Below are positions 1 through 56,700 of a stretch of 56,700 nucleotides of DNA, in pieces. This stretch comes from Chthoniobacter flavus (GTDB taxonomy: Bacteria; Verrucomicrobiota; Verrucomicrobiia; Chthoniobacterales; JACTMZ01), in NCBI GenBank assembly GCA_945871065.1, contig CAMBUL010000007.1, forward strand, positions 1-56,700, given 5' to 3'. The notes beneath the pieces are model-generated. The model made no database searches. It was not told where the DNA came from and worked only from the letters and a program-made list of their open reading frames with translations. The first letter of the stretch is position 1; the number at the start of each line of letters is the position of its first letter. A program made the position numbers and the translations under genes.

Positions 1-215
1 ATATCGTCTTCCATCCAAACCTTCGCTTTTGGGCGTTGGACGGACCTCCAACTCTCCGCTGGTCACCCGTTCTGGGTGCTTTTACCCTCTAATTTCACCA
101 TTCTCCTTTTGTTCCGGCGAGAATTCTCCTTTTGTTCCGTCGCCGACACTGACTTGGCCCTGACTTGCCACCGCCCGCCGATGCGTGTTCATTGCCCCTT
201 CGCCCCCGCGTGAAA
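1..215. other. Upstream region of PBP2 gene, possible tail of a preceding gene
   Basis: No complete gene is visible. One forward frame (codons from base 3) is open from the window edge to a TAA at 90-92, and another (from base 1) to a TGA at 211-213. Neither translation is recognisable. In many bacteria mreD precedes the PBP2 gene, so the 3' end of such a gene could lie here, but the sequence does not show it. The stretch also holds a short tandem repeat. Confidence 0.25.
100..145. repeat. 23-bp imperfect tandem duplication
   Basis: The 17-mer ATTCTCCTTTTGTTCCG occurs at 100-116 and again at 123-139, giving a 23-bp period with diverged unit ends. It lies 70-115 bp before the PBP2 start and may belong to that gene's leader or promoter region. 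No function can be assigned. Confidence 0.75.
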
Positions 216-2150
216 ATGCCGCGTTTTTTCGTCATCCTTCTGGCCCTCGCCCTCCAAGCCGCCGCCCAGCAACGCCTCACCGATGTGGTGGAGGTGCCCC
301 GGCCCACTTGGGAAACCCAGAAACAGGCCCGCACCTACCTCCTTAATGTGCCGGCCCCGCGCGGGCAGATCACCGATCGCCACGGCGCCCCGCTGGCCCA
401 AACCCGCGTTGCCTTCAATCTCGGCCTCAGCTTTCCCACCCCCCTCGAATTCACCGACGGACAAGCGGTCAACTTCGCCCGCCGGCAAATTCTCACTGCG
501 CAGGAACTTCTCGGCCGCACCTTCAATGTGACCGACGAATCCCTCGTCCAGCATTACAACAACCGCGGCATCCTTCCTTTCATTCTGGCCGAAGATCTCA
601 CCAACGAGGACATGGCCAAAGTAAGCCGCGGACTCGGTGCCGGCCTCGTTCTCCAGCACGCCTACTTCCGGCATTATCCGCTCGGGGCGATCGCCGCCCA
701 TATCGTGGGGTACACCGGCCGCGTTGCCCCCCTCTCGATCAAACCGATCGAAAACCGGGACCTTGTCTTCCCCGATGCCGAGGGACGGGAAGGCCTCGAG
801 CAAGTCTTCGACGACCAGTTGCGCGGCACACCCGGCGTGCTCAACCTCACCCTCAACGCCGAAGGCAAGCGCACCACGGAGAGAATCGTCCAGCAGCCGG
901 TCCCGGGATACAATGTCATAACCACCCTCGACCTCACCGTGCAAAAAGCCTGCGAGGACGCCCTGGCCAAAACCGGGCGCCGCGGAGCCGTCGTGGTGGT
1001 CGACCCGAATACCGGCGAAATCCTCGGCATGGCCTCGCGTCCGTCCTTTGATCCCAACGCTTTCATTCCCATCATCAAGCCGGATGTTTTCGCCCAACTC
1101 AACGACGACCCCGCCGTTCCGCTCTACCCGCGGGCCTTCCGTTCGGCCTACCCGCCCGGCTCGACCTTCAAGACCTTTGTCGGACTCGCCGCACTGCAGA
1201 CCGGGTTGATCACGCCGGAGACCCGCATCAGCTGTCCGGGCGGTCTCCAAGTCGGCAATTTCTATTTCCGCAACCACCGTTCCGGTCACTCCGGACAACT
1301 CACCCTCGCCCAGGCCCTCGCCCAATCGTGCAACACATGGTTCTATCAGGCCGGACTGAAAATCGGCGCGGAACCCATCATTGAGTGGTCCCAGGCATTG
1401 GGACTGGGTCGCCGCACCGGCATCCCCCTGCGGGCCGAGTCGGCCGGAAACATTCCCACCGACAACTACATGCGCCGCGTCCACAACCGCAACATCCTGC
1501 AGGGCGACGTCGCCAACATAAGCATCGGACAAGGCGACATCCTGGTCACCCCGCTGCAAATGGCCCAGGCCATGGGCGTGCTCGCCGCCCGAGGCAATTT
1601 CCACCAGACGCGTTTGGTCAAGCAGGTGCAAAGCCTCGACAACCGGGTCGTCTCGGCCTATCCGGACCGCGTCCGGGCCGAACTGAATATCGCGGAAGAA
1701 AACCTTGAAGACCTCAACAAAGGCCTCGTTATGGTCACCAGCCACGGCTCCGGAACCGGCCGCCGGGCCGCCACAGTCAAAGATGTCAAAGTCGCCGGCA
1801 AGACCGGCACCGCCCAATGGGGACCGGTCGCCAAACGCCGTAACGCCGCCTGGTTTGCCGGCTACGCCCCTGCCAACCACCCGCCCCTTTACGCGTTCGC
1901 CGCGGTGGTCGAGGGTAATCCCGGTGAGTCCCTCTCCGGCGGCTCGAACGCCGCCCCGGTGATTGGCGCCGTCCTTTCCCTTTTGCTCAAGGACTACAAA
2001 CCACCGGAGAAAGAGCCCGAAGAAGAAAAACCCGTCGACGAAGAAGCGGCACCTGCCGAAGTGGAAGAAGCCGGGGACACCGAGCGCACCGAAGACCTCA
2101 TGAACCCCGAGGGTGCACCCACCCCGGAGGAACTCTCAGCCGTCGAGTAG
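216..2150 (+). CDS. mrdA: Penicillin-binding protein 2 (peptidoglycan D,D-transpeptidase)
   Basis: Class B PBP that crosslinks peptidoglycan in the periplasm during cell elongation. The 644-aa product has an N-terminal hydrophobic anchor or signal (residues 1-20), a PBP dimerisation region, and a transpeptidase domain. The domain carries the three expected motifs: STFK (nucleophile Ser about 316), SCN (about 371-373) and KTGTAQ (about 529). The C-terminus is an acidic, Glu/Pro-rich tail of about 60 residues after the catalytic domain, which is longer than usual. An upstream in-frame ATG at 165 exists, but ATG 216 puts the hydrophobic segment at the terminus. No Shine-Dalgarno is evident. The acidic tail is of unknown purpose. 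MreC/MreD/RodA partners are not in the window. Confidence 0.93.
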   Translation: MPRFFVILLALALQAAAQQRLTDVVEVPRPTWETQKQARTYLLNVPAPRGQITDRHGAPLAQTRVAFNLGLSFPTPLEFTDGQAVNFARRQILTAQELLGRTFNVTDESLVQHYNNRGILPFILAEDLTNEDMAKVSRGLGAGLVLQHAYFRHYPLGAIAAHIVGYTGRVAPLSIKPIENRDLVFPDAEGREGLEQVFDDQLRGTPGVLNLTLNAEGKRTTERIVQQPVPGYNVITTLDLTVQKACEDALAKTGRRGAVVVVDPNTGEILGMASRPSFDPNAFIPIIKPDVFAQLNDDPAVPLYPRAFRSAYPPGSTFKTFVGLAALQTGLITPETRISCPGGLQVGNFYFRNHRSGHSGQLTLAQALAQSCNTWFYQAGLKIGAEPIIEWSQALGLGRRTGIPLRAESAGNIPTDNYMRRVHNRNILQGDVANISIGQGDILVTPLQMAQAMGVLAARGNFHQTRLVKQVQSLDNRVVSAYPDRVRAELNIAEENLEDLNKGLVMVTSHGSGTGRRAATVKDVKVAGKTGTAQWGPVAKRRNAAWFAGYAPANHPPLYAFAAVVEGNPGESLSGGSNAAPVIGAVLSLLLKDYKPPEKEPEEEKPVDEEAAPAEVEEAGDTERTEDLMNPEGAPTPEELSAVE

Positions 2151-2198
2151 ATCCCTTTGCGTTTGCCGCCACCCGCCGGGCACGCGATGATCCGCTTC

Positions 2199-3902
2199 AT
2201 GTTGGAACTGCGCGAGGTGACGGTCACCGCAGGCGGCACTGCGGAAGCACCGGTCTTGCTCTCCGGAGTGACGGCATGTTTTCCGCGCGGCGAGGTTTGC
2301 GCCCTGCTCGGCCCGAGCGGCAGCGGCAAGACCACCTTGGTGCGGGCCATCGCCGGAATCGCCGGCACCAGCGCAGGATCGTTGCATTGGGAAGGCATCG
2401 ACCTCGACTTGGAGGACCTCCCGCCATCGCAAATCGGCTACGTTCCGCAGTTCACCATCAGCGAGGAAAATCTCACCGCCGAGGAGAACATCGTTCTCGC
2501 CCTCCGCCTCCGCGTCGCCGGCCTCTCCGGGGCGGCGCTCGGGGCGCGCGCCGCCGAGTTACTCGACCTCACCGGCCTTGGTTCCGCCGCGAAGACTCTT
2601 TCGAAACATCTCTCCGGCGGGCAGCGTCGCCGCCTTGCCCTCTCCATGGAATTGGCCAGCGAACCACCCTTGCTCCTCTGCGACGAGGTGACCAGCGGTC
2701 TCGACGCGCGCTCCGAACGCGAAATTCTCGACTTGCTCCGCCGCATCGCCCGCGAAGGCAACCGCGTGGTCATCGTTGTCACCCACGGACTGCGCGATCT
2801 CGACGCGTTCGACAAAGTCGCGGTCCTCAGCGCCGGCAGCCTCGCTTACCTTGGACCGCCCGACACGATGGCCCATTATTTTCGCGTCGACCGGCCGGAG
2901 GAAGTTTTCGAGCGCCTCCCGCAACGCAGCGCCGCAGAATGGCATGCATCCTGGAACAAGCACCGCACGCATTTCGAGACGGCGGACCGGCCCCCTCCGG
3001 AAACTGCGGCAAAGGCGAATGAGACCGCGGATTTTCCCGTGCTGCTGCCCGGCGCCTTCAGCCAATTCCTCACCCTCACGGCCACCCGCTGGAAAATTTT
3101 CTTCCGCGACAAGGGCAATTTTGCCCTGCAAATCGGCCTTGTTCTCGGCTTCCCGCTGGTCGTAGCCGTTTTCGCACTGGACGGGTTGCCCGCGGTGCCC
3201 AGCTTGGACGCCGGCCTGAGCGGCGATGTGGTGCGACAGCTGATCGAAGCCCGCACTTTCGCCGAAGGGGCGAGTAAGGCCGGTAGCGCGGTGTCCGGAC
3301 TCATCCTCCTGCAGGTTATTCTCCTCGGTCTGCTCGGGGCCAACAACAGCGCGCGCGAAATCGCCGGAGAACGTGCCATTTTCGAGAAAGAACGTTTTGC
3401 CGGCCTGAAACCCTCGGCCTATGTCGGGGCGAAAATAAGCTTCCTCGCCGTGCTCGTCCTCGTGCAGTCCGCGTGGATGACGTGGTTCGTGCGCACCGTG
3501 ACCGGGTTTCCCGGCGACGGCTCGCAGCAGTTTCTCTTCTTCCTCATGGTCAATGCCGCGCTCACTGCGACATGCCTCGGCATCTCCGCCCTGGCCCGCA
3601 CTGCCGACCAAGCCTCCCTCGCTTCGATTTACCTCGTCGGCTTCCAGTTACCGCTCTCCGGTGCCGTGCTCGCACTGCCCGCGGGGCTGGACGCCGCTTT
3701 GCGCCCTTTCATTGCCGCTTACTGGAGTTGGAGCGGAGCCCTGCAGAGTCTCCGCGAGACCCGCTACTATGACGTGCTTGAACTCGTCCTGCCCACCACG
3801 CTATCCGCCGCCTCGCTCTGCGCTTGGGTCCTCCTCCTTCATATCATCTTCGGCATTTTTATGGCATGGCTGGGTTGCCTTCGGTCCGCTTGGGATCGAT
3901 AG
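2199..3902 (+). CDS. ABCG-type ABC transporter, fused ATPase and permease
   Basis: A 567-aa half-transporter of the ABCG/White layout. The N-terminal ATPase has Walker A GPSGSGKTT (about 38-46), signature LSGGQRRR (about 138) and Walker B LLLCDE (about 158-163). The C-terminal half (about 300-567) is an ABC-2-type permease with about six hydrophobic segments. Such proteins normally act as dimers in the inner membrane; the substrate is unknown. ATG 2199 is preferred because the ATPase fold starts at once (MLELREVTV); ATG 2187 is also in frame. The gene follows PBP2 by about 50 bp and precedes two secreted-protein genes on the same strand, so the three may work together. Confidence 0.88.
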   Translation: MLELREVTVTAGGTAEAPVLLSGVTACFPRGEVCALLGPSGSGKTTLVRAIAGIAGTSAGSLHWEGIDLDLEDLPPSQIGYVPQFTISEENLTAEENIVLALRLRVAGLSGAALGARAAELLDLTGLGSAAKTLSKHLSGGQRRRLALSMELASEPPLLLCDEVTSGLDARSEREILDLLRRIAREGNRVVIVVTHGLRDLDAFDKVAVLSAGSLAYLGPPDTMAHYFRVDRPEEVFERLPQRSAAEWHASWNKHRTHFETADRPPPETAAKANETADFPVLLPGAFSQFLTLTATRWKIFFRDKGNFALQIGLVLGFPLVVAVFALDGLPAVPSLDAGLSGDVVRQLIEARTFAEGASKAGSAVSGLILLQVILLGLLGANNSAREIAGERAIFEKERFAGLKPSAYVGAKISFLAVLVLVQSAWMTWFVRTVTGFPGDGSQQFLFFLMVNAALTATCLGISALARTADQASLASIYLVGFQLPLSGAVLALPAGLDAALRPFIAAYWSWSGALQSLRETRYYDVLELVLPTTLSAASLCAWVLLLHIIFGIFMAWLGCLRSAWDR

Positions 3903-3912
3903 TAATGTTCCC

Positions 3913-4311
3913 ATGGCCCGCCGCGCCCGCAGCACACCGAAAGCCGCAATCATGGCCGGCGCGCTGGTTGTCGTCCTGCTCCTGGTCGCCCTCGGCGGCT
4001 ATTTCCTCGGCTCCGGCGGGACACCCTACCGCACCGTACCCGAGTTCCCAGTGCAGGAGTACCTTTCCTCCTCCAGTTCGTTGCGCGGAAACAGCTACCG
4101 CCTGAGCGGCGCGATCCTCAACTCCATCGCTTGGTCACCGCAATCCGGACGCCTCATTTCGGTCGAACCGACCGGCTCCGGTTCGCCCATCCCGGTGGTT
4201 GTTCCGCCCTTGCCGGGCGAGGTCGCCATGCAAAAGGGTCAACGCTTCCATTTTCTGGTCGAAATCCGCGAAAACGGCATCGTGTACGCCAAGGAACTCA
4301 CGAAATCATGA
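3913..4311 (+). CDS. Small membrane-anchored or secreted protein of unknown function
   Basis: A 132-aa product with a basic N-terminus (MARRARSTPK) and one hydrophobic segment at about residues 14-36, followed by an exported domain of about 95 residues. The domain looks beta-rich, with short alternating strands and a KGQRFHFLVEI stretch. An OB-like fold is possible but not shown. The stop overlaps the next start by 4 bp (ATGA), so the two genes are translationally coupled. It begins 11 bp after the ABC transporter. I do not recognise the family. Confidence 0.7.
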   Translation: MARRARSTPKAAIMAGALVVVLLLVALGGYFLGSGGTPYRTVPEFPVQEYLSSSSSLRGNSYRLSGAILNSIAWSPQSGRLISVEPTGSGSPIPVVVPPLPGEVAMQKGQRFHFLVEIRENGIVYAKELTKS

Positions 4312-6401
4312 GACCGATTCTGGCCGCGCTCTTTGTCTTTCTTCCGGGGTCTGTTCTCGGCGCGCAGCAAACCACCGAGGGCGCAGGCGATTCCGCGGCC
4401 GCCACCGGCGGGGCGCGCCCCCCCCAGATGAACGAGGGGTTCATCGGCCGTGATATTCCCGCCTTCGACCCGGGGAGCGAGGTTGCCTCCTTCGACGGTA
4501 AAATCTGGAACATCAACAACAACCGGTTGCTCCGCGCGCGCTTCGAAAAGTATCTCAACGCACCGGCGGCAACCGGTGCCGACGATGTGGCCTACCGCAA
4601 GACGATCGATCGTATCCTTGAGCTGCTGGCCCCGGGCAATGCGACCCGGACAAACATCGATCAAGCCTTCGCCCTCTTGCCCAAAGCTTCGGAATACAGG
4701 GACGATGCCAACCTTTGCCGCACCATGTCGGATGCGATCCATGCGGCGCAGGTCAGTCTTGAGACGATCAAAAACCTCAAGCGGGAAAACACCCTTCTCG
4801 AGAAACAGCGCGCCACCGCGGAATGGAACAACATGATGGCGGCCCGCTCCTCGGCACTCGAAGTGGCCGGCGGCAGTGATGCAGCCGTCGCCGCCCAGCA
4901 GGAAAACGTCAGGTTCGCCCGTGACGCCAAAATGGCCTCGGCCAAGCGGATTCTTTCGGACGTCGCCCAGACCATCGAAAACAACAAACTGCGCATCGCG
5001 TTGACCGAACTCAATACCCGCGGGCATCTGCAGGCCCTCATCATGCAGTATTTCGCCACGCGCCGCTTCGAGCACGTGCTCATGGCCAACCGCTTCTACC
5101 GCGCGATCTACAAGGATGGGGACAATTCGATCGACGTCTACAAGCGGATGGTCGAATCGCTCCCGGTGAACCGGGACGCCGGCCAGGCCCGGATCAATGC
5201 CGAATTCGACCCGAAGGTGGCTGCCGCGGGAGGCTCCGGCGACCGGGGCGCGGGGGTAAGGGCCGGGACGGATGGCGCCGCCGCCGGCGTCGACAACCGC
5301 ACGGACACGGATGGAAGCAGCGGGGGATCTTTTGCCGCCAGCGGGATGAAACTCGGACTGGAAAACTTCAGCGTCGAAAGCCTGACCGGCGGAGCGGCCG
5401 TCGCGGCCCAGACCCTGAGCAAATTGGTCAGTTCTCTCAGTCAGGTCGACAGCCTGGCCAACGAAGCCATCCGCGACGTCAACGAGGGGGTCGAGGCTTA
5501 CAAATTCCTTCTCGAGCAGGGTGAACTCAACAGCGCCGTCGAGCGCCTCGCCGAAACTTTCGCCCTCGGGGAATTCATGCCGAGTGTCCGCCTGCTCTCG
5601 CGCGAGGACAAACGTCGGGCACTTAAGTTCACCCAGATGAGGAACGAACTGCTCGCCGCGCTCGAGGTCAACGATCTGACCCGGGCGGAAAAACTGGTCA
5701 ACGAGATGACAGAAACGTCCGCCGACTTCGACGCGAGCAAGCCGCTGGCCAAGATCGAGACGGCCAAGACGATCAGCGCGATGCACTTGGCCAAAGCGAA
5801 GAATGCCGCCGTCTCAGGCGACCGCGCCGCAATGGAATCCGAGCTGCGCGCCGCGACAGAAATCTGGCCGCGCAACCCCGCCTTGGCCGAGGTCGGGGAA
5901 AATATTTTCCAGCAAACCGACCTGCAGCAGCAGGCCTTGAGCGAACTCCAGCGCCTCATCGAGCAGGGCGATCACCGCGCCATCTACCGCCAGAACGCCA
6001 AATTCATCGCCGCCACCGCGCTTTATCCCGAATGGCAGGAAAAACTCGGCACGATCCTCGAGGCCATGACCGAAATCGAAGGATCCCTGCAGCGCGCCCG
6101 GGAAATCCAGCAACGTGGAGACGCGGCCGGTGCTTGGGAAAGCATCCAGCTGGCCGCGGTTAGGTACCCCGAGGACAACGAGATCAACCGCCTGCGCGCC
6201 GACCTGGCCAGCGGAGGGGCCGCCACCTTCGTCCAAGCACTGAATAAAGGCGACGAGCTGGAGGCCCGGGGCGAATCGGGCGCGGCCCTCGCCTGGTATC
6301 TCGAAGCCCATCGTCAGTATCCGCCGAGCAAGTTCGCCCAGGAAAAAATCAGCGCCCTGGCCGAGCGCGTCCTGCCCGGTGCGTCCCCCGCTGCCCCCTG
6401 A
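4308..6401 (+). CDS. Large secreted helical repeat protein, unknown function
   Basis: A 697-aa product with a clean signal peptide (MRPILAALFVFLPGSVLGA, cleavage near residue 19). Most of the chain is Ala/Glu/Leu-rich and predicted helical, with TPR-like spacing towards the C-terminus (about 480-690). A Gly/Ser/Asp-rich linker lies near residues 305-345. The start overlaps the preceding stop by ATGA, which fixes the start codon. It is probably a periplasmic scaffold working with the upstream small protein and ABC transporter; this is inference from order only. Confidence 0.72.
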   Translation: MRPILAALFVFLPGSVLGAQQTTEGAGDSAAATGGARPPQMNEGFIGRDIPAFDPGSEVASFDGKIWNINNNRLLRARFEKYLNAPAATGADDVAYRKTIDRILELLAPGNATRTNIDQAFALLPKASEYRDDANLCRTMSDAIHAAQVSLETIKNLKRENTLLEKQRATAEWNNMMAARSSALEVAGGSDAAVAAQQENVRFARDAKMASAKRILSDVAQTIENNKLRIALTELNTRGHLQALIMQYFATRRFEHVLMANRFYRAIYKDGDNSIDVYKRMVESLPVNRDAGQARINAEFDPKVAAAGGSGDRGAGVRAGTDGAAAGVDNRTDTDGSSGGSFAASGMKLGLENFSVESLTGGAAVAAQTLSKLVSSLSQVDSLANEAIRDVNEGVEAYKFLLEQGELNSAVERLAETFALGEFMPSVRLLSREDKRRALKFTQMRNELLAALEVNDLTRAEKLVNEMTETSADFDASKPLAKIETAKTISAMHLAKAKNAAVSGDRAAMESELRAATEIWPRNPALAEVGENIFQQTDLQQQALSELQRLIEQGDHRAIYRQNAKFIAATALYPEWQEKLGTILEAMTEIEGSLQRAREIQQRGDAAGAWESIQLAAVRYPEDNEINRLRADLASGGAATFVQALNKGDELEARGESGAALAWYLEAHRQYPPSKFAQEKISALAERVLPGASPAAP

Positions 6402-6483
6402 CCCCAAAGGCATCCCGCCCCAAGCGGCCCGCTTTCTCCGTGCCCTTACCCACGTTGGCGGATAGCGTTTTACCTCTAGCCCC

Positions 6484-8073
6484 ATGTCTTTCCTGCGCAA
6501 CCTCTGGCCCTGGCTGGCCGCTGCCTTCAGCGGGGGCCTGCTCACCCTCTGCTTCGCCCCCTTTGATCAATCTTGGCTGGTCTGGATCGCCCTCGCCCCA
6601 CTTTTGACTGCTCTTTGGTTCGGCCCCCTCCATCCGCGCTACCCTTTGCTCCGCAAAGTGGAACTCGGCTACCTGACCGGACTGGTCTACTTCCTCGGCT
6701 CACTCCACTGGATCACCGTCCTGACCATTCCCGGTTGGTTCATTCTCTGCCTCTACCTCGCCCTCTATCCTGCCGTCTGGGCCGGGATTGTGTTTGTCAT
6801 CGCCACCCCGCGCGACAACGACCATGACCCGCTTCGCTCGGTCTGGCTCAGTTCCTGGCACAATCTTGCCACCGCGGGCATCGCGGCGGCCGCTTGGGTG
6901 GCGCTCGAAATCTTGCGCGCTCATATCTTCACTGGCTTTGCCTGGAACTCGCTCGGCATCGCCTTGCACCGCAATATTCCGCTCATCCAGCTTTCCTCGC
7001 TCACCGGTGTCGGAGGCCTCTCCTTTCTGGCCGTCCTCTCTTCAGCCATCGCCGTGGCCACCGTACGCCGCCTGATGATCGAAGTCCGCGGCGGAAAAAT
7101 CCGCGCCCACTTTGACTTCACCATCACCATCGCCCTCATCGTCGCGGCCTTCGGTTACGGGCTTCGCCAAATCGGACGCCCGGCCGAGGTCATACCCCTC
7201 CGCGTAGCGGCCGTCCAGCCCTCCATCCCGCAAAATGAAAAGTGGAACCCTGCTTTCGAACAGCGCATTTATGACACCTTTGAGCGCCAGACCGCCATCG
7301 CCGCAGCCCTCCAGCCCGACCTCCTCCTCTGGCCCGAAGCAGCCACCCCCCGGGGATTCTTCGAGGACCGCGTGGCCAACGAGTTCGTCAACAAGTGGGC
7401 CGCCGCCGGCGACCATGCCCTCCTTTTCGGCACCCTGCGGCTGAGCCACGAAGCTGACTACAACGCCGCCGTCCTGCTGACCGGCCCTGACAACCCGCCG
7501 CAGTTTTATCCCAAGTCTCACCTCGTCATGTTCGGCGAATACATTCCTTTCCGTTACAGCTTCCCGCTCTTTGCCATCATTGTCGGCGACATGGTGCCGG
7601 ATGACTTCGATGCCGGGGACGGCCCGGTCATTTTTCATCTTTCCAATCCACCTCTCGCTCTGGCTCCCCTGGTCTGCTTCGAGGATACCCTCGGCTACCT
7701 GGCCCGAGGCGCCTCCAACCTCGGGGCGCAGCTCTTCGTCACCGTGACCAACACCGGATGGTTCAAACGCAGCGCAGGCGGACACCAGCACCTCGCCCAC
7801 GCCGTCTTCCGCTGCGCGGAAAATCGCCGTCCCATGGTCCGCAGTGCCAACAACGGTATCACCTGCTTCGTCGACCACCTCGGCCGCATCCGGCACAGCT
7901 TCGCCGATGCGGACGGCGACATCTTCGGGGAGGGCGTTCTCTTCGCCGAGGTGGAGGTGCCGGTCAATCCTCCGACCACCTTTTACATGAAATACGGGGA
8001 AGCCTTTTCCTCGGCCTGCCTTGTCGCCACCTTCGCCCTCCTCGGCCTCGCCGCGGTGCGGAGAAAGCGGTAG
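6484..8073 (+). CDS. lnt: Apolipoprotein N-acyltransferase
   Basis: Transfers the third acyl chain from phospholipid to the N-terminal Cys of lipoproteins in the inner membrane. The 529-aa product has several N-terminal transmembrane segments followed by a nitrilase-fold domain. The catalytic triad is visible as Glu285 (LWPEAATP), Lys344 (YPKSHLVMFGE) and Cys398 (LVCFEDTLG). The spacing resembles E. coli Lnt (E267, K335, C387). The product is slightly longer than the usual ~510 aa. An 82-bp gap separates it from the upstream gene. No Shine-Dalgarno is apparent. Confidence 0.95.
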   Translation: MSFLRNLWPWLAAAFSGGLLTLCFAPFDQSWLVWIALAPLLTALWFGPLHPRYPLLRKVELGYLTGLVYFLGSLHWITVLTIPGWFILCLYLALYPAVWAGIVFVIATPRDNDHDPLRSVWLSSWHNLATAGIAAAAWVALEILRAHIFTGFAWNSLGIALHRNIPLIQLSSLTGVGGLSFLAVLSSAIAVATVRRLMIEVRGGKIRAHFDFTITIALIVAAFGYGLRQIGRPAEVIPLRVAAVQPSIPQNEKWNPAFEQRIYDTFERQTAIAAALQPDLLLWPEAATPRGFFEDRVANEFVNKWAAAGDHALLFGTLRLSHEADYNAAVLLTGPDNPPQFYPKSHLVMFGEYIPFRYSFPLFAIIVGDMVPDDFDAGDGPVIFHLSNPPLALAPLVCFEDTLGYLARGASNLGAQLFVTVTNTGWFKRSAGGHQHLAHAVFRCAENRRPMVRSANNGITCFVDHLGRIRHSFADADGDIFGEGVLFAEVEVPVNPPTTFYMKYGEAFSSACLVATFALLGLAAVRRKR

Positions 8074-8102
8074 AATATCGCATGGACGCGGCGGGTCCGG
8101 AG

Positions 8103-8145
8103 GCCCCGCCCTACCTTTGTGAACACCATCCGGGTAGGGCGCGGC
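8103..8145. repeat. Intergenic inverted repeat (REP-like hairpin)
   Basis: GCCCCGCCCTACC (8103-8115) is complementary to GGTAGGGCGCGGC (8133-8145) with one mismatch, around a 17-nt loop. The hairpin lies between lnt and yqgE. It has no T-tract, so it resembles a REP-like extragenic palindrome more than a terminator. No second copy was recognised in the window. Confidence 0.55.
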
Positions 8146-8258
8146 GTCCCTGACGCGCCGGAAACCTACCCTCACCGCTAACGATCATCGGCCGCATGCC
8201 GTTACCACGTTTGCCCCGCAGTTGCGTCGGCCCGAAGCGCGCATTAGATTTGCGGCCT

Positions 8259-8816
8259 ATGAAGGACCGACCCAAAGCAGGGGATCTGTCGGGTTCATTG
8301 CTCGTTGCCCACCCCATGATGGCCGACCCAAATTTTCGGCGAACCATCCTTTACCTTTCACACCACAGCGCGGATGAGGGTGCACTTGGCTTCATTCTCA
8401 ACCGGCCACTCGGCCAAAACGCCGCCGACCTGGACATCGGCGACACCCTGGACCAAATCCCCCACGTGCCGATCTACGAAGGTGGACCGGTCCATCGCAA
8501 CCAGGTCATCGTCGCCACCCTCGAGTGGGATTCGGCCGCCCAAGCCTGCAAATTTCAACCCATGGAGCGACCGGAAGGCGAATTGGACTTGCCCGCCGGC
8601 CATGATGAAAAACTCCGCGTCTTTCTCGGCTATGCCGGGTGGTCGAAGAACCAACTCGAGCAGGAAATCGCGATCAACTCGTGGCTGGTGGTCAAGCCGC
8701 ACCCGGAATTGCTTGGCGCCGATGCCGACGACAGCACATGGCATCGCATCATGTGCGGGTTGGGCCCGATCTATCGCGTGCTGGCCGACTCCCCGAACGA
8801 CGCCTCGAAAAATTAA
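8259..8816 (+). CDS. yqgE: YqgE/AlgH family protein
   Basis: A 185-aa protein matching the YqgE/AlgH (DUF179) family in length and motifs: an N-terminal GSLLVAHPMMADPNF followed by LGFILNRPLG, a GGPV segment, and a C-terminal region with GYAGW. The biochemical role of the family is unresolved. ATG 8259 fits the conserved N-terminus. A TTAGAT sequence ends 9 nt before the ATG, leaving little room for a leader. A perfect GC hairpin follows the stop codon immediately. Confidence 0.88.
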   Translation: MKDRPKAGDLSGSLLVAHPMMADPNFRRTILYLSHHSADEGALGFILNRPLGQNAADLDIGDTLDQIPHVPIYEGGPVHRNQVIVATLEWDSAAQACKFQPMERPEGELDLPAGHDEKLRVFLGYAGWSKNQLEQEIAINSWLVVKPHPELLGADADDSTWHRIMCGLGPIYRVLADSPNDASKN

Positions 8817-8835
8817 CCCGCGCGCCACGCGCGGG
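8817..8835 (+). terminator. GC-rich hairpin right after yqgE
   Basis: A perfect 8-bp stem (CCCGCGCG / CGCGCGGG) with a CCA loop begins on the base after the yqgE stop. No good U-tract follows (AGTGTTCAGTTTTC), so it is a weak intrinsic terminator or an RNA-stabilising hairpin. Confidence 0.5.
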
Positions 8836-8843
8836 AGTGTTCA

Positions 8844-8925
8844 GTTTTCAGTGATTCAGTTTTCAGTACCCCCCCCGCGCCGACCTCAAACCAAGCCACT
8901 CACCCAAAACTGAATCACTGAAAAC
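8844..8925. repeat. 20-bp perfect inverted repeat built from CAGTTTTC/GAAAACTG units
   Basis: Bases 8844-8863 are exactly complementary to 8906-8925, with 42 bp between them. Each arm contains two copies of the TTTTCAGT/ACTGAAAA unit. The right arm overlaps the apparent 5' end of the alkyltransferase-like gene, whose only plausible start, CTG 8918, is inside it. Related units occur at 9348-9372 and 54913-54938. Confidence 0.8.
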
Positions 8926-9244
8926 CGCAAACTCCCCCTCCCCGTTCGCCACCAAAGTCTACGCGGCGCTCCAAAAAGTCCCACCCGGCCGCGTTATCAC
9001 CTATGCCGCCCTCGGTCGCCGGATCGGCTGTCACTCACCCCGCGCCATCGGCCAAGCCCTCCGCGCCAACCCCTTCGCCCCGCAAGTCCCCTGCCACCGC
9101 GTCATCGCGTCCGATTTGACCATCGGCGGCTTCCAAGGCGAAAAATCCGGCCCCACCCTCGCCAAAAAGCTCCGCTTGCTCACCGCCGAGGGCATCCACT
9201 TTCAAAACAACCACCTCACCGACCCCGCCCGCGCCCTCCGCTAA
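8918..9244 (+). CDS. O6-alkylguanine-DNA alkyltransferase-domain protein (MGMT/Ogt C-terminal domain), no AUG start
   Basis: The frame encodes a 108-aa DNA_binding_1/MGMT domain. It shows VPPGRVITYAALG, a recognition-helix-like PRAIGQALRANP, and the active-site PCHRV motif with acceptor Cys about 59. Downstream are a GGFQG segment and a Glu near LTAEGI, as expected for alkyl transfer. PCHRV rather than PWHRV separates it from non-enzymatic alkyltransferase-like proteins. It lacks the N-terminal domain of Ogt/Ada-C, as in short MGMT-family proteins. From the preceding in-frame stop (8852-8854) to the PCHRV motif there is no ATG, GTG or TTG; CTG 8918 is the best candidate, and it lies in a repeat arm. 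The gene may use a CTG start or be 5'-damaged. Confidence 0.78.
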   Translation: MKTANSPSPFATKVYAALQKVPPGRVITYAALGRRIGCHSPRAIGQALRANPFAPQVPCHRVIASDLTIGGFQGEKSGPTLAKKLRLLTAEGIHFQNNHLTDPARALR

Positions 9245-9347
9245 CCTCCCCAATTTTGTCGCGGCGGACAGCCGAGCCCCAGCGAGACAGGCGTAGCCAA
9301 CTGAAATGACCGCCGATAACATCCGGTTTCATTCAAACTCTGCCCCT

Positions 9348-9372
9348 ACTGAACACTGAAAACTGAACACTT
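9348..9372. repeat. ACTGAA(CACTGAAAACTGAA)CACT repeat copy before adenine deaminase
   Basis: ACTGAACACTGAAAACTGAACACTT lies immediately upstream of the ade ATG (9380). It shares the CTGAAAAC core with copies at 8906-8925 and 54913-54938. The CTG at 9356 is in frame with ade, eight codons before its ATG. Confidence 0.7.
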
Positions 9373-9379
9373 CCCTTCC

Positions 9380-11041
9380 ATGCACCTCCGCGGCCAAATC
9401 ATCGATATCCCCAACCAACGCATTTTCCCCGGAGTAATCGAAATAGCCGACGGCAAAATTGTCGCTCTCCGCGAGGACCAATCGGTCACTGATCCCGGCT
9501 ATCTCTGCCCGGGCTTCATCGATGCCCACGTGCACATCGAAAGTTCCATGCTCACCCCGCCGGAATTCGCCCGCATTGCCGTGACCCACGGCACAGTCGG
9601 CACGGTCTCCGACCCCCACGAAATTGCCAATGTCCTCGGCATAGAGGGCGTCCGCTACATGCAGAGGCTGGCCGCCCAAACCCCCTGCAAAATCCACTTC
9701 GGCATCCCCTCCTGCGTCCCCGCGACCAACTTCGAAACGGCCGGCGCCACCCTCGGACCCGACAGCATCGAGGAACTTTGCCGCGACGAATCACTGCTCT
9801 ACCTCTCGGAGATGATGAACTTCCCCGGGGTCATCCACCGCGATCCCGAGGTCATGAAAAAAATCGAGGTTGCCAAGCAATACGGTAAACGGATCGACGG
9901 ACACGCCCCCGGCCTCCGCGGCGAGGACCTCAAGAAATATGTCTCCGCCGGGATCGAGACGGACCACGAGTGTTTTCAGATCGCCGAGGCGCGGGAAAAG
10001 CTCGCCCTCGGGCAAAAAATCCTCATCCGCGAAGGCTCCGCGGCGAAAAATTTCGAGGAGCTCTGGCCCTTGCTCAATGAAGCGCCGGAGTCTTGCATGC
10101 TCTGCAGCGACGACAAACATCCCGACGACCTCATGGAGGGCCACATCAACCAACTTTGCGCCCGTGCTGTGGCCCACGGCGTCCCGCTCTTCAACGTCCT
10201 CCGCGCCGCGTGCGTGAATCCGGTCGAGCACTACGGACTCCGTTGCGGACTCCTCCGCCCTGGCGACCCTGCCGATCTCATCCGCCTCCATGATCTGGTC
10301 AGCTTCCAAGTGATGGAAACCTGGATCGACGGACAACTCGTGGCCCGCGGGGGCCAATCCCTCCTTCCGAGATCAAAGTCCCCCCGGGTCAACCACTTCC
10401 ACGCTACGGCAAAGGTTGCCTCCGACTTCGCCCTCCCCGCTCCGGCCGCGGTAATGGACCCGGCGTCCTCGACACCACTCCGGATCCGCGTGATCGAAGC
10501 CCTCGACGGACAAATTATCACCGGCGCCGGCGAGGCCGAAGCCCTCCTCCGTGCCGGGCAAATCGTGGCCAACCCCGGGCAAGACATCCTGAAAATTGCC
10601 GTGGTCAACCGCTACAAAGACGCTCCGCCCGCCGTGGCCTTGGTCCGCGGCGTCGGGCTCAAGTCGGGCGCCATCGCTTCCAGCGTGGCCCACGACTGCC
10701 ATAACATCGTCGCCATTGGCACTTCCGATGAGGACCTGGCCCGAGTGGTCAACCTTCTGATCCAAAACGAGGGGGGCATTGCCGTCGTCGGGGACGGCGG
10801 CTTCGAGGACGTGCTTCCTCTCCCCGTGGCCGGTCTGATGAGTGACGGCTACGCCGAGGATGCGGCGACCGCCTACGCTCGCCTGAGCCAAGCGGCCCAG
10901 GCCCTCGGCAGCCCTCTCCACGCCCCCTACATGACCCTCAGCTTCCTCGCTCTCCTCGTCATCCCGGCCCTGAAGCTCAGCGACTTAGGTCTCTTCGACG
11001 GCCATAAGTTCGCCTTCGTTCCGGTCTGGGTCAAAGCTTAG
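9380..11041 (+). CDS. ade: Adenine deaminase
   Basis: Converts adenine to hypoxanthine and ammonia in purine salvage. The 553-aa product has the AdeC architecture. An amidohydrolase barrel carries the metal motif DAHVHIESSM (about 51-60), TVSDPHEIANV and DGHAPGL, and there is an adenine deaminase-specific C-terminal domain with GVGLKSGAIASSVAHD (about 425-440). Length fits the family (about 550-600). It is monocistronic: upstream is the short alkyltransferase gene, and downstream a bidirectional terminator. The start is a normal ATG just after a CTGAAAAC repeat. Confidence 0.94.
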   Translation: MHLRGQIIDIPNQRIFPGVIEIADGKIVALREDQSVTDPGYLCPGFIDAHVHIESSMLTPPEFARIAVTHGTVGTVSDPHEIANVLGIEGVRYMQRLAAQTPCKIHFGIPSCVPATNFETAGATLGPDSIEELCRDESLLYLSEMMNFPGVIHRDPEVMKKIEVAKQYGKRIDGHAPGLRGEDLKKYVSAGIETDHECFQIAEAREKLALGQKILIREGSAAKNFEELWPLLNEAPESCMLCSDDKHPDDLMEGHINQLCARAVAHGVPLFNVLRAACVNPVEHYGLRCGLLRPGDPADLIRLHDLVSFQVMETWIDGQLVARGGQSLLPRSKSPRVNHFHATAKVASDFALPAPAAVMDPASSTPLRIRVIEALDGQIITGAGEAEALLRAGQIVANPGQDILKIAVVNRYKDAPPAVALVRGVGLKSGAIASSVAHDCHNIVAIGTSDEDLARVVNLLIQNEGGIAVVGDGGFEDVLPLPVAGLMSDGYAEDAATAYARLSQAAQALGSPLHAPYMTLSFLALLVIPALKLSDLGLFDGHKFAFVPVWVKA

Positions 11042-11053
11042 CCAGACAGCAAA

Positions 11054-11075
11054 AAGGGCGCCCGAGGGCGCCCTT
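11054..11075. terminator. Bidirectional intrinsic terminator between ade and the PEP-CTERM gene
   Basis: AAGGGCGCC (11054-11062) pairs with GGCGCCCTT (11067-11075) around a CGAG loop. On the minus strand the stem is followed by a run of five T, serving the convergent PEP-CTERM gene. On the plus strand the T-run is shorter. Confidence 0.85.
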
Positions 11076-11098
11076 TCGCGAATATGAACAATTAAGAC

Positions 11099-11692
11099 TT
11101 AGGCGCGCCGGCGACGCACTGTGTATCCTGCGAGAGCCAAGCCTGCGAGGCCCAAGAGCGCGTAGGTCGAGGGCTCGGGAACGGTGGCAACACCTTCCAC
11201 CCGAACGCCTGCCGAGCCACTGCCGCCCCAAGTGATTTGGGCTCCGCCAACATTGGCCAGAACTGCCGGTGAGAATGTTCCCGGGGTGAGAGCAAATGGC
11301 AGGTAATTGGCCCCGATGACTGTACCGATGGGAACTGAGGTCCCCTCATACTGGATGTTCAAGGAGAAATCGGTGTTGTAGATGTTGAGAACCATGGGAG
11401 ATGCAGGATTGGCTCCCGTGAAAACGACTTTTAGGTAGATGGTGTTGGCCAAATCTGCGTAGCTGCTCCAGTCAAGAGGAGCGCTGTTCCAGGTTCCGCC
11501 AAGGGTATCGCCAAGGGACACAGAAGGACTGAAGGTGAGTCCAAGTGTGCCTTGCGTGTAGGTGGCGGTGGTCGCGTCGGGGACAACGGTGAATGATCCT
11601 GATCCAAAGTCAGCTAGATCAATGTAGCCCTGAGCCTGAGCAAGGCTAAGGGTGAGCATGATGGCAAGGATGCCTGATGTGAGGGTCTTCAT
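11099..11692 (-). CDS. PEP-CTERM sorting domain-containing secreted protein
   Basis: A 197-aa exported protein with an N-terminal signal peptide (MKTLTSGILAIMLTLSLAQA) and a C-terminal PEP-CTERM signal: VPEPSTYALLGLAGLALAG followed by the basic tail RRRRA. PEP-CTERM proteins are processed by an exosortase (EpsH/XrtA-type) and attached to or released from the outer surface. No exosortase is in this window. The middle is a Ser/Thr/Gly-rich beta-type domain of unknown function. Base composition is visibly less GC-rich than the neighbours. It lies downstream of another surface-protein gene on the same strand with a 64-bp gap. Confidence 0.88.
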   Translation of the reverse strand: MKTLTSGILAIMLTLSLAQAQGYIDLADFGSGSFTVVPDATTATYTQGTLGLTFSPSVSLGDTLGGTWNSAPLDWSSYADLANTIYLKVVFTGANPASPMVLNIYNTDFSLNIQYEGTSVPIGTVIGANYLPFALTPGTFSPAVLANVGGAQITWGGSGSAGVRVEGVATVPEPSTYALLGLAGLALAGYTVRRRRA

Positions 11693-11756
11693 TATTTTAT
11701 TTAGGTGGTGGGTTTGGTGTCTGTGTTTAACTTAAATAAGATTCGTTTGTCGCTTA

Positions 11757-12836
11757 TTAGAGAGTGTAAGGAACTGGTTGGGTTAGTGTGCTGTAGCCAG
11801 AGGCCGATCCTTTACGGACAATTTGGATGGAGGTTCCGATGGCTAGAACGGTGGTGTCCGCATTAGGACTACCCAAAGCAACCTTTTTCCAGTTGGTACC
11901 AGAGTAAAAGTAGGTTGAGGCAACGCCATTAGCCGTGAGGATGACCGTATCAGCCAGTGTTGCGCTGGCGCCTGAAGTCACCACGGTGGAAAGTCCTGAC
12001 GTTCCTAGTGTAGTGTCCGTCGGCCAAAATTGGGAAACAATCGTTGTTCCGGAATTTTTGACCGCAACCTCGCGCTGTTGTGTTGGAACTTGACCCGTGA
12101 CAACAAAGGAAAGGGCCGTATTGGCCAGGCGGGAATACTGGATGCCGAAGTAAGGGAGTAGAGCAACGTTAGAAGCGTCGGGAGAGCCAAGGGAGGCTCT
12201 GACCCACTTTACGGAACTTGTGTTGTAGAAGTAGGTGCTGGGCACACCATTGCTCACAGCAACAATCGTGTCCGCCGTCGTGGAGGAAGTGCCACCTTGG
12301 ACGCCACTTGAGGCCGGTGTGCCAAAAAAGGAGCTGAGGGTGTCGCAGGCAAAAATTTTGTAGGTGTCCGTTCCAGCGACGATGCCCAGAGTGGTGAGGT
12401 TGACCTGCGCTGCGTCGGTTGAGCTCACCGTAACCGTGGTGCCGGTGTTGGCAGTCCCAGCAATCGCACCACCAGTGTTGGCGGAAGAGGAGATGAGGAA
12501 AAGACGACCTTCAGCATCGCCGCTCGTGATTTGGATCAAAAAGGGCGTGTTAGGTTGGGAGAGCGCACCGACGGTCCATCCAGCGTTGCTGTTGGAGATG
12601 GTGTTGGCCGTCACTCCGGTGATGGTACCGGCGACTTGTCCGTCGATCGCTTCGGTTTCCAGGAGGGGAACCGAAAAAAGCGTGTTCTTCTTGGCCGAGC
12701 CAGTGCCGGCGGTGATGCCAACGGTGACAAAACCTACCGGTTCCGTCGTTGCGGTGGTTGTTGATTGGCCGTTCACGCCGGTCAGCAAAACAGACGAGGC
12801 GAAAGCAGCCGCGAGGGAGAAACGAGTAATGTTCAT
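11757..12836 (-). CDS. Exported protein resembling the TIGR02597 family
   Basis: A 359-aa exported protein with a signal peptide (MNITRFSLAAAFASSVLLTGVNG), followed directly by TEPVGFVTVGITAGTGS. This N-terminal signature and the Ser/Thr/Gly-rich beta architecture recall the TIGR02597 family of Verrucomicrobiota and similar phyla. That is recognition from memory, not a profile match. Two internal segments repeat: TADTIVAVSNGVPSTYFYN and LADTVILTANGVASTYFYS, each followed by WxxxxLGSPxA. No PEP-CTERM tail is present. ATG 12836 is chosen because it starts the signal peptide; an upstream in-frame extension to 12989 would bury it. AT content is higher than in surrounding genes. Function unknown, probably cell surface. 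Confidence 0.75.
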   Translation of the reverse strand: MNITRFSLAAAFASSVLLTGVNGQSTTTATTEPVGFVTVGITAGTGSAKKNTLFSVPLLETEAIDGQVAGTITGVTANTISNSNAGWTVGALSQPNTPFLIQITSGDAEGRLFLISSSANTGGAIAGTANTGTTVTVSSTDAAQVNLTTLGIVAGTDTYKIFACDTLSSFFGTPASSGVQGGTSSTTADTIVAVSNGVPSTYFYNTSSVKWVRASLGSPDASNVALLPYFGIQYSRLANTALSFVVTGQVPTQQREVAVKNSGTTIVSQFWPTDTTLGTSGLSTVVTSGASATLADTVILTANGVASTYFYSGTNWKKVALGSPNADTTVLAIGTSIQIVRKGSASGYSTLTQPVPYTL

Positions 12837-12844
12837 ACAGGGCA

Positions 12845-12872
12845 AAGATAATGGGTTGGAGTAAGTTGTCAA
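12845..12872 (-). promoter_or_regulatory. Sigma70-like promoter for the TIGR02597-like gene
   Basis: On the minus strand a perfect TTGACA (12872-12867) is followed after 16 bp by TATCTT (12850-12845). The -10 box ends only 8 nt before the ATG at 12836, so the transcript would have almost no leader. Confidence 0.5.
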
Positions 12873-12985
12873 AGAGTTTTTCGGGGTTGTCGCGAAATTG
12901 TCACATTTGCTTATCATGTTGATGGCCTGCAGTTTAGCGTCAGTCTTGGCCTCTGGCTCTATTTTTTTTTGAAAGAAGACTCTTT

Positions 12986-14062
12986 TCAAGGGGTCAAAAT
13001 GCTCATTGCGCCGCGGGGCAGGACGGAAGAACCCAACTCTCGCCGCAGCGCTCGGTCTGCCGCCGCGTCATCCCCAAATTTCAAGGCAGGGTCAGGCAAC
13101 AAAACGATCGTTTGAAGGCTCGGGGCCAGCGCGATCATGGCCTTGAGTTCCTCCGACGCGTTGGTTCCCCTGCGCACGGCCTCGCGCCAGCGGAGGGCAA
13201 CCGCGGACTGGGAGTCCGGAGCAGACACCTCGACGGCCTCCCCGGCCTCGGAAGCTTCGGCCGCGGCCAGTTGCATTTTAACCCGCAGCAAGGCGGAACT
13301 TTTCCAAGGAGACTGGCGCGTCAAGGCCGAGAGCAAATAAGCGTGCGCGGCGGAGCCTTCCCCAAGTTGACGGCTGAGTTCGCCGTGGAAAAAGTGGACG
13401 GATGCATCGGAGGGGCTGCTCTCCGCCGCCTCAAGCAAAAGTTGTTTGGCCTGCGGACCGGCCCGCTCCACGCCCAGTTCGCCACGTCGCAGCCACACCC
13501 CCAGTGCGGCCAGCAATTTGGCCGGGGCCTCGCTGCCCCCACGCTGCGAGGCGTTGGCGGAAGCGCGGGACAGGGCGTCGGTGTCCCTTTGTTGCAGGGC
13601 GATCTCGCCGGCCAGCAATTCGAGCCCGGGCAATTGCGGATCGGTCTGTTGAGCCATGGCCAGTTGTGCCATCGCGTCGTCCATCCGTTCCTCGTACCGC
13701 GCCCTCACGGCCTCATCGAGCGACCGCAAGGCGGAGGCCCGCTGCTCCTCGGTCGCCGGCAAAATGTCCGAAGCCGCAGCCAACCGCCTGAGCTGCAGCC
13801 GGTGCCAGAAGAAGCTTGCCACGAAGGACGAAAGAATAAGCAAAACAGCAACCGTGCAGAAAATAATCTCCTTCCTGCTTAATTGCCGGAAACTGAACAA
13901 AGTCACGCCCGTCGGGTTGGTCGCCATGTCGGACAGTTGGATTGTTCCAAGTTCTGTTTTGGCGCAGGAGCGCCGGGAAATGAACCATTTTTTGCGCTGC
14001 CCCAGGCTTGAACGCGACCGGTTGGGCGGCGGGTTGACCGGGTCGGGGATCGGAGTTTCCAT
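12986..14062 (-). CDS. Membrane-anchored protein with TPR-like helical domain
   Basis: A 358-aa protein with about 60 polar N-terminal residues, one transmembrane segment (IIFCTVAVLLILSSFVASFF, about 66-85), and a long Ala/Leu/Glu-rich helical region with TPR-like periodicity (about 105-310). ATG 14062 (METPIPDPVNP) is favoured; ATG 14098 would add 12 residues. It is followed on the same strand, after about 150 bp, by the TIGR02597-like gene. No enzymatic motif is visible. Function unknown. Confidence 0.65.
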   Translation of the reverse strand: METPIPDPVNPPPNRSRSSLGQRKKWFISRRSCAKTELGTIQLSDMATNPTGVTLFSFRQLSRKEIIFCTVAVLLILSSFVASFFWHRLQLRRLAAASDILPATEEQRASALRSLDEAVRARYEERMDDAMAQLAMAQQTDPQLPGLELLAGEIALQQRDTDALSRASANASQRGGSEAPAKLLAALGVWLRRGELGVERAGPQAKQLLLEAAESSPSDASVHFFHGELSRQLGEGSAAHAYLLSALTRQSPWKSSALLRVKMQLAAAEASEAGEAVEVSAPDSQSAVALRWREAVRRGTNASEELKAMIALAPSLQTIVLLPDPALKFGDDAAADRALRRELGSSVLPRGAMSILTP

Positions 14063-14227
14063 GGCTGCAAAAACGCCTAACGTGCGATCCTGCCTCATTT
14101 AGTCAAGCGCGGCCTCAAGCTCAGGCCCGCCGTGTTTTGGGCCCGCCAGACCATTCCGTCGGCCTGCGCCACCGCTTTTCTTCGTTCCCAAGAGCCGCGC
14201 TTTGCGCTTCGCTCGACGTTCTGGCTT

Positions 14228-14635
14228 ATGCTCTCCGCACGGCAACCGATCACCATCCGCTTCGAGGACGCCGATCCCGCCGGCGTCGTTTTCTATCCGC
14301 GCGCCATCGCCTTGGCCCACGCTGCGGTGGAGGATCTGCTGCGGTGCAGTGCGCTTGGTTGGGACGCATGGTTTGCCTCGCCCCATTACGCCGCGCCCTT
14401 GCGCCGGGCGGAGGCGGATTTTTTCCTCCCGATGAAACCCGGCCAGTCCTTTGAAGTCTGCGCCAGCGTGGAGAAAACGGGTACCTCATCGATTACCTTC
14501 CTGGTGGAATTCCTCGAGGCCGCCGGAAACACCGCAGCGCGCATCCGCACGGTCCATGTCCTGATCGACAAGACGACCGGACGGCCCCTGGCCCTAACTC
14601 CGGAAATCCGCACCGCGCTCGGCACCGGCGCCTGA
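14228..14635 (+). CDS. Hotdog-fold acyl-CoA thioesterase (4HBT family, probable DHNA-CoA hydrolase)
   Basis: A 135-aa single hotdog domain with the 4-hydroxybenzoyl-CoA thioesterase signature EDADPAGVVFYPR, in which the Asp is the usual catalytic residue, and a downstream PMKPGQ strand motif. It converges on a MenE-like ligase gene only 16 bp away. That context suggests 1,4-dihydroxy-2-naphthoyl-CoA hydrolysis in menaquinone synthesis (MenI role), but substrates in this family cannot be read from sequence. ATG 14228 gives the standard family length; a longer in-frame start (14132) adds an unconserved leader. Confidence 0.8.
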   Translation: MLSARQPITIRFEDADPAGVVFYPRAIALAHAAVEDLLRCSALGWDAWFASPHYAAPLRRAEADFFLPMKPGQSFEVCASVEKTGTSSITFLVEFLEAAGNTAARIRTVHVLIDKTTGRPLALTPEIRTALGTGA

Positions 14636-14651
14636 GCGGCGGCCCGGACGC

Positions 14652-15743
14652 TCAATACCGCGGCGTTTTGCCCAGTGCGTTGCGGACGATGGTGGCGGTG
14701 GCAATGCTCTCCGGCCGCGCGAAGGCGGGAAAGACATCCTCGCTCGCCCGTTGCGCCTCGGCCCGCGCCGCCTCGTTCTCCGCCACCACGCGGAGCGCGA
14801 AGCCGTTGCGCTCGTCCCGCGTCATGCGCAGCGCGACGCGTCCCGACCGCACGCGGCATTGCAGCGCGCGCTCGAGCGCCGCGAGATCGACCAACTCGCC
14901 GCGGATTTTGACCAAGTCATCGAGCCGCCCGAGCACGCGCAATTCCCCTCGGCGCAACTCGGCCCGGTCGCTCGTGCCATACCAACCGCCACGCTTCGGA
15001 TCCTCCCAACGCACCCGGCCCTCCCCGTCGAACATCATCCATCCGGTCAGCAACGAGGGTCCGCGCAACTCCAGCACCCCGGCGCCATCCAACCTCGCGT
15101 CCAAATGACCGAGCAAGGGCAACCACTCCGCATCGTGGGCCTCAATCCGCGCCGTGGCCACTTGGGAGGCTGCTTCGGTCAGCCCATAGCTGGCGAGCAA
15201 AGGCCAACCCAAAGCCTGGGCCCGTTCCCGCAGGCCGTTGTCCAACGCGCCGCCGCCCACCACCACGGCACGCAAACGCTCCGGCGCGGGCAAGCCCGCG
15301 GCGGCCAAGTCATGGACCTGGGCCGGAACCAAGGCAGAGAGCGTTGCGCCGCAGTCCTCTGCCCTGAAAACAAACTCCGCCGCATTCCAGTCGCCCAAAT
15401 GGTGAGCAGGCACTCCGGCCAGCGCGGCACGCACCACGATGCCGAGACCTCCGACATGGAAGACCGGCAGGGGATCGATCCAGACATCCGCCGCGCCGAC
15501 CGCCAAGTGAAGATTGACTGCGCGGGCGCTGGCCTCGAACGCCATCCGAGAGAGCGCCACGATTTTGAGACAACCGCTGGTGCCCGAAGTCCCCAGCCAG
15601 ACGTGGTCTGCCAGATCGGGAAACTCCGCGGCCCAGACCCGGTCCCGCCAGACCGGCGCAAGACGGGGGTTGAGCAATAAGAAACTTCCGCCGGACTCCC
15701 AGGGAGGGCAACCCTCCCGCCACAAATCCAAGCCACGCAGCAT
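14652..15743 (-). CDS. menE: AMP-forming acyl-CoA ligase, probable o-succinylbenzoate-CoA ligase (MenE)
   Basis: ANL-superfamily ligase of 363 aa with the phosphate-binding loop GTSGTSGCLK, the adenylate motif YGLTEAAS and the hinge-like GRLDDLVKIRGE. It is shorter than typical MenE (about 450-490) and the N-terminal subdomain is reduced; compact MenE proteins of this size do occur. The neighbouring 4HBT thioesterase supports menaquinone biosynthesis, with MenE making o-succinylbenzoyl-CoA. Other acyl substrates remain possible. The gene is the 3' partner of a convergent pair. Confidence 0.72.
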   Translation of the reverse strand: MLRGLDLWREGCPPWESGGSFLLLNPRLAPVWRDRVWAAEFPDLADHVWLGTSGTSGCLKIVALSRMAFEASARAVNLHLAVGAADVWIDPLPVFHVGGLGIVVRAALAGVPAHHLGDWNAAEFVFRAEDCGATLSALVPAQVHDLAAAGLPAPERLRAVVVGGGALDNGLRERAQALGWPLLASYGLTEAASQVATARIEAHDAEWLPLLGHLDARLDGAGVLELRGPSLLTGWMMFDGEGRVRWEDPKRGGWYGTSDRAELRRGELRVLGRLDDLVKIRGELVDLAALERALQCRVRSGRVALRMTRDERNGFALRVVAENEAARAEAQRASEDVFPAFARPESIATATIVRNALGKTPRY

Positions 15744-16007
15744 TCACCCATCATCCGCCGGTCGGGTCGAATTTCCAAAGGCAAATCCCAGCGCACTTTT
15801 TCCTTTCCCACTTGCCAACTTTCCCACCTTGATCTCGCCCCCCGGCGAGCCTGCTACGCAGCTGTCGCCTCGCTCCAGCCTATCTCGCTCCGCTCGGTTC
15901 CAACTTTCCCCCCGTTCGAACCCCCCTTTTTCCTTGCCTCGTGGCCGCACCGCACGCACATTACGCGACCTTTCCGGCCCCGCCCCGCGGTGCCGCCGCT
16001 GTCAAAT

Positions 16008-16082
16008 GCCAGGGTAGCTCAGCGGTAGAGCAGGGGACTCATAAGCCCTTGGTCGGGAGTTCGATTCTCCCCTCTGGCACCA
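16008..16082 (+). tRNA. tRNA with CAT anticodon (elongator Met, or Ile2)
   Basis: Full cloverleaf: acceptor GCCAGGG/CTCTGGC, D arm GCTC/GAGC, anticodon loop CTCATAA with CAT at 16040-16042, T arm GGGAG/CTCCC with TTCGATT loop, and an encoded CCA end. Base pair 1-72 is G-C, so it is not the initiator tRNA. Elongator Met and lysidine-modified Ile2 cannot be told apart with certainty. Position 31-39 is an A-G mismatch. It lies 19 bp before rpsT and may be co-transcribed with it. Confidence 0.95.
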
Positions 16083-16101
16083 AAGCAACACACCACCAAA
16101 T

Positions 16102-16368
16102 ATGGCCAACATCAAATCCGCCGCCAAACGCGCACGCCAAACCAAAGTCCGCACCGCCCGCAACCGCAGCACCCTGCGCAGCCTGAAAACCCTCGCGGGC
16201 AAAACGAAAACTGCTCTCGGCACCAAGGACAAGAAAAGCGCTGCCGAAAAGGCCCGCGAACTCGTCTCCGAACTCGACCGCGCGGTCAAGCACGGCACCA
16301 TCCACCGCAACGCGGCCAACCGCCGCAAGAGTTCCCTCGCCCGCCAACTCGCGGCCCTGACTTCCTAG
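16102..16368 (+). CDS. rpsT: 30S ribosomal protein S20
   Basis: An 88-aa, Lys/Arg/Ala-rich, all-helical protein with the canonical S20 start MANIKSAAKRARQ and a conserved C-terminal HRNAANRRKSSLARQL. S20 binds 16S rRNA early in 30S assembly. Length fits the family (about 85-90). It directly follows a tRNA gene. Confidence 0.97.
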   Translation: MANIKSAAKRARQTKVRTARNRSTLRSLKTLAGKTKTALGTKDKKSAAEKARELVSELDRAVKHGTIHRNAANRRKSSLARQLAALTS

Positions 16369-16384
16369 GGCGCAGCGAGGGAAA

Positions 16385-16404
16385 ACCGGCACGCCTTTGC
16401 CGGT
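16385..16404 (+). terminator. Hairpin downstream of rpsT
   Basis: ACCGGCA (16385-16391) pairs with TGCCGGT (16398-16404) around a 6-nt loop, 17 bp after the rpsT stop. No U-tract follows, so termination is only suggested. The rest of the 221-bp gap to the next gene holds GC-rich sequence with no recognisable gene. Confidence 0.4.
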
Positions 16405-16589
16405 CGTTCGCGCCCGGGATCTCGAACGGGAAAAGGCACGCGCCCCAGCCCCCGCGAGAGGGTCACCGGCCGTACCTTGTTTGCTGGGCCGTGCCGCCCC
16501 CGGTTGTCATTCCCACACTTCCCGCCGCCCGGCCCTCGTCCTCCGCTCGGTTCTCGCCACCCGCGGTGCGTCGCGTTTAGTTTGGGGCC

Positions 16590-18941
16590 ATGTCGCCCGA
16601 CATTTACGAAAAGCTGGGCTTTTTTTACCTCGGCCGAGAGGTCAGTGCGGACGGTCAGGTCGGCGATACGCCGCTGCTTTATGATTCGCGCAACTTGACC
16701 ACCCACGGGGTGTGCGTTGGCATGACCGGCAGCGGCAAAACGGGTCTTTGCCTTGCCCTGCTGGAAGAGGCCGCCATGGATGGCATTCCGGCACTCCTAA
16801 TCGACCCGAAGGGAGACCTGGGCAATCTTCTGCTCACCTTTCCCAACATGTCGGGCGAGGACTTTGTCCCGTGGGTCAATGAAGAAGATGCCCGCAAGGC
16901 CGGCGTCTCCACCGTCGAATTCGCGGCTTCCGAGGCGGAAAAATGGAAGCACGGCCTTGCGCAATGGGGCCAGACGCCGGAGCGCATTGCGGCCCTGCGC
17001 GAAAAGTGCGAGATCGCCATTTACACGCCGGGCAGCAACGCGGGGATCCCGCTCTCCATCTTGCGATCGTTCGAGGCGCCGTCCGCCGAAGTGGCCAACG
17101 ACACCGAACTCCTCGCCGAGCGGGTCCAGAGCACAACCTCCGGCCTGCTCGGCCTCCTCGGCATCGATGCCGACCCCCTGCAAAGCCGCGAATTCAGCTT
17201 GCTCTCCGCCATCCTCCATCAGGCCTGGAAAAACGGTCAGTCCCCCGACCTCGCCGGCCTGATCGCCGCGGTGCAAGAGCCGCCATTCGACAAAATCGGC
17301 GTGCTCCCGGTCGGGGAGTTTTTTCCCGCCCGCCAGCGCCACGGTTTGGTCATCGCGCTGAACAACCTGCTCGCCTCGCCCGGTTTCGCCACCTGGCGCG
17401 AGGGAGAACCGCTCGACATTGCACGACTCCTCCACACACCCGCGGGAAAACCGCGTCTCGCCGTTCTCAGTATCGCGCATCTTTCCGATGCCGAGCGCAT
17501 GTTTTTTGTCACCACCCTGCTCGAGGAAGTGATCTCGTGGATGCGCCGCCAGCCCGGCACACCATCGCTGCGCGCGTTGCTCTACATGGATGAGATCTAC
17601 GGCTACCTGCCACCCGTGGCCAACCCGCCATCCAAGGGGCCGCTCCTTCTCCTCCTCAAGCAAGCCCGCGCATTCGGCCTCGGCCTGCTCGTCGCGACCC
17701 AGAACCCCGCCGACTTGGATTACAAAGCCCTGGCCAACTGCGGCACGTGGTTCATCGGCCGCTTACAAACCGACCGCGACAAACAACGCGTGCTTGAAGG
17801 CTTGGAAAGTGCCAGCGCGGGCCGCGGAGCCGACCGCACCAAGCTCAACGCATTGCTCAATGCGCTGGGCAAACGCGTCTTCCTCCTCAACAGCGTGCAT
17901 GAGGCGGAAGCAAAACTTTTCACCACGCGCTGGACCATGAGCTATCTCCGCGGGCCCCTCACCCGGGAGCAAATCCGCGTGCTGATGGACAACACCGGCC
18001 GTCCCGCGGCCCCACCCCCACCCCTGCCACCAGCCTCTGCAGCCGGCAGTCCGGCCCCCTCCCCCGAACCCCCGGCCGTGGAGCCCGGCGTGTGGCAACT
18101 CGTACTGCCCGAGGCTGGACCCTTGCTGCACCCCACGCTCGGCCTGCGTATCCGGGCCACTTTCGCTTCCCGCCGTCCGGCGGTCGAGACGCCCGCCGAA
18201 GTGCTAGTCAGTGTTCCATTCGGTCCCGATGGACAACCGGCTTGGCAGCAGGCAGGCGTGGCCTGCGCGACACATCAGGCGCATCCGCCCGTGGCGCACG
18301 GCGGCCCAGTATTCGTCGACCCTCCTCCCGCCGCCCGGCAAACCGCGCAACAGCAAGCTTGGCAGATTGAGGGGCGCGGGCAGCTGGGCGAGAGCTTGGA
18401 AATCTCCGTGCTCCGCGAGGGAAAAATCACCGGTGCGCCTTTCGAAACCGATGCGGAGTTCCGCCTGCGCCTGGAACAGGCAGCCCGCGAAGAACGCGAT
18501 GAGGCCGTGCGCCTGATGCGGCAGAAATTCGAAACGAAATTGCGCTCCGCCGCCGACAAGGTGATCCGCGCGCGCGAAGCCGTGGCCGGCCAGAAAACCC
18601 AGGCCCGTTCCGCGCAGGTGCAAACCGCGATCAGTGTGGGCACCTCCCTGCTCGGCGCGCTCTTCGGCAAACGGGCCTCGGGGCTTGGTCATATCACCCG
18701 CGCCGGCACCGCCGCCCGAGGGGCGGCTCGCGCCATGAAGGAGTCCGCCGAGGTCGGCACGGCAGAAGAAAAACTCGCCGCCGCCGAGGCCGTCGCGGCG
18801 GAACTCGAGGCCGAACTGGAAACAAAAGCCGCCGAGATCCCTTCGCCCTCGGCCTTGGTTTCCTCGCCAGTGATCCTGCGCCTCAAACTCCTTCCCTCCA
18901 CCCTACGCATCGAGTCGACCGGCATACTTTGGAGTTCATGA
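16590..18941 (+). CDS. HerA/DUF853-like P-loop ATPase with C-terminal coiled coil
   Basis: A 783-aa protein. The first ~480 residues form a HerA/VirB4-type ATPase: Walker A GMTGSGKTG (about 44-52), IDPKGDLGNLL, Walker B LLYMDEIYGYLPP, and an ATQNPADLDY sensor-like motif. A Pro-rich linker (about 470-500) follows. The C-terminal portion (about 610-770) is Ala/Glu/Arg-rich and probably coiled coil, with a small hydrophobic patch (SVGTSLLGALFG). Such ATPases are usually hexameric translocases, but the substrate of this subgroup is unknown. No nuclease partner lies nearby. The ATG is preceded by TTTAGT with only an 8-nt gap. Confidence 0.78.
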   Translation: MSPDIYEKLGFFYLGREVSADGQVGDTPLLYDSRNLTTHGVCVGMTGSGKTGLCLALLEEAAMDGIPALLIDPKGDLGNLLLTFPNMSGEDFVPWVNEEDARKAGVSTVEFAASEAEKWKHGLAQWGQTPERIAALREKCEIAIYTPGSNAGIPLSILRSFEAPSAEVANDTELLAERVQSTTSGLLGLLGIDADPLQSREFSLLSAILHQAWKNGQSPDLAGLIAAVQEPPFDKIGVLPVGEFFPARQRHGLVIALNNLLASPGFATWREGEPLDIARLLHTPAGKPRLAVLSIAHLSDAERMFFVTTLLEEVISWMRRQPGTPSLRALLYMDEIYGYLPPVANPPSKGPLLLLLKQARAFGLGLLVATQNPADLDYKALANCGTWFIGRLQTDRDKQRVLEGLESASAGRGADRTKLNALLNALGKRVFLLNSVHEAEAKLFTTRWTMSYLRGPLTREQIRVLMDNTGRPAAPPPPLPPASAAGSPAPSPEPPAVEPGVWQLVLPEAGPLLHPTLGLRIRATFASRRPAVETPAEVLVSVPFGPDGQPAWQQAGVACATHQAHPPVAHGGPVFVDPPPAARQTAQQQAWQIEGRGQLGESLEISVLREGKITGAPFETDAEFRLRLEQAAREERDEAVRLMRQKFETKLRSAADKVIRAREAVAGQKTQARSAQVQTAISVGTSLLGALFGKRASGLGHITRAGTAARGAARAMKESAEVGTAEEKLAAAEAVAAELEAELETKAAEIPSPSALVSSPVILRLKLLPSTLRIESTGILWSS

Positions 18942-19022
18942 TCCACCGGGGTGTTGCCAAACCGGGCCAGGGCGCGGCCTTTTACGCTTTGCCCTGACCA
19001 AGTTTCGGTCTTTGCTCTGGCT

Positions 19023-19946
19023 ATGACGCCACAAGTCAGAAACATCCTTTCTTGGTACGGAGCCGACAACCCCGGCACCCTGACCAATCTTGCCCGCCTC
19101 CTCAACCACGGCACGCTCGGGGGCACCGGCAAGATGGTGATTCTGCCCGTCGACCAGGGTTTCGAGCACGGCCCGGCCCGCAGTTTCGCCATGAATCCGG
19201 CCGCCTACAGTCCGCTCTACCACTTCGAGTTGGCCATCGAGGCGGGCTGCAGCGCCTATGCCGCCCCGCTTGGCTTCCTCGAGGCCGGGGCACGGGAATT
19301 CGCCGGGGACATCCCGCTCATTCTCAAGCTCAACAGCAAAGACATGACTGCCGATGAAAAGGACCCCATCTCGGCTCGCACCGGCACAATCGACGACGCC
19401 TTGCGCCTCGGTTGCTCGGCCGTCGGCTTCACCATTTATCCCGGCTCGAGTCTGCGCTTGGAAATGTACGAGCAGCTCGCCGAGTTCGCCCACGAGGCGA
19501 AGCAGGCGGGGCTGGTCGTCATCGTCTGGTCCTATCCGCGCGGGACGAGCCTCAGCCCGGCCGGCGAAACCGCCATGGACGTCGACGGCTACGCCGCCCA
19601 CATCGCCTGCCAAATCGGGGCACACATCGTCAAAATCAAACTCCCTGCCGATTACCTCGAACAGCCCGCGGCAAAAAAAGTTTACGAAGCGGAAAATGTC
19701 CCGATCAAGACCCTGACCGAACGGGTCCGCCACTGCGTGCAATGCGCCTTTGACGGACGCCGTATTCTCATTTTCTCGGGCGGCCCGAGCGAGTCAGACA
19801 AGACACTCCTCGAATCAATCCACGCCATCCGCGACGGCGGTGGCTTCGGCTCGATCATCGGCCGGAACTCTTTCCAACGTCCGAAAAAGGACGGACTCAA
19901 ACTGCTGCGCGAGATCATGGACATCTACGCAGCCCCAAAGAACTGA
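19023..19946 (+). CDS. fbaB: Class I fructose-bisphosphate aldolase (DhnA/FbaB type)
   Basis: Cleaves fructose-1,6-bisphosphate to DHAP and GAP through a Schiff-base lysine. The 307-aa product is of the archaeal-type/DhnA family: VDQGFEHGP near the N-terminus, [17 protein letters not shown], a VKIKLP stretch carrying the probable Schiff-base Lys, and a phosphate-binding FSGGPS. ATG 19023 fits the family N-terminus; an upstream in-frame ATG-less extension is not conserved. It is 5 bp from the 6-phosphogluconate dehydrogenase gene, so the pair is probably a sugar-metabolism operon. Confidence 0.92.
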
Positions 19947-19951
19947 AGCTT

Positions 19952-20965
19952 ATGCAACTCGGAATGATCGGACTTGGTCGGATGGGCGCCAATATCGTGC
20001 GGCGACTCATGAAAAACGGACACACCTGCGTTGTCTATGACACCCATCCCGACGCCGTGGCGGATCTGGTCAAGGATGGTGCCACCGGCGCCGGATCCCT
20101 CGAGGAATTCGCCGCCCTGCTGGAGCAACCGCGCGCCGCGTGGGTCATGGTCCCCGCCGCGGTTACCGACCGGGTGATCAAGGACCTTGTCCCCCACTTG
20201 GGAAAGGGTGACATCGTCATTGACGGTGGAAATTCTTATTTCCGCGACGACCGCCGCCGCGCCAAAGAACTCGCTCCGCAAGGTATCCACTACATCGACT
20301 GCGGCACGAGCGGGGGTGTATGGGGGTTGGAACGCGGCTATTGCCTCATGATCGGCGGGGAAAAAGACCCCGTGCAGCACCTCGACCCGATCTTCAGGAC
20401 GATCGCTCCCGGGCGCGGCGACCTGCCCCGCACGCCGGGACGGGACAAAGCGGGCGGCACATCGGAAGACGGGTACCTCCATTGCGGTCCGGCCGGCGCC
20501 GGACACTTCGTCAAAATGGTCCACAATGGCGTGGAATACGGCATGATGGCGGCATTGGCCGAGGGCTTCGACATCCTCAAAAATGCGGACGTTGATTCCC
20601 GTCCGGTCAGCCACGACGCGGAAACTGCCCCGCGCATGGGGAATGACCTCGACTACCATCTGCCGGTCGGGGAAATCGCCGAACTCTGGCGCCGCGGCAG
20701 CGTGGTCCAAAGCTGGCTCCTCGATCTGATCGCCATCTCCATGGTGGAAGATCCGGAGCTGAAAACGTTCTCCGGCCGGGTTTCGGATTCGGGGGAAGGC
20801 CGCTGGACCGTCATGGCCGCGATCGAGGAGGGCGTTCCGGCCGACGTTCTCAGCGCCGCGCTCTACGCACGCTTCCGTTCGCAGGAGACCGCCTTCTCGG
20901 ACAAGGTCTGCTCGGCCATGCGCTACCAATTCGGCGGGCACCTCGAGAAGCCGGCGGCGGAATAA
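19952..20965 (+). CDS. gnd: 6-phosphogluconate dehydrogenase, decarboxylating, short form
   Basis: Oxidises 6-phosphogluconate to ribulose-5-phosphate in the pentose phosphate pathway. The 337-aa product starts with a Rossmann fold [13 protein letters not shown]. It shows [10 protein letters not shown], the substrate motif [15 protein letters not shown] and HNGVEYGMM with the catalytic Lys just before it (VKMVHNG). The length matches the shorter, often NAD-preferring form rather than the 470-aa E. coli type. It follows the aldolase after 5 bp and ends at a hairpin. Confidence 0.93.
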
Positions 20966-20984
20966 GCCGCGCGGCGGGGCTACC

Positions 20985-21004
20985 GGCCGGAAGCTTTGCC
21001 GGCC
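20985..21004. terminator. Hairpin between convergent gnd and lipoprotein genes
   Basis: GGCCGG (20985-20990) pairs with CCGGCC (20999-21004) around AAGCTTTG, then CTATTT. It sits exactly between the two convergent stop codons, consistent with shared termination. Confidence 0.55.
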
Positions 21005-21577
21005 CTATTTCCCGACAATCAATCCGTTGACGAAACGGATGGCCGGGCCGAGCAACGGAAGATGCTGATAAATTCCGGCGGCCGGATTCCAAAAATCCTG
21101 ATGCAGAATGATCCGGCCTTCACCGTCGAAGCGCAACTGCGAGATACCCTCGGTAATGATGGGCTTTCCACCGGCGAGGTTTTTCGTGCGGATTTCCATC
21201 GTCCAACGGGCATAGACATCCGGTCCGGAGACCGCGACATCCTCAAGGCGGGCGGCAACTTTCTCGGCACCGCGCGCCGTTTTGAGCAGATACTTTTCCA
21301 CCGCCTCGATCCCGACCTCAGTCGCGACGGTATCGTTGAACCAGGCATCCGTGGCGTAGGTTTCGCGCGCGAGGGCTTTGACATTTTCCTCGCTGAGATC
21401 CCCATAGAGCGCGGCAAAGCGTTGCACGGCCCGCTGGGCCGACTCGTTGCTCCCTAGGGAGACACCGGGACGGGCAGAAAGCGCCTCGGCATAGTCGGCC
21501 CGGAAGTCGGAGGGACCCGAGCTGCATCCGGAGAGGGAAAACATGGCGATAAAGGGCAGGAGGGGAAAAATCTTCAC
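21005..21577 (-). CDS. NTF2-like (SnoaL-type) lipoprotein
   Basis: A 190-aa product with a lipoprotein signal peptide ending in LSGC (lipid-modified Cys18) and a single cone-shaped NTF2-like domain (residues about 45-180) with ATDAWFNDTV and LHQDFWNPAAG. Proteins of this type are often annotated as nuclear transport factor 2 family; catalytic activity is not evident. Its ATG overlaps the stop of the acyltransferase gene by 4 bp, so it is translationally coupled to it and probably acts at the envelope. The function is unknown. Confidence 0.75.
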   Translation of the reverse strand: MKIFPLLPFIAMFSLSGCSSGPSDFRADYAEALSARPGVSLGSNESAQRAVQRFAALYGDLSEENVKALARETYATDAWFNDTVATEVGIEAVEKYLLKTARGAEKVAARLEDVAVSGPDVYARWTMEIRTKNLAGGKPIITEGISQLRFDGEGRIILHQDFWNPAAGIYQHLPLLGPAIRFVNGLIVGK

Positions 21578-22602
21578 GCCTTACCCTGCGCTGATGATCC
21601 GCCGGGGGCAAACTCCGCTTTGAGCAACGCGTCAAAATCGCCGCTCGGGCCGGCATAGAACGGGTAACCCGCCGGGTCCTCGCCCTCGGGAAGATGCCGC
21701 CAGTGTTTGTAGGCCCAAAGCCACCCTTCGGGCTGCCGCCGCACCTGTCCTTCAAAAGCATCCCAGCACTGCTGGGCGATTTCCTGCTCGGTCGCCTCCG
21801 GCGAAAAGTGCAAAGGCGGATGCGCGATCGTCCGGTAACGTCCGTCCGCCATCGGTACGCTTTCGATCGGAATGATGGGGAGTCCGGTGCGCTTTTGCAA
21901 AACGGCGTGCAGCTTGGTCACCGAGCACCATCGGCCGAAGGATTTGATCGGCACGGAGGGCAGGCGCGGGTCGAGTTGGAGGTCGATGAGGACACCAATG
22001 TTTCCGCCCGCTTTGAGATGTTTAAGCGTGACGAGCATGGAGCGCTCCTGCGGGACAATCCGGTGGCCGCTTGTCGCTCGCAGTTGGTCGAAGATCGGGC
22101 CGAGGAGGGGATTGCGGAACCGCTGGGTGACAATGCAACCGGGCAGGCGCTCGAAGGAACCGGCGATACTCAACCACTCGAAATTCCCGTAGTGCAGGCA
22201 GACAAAAATGCCGCCGTGGTGCTGGCGATTCAATGCGCGCGCCTCATCCCAGCCTTCCATGACCATGCGCTGCGGATAATTGTCCGCCGTGAAATTGCGG
22301 GCCCAAAAAAGTTCGAGCATGGAGCGGGCGAATTGCCGGTAGGAATCGCGCCCGATCGTCCGTATCTCCTCCGGCGTCTTTTCCCGGCCGAAGGCCATTT
22401 CGAGATTGGCCTGCGCGTAAGCCCGGCCGCGTTGGTCGAATTGGTAAACCAAACCGCCGAGCAACCAGGCAAGACCACGAACCGCGCGCCACGAAAGCAA
22501 AGGAATCAGACGCGAAAAGATCCAGAGGCCGGCGAACTCAACACGACAACGAAAGCGGGCCCAGAGCCCGAGGTCTTCCCAATTTGGAAATTTTTTTCCC
22601 AC
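21574..22602 (-). CDS. lpxL: LpxL/HtrB-family lauroyl acyltransferase
   Basis: Lysophospholipid acyltransferase-superfamily enzyme that would add a secondary acyl chain to Kdo-lipid A at the inner membrane. The 342-aa product contains the HX4E catalytic motif in HYGNFEW, an RFRNP block and a C-terminal GWLWAYKHWR. An N-terminal hydrophobic segment (about 26-50) fits membrane association. It lies 3 bp after metG and overlaps the lipoprotein gene. Kdo genes (waaA, kdsA) elsewhere in the window support a lipid A role. LpxL, LpxM and LpxP cannot be distinguished. Confidence 0.85.
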   Translation of the reverse strand: MGKKFPNWEDLGLWARFRCRVEFAGLWIFSRLIPLLSWRAVRGLAWLLGGLVYQFDQRGRAYAQANLEMAFGREKTPEEIRTIGRDSYRQFARSMLELFWARNFTADNYPQRMVMEGWDEARALNRQHHGGIFVCLHYGNFEWLSIAGSFERLPGCIVTQRFRNPLLGPIFDQLRATSGHRIVPQERSMLVTLKHLKAGGNIGVLIDLQLDPRLPSVPIKSFGRWCSVTKLHAVLQKRTGLPIIPIESVPMADGRYRTIAHPPLHFSPEATEQEIAQQCWDAFEGQVRRQPEGWLWAYKHWRHLPEGEDPAGYPFYAGPSGDFDALLKAEFAPGGSSAQGKA

Positions 22603-22605
22603 GGA

Positions 22606-24165
22606 TCAGGCGGCCGCTTCCGGCTCGAGTCGCGGAAAGACCGGCCGGGGCTCGCCCACCGTATGCCCCGCCGCGACCACACCCCAGACGGGCGTGAAAT
22701 TTCCCGAGCACCCGAGCTGAGCCAGAAGTTCGTCGGACGCCTGCGGGATGACAGGGTGGACTAACACCGCGGCCAATCGCGCGGCCTCCACCAAAGTGAC
22801 AAGGACTTCGTCAAGACGGGCGACGCGGTCCGGGTCTTTGGCCAGTTTCCACGGGGCCGAGCTTTCGACAAACCCATTGGCCGCTGCGATGAGTTCCCAG
22901 ACCGCCTCGAGCGCGGAATGGATTTGGTAGGCGCCGAGCGCCGCATCAAAGCGGCGGGCGGCTTCCGACCCGAGCACCTCGATGGCCAGAGCATCCGCCG
23001 ATTTGTCCACCGGCCCGGCCGCGAGTGTCCCGCTGCGGTAGCGGCGCGCCATGCTGACCGTGCGGTTGACCAGATTGCCGAGGTCGTTGGCCAGATCGGC
23101 ATTGTAACGCGCCTTGAGGCGCTCCTCATTGAAGTCGGCATCCTGACCGGTTGCGATGTCACGCATGAGGTAGTAGCGCAAGGCCTCGGCGCCATAGCGG
23201 TCGGCCAGCGCATCGGGATCAACCACATTGCCCGAACTTTTACTGACTTTGGTGCCCCCGAGGTTCCACCAGCCATGAACGAGCAACTTAGGCATGACCT
23301 CGAAGCCGGCGGCCTTGAGCATGATCGGCCAGTAAATGCCGTGCGCGGGCACGAGAATGTCTTTGCCGATAACGTGCGCGTCGCAGGGCCAGAGTTCCTT
23401 GAAATCGGGCAAACCCGTTCCGTCCTGGGCACGGAATCCGGCGAAGGTGGCATAATTCATCAGCGCGTCGAACCACACATAGGTGACGTAGTCCCGGTCG
23501 AAAGGGAGTTCGATCCCCCAGCCCAAGCGAGATTTCGGTCGGGAAATGCACAAGTCCCCCGCCTCCTTGGCCACCGCATTGGCCAGTTCATTGCCGCGGA
23601 AGGAGGGAAAAACAAAGTCCGGATGCTCGGCCAAGTGACCGGCCAGCCAAGGGCGGTATTTGGCAAGCCGGAAATACCAATTCTCTTCCTCGATGAACAC
23701 GACCTCGCCCCACTCGGGTCCGAACTCGCCTTGCGCGTTGCGTTCCTTGTCGGTCAGAAATTGCTCCTGCCGCACGCTGTAGTGCCCGCTGTGTCGGGCC
23801 TTGTAGAGGTCGCCCTGATCGTGCAGTTGCTGCAGCACGGCCTGGACCGCGGCGATGTGGCGCGGATCGGTCGTTTCCGCCCAGCCGTCGTAGGCGACGC
23901 CCAACTTTTCCCACAGCGCTTTGAATTTTTCCGTGATCTCACGGGCGAATTGCGCGGGAGGAACGCCGGCTTTTTCCGCCGACTGCTGGACTTTCTGCCC
24001 GTGCTGGTCGACGCCGGTAAGGAAGAACACCGGACGCCCGCGCTCCCGGTGCCAGCGGGCAATCACATCGGCCAGCACCTTTTCGTAAGCGTGACCGATG
24101 TGCGGCGGTGCGTTCGTGTAATCGATCGCGGTGGTAATGAAAAAAGTTTGTGCAGACATCAGCAT
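22606..24165 (-). CDS. metG: Methionyl-tRNA synthetase
   Basis: Class I synthetase charging tRNA-Met. It shows the HIGH motif as PHIGHAYE (about 22-27) and the KMSKS motif as GTKVSKSSGN, plus the helical anticodon-binding domain. At about 519 aa it is the short form without the C-terminal dimerisation domain. No four-Cys zinc knuckle is seen in the connective peptide. ATG 24165 is chosen because GGGAGG lies 10 nt upstream; ATG 24159 (MSAQTFFITT) is equally compatible with the family start. It stands between the PpiD-like and acyltransferase genes on the same strand. Confidence 0.95.
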   Translation of the reverse strand: MLMSAQTFFITTAIDYTNAPPHIGHAYEKVLADVIARWHRERGRPVFFLTGVDQHGQKVQQSAEKAGVPPAQFAREITEKFKALWEKLGVAYDGWAETTDPRHIAAVQAVLQQLHDQGDLYKARHSGHYSVRQEQFLTDKERNAQGEFGPEWGEVVFIEEENWYFRLAKYRPWLAGHLAEHPDFVFPSFRGNELANAVAKEAGDLCISRPKSRLGWGIELPFDRDYVTYVWFDALMNYATFAGFRAQDGTGLPDFKELWPCDAHVIGKDILVPAHGIYWPIMLKAAGFEVMPKLLVHGWWNLGGTKVSKSSGNVVDPDALADRYGAEALRYYLMRDIATGQDADFNEERLKARYNADLANDLGNLVNRTVSMARRYRSGTLAAGPVDKSADALAIEVLGSEAARRFDAALGAYQIHSALEAVWELIAAANGFVESSAPWKLAKDPDRVARLDEVLVTLVEAARLAAVLVHPVIPQASDELLAQLGCSGNFTPVWGVVAAGHTVGEPRPVFPRLEPEAAA

Positions 24166-24220
24166 CCCATCAAAGCCTCCCGGCGCCCCCAACCCAACGT
24201 CAAAAAGCGCGGGAGCGCCG

Positions 24221-25735
24221 TTACATCAGCGGACGCAGAATCTGGAGGGCCGACTCCTGCCGCGCCGTCGCGAGCCATTGGGCGAAGAGAAGCATCTCTT
24301 TACCCTCGAGGAGGCCGCTTTCCATCAACGGTCGCTGTTCGGCCGCGGCCTGCTCATCCAGTTCTCCCCGCGAGGCCACATAGACGGCAAAGCCCCCATC
24401 AGGCGCAGGCGTGAAGCTGCCCAGCGTGCCGTCGGCCCTATCGATCGCGGCCATGGCGATCTGCCGCTGGTCGGGAGAGAGTTCTCGGTCGAGGACGCTC
24501 AAACCGGCCACCTTCTCCGGTTTGACCCCGGCCGCCTTGGCCGCCGCGGCAAAGTCCTTGCCCCCTTCCATCGCGGCCCGCAACTCGGCAAGATCGCGAT
24601 CCGCCGCTTCACGGACCATGGTGTCGCGCTTGCCCGCAATGAGGTCCGCACGCAAATCGGCTCGCGCCTCCTCGAAGGTCATGGGCCGCGCAGCCTCCAC
24701 CCCGGCCACCTCGATAACCGCAAAGCCGTCATTGCCCACTTGGACGATTTCAAAATTTCCGGCGCCCTGGGGCAAGCGAAAGGCCACTGCGGCAGCCGCG
24801 GGGACCACTTCGCCATCCACGCCGTCCAAAGCACCCCCGGTCGAAGTATCCGCGGCAAAGAAAGGAGTGGTCCGGACCTCAAGCCCCTTCTGCCCGGCCA
24901 CCGTGACCAGATCCCCGCCCCCGTCGGTCAGCGCTTGCGACAAATCTCCGGTCGCCGTGGCCATCTTTTGCAGGGCCGCCACGCGCTCGGCGCCTTCCAG
25001 CGTCCGTTGGTCCGGCGCTAAGGCAAAAAGTACGTAGCGCACCGCACGTTTCTCGGGCACCTGCAAGCTCGAGGCCCGTGCCGCGAAGGCCTCGGCCAGT
25101 TCCTTGTCGTCCACTTGAACGTTTTTGGCCACCGTGGTCGCCTTCCAGCGCAAGATCTCGAGGTTGAGCGGACGGATGCGGTTGAGGGCAGCCGCGGCTT
25201 CACCGGGCATGACCATGGCCGGTGAACCGACGAGTTCCTTGATCCCGGCCAAGCGCAGGCTGTCGCGGATCACGCTTTCGAGTTGCCGCTCGGTGAATCC
25301 GCGCGGGGCAAGCTGCTCCTGCATGAAAGTGGAATATTTGACCGGGTCAAATTGCCCCCCGGTCTGGAAAACCGGCAGCATTTTGATGCGGTCGACCACC
25401 GCTTGATCGCCCGGTTCGACGCCGAGGCGGGCCGCTTCATGCTGCATGACCATGAGGTTCCAGATGAAGTTGTTGGCCGCCTGGTCTTCCGACTGCGCCT
25501 GCCCGGAGAGATCACGGACCAGTTCGAACTGGCCCAAAGCAAGCGCCAACTGGTAGTTGCGCACCGCACGTTCGATATCCACCTGCATGACATCGCGCCC
25601 GTAAATCTTGGCCACGATGTTGCTGCCCACCCGCTCGAGATCGGTTGTGTTGTAAAGCCAGGCGAAGGCGATGATGGTCATCGCGGCGATCAGGGTCATG
25701 AGCCAGCGCTGGTGCTTACGGATCGTGGTGAACAT
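24221..25735 (-). CDS. PpiD/SurA-like periplasmic peptidyl-prolyl isomerase
   Basis: A 504-aa membrane-anchored foldase. One N-terminal transmembrane helix (about 12-30) is followed by a SurA_N-like helical chaperone region with QVDIERAVRNYQLA. After that comes a parvulin-type region, which is divergent, and a C-terminal helical portion. The layout is that of PpiD, which helps outer-membrane protein folding in the periplasm. The isomerase core lacks clearly recognisable catalytic residues, so chaperone activity may dominate. It is divergent from the TPR-ExbB-ExbD cluster (50-bp gap). Confidence 0.78.
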   Translation of the reverse strand: MFTTIRKHQRWLMTLIAAMTIIAFAWLYNTTDLERVGSNIVAKIYGRDVMQVDIERAVRNYQLALALGQFELVRDLSGQAQSEDQAANNFIWNLMVMQHEAARLGVEPGDQAVVDRIKMLPVFQTGGQFDPVKYSTFMQEQLAPRGFTERQLESVIRDSLRLAGIKELVGSPAMVMPGEAAAALNRIRPLNLEILRWKATTVAKNVQVDDKELAEAFAARASSLQVPEKRAVRYVLFALAPDQRTLEGAERVAALQKMATATGDLSQALTDGGGDLVTVAGQKGLEVRTTPFFAADTSTGGALDGVDGEVVPAAAAVAFRLPQGAGNFEIVQVGNDGFAVIEVAGVEAARPMTFEEARADLRADLIAGKRDTMVREAADRDLAELRAAMEGGKDFAAAAKAAGVKPEKVAGLSVLDRELSPDQRQIAMAAIDRADGTLGSFTPAPDGGFAVYVASRGELDEQAAAEQRPLMESGLLEGKEMLLFAQWLATARQESALQILRPLM

Positions 25736-25785
25736 GGGACGATTGTGTTGAAAAAGACTCGTTGGTGGCTTAAATGGTCAGCTTG

Positions 25786-26541
25786 ATGAAAGCAAGCCCC
25801 CGCGCCACACCCAGACTTTTCCTGATTCTGGCCGCACTGGCAACAGCCACGATGACGGCCGCAGCACAAGATGCCGTGGTCATGAAAAGCGGGCTGACCC
25901 GTGAGGGGAAAATCACCGGCGTGAGCGGCGCAAATCTCCGTCTGCAAGTCCAAGGCGGCGGAGCCACCGGAATCCCGCTCGCCGAAATCCGTGAGATTCG
26001 CATGGACGCTCCGCCGGAATTCGAAGCCGCCGCTTCGCGCCTGGCCAGCAACGACGCGGCTGGCGCGGTTGCCGCCTTGCAAACCATCAATGATACCTAC
26101 GCCGGTCTGCCCGCCCCATGGGCCCAGCGGGCCGCCGCCCTGCTCGGTGATGCCAAGTTGGCCGCCGGCGACCAAGAAGGCGCGGCGGCGGCTTATGAAA
26201 AACTAATTCAGACCTATCCCGAGGCCACCGCCTTGGCCAACCTCGGCCGGGCTCGCTTGGCCGTCGAAGGCGGCCGCTTCGACCAAGCTTCCCCTTTGCT
26301 CGAGCCCCTGCTCGCGGCCTCCGACCAAACCGCGTTCCCCGCGCCCTCCGATGCGGCGGCCCTTTGCCAAGCCCACTTGCTCACCGGCCGGGTGCAGGAA
26401 GCCGCCGGCGACCATCAAGCCGCCTTGGCCAGCTACTTGAAGGCCAGCGCCCTCTTCCCTTTCGACAAAAATGCCGCCACTGACGCCCAGAAGCGCGCCG
26501 ACGCCTTGCGCGCTGAACATGCCGGCCTGATCGCACCCTGA
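25786..26541 (+). CDS. Secreted TPR-containing protein upstream of ExbB/ExbD
   Basis: A 251-aa product with a signal peptide ending at AAAQ (about residue 28). A short beta segment (VVMKSGLTREGKITGV) resembles the small SH3-like domain often preceding TPRs in such proteins. Three to four TPR-like helix pairs follow (about 80-240). It lies 23 bp before exbB, so it probably serves the ExbB-ExbD motor as a periplasmic partner, as TPR proteins do in Tol/TonB-like clusters. ATG 25774 is an alternative start four codons upstream. Confidence 0.75.
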   Translation: MKASPRATPRLFLILAALATATMTAAAQDAVVMKSGLTREGKITGVSGANLRLQVQGGGATGIPLAEIREIRMDAPPEFEAAASRLASNDAAGAVAALQTINDTYAGLPAPWAQRAAALLGDAKLAAGDQEGAAAAYEKLIQTYPEATALANLGRARLAVEGGRFDQASPLLEPLLAASDQTAFPAPSDAAALCQAHLLTGRVQEAAGDHQAALASYLKASALFPFDKNAATDAQKRADALRAEHAGLIAP

Positions 26542-26564
26542 TTTTCCCAACACCCACCAAACCT

Positions 26565-27473
26565 ATGATGACCCACCGCCCGCTCATAATCCCTGCCTTA
26601 CTGACGTCCGCCTTGCTTGCGGCCTCCCCCGCCCGCGCCGCGGAAACTGAAGGCGGCAGCACGTCGATCATCGAGATGATTCTGCACGGCGGTCCGCTCA
26701 TCATCATGATCTGGCTGGCCATTGTGGCCACCTCGGTCGTCATGGTGACTTTCATCATCCAGCTTTTCCTTCAAGTGCGGCCCCAAAACCTGGCCCCCAA
26801 GGCCTTGGTCGGCGCCCTCGACGAATCGCTCCGGGCCGGCAATTTCCAGGAGGCCTGGGAGACCTGCCAAGCCAATGCCAAGACCTACATCGCCGCCGTG
26901 CTCGGCGGGGCCTTGGAGCGTATCGGGCGCGGCAAGGATGCAACCGACACCGCCATCATCGAACTCGGCATCCGCCAATCGCAGGTTTTCAAGACCCGCA
27001 ACAGTTACCTCTCGGTCATCGGCGTCATTGCCCCGATGATCGGACTGCTCGGCACGGTCATCGGCATGATGGGCGCGTTTGCCGTCCTCGGGCAGACCGG
27101 CGTTTCCGACCCGCGCAAGCTCGCCCTGAGCATCGGCGAGGTGCTCCTGGCCACGGCGAGCGGTCTCTTCATCGCCATCCCGGCCTTTATTTTCTACTAC
27201 TTCTTCCGCAACCGCATCAGCGACGCCACGGTCTTTGCCGACAGCGAACTCAACCACCTCGTCGAGGATATACCGTTCGATGAAGTGAAGGGCCTGCGCA
27301 TCGGGGAAAACTTCAGCGCGGGTGACGGATTGAACGCCGGCGACGCCCAGTCCAAGGTCTCGCACAAGGTGTCGATGCAACTGACCACCAACTGCCCGGT
27401 CTGCCAGACCGCGGTCGTGCCCGGCCACAACCCGTGCCCCGGCTGCGGGACCACGCTCGATTGGCAGTCCTAA
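26565..27473 (+). CDS. exbB: ExbB/TolQ-family proton channel with C-terminal zinc ribbon
   Basis: MotA/TolQ/ExbB-family channel subunit of 302 aa. It has a cleavable signal-like N-terminus (to about residue 25), TM1 about 42-67, a cytoplasmic loop, and TM2/TM3 within VIAPMIGLLGTVIGMMGAF and SGLFIAIPAFIFYYFF. It would convert proton-motive force into work with ExbD. Unusually, after the channel domain the chain ends with a CPVC-CPGC pair (about 278-297), a predicted rubredoxin-like zinc ribbon. ExbB proteins normally end soon after TM3. It is 4 bp from exbD. Confidence 0.9.
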   Translation: MMTHRPLIIPALLTSALLAASPARAAETEGGSTSIIEMILHGGPLIIMIWLAIVATSVVMVTFIIQLFLQVRPQNLAPKALVGALDESLRAGNFQEAWETCQANAKTYIAAVLGGALERIGRGKDATDTAIIELGIRQSQVFKTRNSYLSVIGVIAPMIGLLGTVIGMMGAFAVLGQTGVSDPRKLALSIGEVLLATASGLFIAIPAFIFYYFFRNRISDATVFADSELNHLVEDIPFDEVKGLRIGENFSAGDGLNAGDAQSKVSHKVSMQLTTNCPVCQTAVVPGHNPCPGCGTTLDWQS

Positions 27474-27477
27474 TCCG

Positions 27478-27957
27478 ATGTCCGACGCCGCCCCCAAAAA
27501 AGGCAAAAGGAAGCACCGTCAGCCGGAGCCGGACTCCGATCCGGAATTCCAGATCGCGCCGATGATCGACATCCTGCTCGTGCTCCTCGTTTTCTTCATG
27601 TCGATCAGTTCGACCGAAGTGCTGCAGTCGAACAAAGATATCCGGCTGGCCGTGGCCAAAGACGCCAAGGACGCGAAAGAGAATCCCGGACAAATCATTG
27701 TCAACCTCGCGATCAATCCAATCAGCAGCGCGGTGGCCATCAGCGTCAACGAGAAAGACTATCCCTCACCCGGCGACCTCATCCCCGTCCTGCAAAACCA
27801 CATCGCGCAAAACCCGATGGTTCGCGTCCTCATCCGCGCCGACAAAGACGTGCGTTATGCCTCCATGAAAAGCCTGCTCGAGGCGGTCGGCAGAGCGGGC
27901 ATTGCCAATGTGACTTTCTCCGTCGTCGACAAGGAGGCGGCGCCGACCCCGTCCTGA
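27478..27957 (+). CDS. exbD: ExbD/TolR biopolymer transport protein 1
   Basis: A 159-aa single-pass protein with a basic N-terminal tail (KKGKRKHRQPEPD) and a transmembrane segment beginning IAPMIDILLVLLVFF, whose Asp is the conserved proton-path residue. A periplasmic domain follows. It partners with the ExbB encoded 4 bp upstream. A second, different ExbD follows, so the complex may be heteromeric. Confidence 0.92.
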   Translation: MSDAAPKKGKRKHRQPEPDSDPEFQIAPMIDILLVLLVFFMSISSTEVLQSNKDIRLAVAKDAKDAKENPGQIIVNLAINPISSAVAISVNEKDYPSPGDLIPVLQNHIAQNPMVRVLIRADKDVRYASMKSLLEAVGRAGIANVTFSVVDKEAAPTPS

Positions 27958-27998
27958 CCCGCTTGCATCGCGTCAGCAACTGGTCGAATTTCTGAATC

Positions 27999-28418
27999 AT
28001 GGGTGGTTCCGCAGGCTCCGAAGACGGCGATGCTGGTTTCCAGATTGCCCCGATGGTGGACGTTGTCTTCGTCCTCCTGCTTTTTTTCATGGCCTCGGCC
28101 GGCTCGCAGGTGGTGGAACGTGAACTGAATATCAGCCTGCCCAGCGGCGCCGGCGCGAAGAGTGCCGGACCCCCGCCCACCCCGGTCATCATCGAGATCA
28201 GTGCCGACGGCGTGGTCAGCATGAACAACCGCGTCTTCGACACGCCGGCCAGCAAGGAATTGCCCGAGCTGCGCGCGCAACTGAAAGACAACATCGACCG
28301 CTTCGGCGACAAAGACCCTGTGATCATCCGGCCGAACGAAAACGCCCGCCAAGAACGCATCATCGACGTCCTCAATGGCGCCGCTGCGGCCGGCGTAAAG
28401 AACCTCACCTTCAGTTAA
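27999..28418 (+). CDS. exbD: ExbD/TolR biopolymer transport protein 2
   Basis: A 139-aa single-pass protein with the same IAPMVDVVFVLLLFF transmembrane segment and conserved Asp as ExbD1, but a shorter N-terminal tail and a different periplasmic domain. Tandem exbD genes after one exbB are common in Planctomycetes/Verrucomicrobiota-type clusters. A 41-bp gap separates it from ExbD1. It is the last gene of the cluster and converges with the large minus-strand gene. Confidence 0.91.
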   Translation: MGGSAGSEDGDAGFQIAPMVDVVFVLLLFFMASAGSQVVERELNISLPSGAGAKSAGPPPTPVIIEISADGVVSMNNRVFDTPASKELPELRAQLKDNIDRFGDKDPVIIRPNENARQERIIDVLNGAAAAGVKNLTFS

Positions 28419-28493
28419 AGCAGCCGCTCCCGCATTCGGCGCAAAGTGACGCGGCTTAATTGACTCTCCGGCACCCCAGCCCGGGAGCACTCG

Positions 28494-31400
28494 CTAGACC
28501 ATGACCTCGGGGAGCGCCGCTTCCACACCAGTCATTCCGACCAGATGATCGACGTATCCGGCCGAGTGCACTTCGGCCAGCTTGAGTCGGGCCTTGGCCA
28601 AACGGTCCTTGACGCCCATGCGGCCGGCCACCCCCGCGTAACTGGGATTGCCGAGAAACTTTTCCAGGTAGTCCACATGTCGCTCCCAGAGGCGTGCATC
28701 GACACCCTGCTTGGCGCGCAGACGCGCGCGGTACCAATCGCTGGCTAGGACGCTTTCGCGGGTGAAGAGTGCACGGATTTCCGCAGCGTCGAATGTTTTC
28801 CCCTCGTAGTGACCGTCGCGCATGATGTGGAGGAGCGCTTTGAGCGGCGGACAAGCCCACGCGATACTGCCGTCGGCGAAGTAATGGTCCGCCACGCGTT
28901 TTTGCGTGACGACAATGTTCTCCATCCCCTCGGCAAAGTGGTCCATCCCCTGCAACTCGGGTTTGAGCATTTCATCGGTGAGCACGACATGCGGATGATT
29001 GAAGACCCGGCCAAAGAACGTGTTGACGAACTTCTTTGTGATCCGGCTGCCGAGACGGCCGGCCAAGATCGGGCGGCCTTCGTGCTCGAAGTCTTTCAAC
29101 CGTTCGAGATAACCGTGCGCGTGGAGGAACTCCGGCGAGCGCTCCTCGACGCTCATACGGCACCAGACCTCGGGAACGAGAAGACTGATGTCATGGTCGA
29201 CACGGGCGTGCGGACCGACATAACCCGCCGCGGTGACGAAGCCCTCGTAGCCGCTGATCGCGTAGGAAACGAGGGCGGAATTCAGGTCGTAAACCGGCGG
29301 CAACGCGTTGAAGGGGCCTTTGGTCAAGGCACCTTCCGAACCCGCTCCGGTGGTCGACGGAGATTTGCCGGTCATGCTGCAAATGAACTCCATGAAAAGT
29401 TCCGGTAGTTCCATGTAGTGGATGGGATTGTAAACAGCGAGCGAACGGATCCCCGCCGCTTTGTCCGGCGGATTGTTGCGACGACCAGCCAGAACGGCAT
29501 TGACCGGCGTGAGCACGGGCGCGTCGCGGCTCAGACCACGAGCCAACCGGATGCCGACATCGGCGAGGTAGCGGCCCTGCGGATCCAGTAGGTCCGGGCG
29601 CGACTGCAGGTAGCGCGGGTTCTTGGTCGGACGCCCCTCGACCAGGCGCGGGTTGGCGTTTGAAACGAAAAAGGCCGGACGCCCCGCCTCCACGTAGCCG
29701 GCAATCATTTTCTGCATCGGCCGGGTGTACTCATGGTAGCCGATGGCGTCCTCGAGGATGGCGCGGGCATCATCCGCGCTGAGCGGTTGGTAGTTCGAGA
29801 AAAAATTCCCCCCATGGGAAAAGTCGTATTCCGTGACCTTGTCATAGCCACGGTGGATGGCATCGTCGGGGCGCTGGAAAAGGCGGTATTCGCAGTTGTG
29901 GACAAATTTGACCCCCGGCAGGTGCCCGGTCTGCGCGTCGAGCAGGCTGGCGACGAGCGGTCGCGGCACCACGGTAGAGGCCGTGATATCGTCTTCCATC
30001 TGGATCTTGGCCGCCGGGAAGAAATCTTTGCGCAGCCCGAAAGTGCGCCATGAATCCTCGGCATCGAAACCGACGCGCAGGAAATTGGCCACCAGCTTGC
30101 GGCGGTGGAAGCGCAGTTCGTTGGCCGGGAGGCCGTTGACCGTGTCGACGCTGAAGTTCTCCCGCCAGTGCTCGCCCCAATCCGGGCGGTAGAACCGTTT
30201 GAGCACGTAGACCAGCTCCTTGACGTGCTGCGGAATCGTCTCGAGCCACGCATTGTAGTCCGCGCTGAAGGATGGGGACGGGGTGAGCAGTTTAATCACC
30301 GAACCGAGCGACCGGTTGGGACTCAAAACCAACCGGTGATCCTCGCCATTCCGCGCGGGGTCGGCATAACGATTCGAGTAGTCGTGCCGGACAAGTTGGT
30401 CGACATGATCGAAGTCGGCCTTGACGTCCCCCACAAAGATCGGCCCCTGGAGGATAGCATCCGAGATGGGCTTGGAAATTTCCGATTTGCCCCCGCCCGA
30501 GACGGTGCACGGTTTGTGGCATAGCGTGCCCTCGGCCATGGTGCCGATGAGACGCCAGGCGCGGCCGGCCGCAGGTTTGGCCATCTGGATTTTGTAGCCG
30601 CAGGGCAGGACATAGCAGTGCTCGAGCCGGAGTGGGATCTCACAGTTCTGCCCGTCTTTCTCCCAGGTCACTTTTTGCGCGAGCAACTCGAAACGCGCAT
30701 TCTCCGGGACGTAAAAAATGTCCCTATGGCGACGATCGACCGCGTAGCCCTGCGGATGCACCTCGACGGAATCACCGAGCAACTCCATGGCCCGGGCAAA
30801 TCCGCGCGGCATATCCAAGGGCAAATCCCGCACCGCAATCTGCTCGGCGAGGTCGTAGCTCGGAAAAATGAGCGCACCTCCCGCATGCTCCTCCTCGGCA
30901 TTGCCGAAAAGATTGGCCGCCATCCCGAGCTGCGTTTTAACCTCTTTTTTGCAGTATCCGAAGTAGTTGTCGGAAATAATCGTCACGACCACACCGCGCT
31001 CGTCGCGTGCCGTGATCTTGAAAGCTGTGCCATCGTTGTAGATCTCATCCGGCGATTCCCAGCACATCCCGTCGCGCCGCTGGCGCTCGGTTGCTTCGTT
31101 CCGGGACGGCAGTCCAAGTTCCGCCTTGGTCAGCTTGTTGAGGTGCGGGGCCAAAATGACGCAGCCCGTGTGCCCGGTCCAATGTTCGGTATCAAGCGCG
31201 GCATCATTGTCCGGGAGATTAGGATCACCGGCATTGCCGAAAATGCTTTCGACAAAGTCGAGATTGCAAACCAGTCCGCCCGGCACGAAAAAGCGCACCT
31301 CCATACTTTTCTCCGGCGTCACTCCCGGCACCTCAGGGCAGACCGCCGGACGGAGCAGGAGAGAAACAAAACACTCGGCCGGGGCAGGAAGGGTCGAGGT

Positions 31401-31976
31401 GAAAGGCAGGCGCAACAGTTCTGCCGGCGGATTGAGCGCCGCTTTGAGCAGGCGTCCGAAGACCGCCTTCGGCACCGCTTTCTTGTCGTCGGGCACAGGC
31501 AAACCGCCTTCGGTGACATGAAATATGCCCTGCGTGGTGCGGCGATCACTCTTCGGGTTATGCAGCACTCCCTGCCGTACGCGATACGAGTTAATAATGT
31601 CGGAAGAAAATTCGTCTTTGTCCGGCGGCAAGGACAACTGTCGCGCGAGGCCGTGCCGGTCGAGAGCGAAGGTCTGGTTGGGCAGGCGCGGCACCTCAAC
31701 CACGTCCTGCAGGTAATCATAAAGAAAATTCTGGATGCGCGTATCGGCGGGAGAGAGGTGCTTGGCCAGCAACCGGTCCTTCTCGCGATGCAGCGCCATG
31801 AGCCCGCCGACCAGATCGGCGAATTCCGCATCTTGCTCGATGGGAAACGTCGGACAGCCGAGGTCCCGTAATTTGAGGTTGATGTAGAAGATACGGCGTC
31901 GAACCGCGTCTGTATCCTCGTCGCCGCCGGGCACACCGCGCAATGCGCCGATTTTCTTTTCCAAGTCTTGGTTCAT
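28494..31976 (-). CDS. Probable PPi-type phosphoenolpyruvate carboxykinase
   Basis: A 1160-aa (about 130 kDa) cytosolic protein. Its size and motifs match what I recall of the PPi-dependent PEPCK family of Propionibacterium freudenreichii and Entamoeba (EC 4.1.1.38), which interconverts PEP + CO2 + Pi and oxaloacetate + PPi. Visible blocks: DRRTTQGIFHVTEGGLPVP, TGHTGCVILAPHLNKLTK, RRDGMCWESPDEIYNDG, the phosphate-loop-like CHKPCTVSGGGKSEISK (30471-30525), and CSMTGKSPSTTGAGSEGALT (29330-29395). Much shorter ATP or GTP PEPCKs (530-620 aa) do not fit. ATG 31976 (MNQDLEKKIGALRG) is preferred; an upstream in-frame start at 32069 adds an unlikely leader. Transcription is divergent from the CDF gene. 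Assignment rests on remembered similarity, not an alignment. Confidence 0.78.
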   Translation of the reverse strand: MNQDLEKKIGALRGVPGGDEDTDAVRRRIFYINLKLRDLGCPTFPIEQDAEFADLVGGLMALHREKDRLLAKHLSPADTRIQNFLYDYLQDVVEVPRLPNQTFALDRHGLARQLSLPPDKDEFSSDIINSYRVRQGVLHNPKSDRRTTQGIFHVTEGGLPVPDDKKAVPKAVFGRLLKAALNPPAELLRLPFTSTLPAPAECFVSLLLRPAVCPEVPGVTPEKSMEVRFFVPGGLVCNLDFVESIFGNAGDPNLPDNDAALDTEHWTGHTGCVILAPHLNKLTKAELGLPSRNEATERQRRDGMCWESPDEIYNDGTAFKITARDERGVVVTIISDNYFGYCKKEVKTQLGMAANLFGNAEEEHAGGALIFPSYDLAEQIAVRDLPLDMPRGFARAMELLGDSVEVHPQGYAVDRRHRDIFYVPENARFELLAQKVTWEKDGQNCEIPLRLEHCYVLPCGYKIQMAKPAAGRAWRLIGTMAEGTLCHKPCTVSGGGKSEISKPISDAILQGPIFVGDVKADFDHVDQLVRHDYSNRYADPARNGEDHRLVLSPNRSLGSVIKLLTPSPSFSADYNAWLETIPQHVKELVYVLKRFYRPDWGEHWRENFSVDTVNGLPANELRFHRRKLVANFLRVGFDAEDSWRTFGLRKDFFPAAKIQMEDDITASTVVPRPLVASLLDAQTGHLPGVKFVHNCEYRLFQRPDDAIHRGYDKVTEYDFSHGGNFFSNYQPLSADDARAILEDAIGYHEYTRPMQKMIAGYVEAGRPAFFVSNANPRLVEGRPTKNPRYLQSRPDLLDPQGRYLADVGIRLARGLSRDAPVLTPVNAVLAGRRNNPPDKAAGIRSLAVYNPIHYMELPELFMEFICSMTGKSPSTTGAGSEGALTKGPFNALPPVYDLNSALVSYAISGYEGFVTAAGYVGPHARVDHDISLLVPEVWCRMSVEERSPEFLHAHGYLERLKDFEHEGRPILAGRLGSRITKKFVNTFFGRVFNHPHVVLTDEMLKPELQGMDHFAEGMENIVVTQKRVADHYFADGSIAWACPPLKALLHIMRDGHYEGKTFDAAEIRALFTRESVLASDWYRARLRAKQGVDARLWERHVDYLEKFLGNPSYAGVAGRMGVKDRLAKARLKLAEVHSAGYVDHLVGMTGVEAALPEVMV

Positions 31977-32080
31977 GACAAAATGCGGGGCAGTTTTAAG
32001 GCCGAAAGCACCAAGCGGCAAGAAAGTCGGGAGAAAATCACCCTTGCCTCCCGCTCTCCGGACAGGCACAGAGTCGCCGT

Positions 32081-32980
32081 ATGGGAGAAGAATTGCCCGC
32101 GCCTTCCGCCGCGGCGGAAAAAAAGTTTGCCATGACCCTCTCGGTCGCGGCGGGGGTTCTGCTTCTCGCGCTCAAAGCCGTGGCTTGGCAATGGACAGGC
32201 TCGACGGCCATTTTGAGCGACCTGGGCGAAAGTGCCGCGCACGTGGTGGCCGTTTGCTTTGCCGCCTACAGCCTCTGGCTGTCCCTTCGACCGGCCGACG
32301 CCAACCACCTCTACGGACACGCCAAGATAGGCTTCTTCTCAGCCGGGTTCGAGGGCGCCATGATCATGGCCGCGGCGCTATTTATTCTTCATGAGGCGAT
32401 TGACGCCGCTTTGCGCGGTCCGGAGTTGTCCAACCTCCCCATCGGGCTCGCCCTCACCGCACTTGGTGCGGTGCTCAATGGTGCACTTGGCTGGCATCTG
32501 GTCCGCACGGGTCAGAAACGCGGCTCGATCATCCTGGAGGCCAACGGACACCACGTCCTGACCGACTGCTGGACGAGCCTCGGAGTCCTCATCGCCCTCG
32601 GGCTCGTGCAGCTCACTGGATGGCTTTACTGGGATCCGCTCTTCGCCGTCGCCGCGGCTTTGAACATTTTGGTCTCCGGTCTGCGTCTCATCCGCCGGAG
32701 CGTGAGCGGCCTGATGGATGCCGCCGATCCGGTCATCCATCGCCAGATCGAGGAATTGGTCGTTGCCGAAACCCGCAAGCACGGCATAACGCACCACAAC
32801 CTCCGCCATCGCAACATCGGAGACGCGCACCACGTCGAACTCCATCTTGATTTCCCCGCGGACGTCCTCCTGCGCGATGCCCACCGGGTGGCAACAGAAA
32901 TCGAGGATTCCTTGGAAAGTAAAATCCACCCCGCGGCGCGCGTCATCACGCACCTCGAATGCGAAGGCGACCACCCTTAG
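32081..32980 (+). CDS. Cation diffusion facilitator (CDF) transporter
   Basis: A 299-aa proton/divalent-metal antiporter with six transmembrane helices (about 15-215) and a cytoplasmic ferredoxin-like domain (about 215-299). The TM5 metal site has HxxxD (HVLTD). The TM2 site reads SDLGESAAH, so Glu50 and His54 replace the more common H/D-x3-D pair; the metal (Zn, Mn or Fe) cannot be read off. It has a His-rich HHNLRHRN stretch at about 229-236. It is divergent from the large PEPCK-like gene and its stop overlaps the convergent gamma-CA-like gene by 4 bp. Confidence 0.88.
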   Translation: MGEELPAPSAAAEKKFAMTLSVAAGVLLLALKAVAWQWTGSTAILSDLGESAAHVVAVCFAAYSLWLSLRPADANHLYGHAKIGFFSAGFEGAMIMAAALFILHEAIDAALRGPELSNLPIGLALTALGAVLNGALGWHLVRTGQKRGSIILEANGHHVLTDCWTSLGVLIALGLVQLTGWLYWDPLFAVAAALNILVSGLRLIRRSVSGLMDAADPVIHRQIEELVVAETRKHGITHHNLRHRNIGDAHHVELHLDFPADVLLRDAHRVATEIEDSLESKIHPAARVITHLECEGDHP

Positions 32981-33531
32981 CCACGAACCGACAGGTACTC
33001 GCGCGAAAGCCGCACGTACCGCAGGGCCCATATTTTGATTTCTTCCTGTTCGGCCTCCGACAGGCTCCGCACGACCTTCGCCGGGGTGCCCAAAACCATA
33101 GATCCGGGCGGAATCTTCATCCCCTGCGTGACCGTGGCGTTCGCCCCGATGATCGAGCGCGTGCCGACATGCGCCCCGTCCAGAATGACCGCCCCCATCC
33201 CGACCAGCACCTCGTCTTCCAACGTGCAGGCGTGAACAACCGCCTTGTGCCCGACCGTGACCAACCGGCCGATGATGGCCGGAAGTTCGTCCGCCGTATG
33301 GACCACGGCACCGTCCTGCACATTGGATTGCGCCCCGAGGACGACCTGCGCGACGTCCCCTCGCAGAACCGCATGGTGCCAGACGCTGGCCCCGGGCCCG
33401 ACCTCGACATTGGCCACCAGGGTGGCATCCGGTGCGATGTAAGCGTCCGGCGCGATCCGCGGGGGAGTACGGATATTACGGCCAATCGTTTCGATAAATT
33501 TTTCCGACAGATCAAAGGTCTCTTTGTTCAC
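32977..33531 (-). CDS. Gamma-carbonic anhydrase-like hexapeptide-repeat protein
   Basis: A left-handed beta-helix protein with hexapeptide repeats, e.g. IAPDATLVANVEVGPGASVW. The three zinc-ligand His positions of gamma-class carbonic anhydrases are present: VVHTADE, then VGHKAVVHAC, followed by VGMGAVILDGA. It could hydrate CO2, but many YrdA/PaaY/CaiE-type homologues show little activity. A GTG at 33531 gives the usual ~184 aa. ATGs at 33612 and 33621 would add about 30 unconserved residues. It lies between the putative PPi-PEPCK/CDF pair and HU/MDH. Confidence 0.85.
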   Translation of the reverse strand: MNKETFDLSEKFIETIGRNIRTPPRIAPDAYIAPDATLVANVEVGPGASVWHHAVLRGDVAQVVLGAQSNVQDGAVVHTADELPAIIGRLVTVGHKAVVHACTLEDEVLVGMGAVILDGAHVGTRSIIGANATVTQGMKIPPGSMVLGTPAKVVRSLSEAEQEEIKIWALRYVRLSREYLSVRG

Positions 33532-33689
33532 GCCTCCAACGGGCCTGCGCCGCCCCCTCCTGTCAAAACAAAATCCTGGTGGAAATTTTTGGCCGGCGCC
33601 CGTAATGGCCATTGACAGCATGCGGGGCCTCGGGGAAAAAACGCTTTGACACGGAGGCCTCTCCCTCCGGTCAAACCGCTCATCCCACT

Positions 33690-33959
33690 ATGAACAAAGT
33701 CAAACTCGTCGAATCGGTCCAAAAAGAACTCGGCAGCACGAAGGCCGATGCCGAACGTGCGGTCAACGCCGTGATCGAAGGGATCAAATCGCACCTCAAG
33801 AAAAACAAACTCATGCAACTCGTCGGCTTCGGCACCTTCAAGGTGGTCAACCGCAAGGCGCGACTCGGCGTGAATCCAAAAACGGGCGAACGCATTAAGA
33901 TCAAAGCTTCCAAGGGCGTGAAATTCGGCGCCGGGAAAGACTTGAAGAGCAAGCTCTGA
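33690..33959 (+). CDS. HU-family DNA-binding protein
   Basis: An 89-aa histone-like protein with the typical N-terminus MNKVKLVESVQKELG and the GFGTFKVVNRKARLGVNPKT DNA-binding arm with its Pro. It bends DNA as a dimer and organises the nucleoid. ATG 33690 matches the family start exactly. A strong terminator follows the stop. HU alpha/beta versus IHF cannot be decided; the sequence is closest to HU. Confidence 0.95.
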   Translation: MNKVKLVESVQKELGSTKADAERAVNAVIEGIKSHLKKNKLMQLVGFGTFKVVNRKARLGVNPKTGERIKIKASKGVKFGAGKDLKSKL

Positions 33960-33978
33960 ACCACTTCCCCCGCGCGAG

Positions 33979-34020
33979 CAACCCCGTTGGGCCGCCCGGC
34001 TGAACGGGGTTGTTCCGTTT
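33979..34020 (+). terminator. Intrinsic terminator after the HU gene
   Basis: AACCCCGTT (33980-33988) pairs with AACGGGGTT (34003-34011), with extra C-G pairing at 33979/34012, around a 14-nt loop. GTTCCGTTTT follows, giving a good T-rich tail. Confidence 0.88.
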
Positions 34021-34066
34021 TAGACCGCCGTTTTTTTGTCGAGTCCGGCCCGCGGTTTGCCGCACT

Positions 34067-35062
34067 ATGCCCGCGATGAAAAAAGCAATTCGTGTCGCCG
34101 TAACCGGCGCGGCCGGCCAAATCGGCTATTCCCTCCTGCCCCGTATAGCCAGCGGCCAGGTGTTCGGGGTCGATCAACCCGTCATTCTCCAACTGATCGA
34201 AATCGAGCCCGGCATGGCCGCCTTGCAAGGTGTGGCCATGGAACTGCAAGACGGCGCCTTTCCGTTGCTTGAGGGCATCGAGACAACCAGCGACCTCGAC
34301 CGCGGCTTCGACGGAATCTCCTGGGCCCTGCTCGTCGGTAGTGTGCCGCGGAAAGCAGGTATGGAACGCAAGGAATTGCTCGGCATCAACGGCAAGATCT
34401 TTGTCGGCCAGGGCCGGGCGATTGAAAAGAACGCCGCGTCCGATGTCCGCATTCTCGTGGTCGGCAATCCTTGCAACACCAATTGCCTCATTGCCATGAG
34501 CAACGCACCGGCCATTCCCCGCGAACGCTGGTTTGCCATGATGCGCCTCGACGAGAACCGCGCCAAAGCGCAACTCGCGCAGAAAGCCGGTGTTCCCTGG
34601 CGCGACGCGACCAACATGACCATCTGGGGCAACCATTCGAACACCCAGTTTCCCGATTTCTTCAACGCTCGTATTGGGGGACGCCCCGCCCCTGAAGTGA
34701 TCAACGACCTCCCGTGGCTCGAAGGCGAGTTCATCAAGACGGTCCAAGAGCGCGGCGCCGCCATTATCAAGGCCCGCGGCCTCTCCTCCGCCTTTTCTGC
34801 GGCGCACGCCGCCATCGAAACCGTGCGCAGCCTCACGACCAATACCCCGCACGGGGATTGGCACAGCGTTGCGCTCTGCTCGGACGGTTCCTACGGCATC
34901 GAGCAGGGGCTGATTTGCGGCTTCCCGGTGAGCAGTACCGACCATCAAGCCACCATCGTCCCGAGTCTCCCGCACAACGATTTCGCCCGCCAGCGCATCG
35001 ACAAATCGGTCGATGAGCTCAAGGAGGAGCGTGCCATGGTGGCAGATCTCCTGCCGGAATAA
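34067..35062 (+). CDS. mdh: Malate dehydrogenase
   Basis: Interconverts malate and oxaloacetate with NAD(P)H. The 331-aa Rossmann protein begins with [13 protein letters not shown]. It has the [12 protein letters not shown] and VGNPCNTNC blocks and the catalytic His in [12 protein letters not shown], and belongs to the cytosolic/chloroplast-type MDH group rather than the lactate-dehydrogenase-like group. ATG 34067 ([10 protein letters not shown]) or 34076 are both possible. It follows HU after a terminator, so it should have its own promoter. Together with the PEPCK-like enzyme it closes an oxaloacetate node. Confidence 0.95.
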
Positions 35063-35077
35063 CCTGCGGCCAACCGG

Positions 35078-35731
35078 TCAGGCAGCCTGCGACTCGCCCC
35101 GGTGCGCCAGCTTCCGCTTTTTGCCGCGCTTGGGCCGAACCGTGGTTTCCGATTTGTGGCAAGCCACGATAAACATGGGGGGAATGCTGGCCAAAAAATA
35201 CTCCACCTCATGGGCGGCATACATCTTGGTGTGCCCCTTCAACTCCGGGGTCACTTGGTAAACAATGAACTGGCCATCCGGGGTCAGGCCGTCGTGCACC
35301 TCGTGCAGGATCTCTTTTTTCTTTTTCGGATCGAGGTAGCTGAATGGTATCCCTGAGATCACGTAGTCGGCCTCGCTGAAGCCCAATTTGTGCAACTCGG
35401 TTCGGAAGCTGGCGGCGTCCTGCTCGTAAATGAGCACACGATCATCGTCCCGAAACTGCTCGCGCAAATGCTCGGCCAGATGGCTATCCAACTCGAAGGC
35501 GAGGAGCTTGGCGTCCGGAGCCAAGCGCTTGGCCAGCTCCCGGGTGTAGCATCCCTCCCCCGCACCGAATTCCACGAAGACCCGCGCCTTGGCGAAATCC
35601 ATCTTGTCCAAGACCCGGCGGACGAGCCCCTTGGAACTGGGGAGGACATAGGCCACCTGAAGCGGACGGGCCAGAAACCGGCGGAAGAGGATGGCGCTCA
35701 TGCGAGAGCCCATGCTAGGAGTCGAAGCCAT
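35078..35731 (-). CDS. Class I SAM-dependent methyltransferase (phospholipid methyltransferase-like)
   Basis: A 217-aa Rossmann-fold methyltransferase with SAM motif I VEFGAGEGCYTREL (about 53-66), an acidic motif II (FELDSH) and a SGIPFS motif IV. The YVLPSSKGLVRRV leader is typical of PmtA/RsmA-like phospholipid N-methyltransferases (COG3963). The C-terminus is very basic (RPKRGKKRKLAH). The substrate is unproved; phosphatidylethanolamine is a reasonable guess. It is convergent with mdh and divergent from the APC permease (33-bp gap). An internal start at MSAILFRR (residue 11) is possible. Confidence 0.8.
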   Translation of the reverse strand: MASTPSMGSRMSAILFRRFLARPLQVAYVLPSSKGLVRRVLDKMDFAKARVFVEFGAGEGCYTRELAKRLAPDAKLLAFELDSHLAEHLREQFRDDDRVLIYEQDAASFRTELHKLGFSEADYVISGIPFSYLDPKKKKEILHEVHDGLTPDGQFIVYQVTPELKGHTKMYAAHEVEYFLASIPPMFIVACHKSETTVRPKRGKKRKLAHRGESQAA

Positions 35732-35764
35732 GCCGAATCAAGCGCAAGGTGACCCTCCCGGCCC

Positions 35765-37066
35765 ATGACGGCGCCACGCACCGTCGGATTGGCCACCTGC
35801 ACCGCACTCGTCGTGGCCAACATGGTCGGCACCGGCATCTTCACCAGCCTCGGTTTCCAGGTCGGCGAAATTCCCTCGCGCCCAGCGATCATGGTCCTCT
35901 GGGGCCTCGGGGGCGTCCTCGCCTTGTGTGGGGCTCTATGCTATGCCGAACTCTCGGCCGCGCTCCCGCGCTCCGGTGGTGAATACCATTTTCTCGGGAA
36001 AATTTACCATCCCGCCCTCGGCTTTATGGCTGGCATGGTGTCCATCTTGGTCGGCTTCGCCGCCCCGATGGCCTTGAGCGCTTTGGCCTTTGGATCGTAT
36101 TTGCACGGGCTTTTTCCGGGAGTCCAGCCTCTTGCGGCCTCCGTCGCGGTGGTTGTTCTGGTCACTCTGGTACACCTGCACGACCTGCGGCTGAGCAGCG
36201 TGTTCCAAATTTTTTTCACCGGGCTGAAAATCGCGCTCGTTCTCTTTCTTATCGCGGCTTTCTTCAACGCACCCGCTTCGACTCCCTCCGCCGCCGCGCC
36301 GTGGACCGACTACATGCTGACCGCGCCTTTCGCCGTCTCACTCATGTTCACGCTCTACGCCTATACCGGATGGAATGCCGCGACTTATATCTTGGGTGAA
36401 GTCCGCACCCCGGGTCGGATCATTCCCCTAGCCCTGACGGCGGGCACGCTAGCCGTCATGGCCCTTTACCTCGGTCTCAATGCCGCTTTTCTTCATGCCG
36501 CTCCGGCCGGGGCGCTCGCCGGACAACTCAACGTGGCGCAAGTCGCCGCCCAGGCCGTCTTCGGCCAAGGCGGAGGACGCTTGGTCGCCGGCATTATCGC
36601 GCTCGGCCTCATTTCGGCCATCAGCGCCATGGCCTGGGCCGGACCCCGTGTCGCCATGGTCATCGGCGAGGACTACCCGCGCGCTTTCGGTTGGTTGCGC
36701 TGGCGCACTGCGACCGGCATCCCCGCTGCGGCAGTGCTCGGGCAAAGCCTGCTCACGCTCCTGCTGCTGCTCACCTCGGCCTTCGAGCAGGTGCTCGTCT
36801 ACACACAGTTTTCCCTTTTGGCGTGCAGCTTTCTCACGGTGTCGGGCGTCATCGTCTACCGCTTCACGCAGCCGGATTTACCCCGCCCTTTCCGCGTGCC
36901 TTTTTATCCCCTCACCCCGCTGCTCTTTCTCGCGATCAGCGCGTTTGCCATTATTTACACCGCAGCGGCAAAACCGATCGAGGCCCTCTTCGGCGCCCTT
37001 ACCCTGCTGGGCGGATTGGGGGTTTACGCCGCGGTCTCCAAAGGCGAAAATCGACACGGGTCATGA
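35765..37066 (+). CDS. APC-family amino acid permease
   Basis: A 433-aa polytopic inner-membrane transporter with about 12 helices. It shows the APC signature NMVGTGIFTSLGF in TM1, an ALCYAELSAALPRSGGEYHF block between TM2 and TM3, and WNAATYILGEVRTPGR after TM6. Substrate unknown; APC members carry amino acids or polyamines. Its stop overlaps the start of the next gene (ATGA), indicating coupling to a secreted protein of unknown function. Confidence 0.9.
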   Translation: MTAPRTVGLATCTALVVANMVGTGIFTSLGFQVGEIPSRPAIMVLWGLGGVLALCGALCYAELSAALPRSGGEYHFLGKIYHPALGFMAGMVSILVGFAAPMALSALAFGSYLHGLFPGVQPLAASVAVVVLVTLVHLHDLRLSSVFQIFFTGLKIALVLFLIAAFFNAPASTPSAAAPWTDYMLTAPFAVSLMFTLYAYTGWNAATYILGEVRTPGRIIPLALTAGTLAVMALYLGLNAAFLHAAPAGALAGQLNVAQVAAQAVFGQGGGRLVAGIIALGLISAISAMAWAGPRVAMVIGEDYPRAFGWLRWRTATGIPAAAVLGQSLLTLLLLLTSAFEQVLVYTQFSLLACSFLTVSGVIVYRFTQPDLPRPFRVPFYPLTPLLFLAISAFAIIYTAAAKPIEALFGALTLLGGLGVYAAVSKGENRHGS

Positions 37067-38181
37067 AGTGTTTCCACCTGCTGCTTGCGCTGGCTCTCCC
37101 GGTGACAACAGCTTCGGCTTTCTCGCCCACCGAATTGGGCGCCTTTCTGGCCGGGCGCCAACTCCCCGCCGCAAGCCCCCTCGCCGCACTGCAGGACTCC
37201 CCCGAATACCGCCAGCACGCCCGCGAATACGCTGCGCAATGGTATCGCTACGACGACCTCTATTTCGCGCCCATGCGATCGTGGTCGGCCAGCGAACTCG
37301 TCCCGCGCATCGGAACCACGTCACAGGTCACTTACCTCTTCGGCGGACCAGATTTGATCAGCGCGTTGGGCCTTTTCCCGGCGGCACGACTGTATGCCTT
37401 GGGTGGACTCGAACCGGTCGGCAAGCTAGGCAACCCCCTCAGCCTGAGCCCCGGAGAACTCCACGCCAGCCTCGCCATGCTGCGCAAATCGACCGAAGTG
37501 ATCATGAATTTCAGCCATTTCATCACCAAAGATATGAAAACCGAATTGGCCAGTTCGCATTTTCAGGGAGTCTTTCCCATTATGCTCGTCTTTCTTTCCT
37601 TCACCGATGCACGCATCGATTCGGCCGAGAGATTGACCCTGCAATGCGACGGATCCCTCGTCCCGGGCGAGTCCGCCGGAGGCCAACCTGCCCTGCGCAT
37701 CGTCTTCCGCGCGTCACCCGGATCGCCTCCGGCGGAGGTGGTTTATTTGCAGGCCAATCTGGCCGACAGCGCGCTCGAAACGAACCCTGCCGTCTTCCAA
37801 TGGCTCGCCTCCCGCGGGTCGTCCACCGGCTACCTCAAAGCGGCTTCTTACCTCCCGCATTCCGGCGGTTTTACCCGGGTGCGCGACTTTCTCCTCGGAC
37901 ACTGCCGGGCCATCGTACAGGACGACTCGGGCATTCCGCTCTCCGTGCTTCGCGAGCGGGATTGGCAGGTTGTCTTCTTCGGCAACTACACCACCCCACT
38001 GGATATTTTTGCCCAATACGATCAACCTGCTCTGCGGGCCGCTTACTCCGACGGCGCAAGGTTCAACCTGCCCTTCGGTTTCGGCTACCGCTGGCAACGC
38101 GGCGAGTCCACCCTGTTGCTCGCCCTGCCTCCCGACAATGCGCCGCGCGCTCTTCCGGTGGCACCTCGCACCGGCTACTGA
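37063..38181 (+). CDS. Secreted protein of unknown function
   Basis: A 372-aa product with a signal peptide (MKCFHLLLALALPVTTASA, cleavage near 19). The mature part contains an aromatic-rich SAQWYRYDDLYFAP-like region (about 57-72) and a FGGPDLISALGLFP segment; a similar motif (hydrophobic-FGGPD-hydrophobic) occurs in several uncharacterised exported proteins. The family is not recognised. The start overlaps the permease stop by 4 bp, so it is translated with that transporter. The 3' end overlaps the convergent serine-hydrolase gene by 7 bp. Confidence 0.7.
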   Translation: MKCFHLLLALALPVTTASAFSPTELGAFLAGRQLPAASPLAALQDSPEYRQHAREYAAQWYRYDDLYFAPMRSWSASELVPRIGTTSQVTYLFGGPDLISALGLFPAARLYALGGLEPVGKLGNPLSLSPGELHASLAMLRKSTEVIMNFSHFITKDMKTELASSHFQGVFPIMLVFLSFTDARIDSAERLTLQCDGSLVPGESAGGQPALRIVFRASPGSPPAEVVYLQANLADSALETNPAVFQWLASRGSSTGYLKAASYLPHSGGFTRVRDFLLGHCRAIVQDDSGIPLSVLRERDWQVVFFGNYTTPLDIFAQYDQPALRAAYSDGARFNLPFGFGYRWQRGESTLLLALPPDNAPRALPVAPRTGY

Positions 38182-39149
38182 CCGAACAAACAGCGCAGAA
38201 ATTCCGCATCGGAAAACCCGCGTCCACGACCCAGACGCACTACGGTCATGCGACGGGAAGGAATGATATAAACCCGCTGGCCGTATGTTCCGATCATGGC
38301 GAGCAAATCTTGCGGGGCGGACCGGCTCAGGCAGGCGGTGGCCCAATACTCCGGGGCTTTGGTTTTCCCCAATGATGATTCGATGTCGATCTCACGGGCG
38401 CCGGGACGTCCGGCAGCCCGGTTAAGCCAGAAGCCTAGCGCATACATCCGGTTTGCCGCAGTCCCGGCGGTAAGCAAGTTCCTCACCTCGGCCGGCCAGC
38501 GCGCGCGGCCCATTCCGATGAGAACCTCCCGCCCGGCCGGGAGAAGGTCGCGCGCGCCCATGCGGGCGCCGGTCGAGAAAAACAGCGTGCCGCCACCGTC
38601 GCGCCGCCAGCGCGCCACAACCCGGGCGTTCGCGCCCGGGACAAACTTGCGCAACCATGACTCGAGGGTTGTTCCGCGGCTCAGGCGGATTTCCTCGGCC
38701 AGCACCTCCCAATGGGACGGACCGTAGGCAAACTCGCCATGTCCGTAGCTTTTCAGCCCTTCCAAGACCGGACCTTTGTCTTGGAGCCCTTGCCCGTAAA
38801 ATGCGCGGTGCGCCGGGGGCAGTCCCGAAGTCTGGTTGAGAAGATCGGCGAGTGACACCCCTCGTGCGGCGGGGTGGGCCGCGGATTGGCTGAGAGAGAG
38901 CCCGCCCGTCTTGACGTCACGAAAAACACCGATCGAGACCAGGCTCTTTGTGATGCTGAACACGGGCGGCGACAGGCCGTCCGGCGTTCCCCGCTCATAG
39001 ACGACGCGCCCGTCGCTCCAGACCAGCAGCGAAACTTCGCCGTGTGCCGCAGAGCAAGCTGCGGCCCGCGCCAAGGCCGCATCGTCCGCACCGAGCACCG
39101 GCGCGGCCAGACACGCCACCGCCACGATAGGACCAACCACACGCATCAT
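38175..39149 (-). CDS. Serine hydrolase, beta-lactamase/DD-peptidase-like
   Basis: A 324-aa exported protein with a signal peptide (to about residue 20). Its penicillin-binding-like fold has SITK as the SxxK nucleophile motif (about 66-69) and YGPSHWEV as the tyrosine motif. A third HTG/KTG-like element is not clear. Such class C-like hydrolases include esterases and D-aminopeptidases; antibiotic hydrolysis cannot be inferred. It is the last gene of a five-gene minus-strand run, overlapping recR by 4 bp. Confidence 0.8.
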   Translation of the reverse strand: MMRVVGPIVAVACLAAPVLGADDAALARAAACSAAHGEVSLLVWSDGRVVYERGTPDGLSPPVFSITKSLVSIGVFRDVKTGGLSLSQSAAHPAARGVSLADLLNQTSGLPPAHRAFYGQGLQDKGPVLEGLKSYGHGEFAYGPSHWEVLAEEIRLSRGTTLESWLRKFVPGANARVVARWRRDGGGTLFFSTGARMGARDLLPAGREVLIGMGRARWPAEVRNLLTAGTAANRMYALGFWLNRAAGRPGAREIDIESSLGKTKAPEYWATACLSRSAPQDLLAMIGTYGQRVYIIPSRRMTVVRLGRGRGFSDAEFLRCLFGQ

Positions 39150-39754
39150 CCGCCGCCAGCCCTGTGACGCCCTGCCATGGCACGCGCCAAAGTCAGTTCG
39201 TCGGCATGCTCCAACCCGCCCCCGGCCGGCATTCCTTGCGCCAGCCGTGACACCCTCACACCCTGCGGCGAGAGCAAATCCGAGAGGTAATTCGCGGTGG
39301 CCTCGCCTTCAACATCGGTACTCAGGGCGAGGATCACCTCGGTGAATACTCCCCGCTCCAAGCGAGAGGTCAACTCCACCAGACGCAAATCCTCCGGTCC
39401 CACGTGCTCGAGCGGCGAAAGGCGCCCGCCCAGAGCGTGATAAAGACCACGGAAAGCACCGGAACGCTCGATCGGTAAAATGTCCGTAGCCCGTTCGACC
39501 ACGCAGAGCAAATCCTCGCGGTCGTGGTCCAGACAAATGACGCATTTTTCTTCGACCGCAAAAAAACCGCATGCCGCACACTGGCGGACTCCGTCGCGCG
39601 CCCCAGCCAAAGCATCGGCCAGCGCAGTAGGTCGCTCACCATCGTCAAGGAGCCAAAGCGCCATACGCTCCGCGCTGCGCGGACCGACCCCCGGCAACCG
39701 CCGCAACTCGCGCACCAGAGCCGCGAAAGGGCCGGGGTAATCAGCCGCCCTCAC
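39146..39754 (-). CDS. recR: Recombination mediator RecR
   Basis: Acts with RecO/RecF to load RecA at gaps. The 202-aa product has the helix-hairpin-helix region LRRLPGVGPRSAERMA, a C4 zinc finger (CAACGFFAVEEKCVIC) and a Toprim domain (VVERATDILPIERSG through LSTDVEGEATANYL). Length is typical (about 200). Its start overlaps the pseudo-cyclase membrane protein's stop by 4 bp and its stop overlaps the serine hydrolase start. dnaX and ybaB, common neighbours elsewhere, are absent here. Confidence 0.95.
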   Translation of the reverse strand: MRAADYPGPFAALVRELRRLPGVGPRSAERMALWLLDDGERPTALADALAGARDGVRQCAACGFFAVEEKCVICLDHDREDLLCVVERATDILPIERSGAFRGLYHALGGRLSPLEHVGPEDLRLVELTSRLERGVFTEVILALSTDVEGEATANYLSDLLSPQGVRVSRLAQGMPAGGGLEHADELTLARAMAGRHRAGGG

Positions 39755-40899
39755 AAGCCGGAAGCTGTCCGCCGCGCTGCCGCGCTGCGCAGGGCAAAGA
39801 TCCGCGCAGGCGCATCGTCCCGCTCGCGGGCCAAAGCTCCGAAGGCGTTCTCCGCCTCAGCCCAACGCCCCTCCCAGAAAGAGTCCCACGCACGGTCCCA
39901 AGGCGCGCCCTCCCTGTCGTCCTCCGCCACTGGACCGGTTACCTCGTGCAACAAAACGCGTTCCCCTTCGAAATCCCACCAAGCCATCCGCCGCGACTTC
40001 CACCCTGCGGCCACTTCCGCGGCCAGCGCCTCTTCGACCAGCAGACCCGCCGCATAACCGCGTGCCGCCGCCGCCATGCGGCGCGCCCGGCGCAGAGGGG
40101 TTCCTCCCACCGTCCACCGCACTTCCGCCGGAAAATTCCCGACACCCGAGACACATTCTCCGCGCGAGAGTGCGGCGCAACCACCCGCCTGCTTGACCCA
40201 AGCCCACAGGACGCGGACTAATTCCTCGGTAGGCGCCGGCTGCCCCCAAAGGCCAAAGGCAAAAAGGGCACCCTCGCCATCGCAGCGCTCAAGGTACCCT
40301 CCCGCTTGATGAAAATGCCTCGCGGCACGGTAGGCCAACTCCGACTTTTCCTTCCAAGCGGCATGTTCGCCCTCCGGATGCCCCGGCCAGAGAATCTCAG
40401 CCAAAGCAAGAATCTCGCCTCTCGGACCGTCCTCCAAATGATGCTCGTCCATGTGCGAGTGCAGGAATTCCGGACTGACCCGCCCCCCCACCAGCGACCG
40501 CCAGCGCGCGCGCCGCGAACCCGCGGGGGTGAAGGAGAAAGCCAACGCTCCCGCTCCGGCCAAACCCGCGGCGGTCATTGGCACGAGCGGACTCGCGACA
40601 TAGCCGTAAAGCCCCGCCAGCCAAATCCCGCCGCCCAAGAGCCAAAGGGTGGCCAGCCAGATAAGAACCTTGAGGCCGCGCCGTGGAATATCGACCACGC
40701 ACCAAGCAACCCATAGCGCCAGGAAAACCGCCAAAATGGCCTCGCCCCGCGGGTTGGCCACAGGCGGTCGCCATCCCGGCCACCCCGGCAACATGGGTGC
40801 CCACAGCAGGGGCAAGGCCAGCACAATGGCGACCAGTGCGCAAATCAGCGCAGCTTTAAGATGCAGGGCCGGCACGTTTTTCATCAGATGAATCATCAC
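39751..40899 (-). CDS. Membrane protein with degenerate class III nucleotide cyclase-like domain
   Basis: A 382-aa protein with four hydrophobic segments (about 12-35, 53-70, 77-100, 103-123) and a cytoplasmic domain. The domain follows the order of class III adenylate cyclases: GGRVSPEFL (about 138), EILALAEIL where FADI would be, CDGEGALFAFGLWG where GDAIMAVFG would be, and CVSGVGNFPAEVRWTVGG where GEVVVGNIG...YTVIGD would be. The metal-binding Asp residues are lost or replaced (Glu at the first site, Gly-Glu at the second). It is therefore probably inactive, perhaps a sensor. The C-terminal ~60 residues are helical. The cyclase reading is inference from motif order. The gene overlaps the ClpX-like gene by 44 bp. 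Confidence 0.6.
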   Translation of the reverse strand: MMIHLMKNVPALHLKAALICALVAIVLALPLLWAPMLPGWPGWRPPVANPRGEAILAVFLALWVAWCVVDIPRRGLKVLIWLATLWLLGGGIWLAGLYGYVASPLVPMTAAGLAGAGALAFSFTPAGSRRARWRSLVGGRVSPEFLHSHMDEHHLEDGPRGEILALAEILWPGHPEGEHAAWKEKSELAYRAARHFHQAGGYLERCDGEGALFAFGLWGQPAPTEELVRVLWAWVKQAGGCAALSRGECVSGVGNFPAEVRWTVGGTPLRRARRMAAAARGYAAGLLVEEALAAEVAAGWKSRRMAWWDFEGERVLLHEVTGPVAEDDREGAPWDRAWDSFWEGRWAEAENAFGALARERDDAPARIFALRSAAARRTASGL

Positions 40900-42433
40900 G
40901 ATACGCGCGCACCACCAGATCGCTCAAGAACTTGTCGGGCGACTCCACCGCTTCGCGCGAAAGCAAAAGCGGGCGGCCGGCGGTCGGACACTTCACCAGG
41001 CGCAACCCGAATTCGTAGTCTTTGAACAAGTCCGCGCACAATTCGCGCACCGGCCTCTGACCATTCACCGCCATCTTGACGAGGAGGTCAAGGGCTTCGG
41101 GTGCGAATTTCAAAGACAAACCTTGCGACTGCCCGAGACGCTCGGCGAACTCTTCCGCGCTGCGCCGCAAAACGCGCAGACGCTCGTCTTGACCGCTGGA
41201 CCGCAGCTGCGCCAAGCGCTCGGCCGGCCGCTCGATGAGGTCCAAATCGATGCGCAGCGACGTCGTGCCGGAGCCGGGTAGCTCGAATTTGAAGTCGCGC
41301 AGCAGGCGCTCGCACACCGTGAGCAAACCCCGTGCCCCAGTCCCTTCCTCCGCGGCGAGTGCGGCAATACGATCAAGCGCCGCATCGTCAAAAACCGCCT
41401 CGATCCCGAAAGCCAGAAAAGCACGTTCGTACTGGCGGAGCACGCTGCCCTCGGACTCGGACAAAATTTTACGCAGGTCGGCCGCGGTCAATTCCTCGCA
41501 GGCCACGCGCACCGGAAGACGTCCGACAAATTCCGCCTCCATCCCGTATTCGATCAGATCGGCCGTGGTCACCCCATGCTGCCAAGCCCGGTCCTCCGCC
41601 GGACCCGCCGGCGCGGCAAAACCGATCTGCGCCTGCTTGCGCCGCTTCTCCACGATCTCCTTCAGTCGCGGAAAGGCTCCGCTCACGATGAAAAGGATGC
41701 TCCGCGTATTGACCGCCTGCCGACCGGGCTTGCTCCCGCGCTGCAATTCCATCACCGCCTGCATCTGGCCCGCCAGATCCATCGGGTTGCGCAGCGGCAC
41801 TTCCGTTTCCTCCATCAACTTGAGCAACGCGGTCTGCACCCCGCGCCCGCTCACATCCCGCCCGATCATGTTGCCGGACGTCGCAATTTTGTCGACCTCG
41901 TCGATGTAAACAATGCCGTGCTCCGCGCGCTCGGTATCGCCATCGGCCTTTTGCACCAGTTCGCGCACCAAGTCCTCGACATCGCCGCCCACGTAGCCTG
42001 TCTCGCTGAATTTTGTCGCGTCGGCCTTGACGAAGGGGACACCGATCAATTCCGCGATGTGCCGCACAAGGTAGGTTTTGCCCACACCGGTCGGACCGGT
42101 AACGACCACGTTCTGCTTGGCATATTCGACCGGCGCCGTCTCGCCGCGCCGGGCGCGCTCACGCAGAAATTTCGCGTGGTTGTAATGGTCGCATACCGCA
42201 ATGGAGAGCACCTTTTTCGCTTCGTCCTGTTTGATGACATAACGGTCGAGGTGTTCCTTGATCTCGCGCGGCGTAAGATGAAAATTGAAGACGTCATCCG
42301 TGTCACCCGCCACCGGCTCGGGTCCGCCCGCCGGCTCGGAGGCCGGAGAGGCCGGTTGTTGGAAGGCGGTTTGCAGAAAGGCTTGCAGGCGCCGTTGCAA
42401 TTCGTCGGGCCCGGGAAGATTGGGTTCGCTCAC
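40856..42433 (-). CDS. ClpX-like AAA+ unfoldase without the zinc-binding domain
   Basis: A 525-aa AAA+ ATPase closely following ClpX: Walker A GPTGVGKT (113-120), pore loop GYVG (146-149) within SETGYVGGDVEDLVREL, Walker B IDE (177-179), a ClpP-docking-like IGF (270-272) and a sensor-2 region. The normal N-terminal C4 zinc-binding domain is replaced by about 45 Pro/Gln-rich residues. The C-terminal region is longer than in ClpX (about 425 aa) with a long helical insert and a terminal extension. It may feed ClpP or act as a remodeller. It lies between the kinase and the pseudo-cyclase genes. Confidence 0.8.
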   Translation of the reverse strand: MSEPNLPGPDELQRRLQAFLQTAFQQPASPASEPAGGPEPVAGDTDDVFNFHLTPREIKEHLDRYVIKQDEAKKVLSIAVCDHYNHAKFLRERARRGETAPVEYAKQNVVVTGPTGVGKTYLVRHIAELIGVPFVKADATKFSETGYVGGDVEDLVRELVQKADGDTERAEHGIVYIDEVDKIATSGNMIGRDVSGRGVQTALLKLMEETEVPLRNPMDLAGQMQAVMELQRGSKPGRQAVNTRSILFIVSGAFPRLKEIVEKRRKQAQIGFAAPAGPAEDRAWQHGVTTADLIEYGMEAEFVGRLPVRVACEELTAADLRKILSESEGSVLRQYERAFLAFGIEAVFDDAALDRIAALAAEEGTGARGLLTVCERLLRDFKFELPGSGTTSLRIDLDLIERPAERLAQLRSSGQDERLRVLRRSAEEFAERLGQSQGLSLKFAPEALDLLVKMAVNGQRPVRELCADLFKDYEFGLRLVKCPTAGRPLLLSREAVESPDKFLSDLVVRAYRDDSSDEKRAGPAS

Positions 42434-42472
42434 CCCGCCATCTTAGCCGCGGCCGGCCCGGGCGCAAACCCG

Positions 42473-44146
42473 CTAGCCTCCCGAGACGAGCTTCTCGGCG
42501 ACCCGCCGGTAACTACTCCAACCCTCCACCTCTGGGGCGGGGTCAATCTCGAGAAACCGGGCCAAAAGACGATCGGCCTCCTCCTTGTTCCCCAGCGACC
42601 AGTCCGTCACACCGGCCACGAAAAAGACCAGCGATCCGACTCCCGTGACGGGATACCTCGCCAAATCGTCAAGGAGCAGAGGTTCGGTGCGCAAACCGAA
42701 CCCGGCAGAATCGAGAAACATGTTGGCCAGTTCACGGTCCTCTACCCGGTCGGAATACAACCCCGCCTGGGCAAGCGACCTCCACTGTTCCTGGGCCGCA
42801 CCGGGATCCCCGTTCAGGGCGCAGGCCAGGGCGAGGTTGAAAGCCGCCCATTGGGCACGCGCACTGCGCGGCAAGGCGGCCGAAGCCGCTTTCCGAAAAT
42901 CGTCCTGGGCACCACCAAGGTCTCCAGCCACCAAGGCCCCGAGGCCGGCAGCCATCGGATCGGGGGCCATTTCCTGCCGCCCGCTCATCATCGCCCCGCG
43001 CAGCGCGGTAATCTCCGGGCGCCCGCTGGTCAGGAAGAGCCCGGCCCCCACCACGAGAAGGAGCAAAGCGGCAGCGACCGAAATCAAAGTCACATACAGC
43101 TTGGTGCGATTGGTCTCCACCTTGACCACGTCCCGCTTGGCTCCGGCCGGGCGGCCCGCCCGCTCGAGGACCTTGGCGCGGGCAAACTCAAGGTGCTCGA
43201 TCAGTTCGGGATAGGACGCGTAGCGGTCGTCGGGATTTTTCTCCAGCATGCGGTTGATCGCGTAGGCCGTCTCCGGCGAAACATCCGGGGCGAAGGCCTC
43301 GAGACTTACCGGCTGGCTTTTGATTTGCTTGAGTGCAACCAGGCTCGCGCTCTCCGCCTCGAAAGGCGGACGGCCCGCGATGGCGTGAAAGAGCGTGCCT
43401 CCAAGACTGTAGATGTCGCTGCGGAAATCCTCCGGCTCGTAGTTCAACCGCTCGGGCGCGATGTAGTAAGGCGTGCCCCAAATTTCCCCCCGGGCCCCCG
43501 CTTCGTCCTCCAGCAGGCGGGCCAGACCGAAATCCACAATCTTCGTGGTGTGGGCGTCGGAAAAAAGGATGTTGCCGGGTTTGACATCGCGGTGAATCAG
43601 CCCCTTCTCCGAAGCGGCCTCCAATCCCTGCGCGATTTGCGCGCCGATTTCGAGCACCTGCGCTTCCGATACCCTGGTCTGGATGGCCATGAGGTCATCC
43701 AGCGATCCCTTCTCGACCAATTCCATCGCGAGATAAAATTGTCCGGACGCCTCGCCGAAGGAAAAAACGCGCACCGCGTGCGGATGGTTGACCGAGGCGG
43801 TCACGCGCGCCTCTTGCTCGAGTTTGGCCCGCTCTTCCTCGCTCGCGCTCATCTCGCGCCGCAGCACCTTGAGCGCGACCATGCGGGCGAGCGTGTGGTC
43901 GTAGGCCTTGAAGACCGAGCCCATGCCGCCCTGACCGATCAGCCCGATGAGTTCGAAGTTGTTGAAGACGCGGCGTGCGGCCAATCCCTCCCCGCAATGG
44001 GGACAAAAGATGGGGGCAAGGGGTAGTTCGTCGGTGACATCGATGGAACCGCCGCAGGACGGGCAGCTCTCGATCAGCGCGGGGAAGGTGGGTTCTTCCA
44101 CACGGCAAACCTTGCGCGGCGGCGGCGGAACGTCCAGCGTTTCCAC
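42473..44146 (-). CDS. Ser/Thr protein kinase with N-terminal zinc ribbon, membrane anchored
   Basis: A 557-aa Hanks-type kinase. A zinc ribbon with CPSCG (Cys28/31) and CPHCG (Cys48/51) is followed by the kinase domain (about 63-330): Gly loop GQGGMGSVF, LKVLRREM Lys, HRDVKPGN catalytic loop, DFGLAR and APERL. A transmembrane segment (about 352-371) precedes an extracytoplasmic TPR-like domain. All catalytic residues are intact. It is first in a minus-strand run and starts 8 bp from the divergent rluD start. Confidence 0.9.
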   Translation of the reverse strand: METLDVPPPPRKVCRVEEPTFPALIESCPSCGGSIDVTDELPLAPIFCPHCGEGLAARRVFNNFELIGLIGQGGMGSVFKAYDHTLARMVALKVLRREMSASEEERAKLEQEARVTASVNHPHAVRVFSFGEASGQFYLAMELVEKGSLDDLMAIQTRVSEAQVLEIGAQIAQGLEAASEKGLIHRDVKPGNILFSDAHTTKIVDFGLARLLEDEAGARGEIWGTPYYIAPERLNYEPEDFRSDIYSLGGTLFHAIAGRPPFEAESASLVALKQIKSQPVSLEAFAPDVSPETAYAINRMLEKNPDDRYASYPELIEHLEFARAKVLERAGRPAGAKRDVVKVETNRTKLYVTLISVAAALLLLVVGAGLFLTSGRPEITALRGAMMSGRQEMAPDPMAAGLGALVAGDLGGAQDDFRKAASAALPRSARAQWAAFNLALACALNGDPGAAQEQWRSLAQAGLYSDRVEDRELANMFLDSAGFGLRTEPLLLDDLARYPVTGVGSLVFFVAGVTDWSLGNKEEADRLLARFLEIDPAPEVEGWSSYRRVAEKLVSGG

Positions 44147-44154
44147 CGGAACCC

Positions 44155-45063
44155 ATGGATGACACCCTTCATTGCACCGCCGAGCAGCGCGCCGACCGCC
44201 TCGACCGCTGGCTCGCCGGGCAGTGGCCTGACTTCAGCCGCGCCCGCTGGCAGAAAGCGCTGACCTCTGGCCTGGTGCAAGTCAACGGCACCGTGGCCCG
44301 CGCCTCCGATCCGGTCCGGGCCGGCGACAAAATCGAGGCCCGCCTGCCGCCCGCCGCCGCAGTCCCTGCCCATGTCACGCCGGAAAATATCCCCCTCGAT
44401 ATCCTCTACGAGGACGATCACCTGCTGTGTTTGAACAAGCCTCCGGGACTTGTGGTCCATCCGGCGGTCGGCCATTGGCAAGGCACCTTGGTCAACGCCG
44501 TTCTCCACCACTGCGGTCCGGTCACCGCAGGGGGGGACCCTCTGCGCCCGGGGATCATCCATCGTCTCGACAAGGACACCAGCGGTTGCATCCTCGTGGC
44601 AAAAACAGAGCAAGCACTGACCGCGCTCGCGCGCCAGTTTGCCGACCGCACCGCACAAAAAACCTATCTCGCCGTGGTTCGCGGGCTTCCCCGCACCTCG
44701 GCAGGTTCGGTCAACGGCGCCATCGAGCGGCACCCCGTCCACCGCCAACGCATGACGGTCAGCCGCGGGCCAGGGGCGCGCGCCGCCGAGACGTCGTGGC
44801 GCGTCCTCAACTCCGATGGAAAGCTTTCCCTCCTCGAATGCCGGCCGAAAACCGGGCGCACCCACCAGATCCGCGTGCACCTCAAACACCTTGGTCACCC
44901 CATCGCCGGTGACCGCACCTACGGAGGCGGCGCCGATTATCCGCGCCAACTGCTCCACGCGTGGAAAATTGCCGTGACCCATCCCGTCACCGGCGTCCTC
45001 ATGGAATTCACTGCCCCGTTGCCCGGCGACTTTCCCTTGCGGCCGGACCAAGCCGGCTCCTGA
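44155..45063 (+). CDS. rluD: RluD-family 23S rRNA pseudouridine synthase
   Basis: A 302-aa RluA/RluD-family enzyme with an N-terminal S4 RNA-binding domain (about 12-60) and a catalytic domain carrying HRLDKDTSG, whose first Asp is the nucleophile. It also has the downstream RTHQIRVHL motif. RluD makes pseudouridines in helix 69 of 23S rRNA; RluA or RluC specificity cannot be excluded. Start ATG 44155 gives MDDTLHCTAEQRADRLD. It is divergent from the kinase with only 8 bp between starts, and convergent with the rhomboid gene. Confidence 0.9.
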   Translation: MDDTLHCTAEQRADRLDRWLAGQWPDFSRARWQKALTSGLVQVNGTVARASDPVRAGDKIEARLPPAAAVPAHVTPENIPLDILYEDDHLLCLNKPPGLVVHPAVGHWQGTLVNAVLHHCGPVTAGGDPLRPGIIHRLDKDTSGCILVAKTEQALTALARQFADRTAQKTYLAVVRGLPRTSAGSVNGAIERHPVHRQRMTVSRGPGARAAETSWRVLNSDGKLSLLECRPKTGRTHQIRVHLKHLGHPIAGDRTYGGGADYPRQLLHAWKIAVTHPVTGVLMEFTAPLPGDFPLRPDQAGS

Positions 45064-45094
45064 CTTTTGCCTCCTCCCGCGGGCCGGAGCGCCG

Positions 45095-45853
45095 TCACCA
45101 ACGGCGGCGCTGCTCCCTCGCCAACGACTCCAATTGCCGCCGTTCCTCGCGGCTGAGACCATCCATTCCTTCCTCCGCGACCCGGGAAAGCAATTCCTCG
45201 GTCTGCGCGGTGCGCCCGGCTTCGTCCGCCGACCACCGGACGCGCGGCGCGGCGGGGAGCCACCACCACGTCAGGAACGCTCCAGCCATGGCGCCCCCCA
45301 GATGCGCGAGGTGGCCGACCTGGGGAAAAATACGCAGCACGGCGCAAAGCAGGGAGACGAGAATAATCCCCCGCCCGAGCGTTTTGGCCTTCATGTTGAC
45401 CGGCAAAACAAAGAAGAGCAGCGCGCGCAGCGGCATCTCGGGATAGGCCGTGGTGAAAGATAACATGATGCCGCATACCGCCCCGGAGGCGCCGATCAAC
45501 TCGGAAGAGGGGGAAGCAAATGCGGTTTGGAGCAGACCGCCCGCCACACCGGAAAGAAGATAAAGCAGCAAGTATTTCGCCCGCCCGAGCAAGTGCTCGA
45601 CTTCCGGGCCGATGAACCACAAGGCCAACACGTTGACCGAGAGATGCAGGAGGTTGGCATGAAGGAAAATATGGGTGAACAAAGTCCACCAGCGCCCCTC
45701 GGACAACGCTTGCCCGCTCAACGCCCACGCCGAAAGGTCCAATCCCCGTTCTCCACCGAGGAGCAGGACCTCGAGGGTGTAGGCCGCCACACACCCTGCC
45801 GCCAGAAGCACCGTGACCGGAGCCGCGCGCAACTTGTCCCGCAAATCTTGCAT
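45095..45853 (-). CDS. Rhomboid-family intramembrane serine protease
   Basis: A 252-aa polytopic protein with about six transmembrane helices. It has the catalytic Ser in IGASGAVCG (about 118-126), the catalytic His in VGHLAHLGG, and the L1-loop motif GRWWTLFTHIFLHANLLHL with conserved WxxxTxxFxH spacing. It cleaves membrane proteins within the bilayer; substrates unknown. The cytoplasmic C-terminal tail (about 200-252) is Arg/Glu-rich. Convergent with rluD (31-bp gap) and divergent from the AsmA-like gene. Confidence 0.92.
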   Translation of the reverse strand: MQDLRDKLRAAPVTVLLAAGCVAAYTLEVLLLGGERGLDLSAWALSGQALSEGRWWTLFTHIFLHANLLHLSVNVLALWFIGPEVEHLLGRAKYLLLYLLSGVAGGLLQTAFASPSSELIGASGAVCGIMLSFTTAYPEMPLRALLFFVLPVNMKAKTLGRGIILVSLLCAVLRIFPQVGHLAHLGGAMAGAFLTWWWLPAAPRVRWSADEAGRTAQTEELLSRVAEEGMDGLSREERRQLESLAREQRRRW

Positions 45854-45940
45854 GGAGCGAGGCTAACAGCCGGGGCACGGGGGAGCAACGCGCGCTTCCC
45901 GCTTTGCATCAAGCCCCGTTGGGTTAACGTGGCCGGTCGT

Positions 45941-47353
45941 ATGCCGCGCTGCCTCCGCCCCTGCCTCATCGCTGCCGCCGCGCTGGTCGGTCTGGCCGTC
46001 GCCGCCGTGCTGGCTTTCAACCTCCACTTGCAGTCGAACGCCATGCAGGAACAGTTGCGCAAAGCAGCCATCGACACCATCGGGCTGCCGCTCAATGTGC
46101 GCAGCGCCATTTACACGCCTTGGGATGGCATCTGCCTGCGCGGACTGGTCATGCCCGACATGGAAAATGCCGGCGTCAATTTCCTCGAGGCCTCCGAGTT
46201 CCGCATCATGTTCCGCCTCTGGCCTCTCCTCCGGCGCGAATTTGTGGTGAGCAGCCTGCGGCTGAACGAAGCCGTTCTCACCTGGAGGCAAAACACGGAG
46301 GGCAAATGGCGGGTACCGCGTCAACCTGTGGATGCTATCCCCGCGCCCGCCGGCACCCCCGGCATGGCACGCCCCGCCGTATCGCCCGCGCCGACCCCGG
46401 CCCGGCCGGCGGTGGAAATTGTCGGCGCCGTGGTGCCGGAACCGGTCATGGCTGTGCGGATCGACGGCATGGAAGTGCGGCGTTCGCGCATCCTTTTCGA
46501 AAACCGCGACGGCTGGCCATTGCTCGACGCAGAAGGCATCACCGCACGGGCCAACCTCGGCGGCGACGGCAACGCGACCGGCGAAGCGCGCGTTCCCGAG
46601 GCTGTCCTCGCCGGCCTCATCGTGGCACGCGACCTCGCCACCGACTTCACCCTCGAGCAAGGTCTCCTCCAACTCACCGGCATCCGCGGGGAGATCGCCG
46701 GCGGAAGCCTCGCCGGGCAGGGCAGCGTGGCCACCATGGCCGAAGGGTCGCCTTACGAGTGGGACCTCCGGCTCGACGGCTTCCAAATGTCCGAACTGCG
46801 CATGCCGTCCTCGTTCGGTGGCACCCGCATGGAAGGCACCCTCGCCGCGCACTTCACCGTGCAGGGACGCAATGCCCCGCAACGAAGGTTGCAAGGGCGC
46901 ACCCGGATCGACCTGGCCAACGGCCGCATGATCCCGTCGGACTACCTTAAAGGGCTCGGCCAAGTGCTCGGCATTCGCGAAATGCAGGGACTCGATTTCC
47001 GCGAGGCCTATGCCGAGTTGCGTCTCGATGACGATTTCATCCACGTCGCTCCGCTTTGGCTGCGATCCGACGAGTTTGCCGTGGAAATGAGCGGACCGGT
47101 TACCCGCGGCGGCGGCCTCGATCTCAAAGCCCGTCTCCTCCTCGGACCAGCCTCGGCCTCGCGCTTGGCCGCATTGACCGGCCGCGAGTTGCCCGCCGCC
47201 GGCATCAAGGACATGCCCGGCTTCCGGGCGGTTACCTTCCGCGTGACCGGAACCCTCGAGAAACCGCAAAGCGACCTCGCCTCGCGCCTGCTGGGCGGCG
47301 GGGCCGGCGGCCGCATCGGCGAATTTTTCCTCAACTTCCTGGGCGCCCCCTAA
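45941..47353 (+). CDS. AsmA-like periplasmic/inner-membrane protein
   Basis: A 470-aa protein with one N-terminal transmembrane segment (CLIAAAALVGLAVAAVLAFN, about 8-27) followed by a long beta-rich periplasmic part. The signature LNVRSAIYTPWDGICLRGL and the repeated strand-rich GGSLAGQGSV pattern recall AsmA/TamB-type proteins, now viewed as lipid-transport bridges. A Pro/Ala-rich linker lies near residues 130-150. It is 3 bp before rsmD and heads the envelope operon, consistent with an envelope role. The family assignment is tentative. Confidence 0.62.
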   Translation: MPRCLRPCLIAAAALVGLAVAAVLAFNLHLQSNAMQEQLRKAAIDTIGLPLNVRSAIYTPWDGICLRGLVMPDMENAGVNFLEASEFRIMFRLWPLLRREFVVSSLRLNEAVLTWRQNTEGKWRVPRQPVDAIPAPAGTPGMARPAVSPAPTPARPAVEIVGAVVPEPVMAVRIDGMEVRRSRILFENRDGWPLLDAEGITARANLGGDGNATGEARVPEAVLAGLIVARDLATDFTLEQGLLQLTGIRGEIAGGSLAGQGSVATMAEGSPYEWDLRLDGFQMSELRMPSSFGGTRMEGTLAAHFTVQGRNAPQRRLQGRTRIDLANGRMIPSDYLKGLGQVLGIREMQGLDFREAYAELRLDDDFIHVAPLWLRSDEFAVEMSGPVTRGGGLDLKARLLLGPASASRLAALTGRELPAAGIKDMPGFRAVTFRVTGTLEKPQSDLASRLLGGGAGGRIGEFFLNFLGAP

Positions 47354-47356
47354 GCC

Positions 47357-47911
47357 ATGCGCGTGATTGCCGGAACCGCGCGCGGCCTGCGCCTCGACTG
47401 CCCGGCTGGCGTGGCCCGCCCCATGATGGACCGCGTACGCGGGGCGGTTTTCTCCAGCCTCGGCGAAGCGGTCCCCGGTGCCCGGGCCCTGGATCTTTTT
47501 GCCGGAAGCGGAGCCATCGGCATCGAGGCGCTGAGCCGCGGCGCCGCTTCGTGCGATTTCGTCGACCGCAACCGCAAGGCCTCCGAGGTCATCCGCAGCA
47601 ACCTCGCCCGCGCCAAGTTGACCGGCTCGGTCCGCATGCAGGACGTTGCCGCCTATATCGGACGCGCGGCACCTGCCACCTTCGATCTTGTCTTCGCAGA
47701 CCCGCCTTTTGCCCTGGAAACCGGGGACCCCGCCCACCCGCACTCCCTGCTCGCCGGGAGCGACCTCGCCCGCTGCGTGGCGCCGGGCGGATTCTTCGTC
47801 GTCGAGTTGCCGCACGAACCGCCCCGGCCTGCCCCGTCTTGGGAATTGCTCCGCAACCGCCGTTACGGGCAGGCTTGGGTGGCGATGTACCGCCGGACGT
47901 CCGACGCATGA
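47357..47911 (+). CDS. rsmD: 16S rRNA (guanine966-N2)-methyltransferase
   Basis: A 184-aa SAM-dependent enzyme with MRVIAGTARGLRL at the start, RPMMDRVRGAVFSSL, SAM motif I LDLFAGSGAIGIEALSRG, and catalytic DPPF. It methylates G966 in the 30S decoding region. It overlaps waaA by 4 bp (ATGA). coaD, a usual rsmD partner elsewhere, is absent. Confidence 0.95.
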   Translation: MRVIAGTARGLRLDCPAGVARPMMDRVRGAVFSSLGEAVPGARALDLFAGSGAIGIEALSRGAASCDFVDRNRKASEVIRSNLARAKLTGSVRMQDVAAYIGRAAPATFDLVFADPPFALETGDPAHPHSLLAGSDLARCVAPGGFFVVELPHEPPRPAPSWELLRNRRYGQAWVAMYRRTSDA

Positions 47912-49218
47912 CGCGCATTCTTTACAATCTTCTCTTTCCCCTCGCCTTTCTTGTCATCCTGCCGCGCTACTTGGTGCGCATGGTCCGCCGGGGCGGCTAC
48001 CGGCTTGATTTCGGGCAGCGATTTGCGCGCTACGCCCCGGAGTTGCGGTCACGCTTCGACCGCGGTGAATGGATTTGGGTGCATGCCGTCAGCGTCGGCG
48101 AGTTGCTCATCGCCCTCAAACTCTTGGACGAACTTCACCGGCGCCACCCCGCATGGCGCTTCGCCGTTTCCAGCACCACATCCACCGCCCACGCTCTCGC
48201 CCTCGGGCGGCAGACTGATTGGTGGGTTCCTATCTATGCGCCGGTGGACTTTCCTCCCCTCGTGCGCCGCGCACTCGACGCCGTTCGTCCCCGCGCCGTC
48301 GTGCTGACTGAAAGCGAAATGTGGCCGAACTTCATCTGGACGGCCCGGCGACGCCATATCCCCGTTGTTCTGGTCAACGCCCGCGTCTCACCACGTTCCG
48401 CGCGCCGCTACCGGCGCTTCGCGCCGGTGCTCCGCGCCGTGACCCGACATTTGCAGGCCATCGGACTTCAGGAAAAGTCGCACGCCGCACTCTGGAAACA
48501 TCTCGGCGTGCCAGCGCAGCGACTGCACCTGACCGGCAGTGTGAAATACGACCCCACCGGCGAGCGTCCGCAGGACAGGGACTTCCGTCCCGTGCTCGCG
48601 GGCTTCGGCTTCGACCCCGCCGACCCAATCCTTCTCGGCGGCAGCACCCACGAGGGAGAAGAGGAAATCCTCGCCGACAGCCTGCGTATCTTGCGTAAAC
48701 AATGCCCTGCGGCGCGCCTCCTTATCGCCCCGCGCCACGTCGAGCGCACCGCAAAGATCGCCGCGAGCCTCGCCCGGACCGGTTTCCGCGTGGCGCGACG
48801 CACGGAAACCCACACCGGTCCGGCTCCGGATATTCTCCTTCTCGATACCACCGGGGAATTGCCCGATTGGTATGCCTGCGCAGATGCGGTTTTTATTGGC
48901 AAGAGTCTACGCGGATCCGGCGGACAAAACCCCGTCGAAGCCATCCTCGCCGGCTGCCCCGTCCTCTTCGGCCCGCAGATGCAGAATTTCGCGGCGCTCC
49001 GCGAGGCGCTGCTCTCCGCAGGCGGGGCGGTGGAAATACACGATGCCAACGACCTGGCCGCGGAGACTGTCCGGCTTTTCACCGACCCGTCACACCGCGC
49101 CAAGCTGGTCGAGAACGCGGGGATCGCCCTGCAACCGCACCACGGTGCCACGGTCCGGACTGCCAGGTTGGTCGAAGACGCCTTCATGGGGAGTGACTCC
49201 GCCCCCTCCCGCGTGTAA
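47908..49218 (+). CDS. waaA: 3-deoxy-D-manno-octulosonic acid transferase
   Basis: Transfers Kdo from CMP-Kdo to lipid IVA at the inner membrane. The 436-aa GT30 protein has a hydrophobic N-terminus (LYNLLFPLAFLVILPRYL), the VHAVSVGEL active-site motif with its Glu, LTESEMWPNF, STHEGEEE and the C-terminal GSGGQNPVEAILAGCPVLFGP. It is coupled to rsmD by ATGA and precedes kdsA by 13 bp, so Kdo synthesis and use are genetically linked. Confidence 0.96.
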   Translation: MTRILYNLLFPLAFLVILPRYLVRMVRRGGYRLDFGQRFARYAPELRSRFDRGEWIWVHAVSVGELLIALKLLDELHRRHPAWRFAVSSTTSTAHALALGRQTDWWVPIYAPVDFPPLVRRALDAVRPRAVVLTESEMWPNFIWTARRRHIPVVLVNARVSPRSARRYRRFAPVLRAVTRHLQAIGLQEKSHAALWKHLGVPAQRLHLTGSVKYDPTGERPQDRDFRPVLAGFGFDPADPILLGGSTHEGEEEILADSLRILRKQCPAARLLIAPRHVERTAKIAASLARTGFRVARRTETHTGPAPDILLLDTTGELPDWYACADAVFIGKSLRGSGGQNPVEAILAGCPVLFGPQMQNFAALREALLSAGGAVEIHDANDLAAETVRLFTDPSHRAKLVENAGIALQPHHGATVRTARLVEDAFMGSDSAPSRV

Positions 49219-49231
49219 ACTGCCAAGGTTG

Positions 49232-50047
49232 ATGCGGGCCAAACCCTTTAAAATCGGAAATGTCACCGTGGGCGGGAAAAAACTCCTCCTCATCCTCGGT
49301 CCGTGCGTCATAGAAAGTGAAAGGTCGGCCCGCCGTGCCGCCGCGCGGATTCTCACCATCACGCGCCGCCTCGGTGTCCCGTTCATCTTCAAGGCCTCCT
49401 ACGACAAAGCCAACCGAACGGCGGGATCCTCCTTCCGCGGCCCCGGCCTCGATGAAGGTTGCCGCATCCTCGCCTCCATCCGCCGCGACTACGGCCTGCC
49501 CGTCACGACAGATGTCCACTCCCCGGAAGAAGTCGCCGTCGCCGCACGCCATGTCGACCTTTTGCAAATCCCCGCCTTCCTCTGCCGCCAAACCGACCTG
49601 ATCGCCGCGGCGGGGGCGAGCGGTCGCGCGGTCAATGTGAAGAAGGGCCAATTTCTCTCACCGTGGGAAATCGAACCCATCGCGCGCAAGCTCCGTGCCG
49701 CGGGATGCCGCCGCTTCTTTTTCACCGAGCGCGGCACGACCTTCGGCTACAATAACCTCGTGGCCGACATGCGCTCCATCCCCTGGATCCGCGCCCAAGG
49801 TTTCCCCTTGGTTTTCGACGCCACCCATTCCGTCCAGCGGCCGGGCGGCGGCGGCGACCGCACCACCGGGGACGGCGAACTCGCCCCTGTGCTTGCCGCC
49901 GCCGCGGTCGCAGCCGGGGCCGACGGCGTTTTCCTCGAGACCCACGAGAATCCGGCCAAAGCTCCGTCCGATGGACCCAACCAGATTCCCCTTGCCCGCT
50001 TGCCCGGCGTCCTGCGCCAACTTCTCGCCATCCGCCATGCGCTTTGA
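49232..50047 (+). CDS. kdsA: 3-deoxy-8-phosphooctulonate synthase (KDO-8-P synthase)
   Basis: Condenses PEP with arabinose-5-phosphate to give Kdo-8-P. The 271-aa TIM-barrel protein has LGPCVIESE, FKASYDKANRTAGSSFRGPG, TDVHSPEE, QIPAFLCRQTDL, VNVKKGQFLSP and DATHSVQRPGG. ATG 49232 gives the standard length. Its stop lies 11 bp into the next gene. Whether it is metal-dependent is not evident. Confidence 0.97.
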   Translation: MRAKPFKIGNVTVGGKKLLLILGPCVIESERSARRAAARILTITRRLGVPFIFKASYDKANRTAGSSFRGPGLDEGCRILASIRRDYGLPVTTDVHSPEEVAVAARHVDLLQIPAFLCRQTDLIAAAGASGRAVNVKKGQFLSPWEIEPIARKLRAAGCRRFFFTERGTTFGYNNLVADMRSIPWIRAQGFPLVFDATHSVQRPGGGGDRTTGDGELAPVLAAAAVAAGADGVFLETHENPAKAPSDGPNQIPLARLPGVLRQLLAIRHAL

Positions 50048-50495
50048 CCTTTCCGTCCTGCTCGCCACGCTCATCCTGCCGTTGGCCGCCCCTGCGCAGG
50101 AAAGTCCGGGCTTGGGCCCCATCGACATTCCGGTCGCCATTGGCCAAAGCGTCAAAGAAATCCGCGTCCCCCACCACAACGCCCAAGGCAAACTCAGCCT
50201 GCGTCTGAACGCGGAGCGGGCCGAACGTTCCAGCAGCACCGAATTTACCTTCGGCGATCTGCGCATCGAAATCTTCGGCGAGGAGGCCGACAAAGCCACC
50301 CTCGAAGTCCTTCTCCCCGAGGCCGTCTTCGACCAAGGCACGCGCCGGCTGGTCAGCAACCGCCGCTCGGTCATCAAAGGTGAAACCCTCGAAATCACCG
50401 GGAGCCAACTCGAATTCGACATCGATACGCGGACCAGCCTCCTGCGCGGACCCGTCACCATGGTGGTCACCGCCTCCGACAAACTCCAGCCATGA
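50037..50495 (+). CDS. LptC-like LPS-export periplasmic protein
   Basis: A 152-aa exported protein with a signal sequence (MRFDLSVLLATLILPLAAPA). Its small beta-jelly-roll-like region contains EVLLPEAVFDQGTRRLVSNR and LEITGSQLEFDIDTRTSLLRG, as in the LptC/LptA fold. It lies exactly where LptC would be, between kdsA and the LptA-like and LptB genes. Unlike E. coli LptC it seems to have a cleavable signal. Assignment relies on context plus fold features. Confidence 0.65.
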   Translation: MRFDLSVLLATLILPLAAPAQESPGLGPIDIPVAIGQSVKEIRVPHHNAQGKLSLRLNAERAERSSSTEFTFGDLRIEIFGEEADKATLEVLLPEAVFDQGTRRLVSNRRSVIKGETLEITGSQLEFDIDTRTSLLRGPVTMVVTASDKLQP

Positions 50496-51028
50496 GACCC
50501 GCCGTTTTTCTCCTCGCTCTCACCGCCACCGCGGCAGCCCAGACCGGCGCTGATCCGCTCGGGCTCGGTCCCTTGGCCGAGACGCGACCGCTCGGATCCA
50601 AAACCGAAATCACCGCGCAAAAAGAGGCCACCTTCGACGAACAAAAAAACACCGCGATCTTCGTCGGCAGCGTGCGCGTGACCGACCCCAGCTTCCTCCT
50701 CTCCTCCGACCGGCTCACCGTGTTCCTCACGGCCGACCGCTCAGGTATCGAACGCGCCGTGGCCGAGGGCAATGTTGTCATCGTGCAGCGCGCCGCGGGG
50801 GAGGCCGAGGAGAACAAAGGGGCGGTCGGGCGGGCCCAGCGGGCCGAATACCTTCCCGCCGACGGCCGCGCCACCCTGAGCGGAAGCCCGGAGATCCAAC
50901 AAGGCATCAACCGCCACATCGCCACTTCACCCGGAACACGCATGATTCTCCACCGCGACGGCCGCGCCAGTACCATCGGGCCCAGCCGCACGGTGATCAC
51001 CGACGCCGCCGCACCCGAATTGCCATGA
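50492..51028 (+). CDS. LptA/OstA-like LPS transport protein
   Basis: A 178-aa exported protein with signal peptide MRPAVFLLALTATAAAQ. The beta-jelly-roll OstA pattern is visible: TEITAQKEATFDEQKNTAIF, then FLLSSDRLTVFL and VAEGNVVI, followed by RAEYLPADGRATLSGSPEI. LptA forms the periplasmic bridge carrying LPS from LptC to LptD. It is overlapped by the LptC-like gene (4 bp) and overlaps lptB by 4 bp. Confidence 0.78.
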   Translation: MRPAVFLLALTATAAAQTGADPLGLGPLAETRPLGSKTEITAQKEATFDEQKNTAIFVGSVRVTDPSFLLSSDRLTVFLTADRSGIERAVAEGNVVIVQRAAGEAEENKGAVGRAQRAEYLPADGRATLSGSPEIQQGINRHIATSPGTRMILHRDGRASTIGPSRTVITDAAAPELP

Positions 51029-51792
51029 GCGCCGAACTCCCCACCGCCAAGCCGGGCGCAGATGCCGCCCGCCCGATTCTTCAGACGGACCAACTGGTCA
51101 AAGTTTACGGCGGACGCGCTGTGGTCAACGGCGTCGACATCCATGTGCGCCGCGGCGAAGTCGTCGGCTTGCTCGGCCCCAATGGCGCGGGCAAAACGAC
51201 CAGCTTCTATATGATCGTCGGCCTGGTCCGTCCTAACTCGGGCCGCGTCCTCTTCAACGACCAGGATGTCACCCGCATGCCCATGTTCCGCCGCGCCCGC
51301 GCCGGCATGGGCTACCTGCCGCAAGAGGAATCCGTGTTCCGCAAGCTGACCGTGGAGCAAAATATCATGGCCATCCTCGAAACGACCAAGCTCTCCCGCC
51401 CTCAACGCAAAGCCCGCTGCGAGGAACTACTCCATCAGTTCGGCATCGAGCACATCGCCAAAAATACCGCCCTCACCCTAAGCGGCGGCGAGAAACGCCG
51501 CCTGACCATCGCCCGCTCGCTCGTGACCAGCCCCTCGCTCCTCATGCTCGACGAACCTTTCAGTGGCGTGGATCCCATCGCGGTCTTCGACGTCCAGCAG
51601 ATCATCTCGAATCTGCGCGACGCCGGCCTCGCCATCCTCATCACCGACCACAACGTCCGCGAAACCCTCGCCATCGTGGACCGCGCTTACCTCATCTTTG
51701 AAGGGCGCGTGGAAAGCGAGGGGCCCAAAGATTTCCTGCTCAACGACCCCGTCAGCCGCAGACTTTATCTCGGCGAAAGCTTCAGCATGTAA
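51025..51792 (+). CDS. lptB: LPS export ABC transporter ATP-binding protein LptB
   Basis: A 255-aa ATPase with Walker A GPNGAGKTT (about 53-61), Q-loop LPQEESVFRKLT, signature LSGGEKRR and Walker B LLMLDEPFSGVDP. The LptB-specific Gly/Glu features after the Walker B (VDPIAVFDVQ) and the ITDHNVRETL His-loop are present. It powers LPS extraction with LptFG, which are not in this window. The gene overlaps the LptA-like stop by ATGA. Confidence 0.95.
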   Translation: MSAELPTAKPGADAARPILQTDQLVKVYGGRAVVNGVDIHVRRGEVVGLLGPNGAGKTTSFYMIVGLVRPNSGRVLFNDQDVTRMPMFRRARAGMGYLPQEESVFRKLTVEQNIMAILETTKLSRPQRKARCEELLHQFGIEHIAKNTALTLSGGEKRRLTIARSLVTSPSLLMLDEPFSGVDPIAVFDVQQIISNLRDAGLAILITDHNVRETLAIVDRAYLIFEGRVESEGPKDFLLNDPVSRRLYLGESFSM

Positions 51793-51797
51793 ACGCC

Positions 51798-52745
51798 ATG
51801 GCCTCCCTCGCAATCGAACCACCCAGCGTCGGGCAATTTTTCGAAACCAACGCCGACGCCCTTGGCCTCGAACTGGTGGCCGGAAAAACCGGCCTCGACC
51901 GCATCATCCGCGAGCCCACGGTCAACCGCCCCGGCCTCGCCCTCTCGGGTTTCTACAATTACTTCGCCCCGAAACGTGTCCAGGTTTTCGGCAGTGCCGA
52001 ACTCAGCTACCTCCAAAGTCTCCCCGCCACCGAACGCAAGGAGCGCCTGCGCCGGTTCTTCGGTTGCACCATACCCTGTCTGGTCATCGCCCGCCGGGCG
52101 AAACTTCCTCCGGGCGTCACCGAGTTCGCCGATCGGGCCGGCATCCCTGTTTTCCGCACCCCGATGATCACCATGAAATTCATCAACGCCGCTACCATCG
52201 CGCTCGAACTCGACTTCGCCCCGCGCCGCAGCGAGCACGGCAGCATGGTCGATATCCTCGGCGTGGGCACCCTCATCCGCGGCGACAGCGGCATCGGCAA
52301 GAGCGAATGCGTCCTCAGCCTTCTCGAGCGCGGCTACAGCCTGGTCAGCGACGACATCACCCGCTTCCGCGCGATCGAGGGCCGCGAACTGATAGGCGCC
52401 TCCGCCGAGTTGACCCGCTTCCACATGGAGGTCCGGGGTATCGGTATCATCAATGTCGCCGCCATCTTCGGCGTCCGCAGCATCCGGACGGAAAAGTCCC
52501 TCGATCTCGTTGTCACCCTCAAAGACTGGACGGAAATGGAGGATGTTGACCGCCACGGCCTTCAGCGCCAGTTCTACAAGATCCTTGGCATCTCCGTGCC
52601 CCACGTTATTATTCCCGTTCGCACAGGCCGTGATCTCGGTCGTTTGGTCGAAGTCGCCGCGTTGGACCAGAAATTGAAGTCCCATGGGACAGACAGCGCC
52701 AACGAGTTCAACGAACGGCTGATCAACCAAATGAAGGGCCAGTGA
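51798..52745 (+). CDS. hprK: HPr kinase/phosphorylase
   Basis: Phosphorylates and dephosphorylates Ser46 of HPr. The 315-aa product has the N-terminal HprK domain and a C-terminal kinase with Walker A GDSGIGKSE (about 162-170), SDDITRF and the HprK signature MEVRGIGIINVAAIFG. It sits 6 bp after lptB and its stop overlaps, or nearly abuts, the HPr gene. The location directly after Lpt genes resembles proteobacterial lptB neighbourhoods, but here rpoN and hpf are missing. Confidence 0.95.
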   Translation: MASLAIEPPSVGQFFETNADALGLELVAGKTGLDRIIREPTVNRPGLALSGFYNYFAPKRVQVFGSAELSYLQSLPATERKERLRRFFGCTIPCLVIARRAKLPPGVTEFADRAGIPVFRTPMITMKFINAATIALELDFAPRRSEHGSMVDILGVGTLIRGDSGIGKSECVLSLLERGYSLVSDDITRFRAIEGRELIGASAELTRFHMEVRGIGIINVAAIFGVRSIRTEKSLDLVVTLKDWTEMEDVDRHGLQRQFYKILGISVPHVIIPVRTGRDLGRLVEVAALDQKLKSHGTDSANEFNERLINQMKGQ

Positions 52746-52753
52746 CAAAACAC

Positions 52754-53059
52754 ATGGGAATCCTCACCAAAAAAACCGGTGCGGCGGAAAGCCGTCTCAC
52801 TCGGGAACTGGTCATCCTCAACCGCTACGGGCTCCACGCCCGTCCTGCGGCTCTTTTTGTCAAGACGTCGAACCGCTTCAAATCCGAAGTCTGGGTCGAA
52901 AAGGACGGCGAGGAAGTCAACGGCAAGTCGATCATGGGTCTCATGATGCTTGCCGCCGGCCACGGCTCCAAACTCAGGGTCTCCGCCGCCGGCGCCGATG
53001 CCGAAAAATTCCTCAAGGAAATCGAGGAACTTGTCGCCAGCCGCTTCCACGAGGACTGA
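52754..53059 (+). CDS. ptsH: Phosphocarrier protein HPr
   Basis: A 101-aa HPr with active His28 in NRYGLHARPA and Ser59 in NGKSIMGLMML. The 31-residue spacing equals that of canonical His15 and Ser46, so both PEP-dependent and HprK-dependent phosphorylation look possible. The N-terminus is about 13 residues longer than typical HPr. GTG 52742, overlapping the hprK stop, is an alternative start. Confidence 0.95.
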   Translation: MGILTKKTGAAESRLTRELVILNRYGLHARPAALFVKTSNRFKSEVWVEKDGEEVNGKSIMGLMMLAAGHGSKLRVSAAGADAEKFLKEIEELVASRFHED

Positions 53060-53116
53060 GCTGGCCGCGCATTCCCCCTTCCCCCCCCCTGCGCTTTCCG
53101 TTAAACAGCGCTCCGG

Positions 53117-54883
53117 ATGGGCGCACCGCACGAGCAAGAAATCATTTGGCAGGGCATTGGCGTCTCCCCCGGCATCGTCGAGGGGGATGTGGTTGTTCAT
53201 TGGCAAAACGAGGAAGAAATACCGGTCCGCGACATCACCCCCGCGGAGATTCCCTCAGAAATCGCCCGGTTCGAGGTCGCCCTCATCGCCACGCGCCAGG
53301 AACTTCTCGAAATTCAGCAGAAAATTGCCGGGGCGATCGGTGCAGACGACGCCAGCATTTTCGATGCCCACCTTCTGGTCGTCGAGGACCGCACCCTCAT
53401 CGATGAAGCCCTGCGCGGGCTCGAACGCGACCTGAATAACATCGAGTTCGTCTTCCACCAAGTTGCCGAAAAATACTGCCGCACCCTCGCCGCGATCGAT
53501 GACCCCTACTTGCAGGAACGCGTGGTCGACGTCGAGGACGTCACCCGCCGCATCATCCGCCACCTGCTCGGCAAATCCCGCGAGGAACTCCACAAACTCG
53601 ACCGGCCGCACATCATTGTTGCGCGCAATCTCACGCCGTCCGACACCGCACTGATCAACCGCGAACTGGTCCGCGGTTTCGTCACCGAGCAAGGCAGCCG
53701 CACATCGCACAGCGCCATCATGGCGCGATCACTCGGCATCCCGGCCATTGTCGCCCTCCCCGGCGTCTGCACAAAAACTGCCACCGGCGATTACGTTCTC
53801 CTCGACGGCTACAGCGGCAGGCTGATTGGCAATCCTTCCGAACAGACCCGGTTCGCCTACGGTCAAATCGAGCGCCAGAAAGTCGCGGTCACCCACCAGC
53901 TCGAGGCCATCCGCGAAACCCCCTCGAACACGCGCGACGGACGCCATATCATCCTCTCGGCCAACATCGAACTGCCCTCCGAACTCGATGCCGTCGCCTC
54001 CTCGGGCGCCGAGGGCATCGGCCTCTTCCGCACGGAATTCCTTTTCCTCAACAAGACGGTCCCACCTTCCGAAGACGAGCAATACGAATCCTACAAACTC
54101 GTCGCCGAACGCTGCAGCCCCCACGGCGTCATTATCCGAACCCTCGATATCGGCGGCGACAAACTCATGCACCTCGCCGACCAGACCAGCGAGGACAACC
54201 CCTTCCTCGGCTGCCGCGCCATCCGCCTCTGCCTCGCCCAGCCCGAGCTTTTCAAGACCCAGTTGCGCGCCATCCTCCGCGCCGGCGCCCACGGCCACAT
54301 GCGCCTCATGTATCCCATGATCGGGCAGGCGGAAGAACTCCGCCGCGCCAACGCGCTCCTCGAGGAATGCAAACAGGAACTCGCCGGCCGCGGGATCCCT
54401 TACCTCCACGACATCGAGGTTGGTATCATGATCGAACTTCCCGCCGCCGCGCTCATCGCCGACCAACTCGCCAAGGAGGTGAAATTTTTCAGCGTCGGGA
54501 GCAACGACCTCGTCCAATACACCATGGCGGTCGACCGCGGTAACGAACGCATCGCCTACCTCTATCAGCCGACCCACCCCGCCGTCCTCCGCCTCCTCGC
54601 CATGGCCGCCACCGCGGCCCATGACAACGGCATCTGGATCGGCATCTGCGGCGAGATGGCCTCCGAGATCCATCTCACCCCGCTGCTCCTCGGACTGGGG
54701 ATCGATGAATTCAGTGTGGGCACCCCCGCCGTTCCCCGCATCAAAAAAGCCCTGCAAAGCCTCGAATTTCAGGCCTGCCAAGAGTTCGCCGGCCGAGCCG
54801 CCAGCATGACCGATCCGCAGGAGATCGAAACCATGTGCCGCGATTACGCCAAGCAACACTACCCCGACCTCTTCGATCTTTGA
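53117..54883 (+). CDS. ptsI: Phosphoenolpyruvate-protein phosphotransferase (Enzyme I)
   Basis: A 588-aa EI using PEP to phosphorylate HPr. The active His198 is in GSRTSHSAIMARSLGIPA. The C-terminal PEP-binding barrel shows EGIGLFRTEFLF, DIGGDK, and GSNDLVQYTMAVDRGN. Length is standard (about 575). No enzyme II component is in the window, so the HprK-HPr-EI trio may be regulatory or serve EIIs encoded elsewhere. The next gene is in the same direction without an evident promoter. Confidence 0.96.
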   Translation: MGAPHEQEIIWQGIGVSPGIVEGDVVVHWQNEEEIPVRDITPAEIPSEIARFEVALIATRQELLEIQQKIAGAIGADDASIFDAHLLVVEDRTLIDEALRGLERDLNNIEFVFHQVAEKYCRTLAAIDDPYLQERVVDVEDVTRRIIRHLLGKSREELHKLDRPHIIVARNLTPSDTALINRELVRGFVTEQGSRTSHSAIMARSLGIPAIVALPGVCTKTATGDYVLLDGYSGRLIGNPSEQTRFAYGQIERQKVAVTHQLEAIRETPSNTRDGRHIILSANIELPSELDAVASSGAEGIGLFRTEFLFLNKTVPPSEDEQYESYKLVAERCSPHGVIIRTLDIGGDKLMHLADQTSEDNPFLGCRAIRLCLAQPELFKTQLRAILRAGAHGHMRLMYPMIGQAEELRRANALLEECKQELAGRGIPYLHDIEVGIMIELPAAALIADQLAKEVKFFSVGSNDLVQYTMAVDRGNERIAYLYQPTHPAVLRLLAMAATAAHDNGIWIGICGEMASEIHLTPLLLGLGIDEFSVGTPAVPRIKKALQSLEFQACQEFAGRAASMTDPQEIETMCRDYAKQHYPDLFDL

Positions 54884-54912
54884 GTTTCTCCCGGCCGCCG
54901 CGCCAATTCTGG

Positions 54913-54938
54913 CTGAAAACTGCACACCGAAAACTGTC
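54913..54938 (+). repeat. CTGAAAACTGCACAC...GAAAACTG repeat before the rsmA-nudix gene
   Basis: Two CTGAAAAC/CGAAAAC units separated by TGCACA lie between the ptsI stop and the rsmA-nudix gene. The core matches the repeats at 8906-8925 and 9348-9372. The CTG at 54913 is in frame with the downstream gene, which has no AUG. Confidence 0.65.
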
Positions 54939-54951
54939 CACTCTTCTTCTC

Positions 54952-56280
54952 TTGCGCCGCACCGATATCCGCCTCGCCTTGGACGAACTCCAACTTCGTC
55001 CGACGAAAAGCCTCGGGCAAAATTTTCTCCACGACCAAAACCTGGCCCGCGCCATTGCCGCCGCCGCCCTTCCCGTCCATGTCCCTTTCGCGGTCGAAAT
55101 CGGCCCCGGCCTCGGCTCCCTCACCGCCCCGCTCCTCGAGCGCTGCGACCGCTTGCTGGTCATCGAAAAGGACGCCCGCCTGGCCGCTTGGCTGGGCCGC
55201 AGGTTTCCCTCCGACCGGGTCGAAGTGGTCCAGGCCGACGCGATCGACTTCGACTGGCGTCCGCTCCTCCGGCACGGCCCCTTTCCTCTCGCCGGAAACC
55301 TGCCCTACTGCGCCACCTCGCCGATCCTGCGCACCTGGCTCGGCCCCGGCACACCCGTCACCCGAGCCACCTTCGCCGTGCAAGACGAGTTCGCCCAACG
55401 CCTCGCCGCGATCCCCGACCAATCCGATTACAGCGCGCTCACCGTGCGCACCCAGCGACTCTGGTCCGTGCGTCGTGAACGCCTGCTCCCGCCATCCGTT
55501 TTCTTTCCCGAACCCGGCGTCGATTCCGCTCTCGTTGTCCTCGAACGGCGGGAACCGCGCACCTTCCCGCCGGTTCGTTCCGTTTTTTTCGACGAGCTCG
55601 TCCAGCGCGGTTTCAGCCAACGCCGCAAACAACTCCGCTCCCTGCTCAAAGCCGACCCCGTGGTTTGGTCCGTTTGGTGCTCGGGGCAAGACCTTCCCCC
55701 GACCTGCCGCGCCGAAGACCTTTCCGTCCCGCAATGGGTCGCCTTGGCCCGCATCCTCGATCCCGCCGCGGCGACTCCCGCCCAGCATGACGGGGAACAA
55801 TTCGATATCGTCAACGAGCAGGACGAAGTCATCGGCACCCGCCCCCGCACCGAAGTCCACGACGGCGCCCTCCTCCATCGCGCGGTGCACATTCTCGTCT
55901 TCAACCGCCGGGGCGAACTCCTCCTGCAAAAACGCTCCGCCTGGAAGGACCGCGAGCCCGGCAAATGGGATTCGAGTGCCGCCGGGCACCTCGAACCCGG
56001 CGAGACCTATCCCGCCGCCGCCTCGCGGGAAACGGAAGAAGAACTCGGGATCCGCCCCGGACTCACCCCGGTCGGAAAAATCCGCGCCTGCTCGAATACC
56101 GGACAGGAATTCGTCGAGGTTTTCACCGCGCAACATGACGGTCCCTGCGTGCTTCCTCCCTCCGAAATCGAGGATGCCCTCTTTGTCCCTCTCTCTCTTG
56201 TCCGCGACTGGCTCGCCGCGCGACCCCGCGATTTCGCGCCCGGCTTTCTCGAAGTCAGCAAATTTCTCCCCGCCACATAG
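54952..56280 (+). CDS. rsmA: RsmA (16S rRNA A1518/A1519 dimethyltransferase) fused to a Nudix hydrolase
   Basis: A 442-aa two-domain protein. The N-terminal part is RsmA/KsgA: PTKSLGQNFLHD, SAM motif VEIGPGLGSLT, catalytic NLPYCATSPIL and VFFPEPGVDSAL. From about residue 280 a Nudix domain follows, with a perfect Nudix box (GHLEPGE, seven residues, RETEEELG) and a HRAVHILVFNRRGELLLQKR lead-in like YfcD/IPP-isomerase-type Nudix proteins. There is no stop or linker gene between the domains. No in-frame ATG exists downstream of ptsI; TTG 54952 is chosen, and CTG 54913 inside a repeat is the alternative. Confidence 0.88.
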   Translation: MRRTDIRLALDELQLRPTKSLGQNFLHDQNLARAIAAAALPVHVPFAVEIGPGLGSLTAPLLERCDRLLVIEKDARLAAWLGRRFPSDRVEVVQADAIDFDWRPLLRHGPFPLAGNLPYCATSPILRTWLGPGTPVTRATFAVQDEFAQRLAAIPDQSDYSALTVRTQRLWSVRRERLLPPSVFFPEPGVDSALVVLERREPRTFPPVRSVFFDELVQRGFSQRRKQLRSLLKADPVVWSVWCSGQDLPPTCRAEDLSVPQWVALARILDPAAATPAQHDGEQFDIVNEQDEVIGTRPRTEVHDGALLHRAVHILVFNRRGELLLQKRSAWKDREPGKWDSSAAGHLEPGETYPAAASRETEEELGIRPGLTPVGKIRACSNTGQEFVEVFTAQHDGPCVLPPSEIEDALFVPLSLVRDWLAARPRDFAPGFLEVSKFLPAT

Positions 56281-56313
56281 CTTCCGCCAAGCGGCGACAG
56301 GTAAACTCCGCCC

Positions 56314-56700
56314 TCAAGGCGTCTCGATCGCCACCCCGTGCATAGGCGCCATGTGCGCATAATTGTTCTCCACCGCTCCCGTCCGGAAGGCCCGGTGGCC
56401 ATGACCGAAGGCATTGACCGCGGCCGGGTGCAAGTTGCGGATCATGATGCCATTGGCCCCCACACCCGCCGCGCCACGGGCCAGCGCATCGACCGCCATC
56501 GACGTCTTGGCCTCGTCCGAAAGGAGAGCGGTAAAATAGACGTGGGCCTCGACTAAAGCGATTTCCCGGAAGTTGGCAGGGAGGCCGCCATACACCGCAA
56601 CCTCCGTGGGATCGATGGGGGGATTGGGTGGACCCATCAATTTCACCTTCGTGCTGACACAACCCGGCGCGGCGAAGAGACAAAGACCTGCAGCCAGAGC
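56314..56700 (-). CDS. Lipoprotein of unknown function, 5' end beyond the window
   Basis: Read on the minus strand from the window edge, the frame starts inside a signal peptide (ALAAGLCLFAAPGC) whose lipobox APGC gives a lipidated Cys, then VSTKVKLMGPPNPPIDPTEVAVYG. About 110 mature residues follow to a TGA-type end after HGVAIETP. Only a few signal-peptide residues and the start codon lie outside. A GTG at 56646 would give a shorter ORF but would lose the lipobox. The PPNPPIDPTEVAVY lead and small alpha/beta core suggest an envelope lipoprotein; the family is not recognised. Confidence 0.65.
   Translation of the reverse strand, partial: ALAAGLCLFAAPGCVSTKVKLMGPPNPPIDPTEVAVYGGLPANFREIALVEAHVYFTALLSDEAKTSMAVDALARGAAGVGANGIMIRNLHPAAVNAFGHGHRAFRTGAVENNYAHMAPMHGVAIETP

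Follow-up and report, generated by a model that had tools for sequence, protein, structure and literature searches.

A single-domain O6-alkylguanine-DNA alkyltransferase gene of Chthoniobacterales with a putative CTG start inside a dispersed repeat

Bacteria rarely begin translation at CTG, yet authentic cases exist, and initiation from all 64 codons is reportedly the subject of a study by Hecht et al. from 2017. One of the genes for which a CTG start has been confirmed, both by mutation and by N-terminal analysis, is rep of RepFIB, where this codon keeps expression low (PMC11983097). The gene described here resembles rep in its proposed bacterial CTG start and in the low expression that such a start would set, and the start of rep is often misplaced in database annotation. 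It differs in that rep has a good ribosome-binding site and encodes a plasmid replication protein, while the product here would be a DNA repair protein (PMC11983097). CTG has also been considered the probable or reported start of ano from Escherichia coli O157:H7 and of rpsL from Deinococcus deserti, which share this codon with our gene; however, the passages of that source on these two genes describe no link to a dispersed repeat (PMC5960689). According to a structural paper, initiation complexes formed on CUG are less stable (PMC11497404).

With regard to the product, the closest described proteins are the single-domain O6-alkylguanine-DNA alkyltransferases (AGTs) and ATLs of family PF01035, which likewise have the C-terminal alkyltransferase domain, lack an N-terminal one and hold the tyrosine, the arginine finger and the PCHRV motif (PMC10779285). 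ATLs carry a Trp instead of the Cys that is found in our protein, and the single-domain AGT parts described in the review passages on them are joined to further domains, unlike the free-standing protein considered here (PMC10779285).

The gene is located in a window of 56,700 nucleotides (the whole stretch of DNA analysed), which is contig 7 of a draft genome (2.53 Mb in 120 contigs) from Chthoniobacterales (Verrucomicrobiota). A protein search recovered congeners, of which those with names are Chthoniobacterales or metagenome bins of uncultured Verrucomicrobia. The AGT gene sits between a yqgE/algH-like gene (PF02622; 8259-8816, + strand), which is its 5' neighbour in all eight congeneric loci, and the adenine deaminase gene ade (9380-11041, + strand), which has an ordinary ATG start and is present in five of these eight loci, at the extent fetched. 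A short GC-rich hairpin (8817-8835, + strand) lies immediately 3' of the yqgE stop codon, and a promoter scan at the AGT locus found no promoter. The span of 8844-9244 given in the original prediction is right, and so are all other details of the observed sequence that were open to checking. Within it, the AGT frame is open from 8855 to 9244 (+ strand), preceded by a TGA (8852-8854) and closed by the stop codon at 9242-9244; read from the CTG at 8918, the single-domain ORF (8918-9244, + strand) encodes 108 amino acids.

The alkyltransferase domain had been proposed to be intact, and this is borne out by the match to PF01035 (6-O-methylguanine DNA methyltransferase DNA-binding domain; E 8e-25, 86.9 bits against a cut-off of 27), to which a match to TIGR00589 can be added (69.9 bits against a cut-off of 46.4). 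The PCHRV motif is encoded at 9089-9103, with the catalytic Cys codon at 9092-9094, and this motif and residues Y29, R42 and E91 are invariant among 14 aligned proteins. The roles of these three residues, Y29 being the conserved tyrosine, R42 the arginine finger and E91 the downstream Glu, are presumably those known from the reviewed proteins (PMC10779285). The AlphaFold model of the 108-residue product reaches a pLDDT of 90.1 and a pTM of 0.81. Confidence is low for residues 1-10 (mean pLDDT 65), and the model therefore places little constraint on the exact start. In a fold search against the PDB, all 41 matches with E up to 0.001 were AGT, ATL or AGT-derived entries, the best of them being archaeal and human AGTs and Atl1 from Schizosaccharomyces pombe. 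An ATL identity was considered and rejected, because the window copy has the catalytic Cys, as do all 14 aligned sequences. The protein is predicted to repair O6-alkylguanine. It appears to be the sole alkyltransferase in each of the four genomes whose copy offers only CTG as a start (G000, G002, G005 and G010), as each of them, with a completeness of 88-100%, yields one AGT match.

A scan for near-cognate codons (NTG, ATN and ACG/AAG/AGG) 5' of the invariant Phe of the domain recovered CTG 8918 alone. The open frame 5' of the conserved domain (8855-8944, + strand) is devoid of in-frame ATG, GTG, TTG, ATN, ACG, AAG and AGG, and an in-frame TTG near 9115 falls 3' of the catalytic Cys. The original claim that CTG 8918 is the only start candidate, with no ATG, GTG or TTG available, therefore stands, and the pattern recurs in three more species. 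Eight of the 11 genomes sampled from the genus carry this AGT gene at an identity of at least 68%; in two others (G007 and G009) the only AGT is of a distant full-length type, and G001 shows no AGT match. Four of the eight copies (L001, which is that of the window, L002, L003 and L004) are devoid of ATG, GTG and TTG in the open frame 5' of the domain, and all four carry a CTG precisely nine codons ahead of the invariant Phe; L001 and L003 offer no other near-cognate codon. The other four congeners have a usual start: TTG in L005, an ATG overlapping the end of yqgE in L006, GTG and TTG in L007, and two ATGs in L008. The codon occupied by this CTG is ATG in the more distant relatives L011 and L048 and could serve as a TTG start in L007; in L012 and L013, likewise more distant, the ATG lies at the eighth codon before the Phe. 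Thus, the window copy combines the absence of a usual start with a CTG at the place where relatives start. Outside the genus, a usual start was present in the open frame of all 17 fetched relatives (L144-L160, with E below 1e-30; five weaker loci, L161-L165, were left out). The rule used to find the Phe misplaces it in L141, which is the same gene as L004, and in L160, which entered the count solely for having a usual start in its open frame. According to these data, the locus is probably a working single-domain AGT gene, the translation of which would begin at CUG 8918.

A general use of CTG starts in this genome was rejected. A comparison with G010 covered 185 conserved ORFs, of which 40 had at least 15 aligned codons 5' of the first usual start (contigs C3-C8 gave none), and it revealed no convincing coding 5' of the first ATG, GTG or TTG in any of the 185. 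The ORF at 13371-13652 (+ strand) does exhibit a clear synonymous excess 5' of its start, yet it lies opposite a minus-strand ORF (12986-14098) and was regarded as no more than a shadow frame. In that species pair, the AGT gene does not pass the pN/pS filter of 0.4, which keeps it out of the 185. The four CTG-only copies have in common that the CTG lies in an A/C-rich stretch lacking a Shine-Dalgarno sequence. This lack is no objection to initiation there, because such signals are scarce in this genome (23 of 181 genes carry one, and a control interval gives 14 of 181). Some other Verrucomicrobia have been described as similarly poor in them (PMC10783764).

The CTG belongs to a repeat built of 7-base words (CTGAAAA/CTGAACA). 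As originally described, a loop of 42 nt separates two perfect 20-bp inverted-repeat arms, and the CTG falls within the right one (left arm 8844-8863, right arm 8906-8925, both + strand). These arms are nested in a 31-nt inverted repeat with 90% identity (8833-8863/8906-8936), and each inverted-repeat arm corresponds to one copy of the repeat. The word CTGAAAACTGAA, allowing up to one mismatch, has five matches in the window versus 0.17 expected, and the repeat core ACTGAAAACTGAA occurs 13 times without mismatch in this genome, whereas the reversed word is absent. In the window, copies of the ACTGAAAACTGAA type are intergenic, at 8840-8867 (- strand) and 9355-9367 (+ strand); a further copy of the repeat (9354-9379, + strand), which aligns with 8916-8941, ends just before the ATG of ade, and one copy is placed 12 nt 5' of that codon. 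The start region of the AGT gene is therefore a spot where a dispersed repeat meets a gene with no ATG following it. Conservation of the CTG proves little, because the codon belongs to a repeat that would be present in any case. The loop region of the inverted repeat also holds a run of eight C (8869-8876, + strand), possibly a variable-length tract or an assembly error; the spacer is 128 nt long here and 129 nt in L003.

The inverted repeat had been proposed to form a gene-specific hairpin that hides or presents the start codon. The RNA of 8817-8960 is indeed predicted to fold strongly (-44.6 kcal/mol, z -6.7, with none of 200 shuffles as good), as does that of L003 (z -6.5), the CTG being paired in the stem in both, and the CTG region deprived of the left arm is nearly unstructured (-1.4 kcal/mol). 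However, L002 and L004 miss the left arm and have their CTG in weakly folded RNA (z 0.77 and z 0.25, respectively), so that the fold is missing from two of the four CTG-only species. L001 and L003 are moreover not independent cases, since their spacers and the 5' halves of their genes are nearly identical. The repeat is found at many other genome sites, and no Rfam family was matched at the gathering score, the only hit being to the leucine leader, below threshold and on the opposite strand (E 0.13). The hairpin was therefore discarded as a conserved switch, and such a role seems very improbable. A different explanation is that ribosomes arriving from yqgE produce the AGT, either by readthrough of its stop codon, which would generate a YqgE-AGT fusion, or by reinitiation at or near the CTG. 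It draws on the spacer that separates the stop codon of yqgE from the AGT Phe (8817-8944 in the window), the length of which is a multiple of three in six of the eight congeners (81, 129, 69, 144, 60 and 132 nt, thus spanning 60-144 nt), with the yqgE frame open through the entire spacer in five of these six. The binomial chance of at least six out of eight would be about 0.02 if the loci were independent, which they are not. The overlap between the AGT ATG and yqgE in L006 also fits, since it indicates that coupling of the two genes may be ancestral. Nevertheless, readthrough is weakened by three copies: that of the window is off by one (128 nt, at the C run) with a stop intervening, L005 has two in-frame stops, and L006 uses a different frame. 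Nor are the spacer peptides conserved, and the frame pattern is no argument for plain reinitiation, because this process needs no shared frame. The multiple-of-three spacing may be due to chance, or else to some role for ribosomes from yqgE, and production of the AGT by this route is considered unlikely.

The other main rival to CUG initiation is that of a young pseudogene, which would have lost its start and not yet acquired stops or frameshifts, the CTG being mere repeat sequence. In its favour, whole-gene dN/dS within L001-L003, the youngest clade of three close species, is 0.65-0.80 (NG86), versus 0.07-0.09 for yqgE, and omega inside this clade is 0.21, versus 0.04 in the rest of the tree (2dlnL 16.0). 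In the first 59 codons, each pair of the clade shows one or two nonsynonymous and one or two synonymous changes, too few to show constraint, and omega = 1 is not rejected for these codons alone (2dlnL 2.7, in a test with little power). In addition, the gene may be dispensable, because G001, which is 88% complete, has no AGT match. Against decay, frameshifts, which the original prediction had named as evidence of a pseudogene, were sought in the eight congeneric copies and none was found, nor was any stop, and all named catalytic residues are intact in the four CTG-only copies. For the whole gene, omega = 1 is rejected inside L001-L003 (2dlnL 14.7). Most changes within this clade fall in the last 40 codons, a part of the gene with rapid evolution in the majority of pairs, including those between genes with usual starts (L005-L008; pN/pS 0.49-0.77 in five of six pairs and 0.33 in the sixth). 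L001 and L003 differ at two positions in the first 177 bases of the domain and at 29 in the last 120, a distribution that suggests recombination between species inside the gene around base 177. This apparent exchange of the 5' part makes the clade hard to read. The high dN/dS was not accepted as proof of decay, since its excess falls in the fast last 40 codons and in an apparently recombined stretch of L003. On deeper branches, selection is clearly purifying: pN/pS in the first 59 codons is 0.09-0.28 between L001-L003 and L005-L008 and 0.20-0.21 against L004, and a branch model rejects omega = 1 for the stem of L001-L003 (2dlnL 15.4) and for the branch of L004 (2dlnL 27.0), which is equally startless, with the limit that the usual start may have been lost only part of the way along both branches. 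We read this as a gene that is still alive, with real doubt remaining; decay is rather improbable.

Under the preferred reading, initiation at CUG 8918, the AGT would begin with fMet-Lys-Thr-Ala-Asn-Ser-Pro-Ser-Pro-Phe. As CUG pairs weakly with the initiator tRNA, AGT output is expected to be low, a level that would be tolerable for, and would suit, a repair protein required in few copies. The CTG would not be set by a gene-specific device, as it sits in the arm of a dispersed repeat that would have turned over between yqgE and the AGT gene. In L001 and L003, the second arm would add a hairpin that should lower initiation further and would not be a conserved part of the system; the burial of the CTG in this hairpin in two of the four CTG-only species counts against CUG initiation. 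It is proposed more tentatively that the repeat supplies the start codon of what seems to be this lineage's sole alkyltransferase gene, and that the weak CUG may have been kept in several species over an AUG, only one step away, because low dosage is favoured. If CUG initiation is true, this gene would be a chromosomal, multi-species addition to the very short list of bacterial CTG-started genes, with a product that acts in DNA repair, and an example of a dispersed repeat reshaping the start of a gene. Programs that call only ATG, GTG and TTG starts should miss or truncate a gene of this kind, so that species could be wrongly scored as devoid of O6-alkylguanine repair.

The repeat itself extends well beyond this locus. 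It was found in 10 of the 11 genomes of the genus and in 47 of 147 genomes of a sample of the order, where the reversed control gave a few matches too. Literature searches found no description of it: that for its sequence met only an unrelated paper about the development of the inner ear, and those for Verrucomicrobia repeats met nothing relevant. The contexts retrieved (L031-L075) comprise 43 distinct ones, those near locus ends being left out; some are the AGT gene itself, and L044 and L045 are duplicate loci of G005 and G010. In 24 of the 43, the start of a frame of 80 codons or more, an ATG, comes within 60 nt 3' of the repeat; 12 are directed at the 3' end of an opposite-strand frame, two precede another start, and five do neither. 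Among the genes preceded by copies are ade-like ones and some that we take, from their sequences, to be rpsD-like and leuD-like. The repeat is oriented toward the start codon when it lies 5' of genes, and is inverted when it lies 3' of them.
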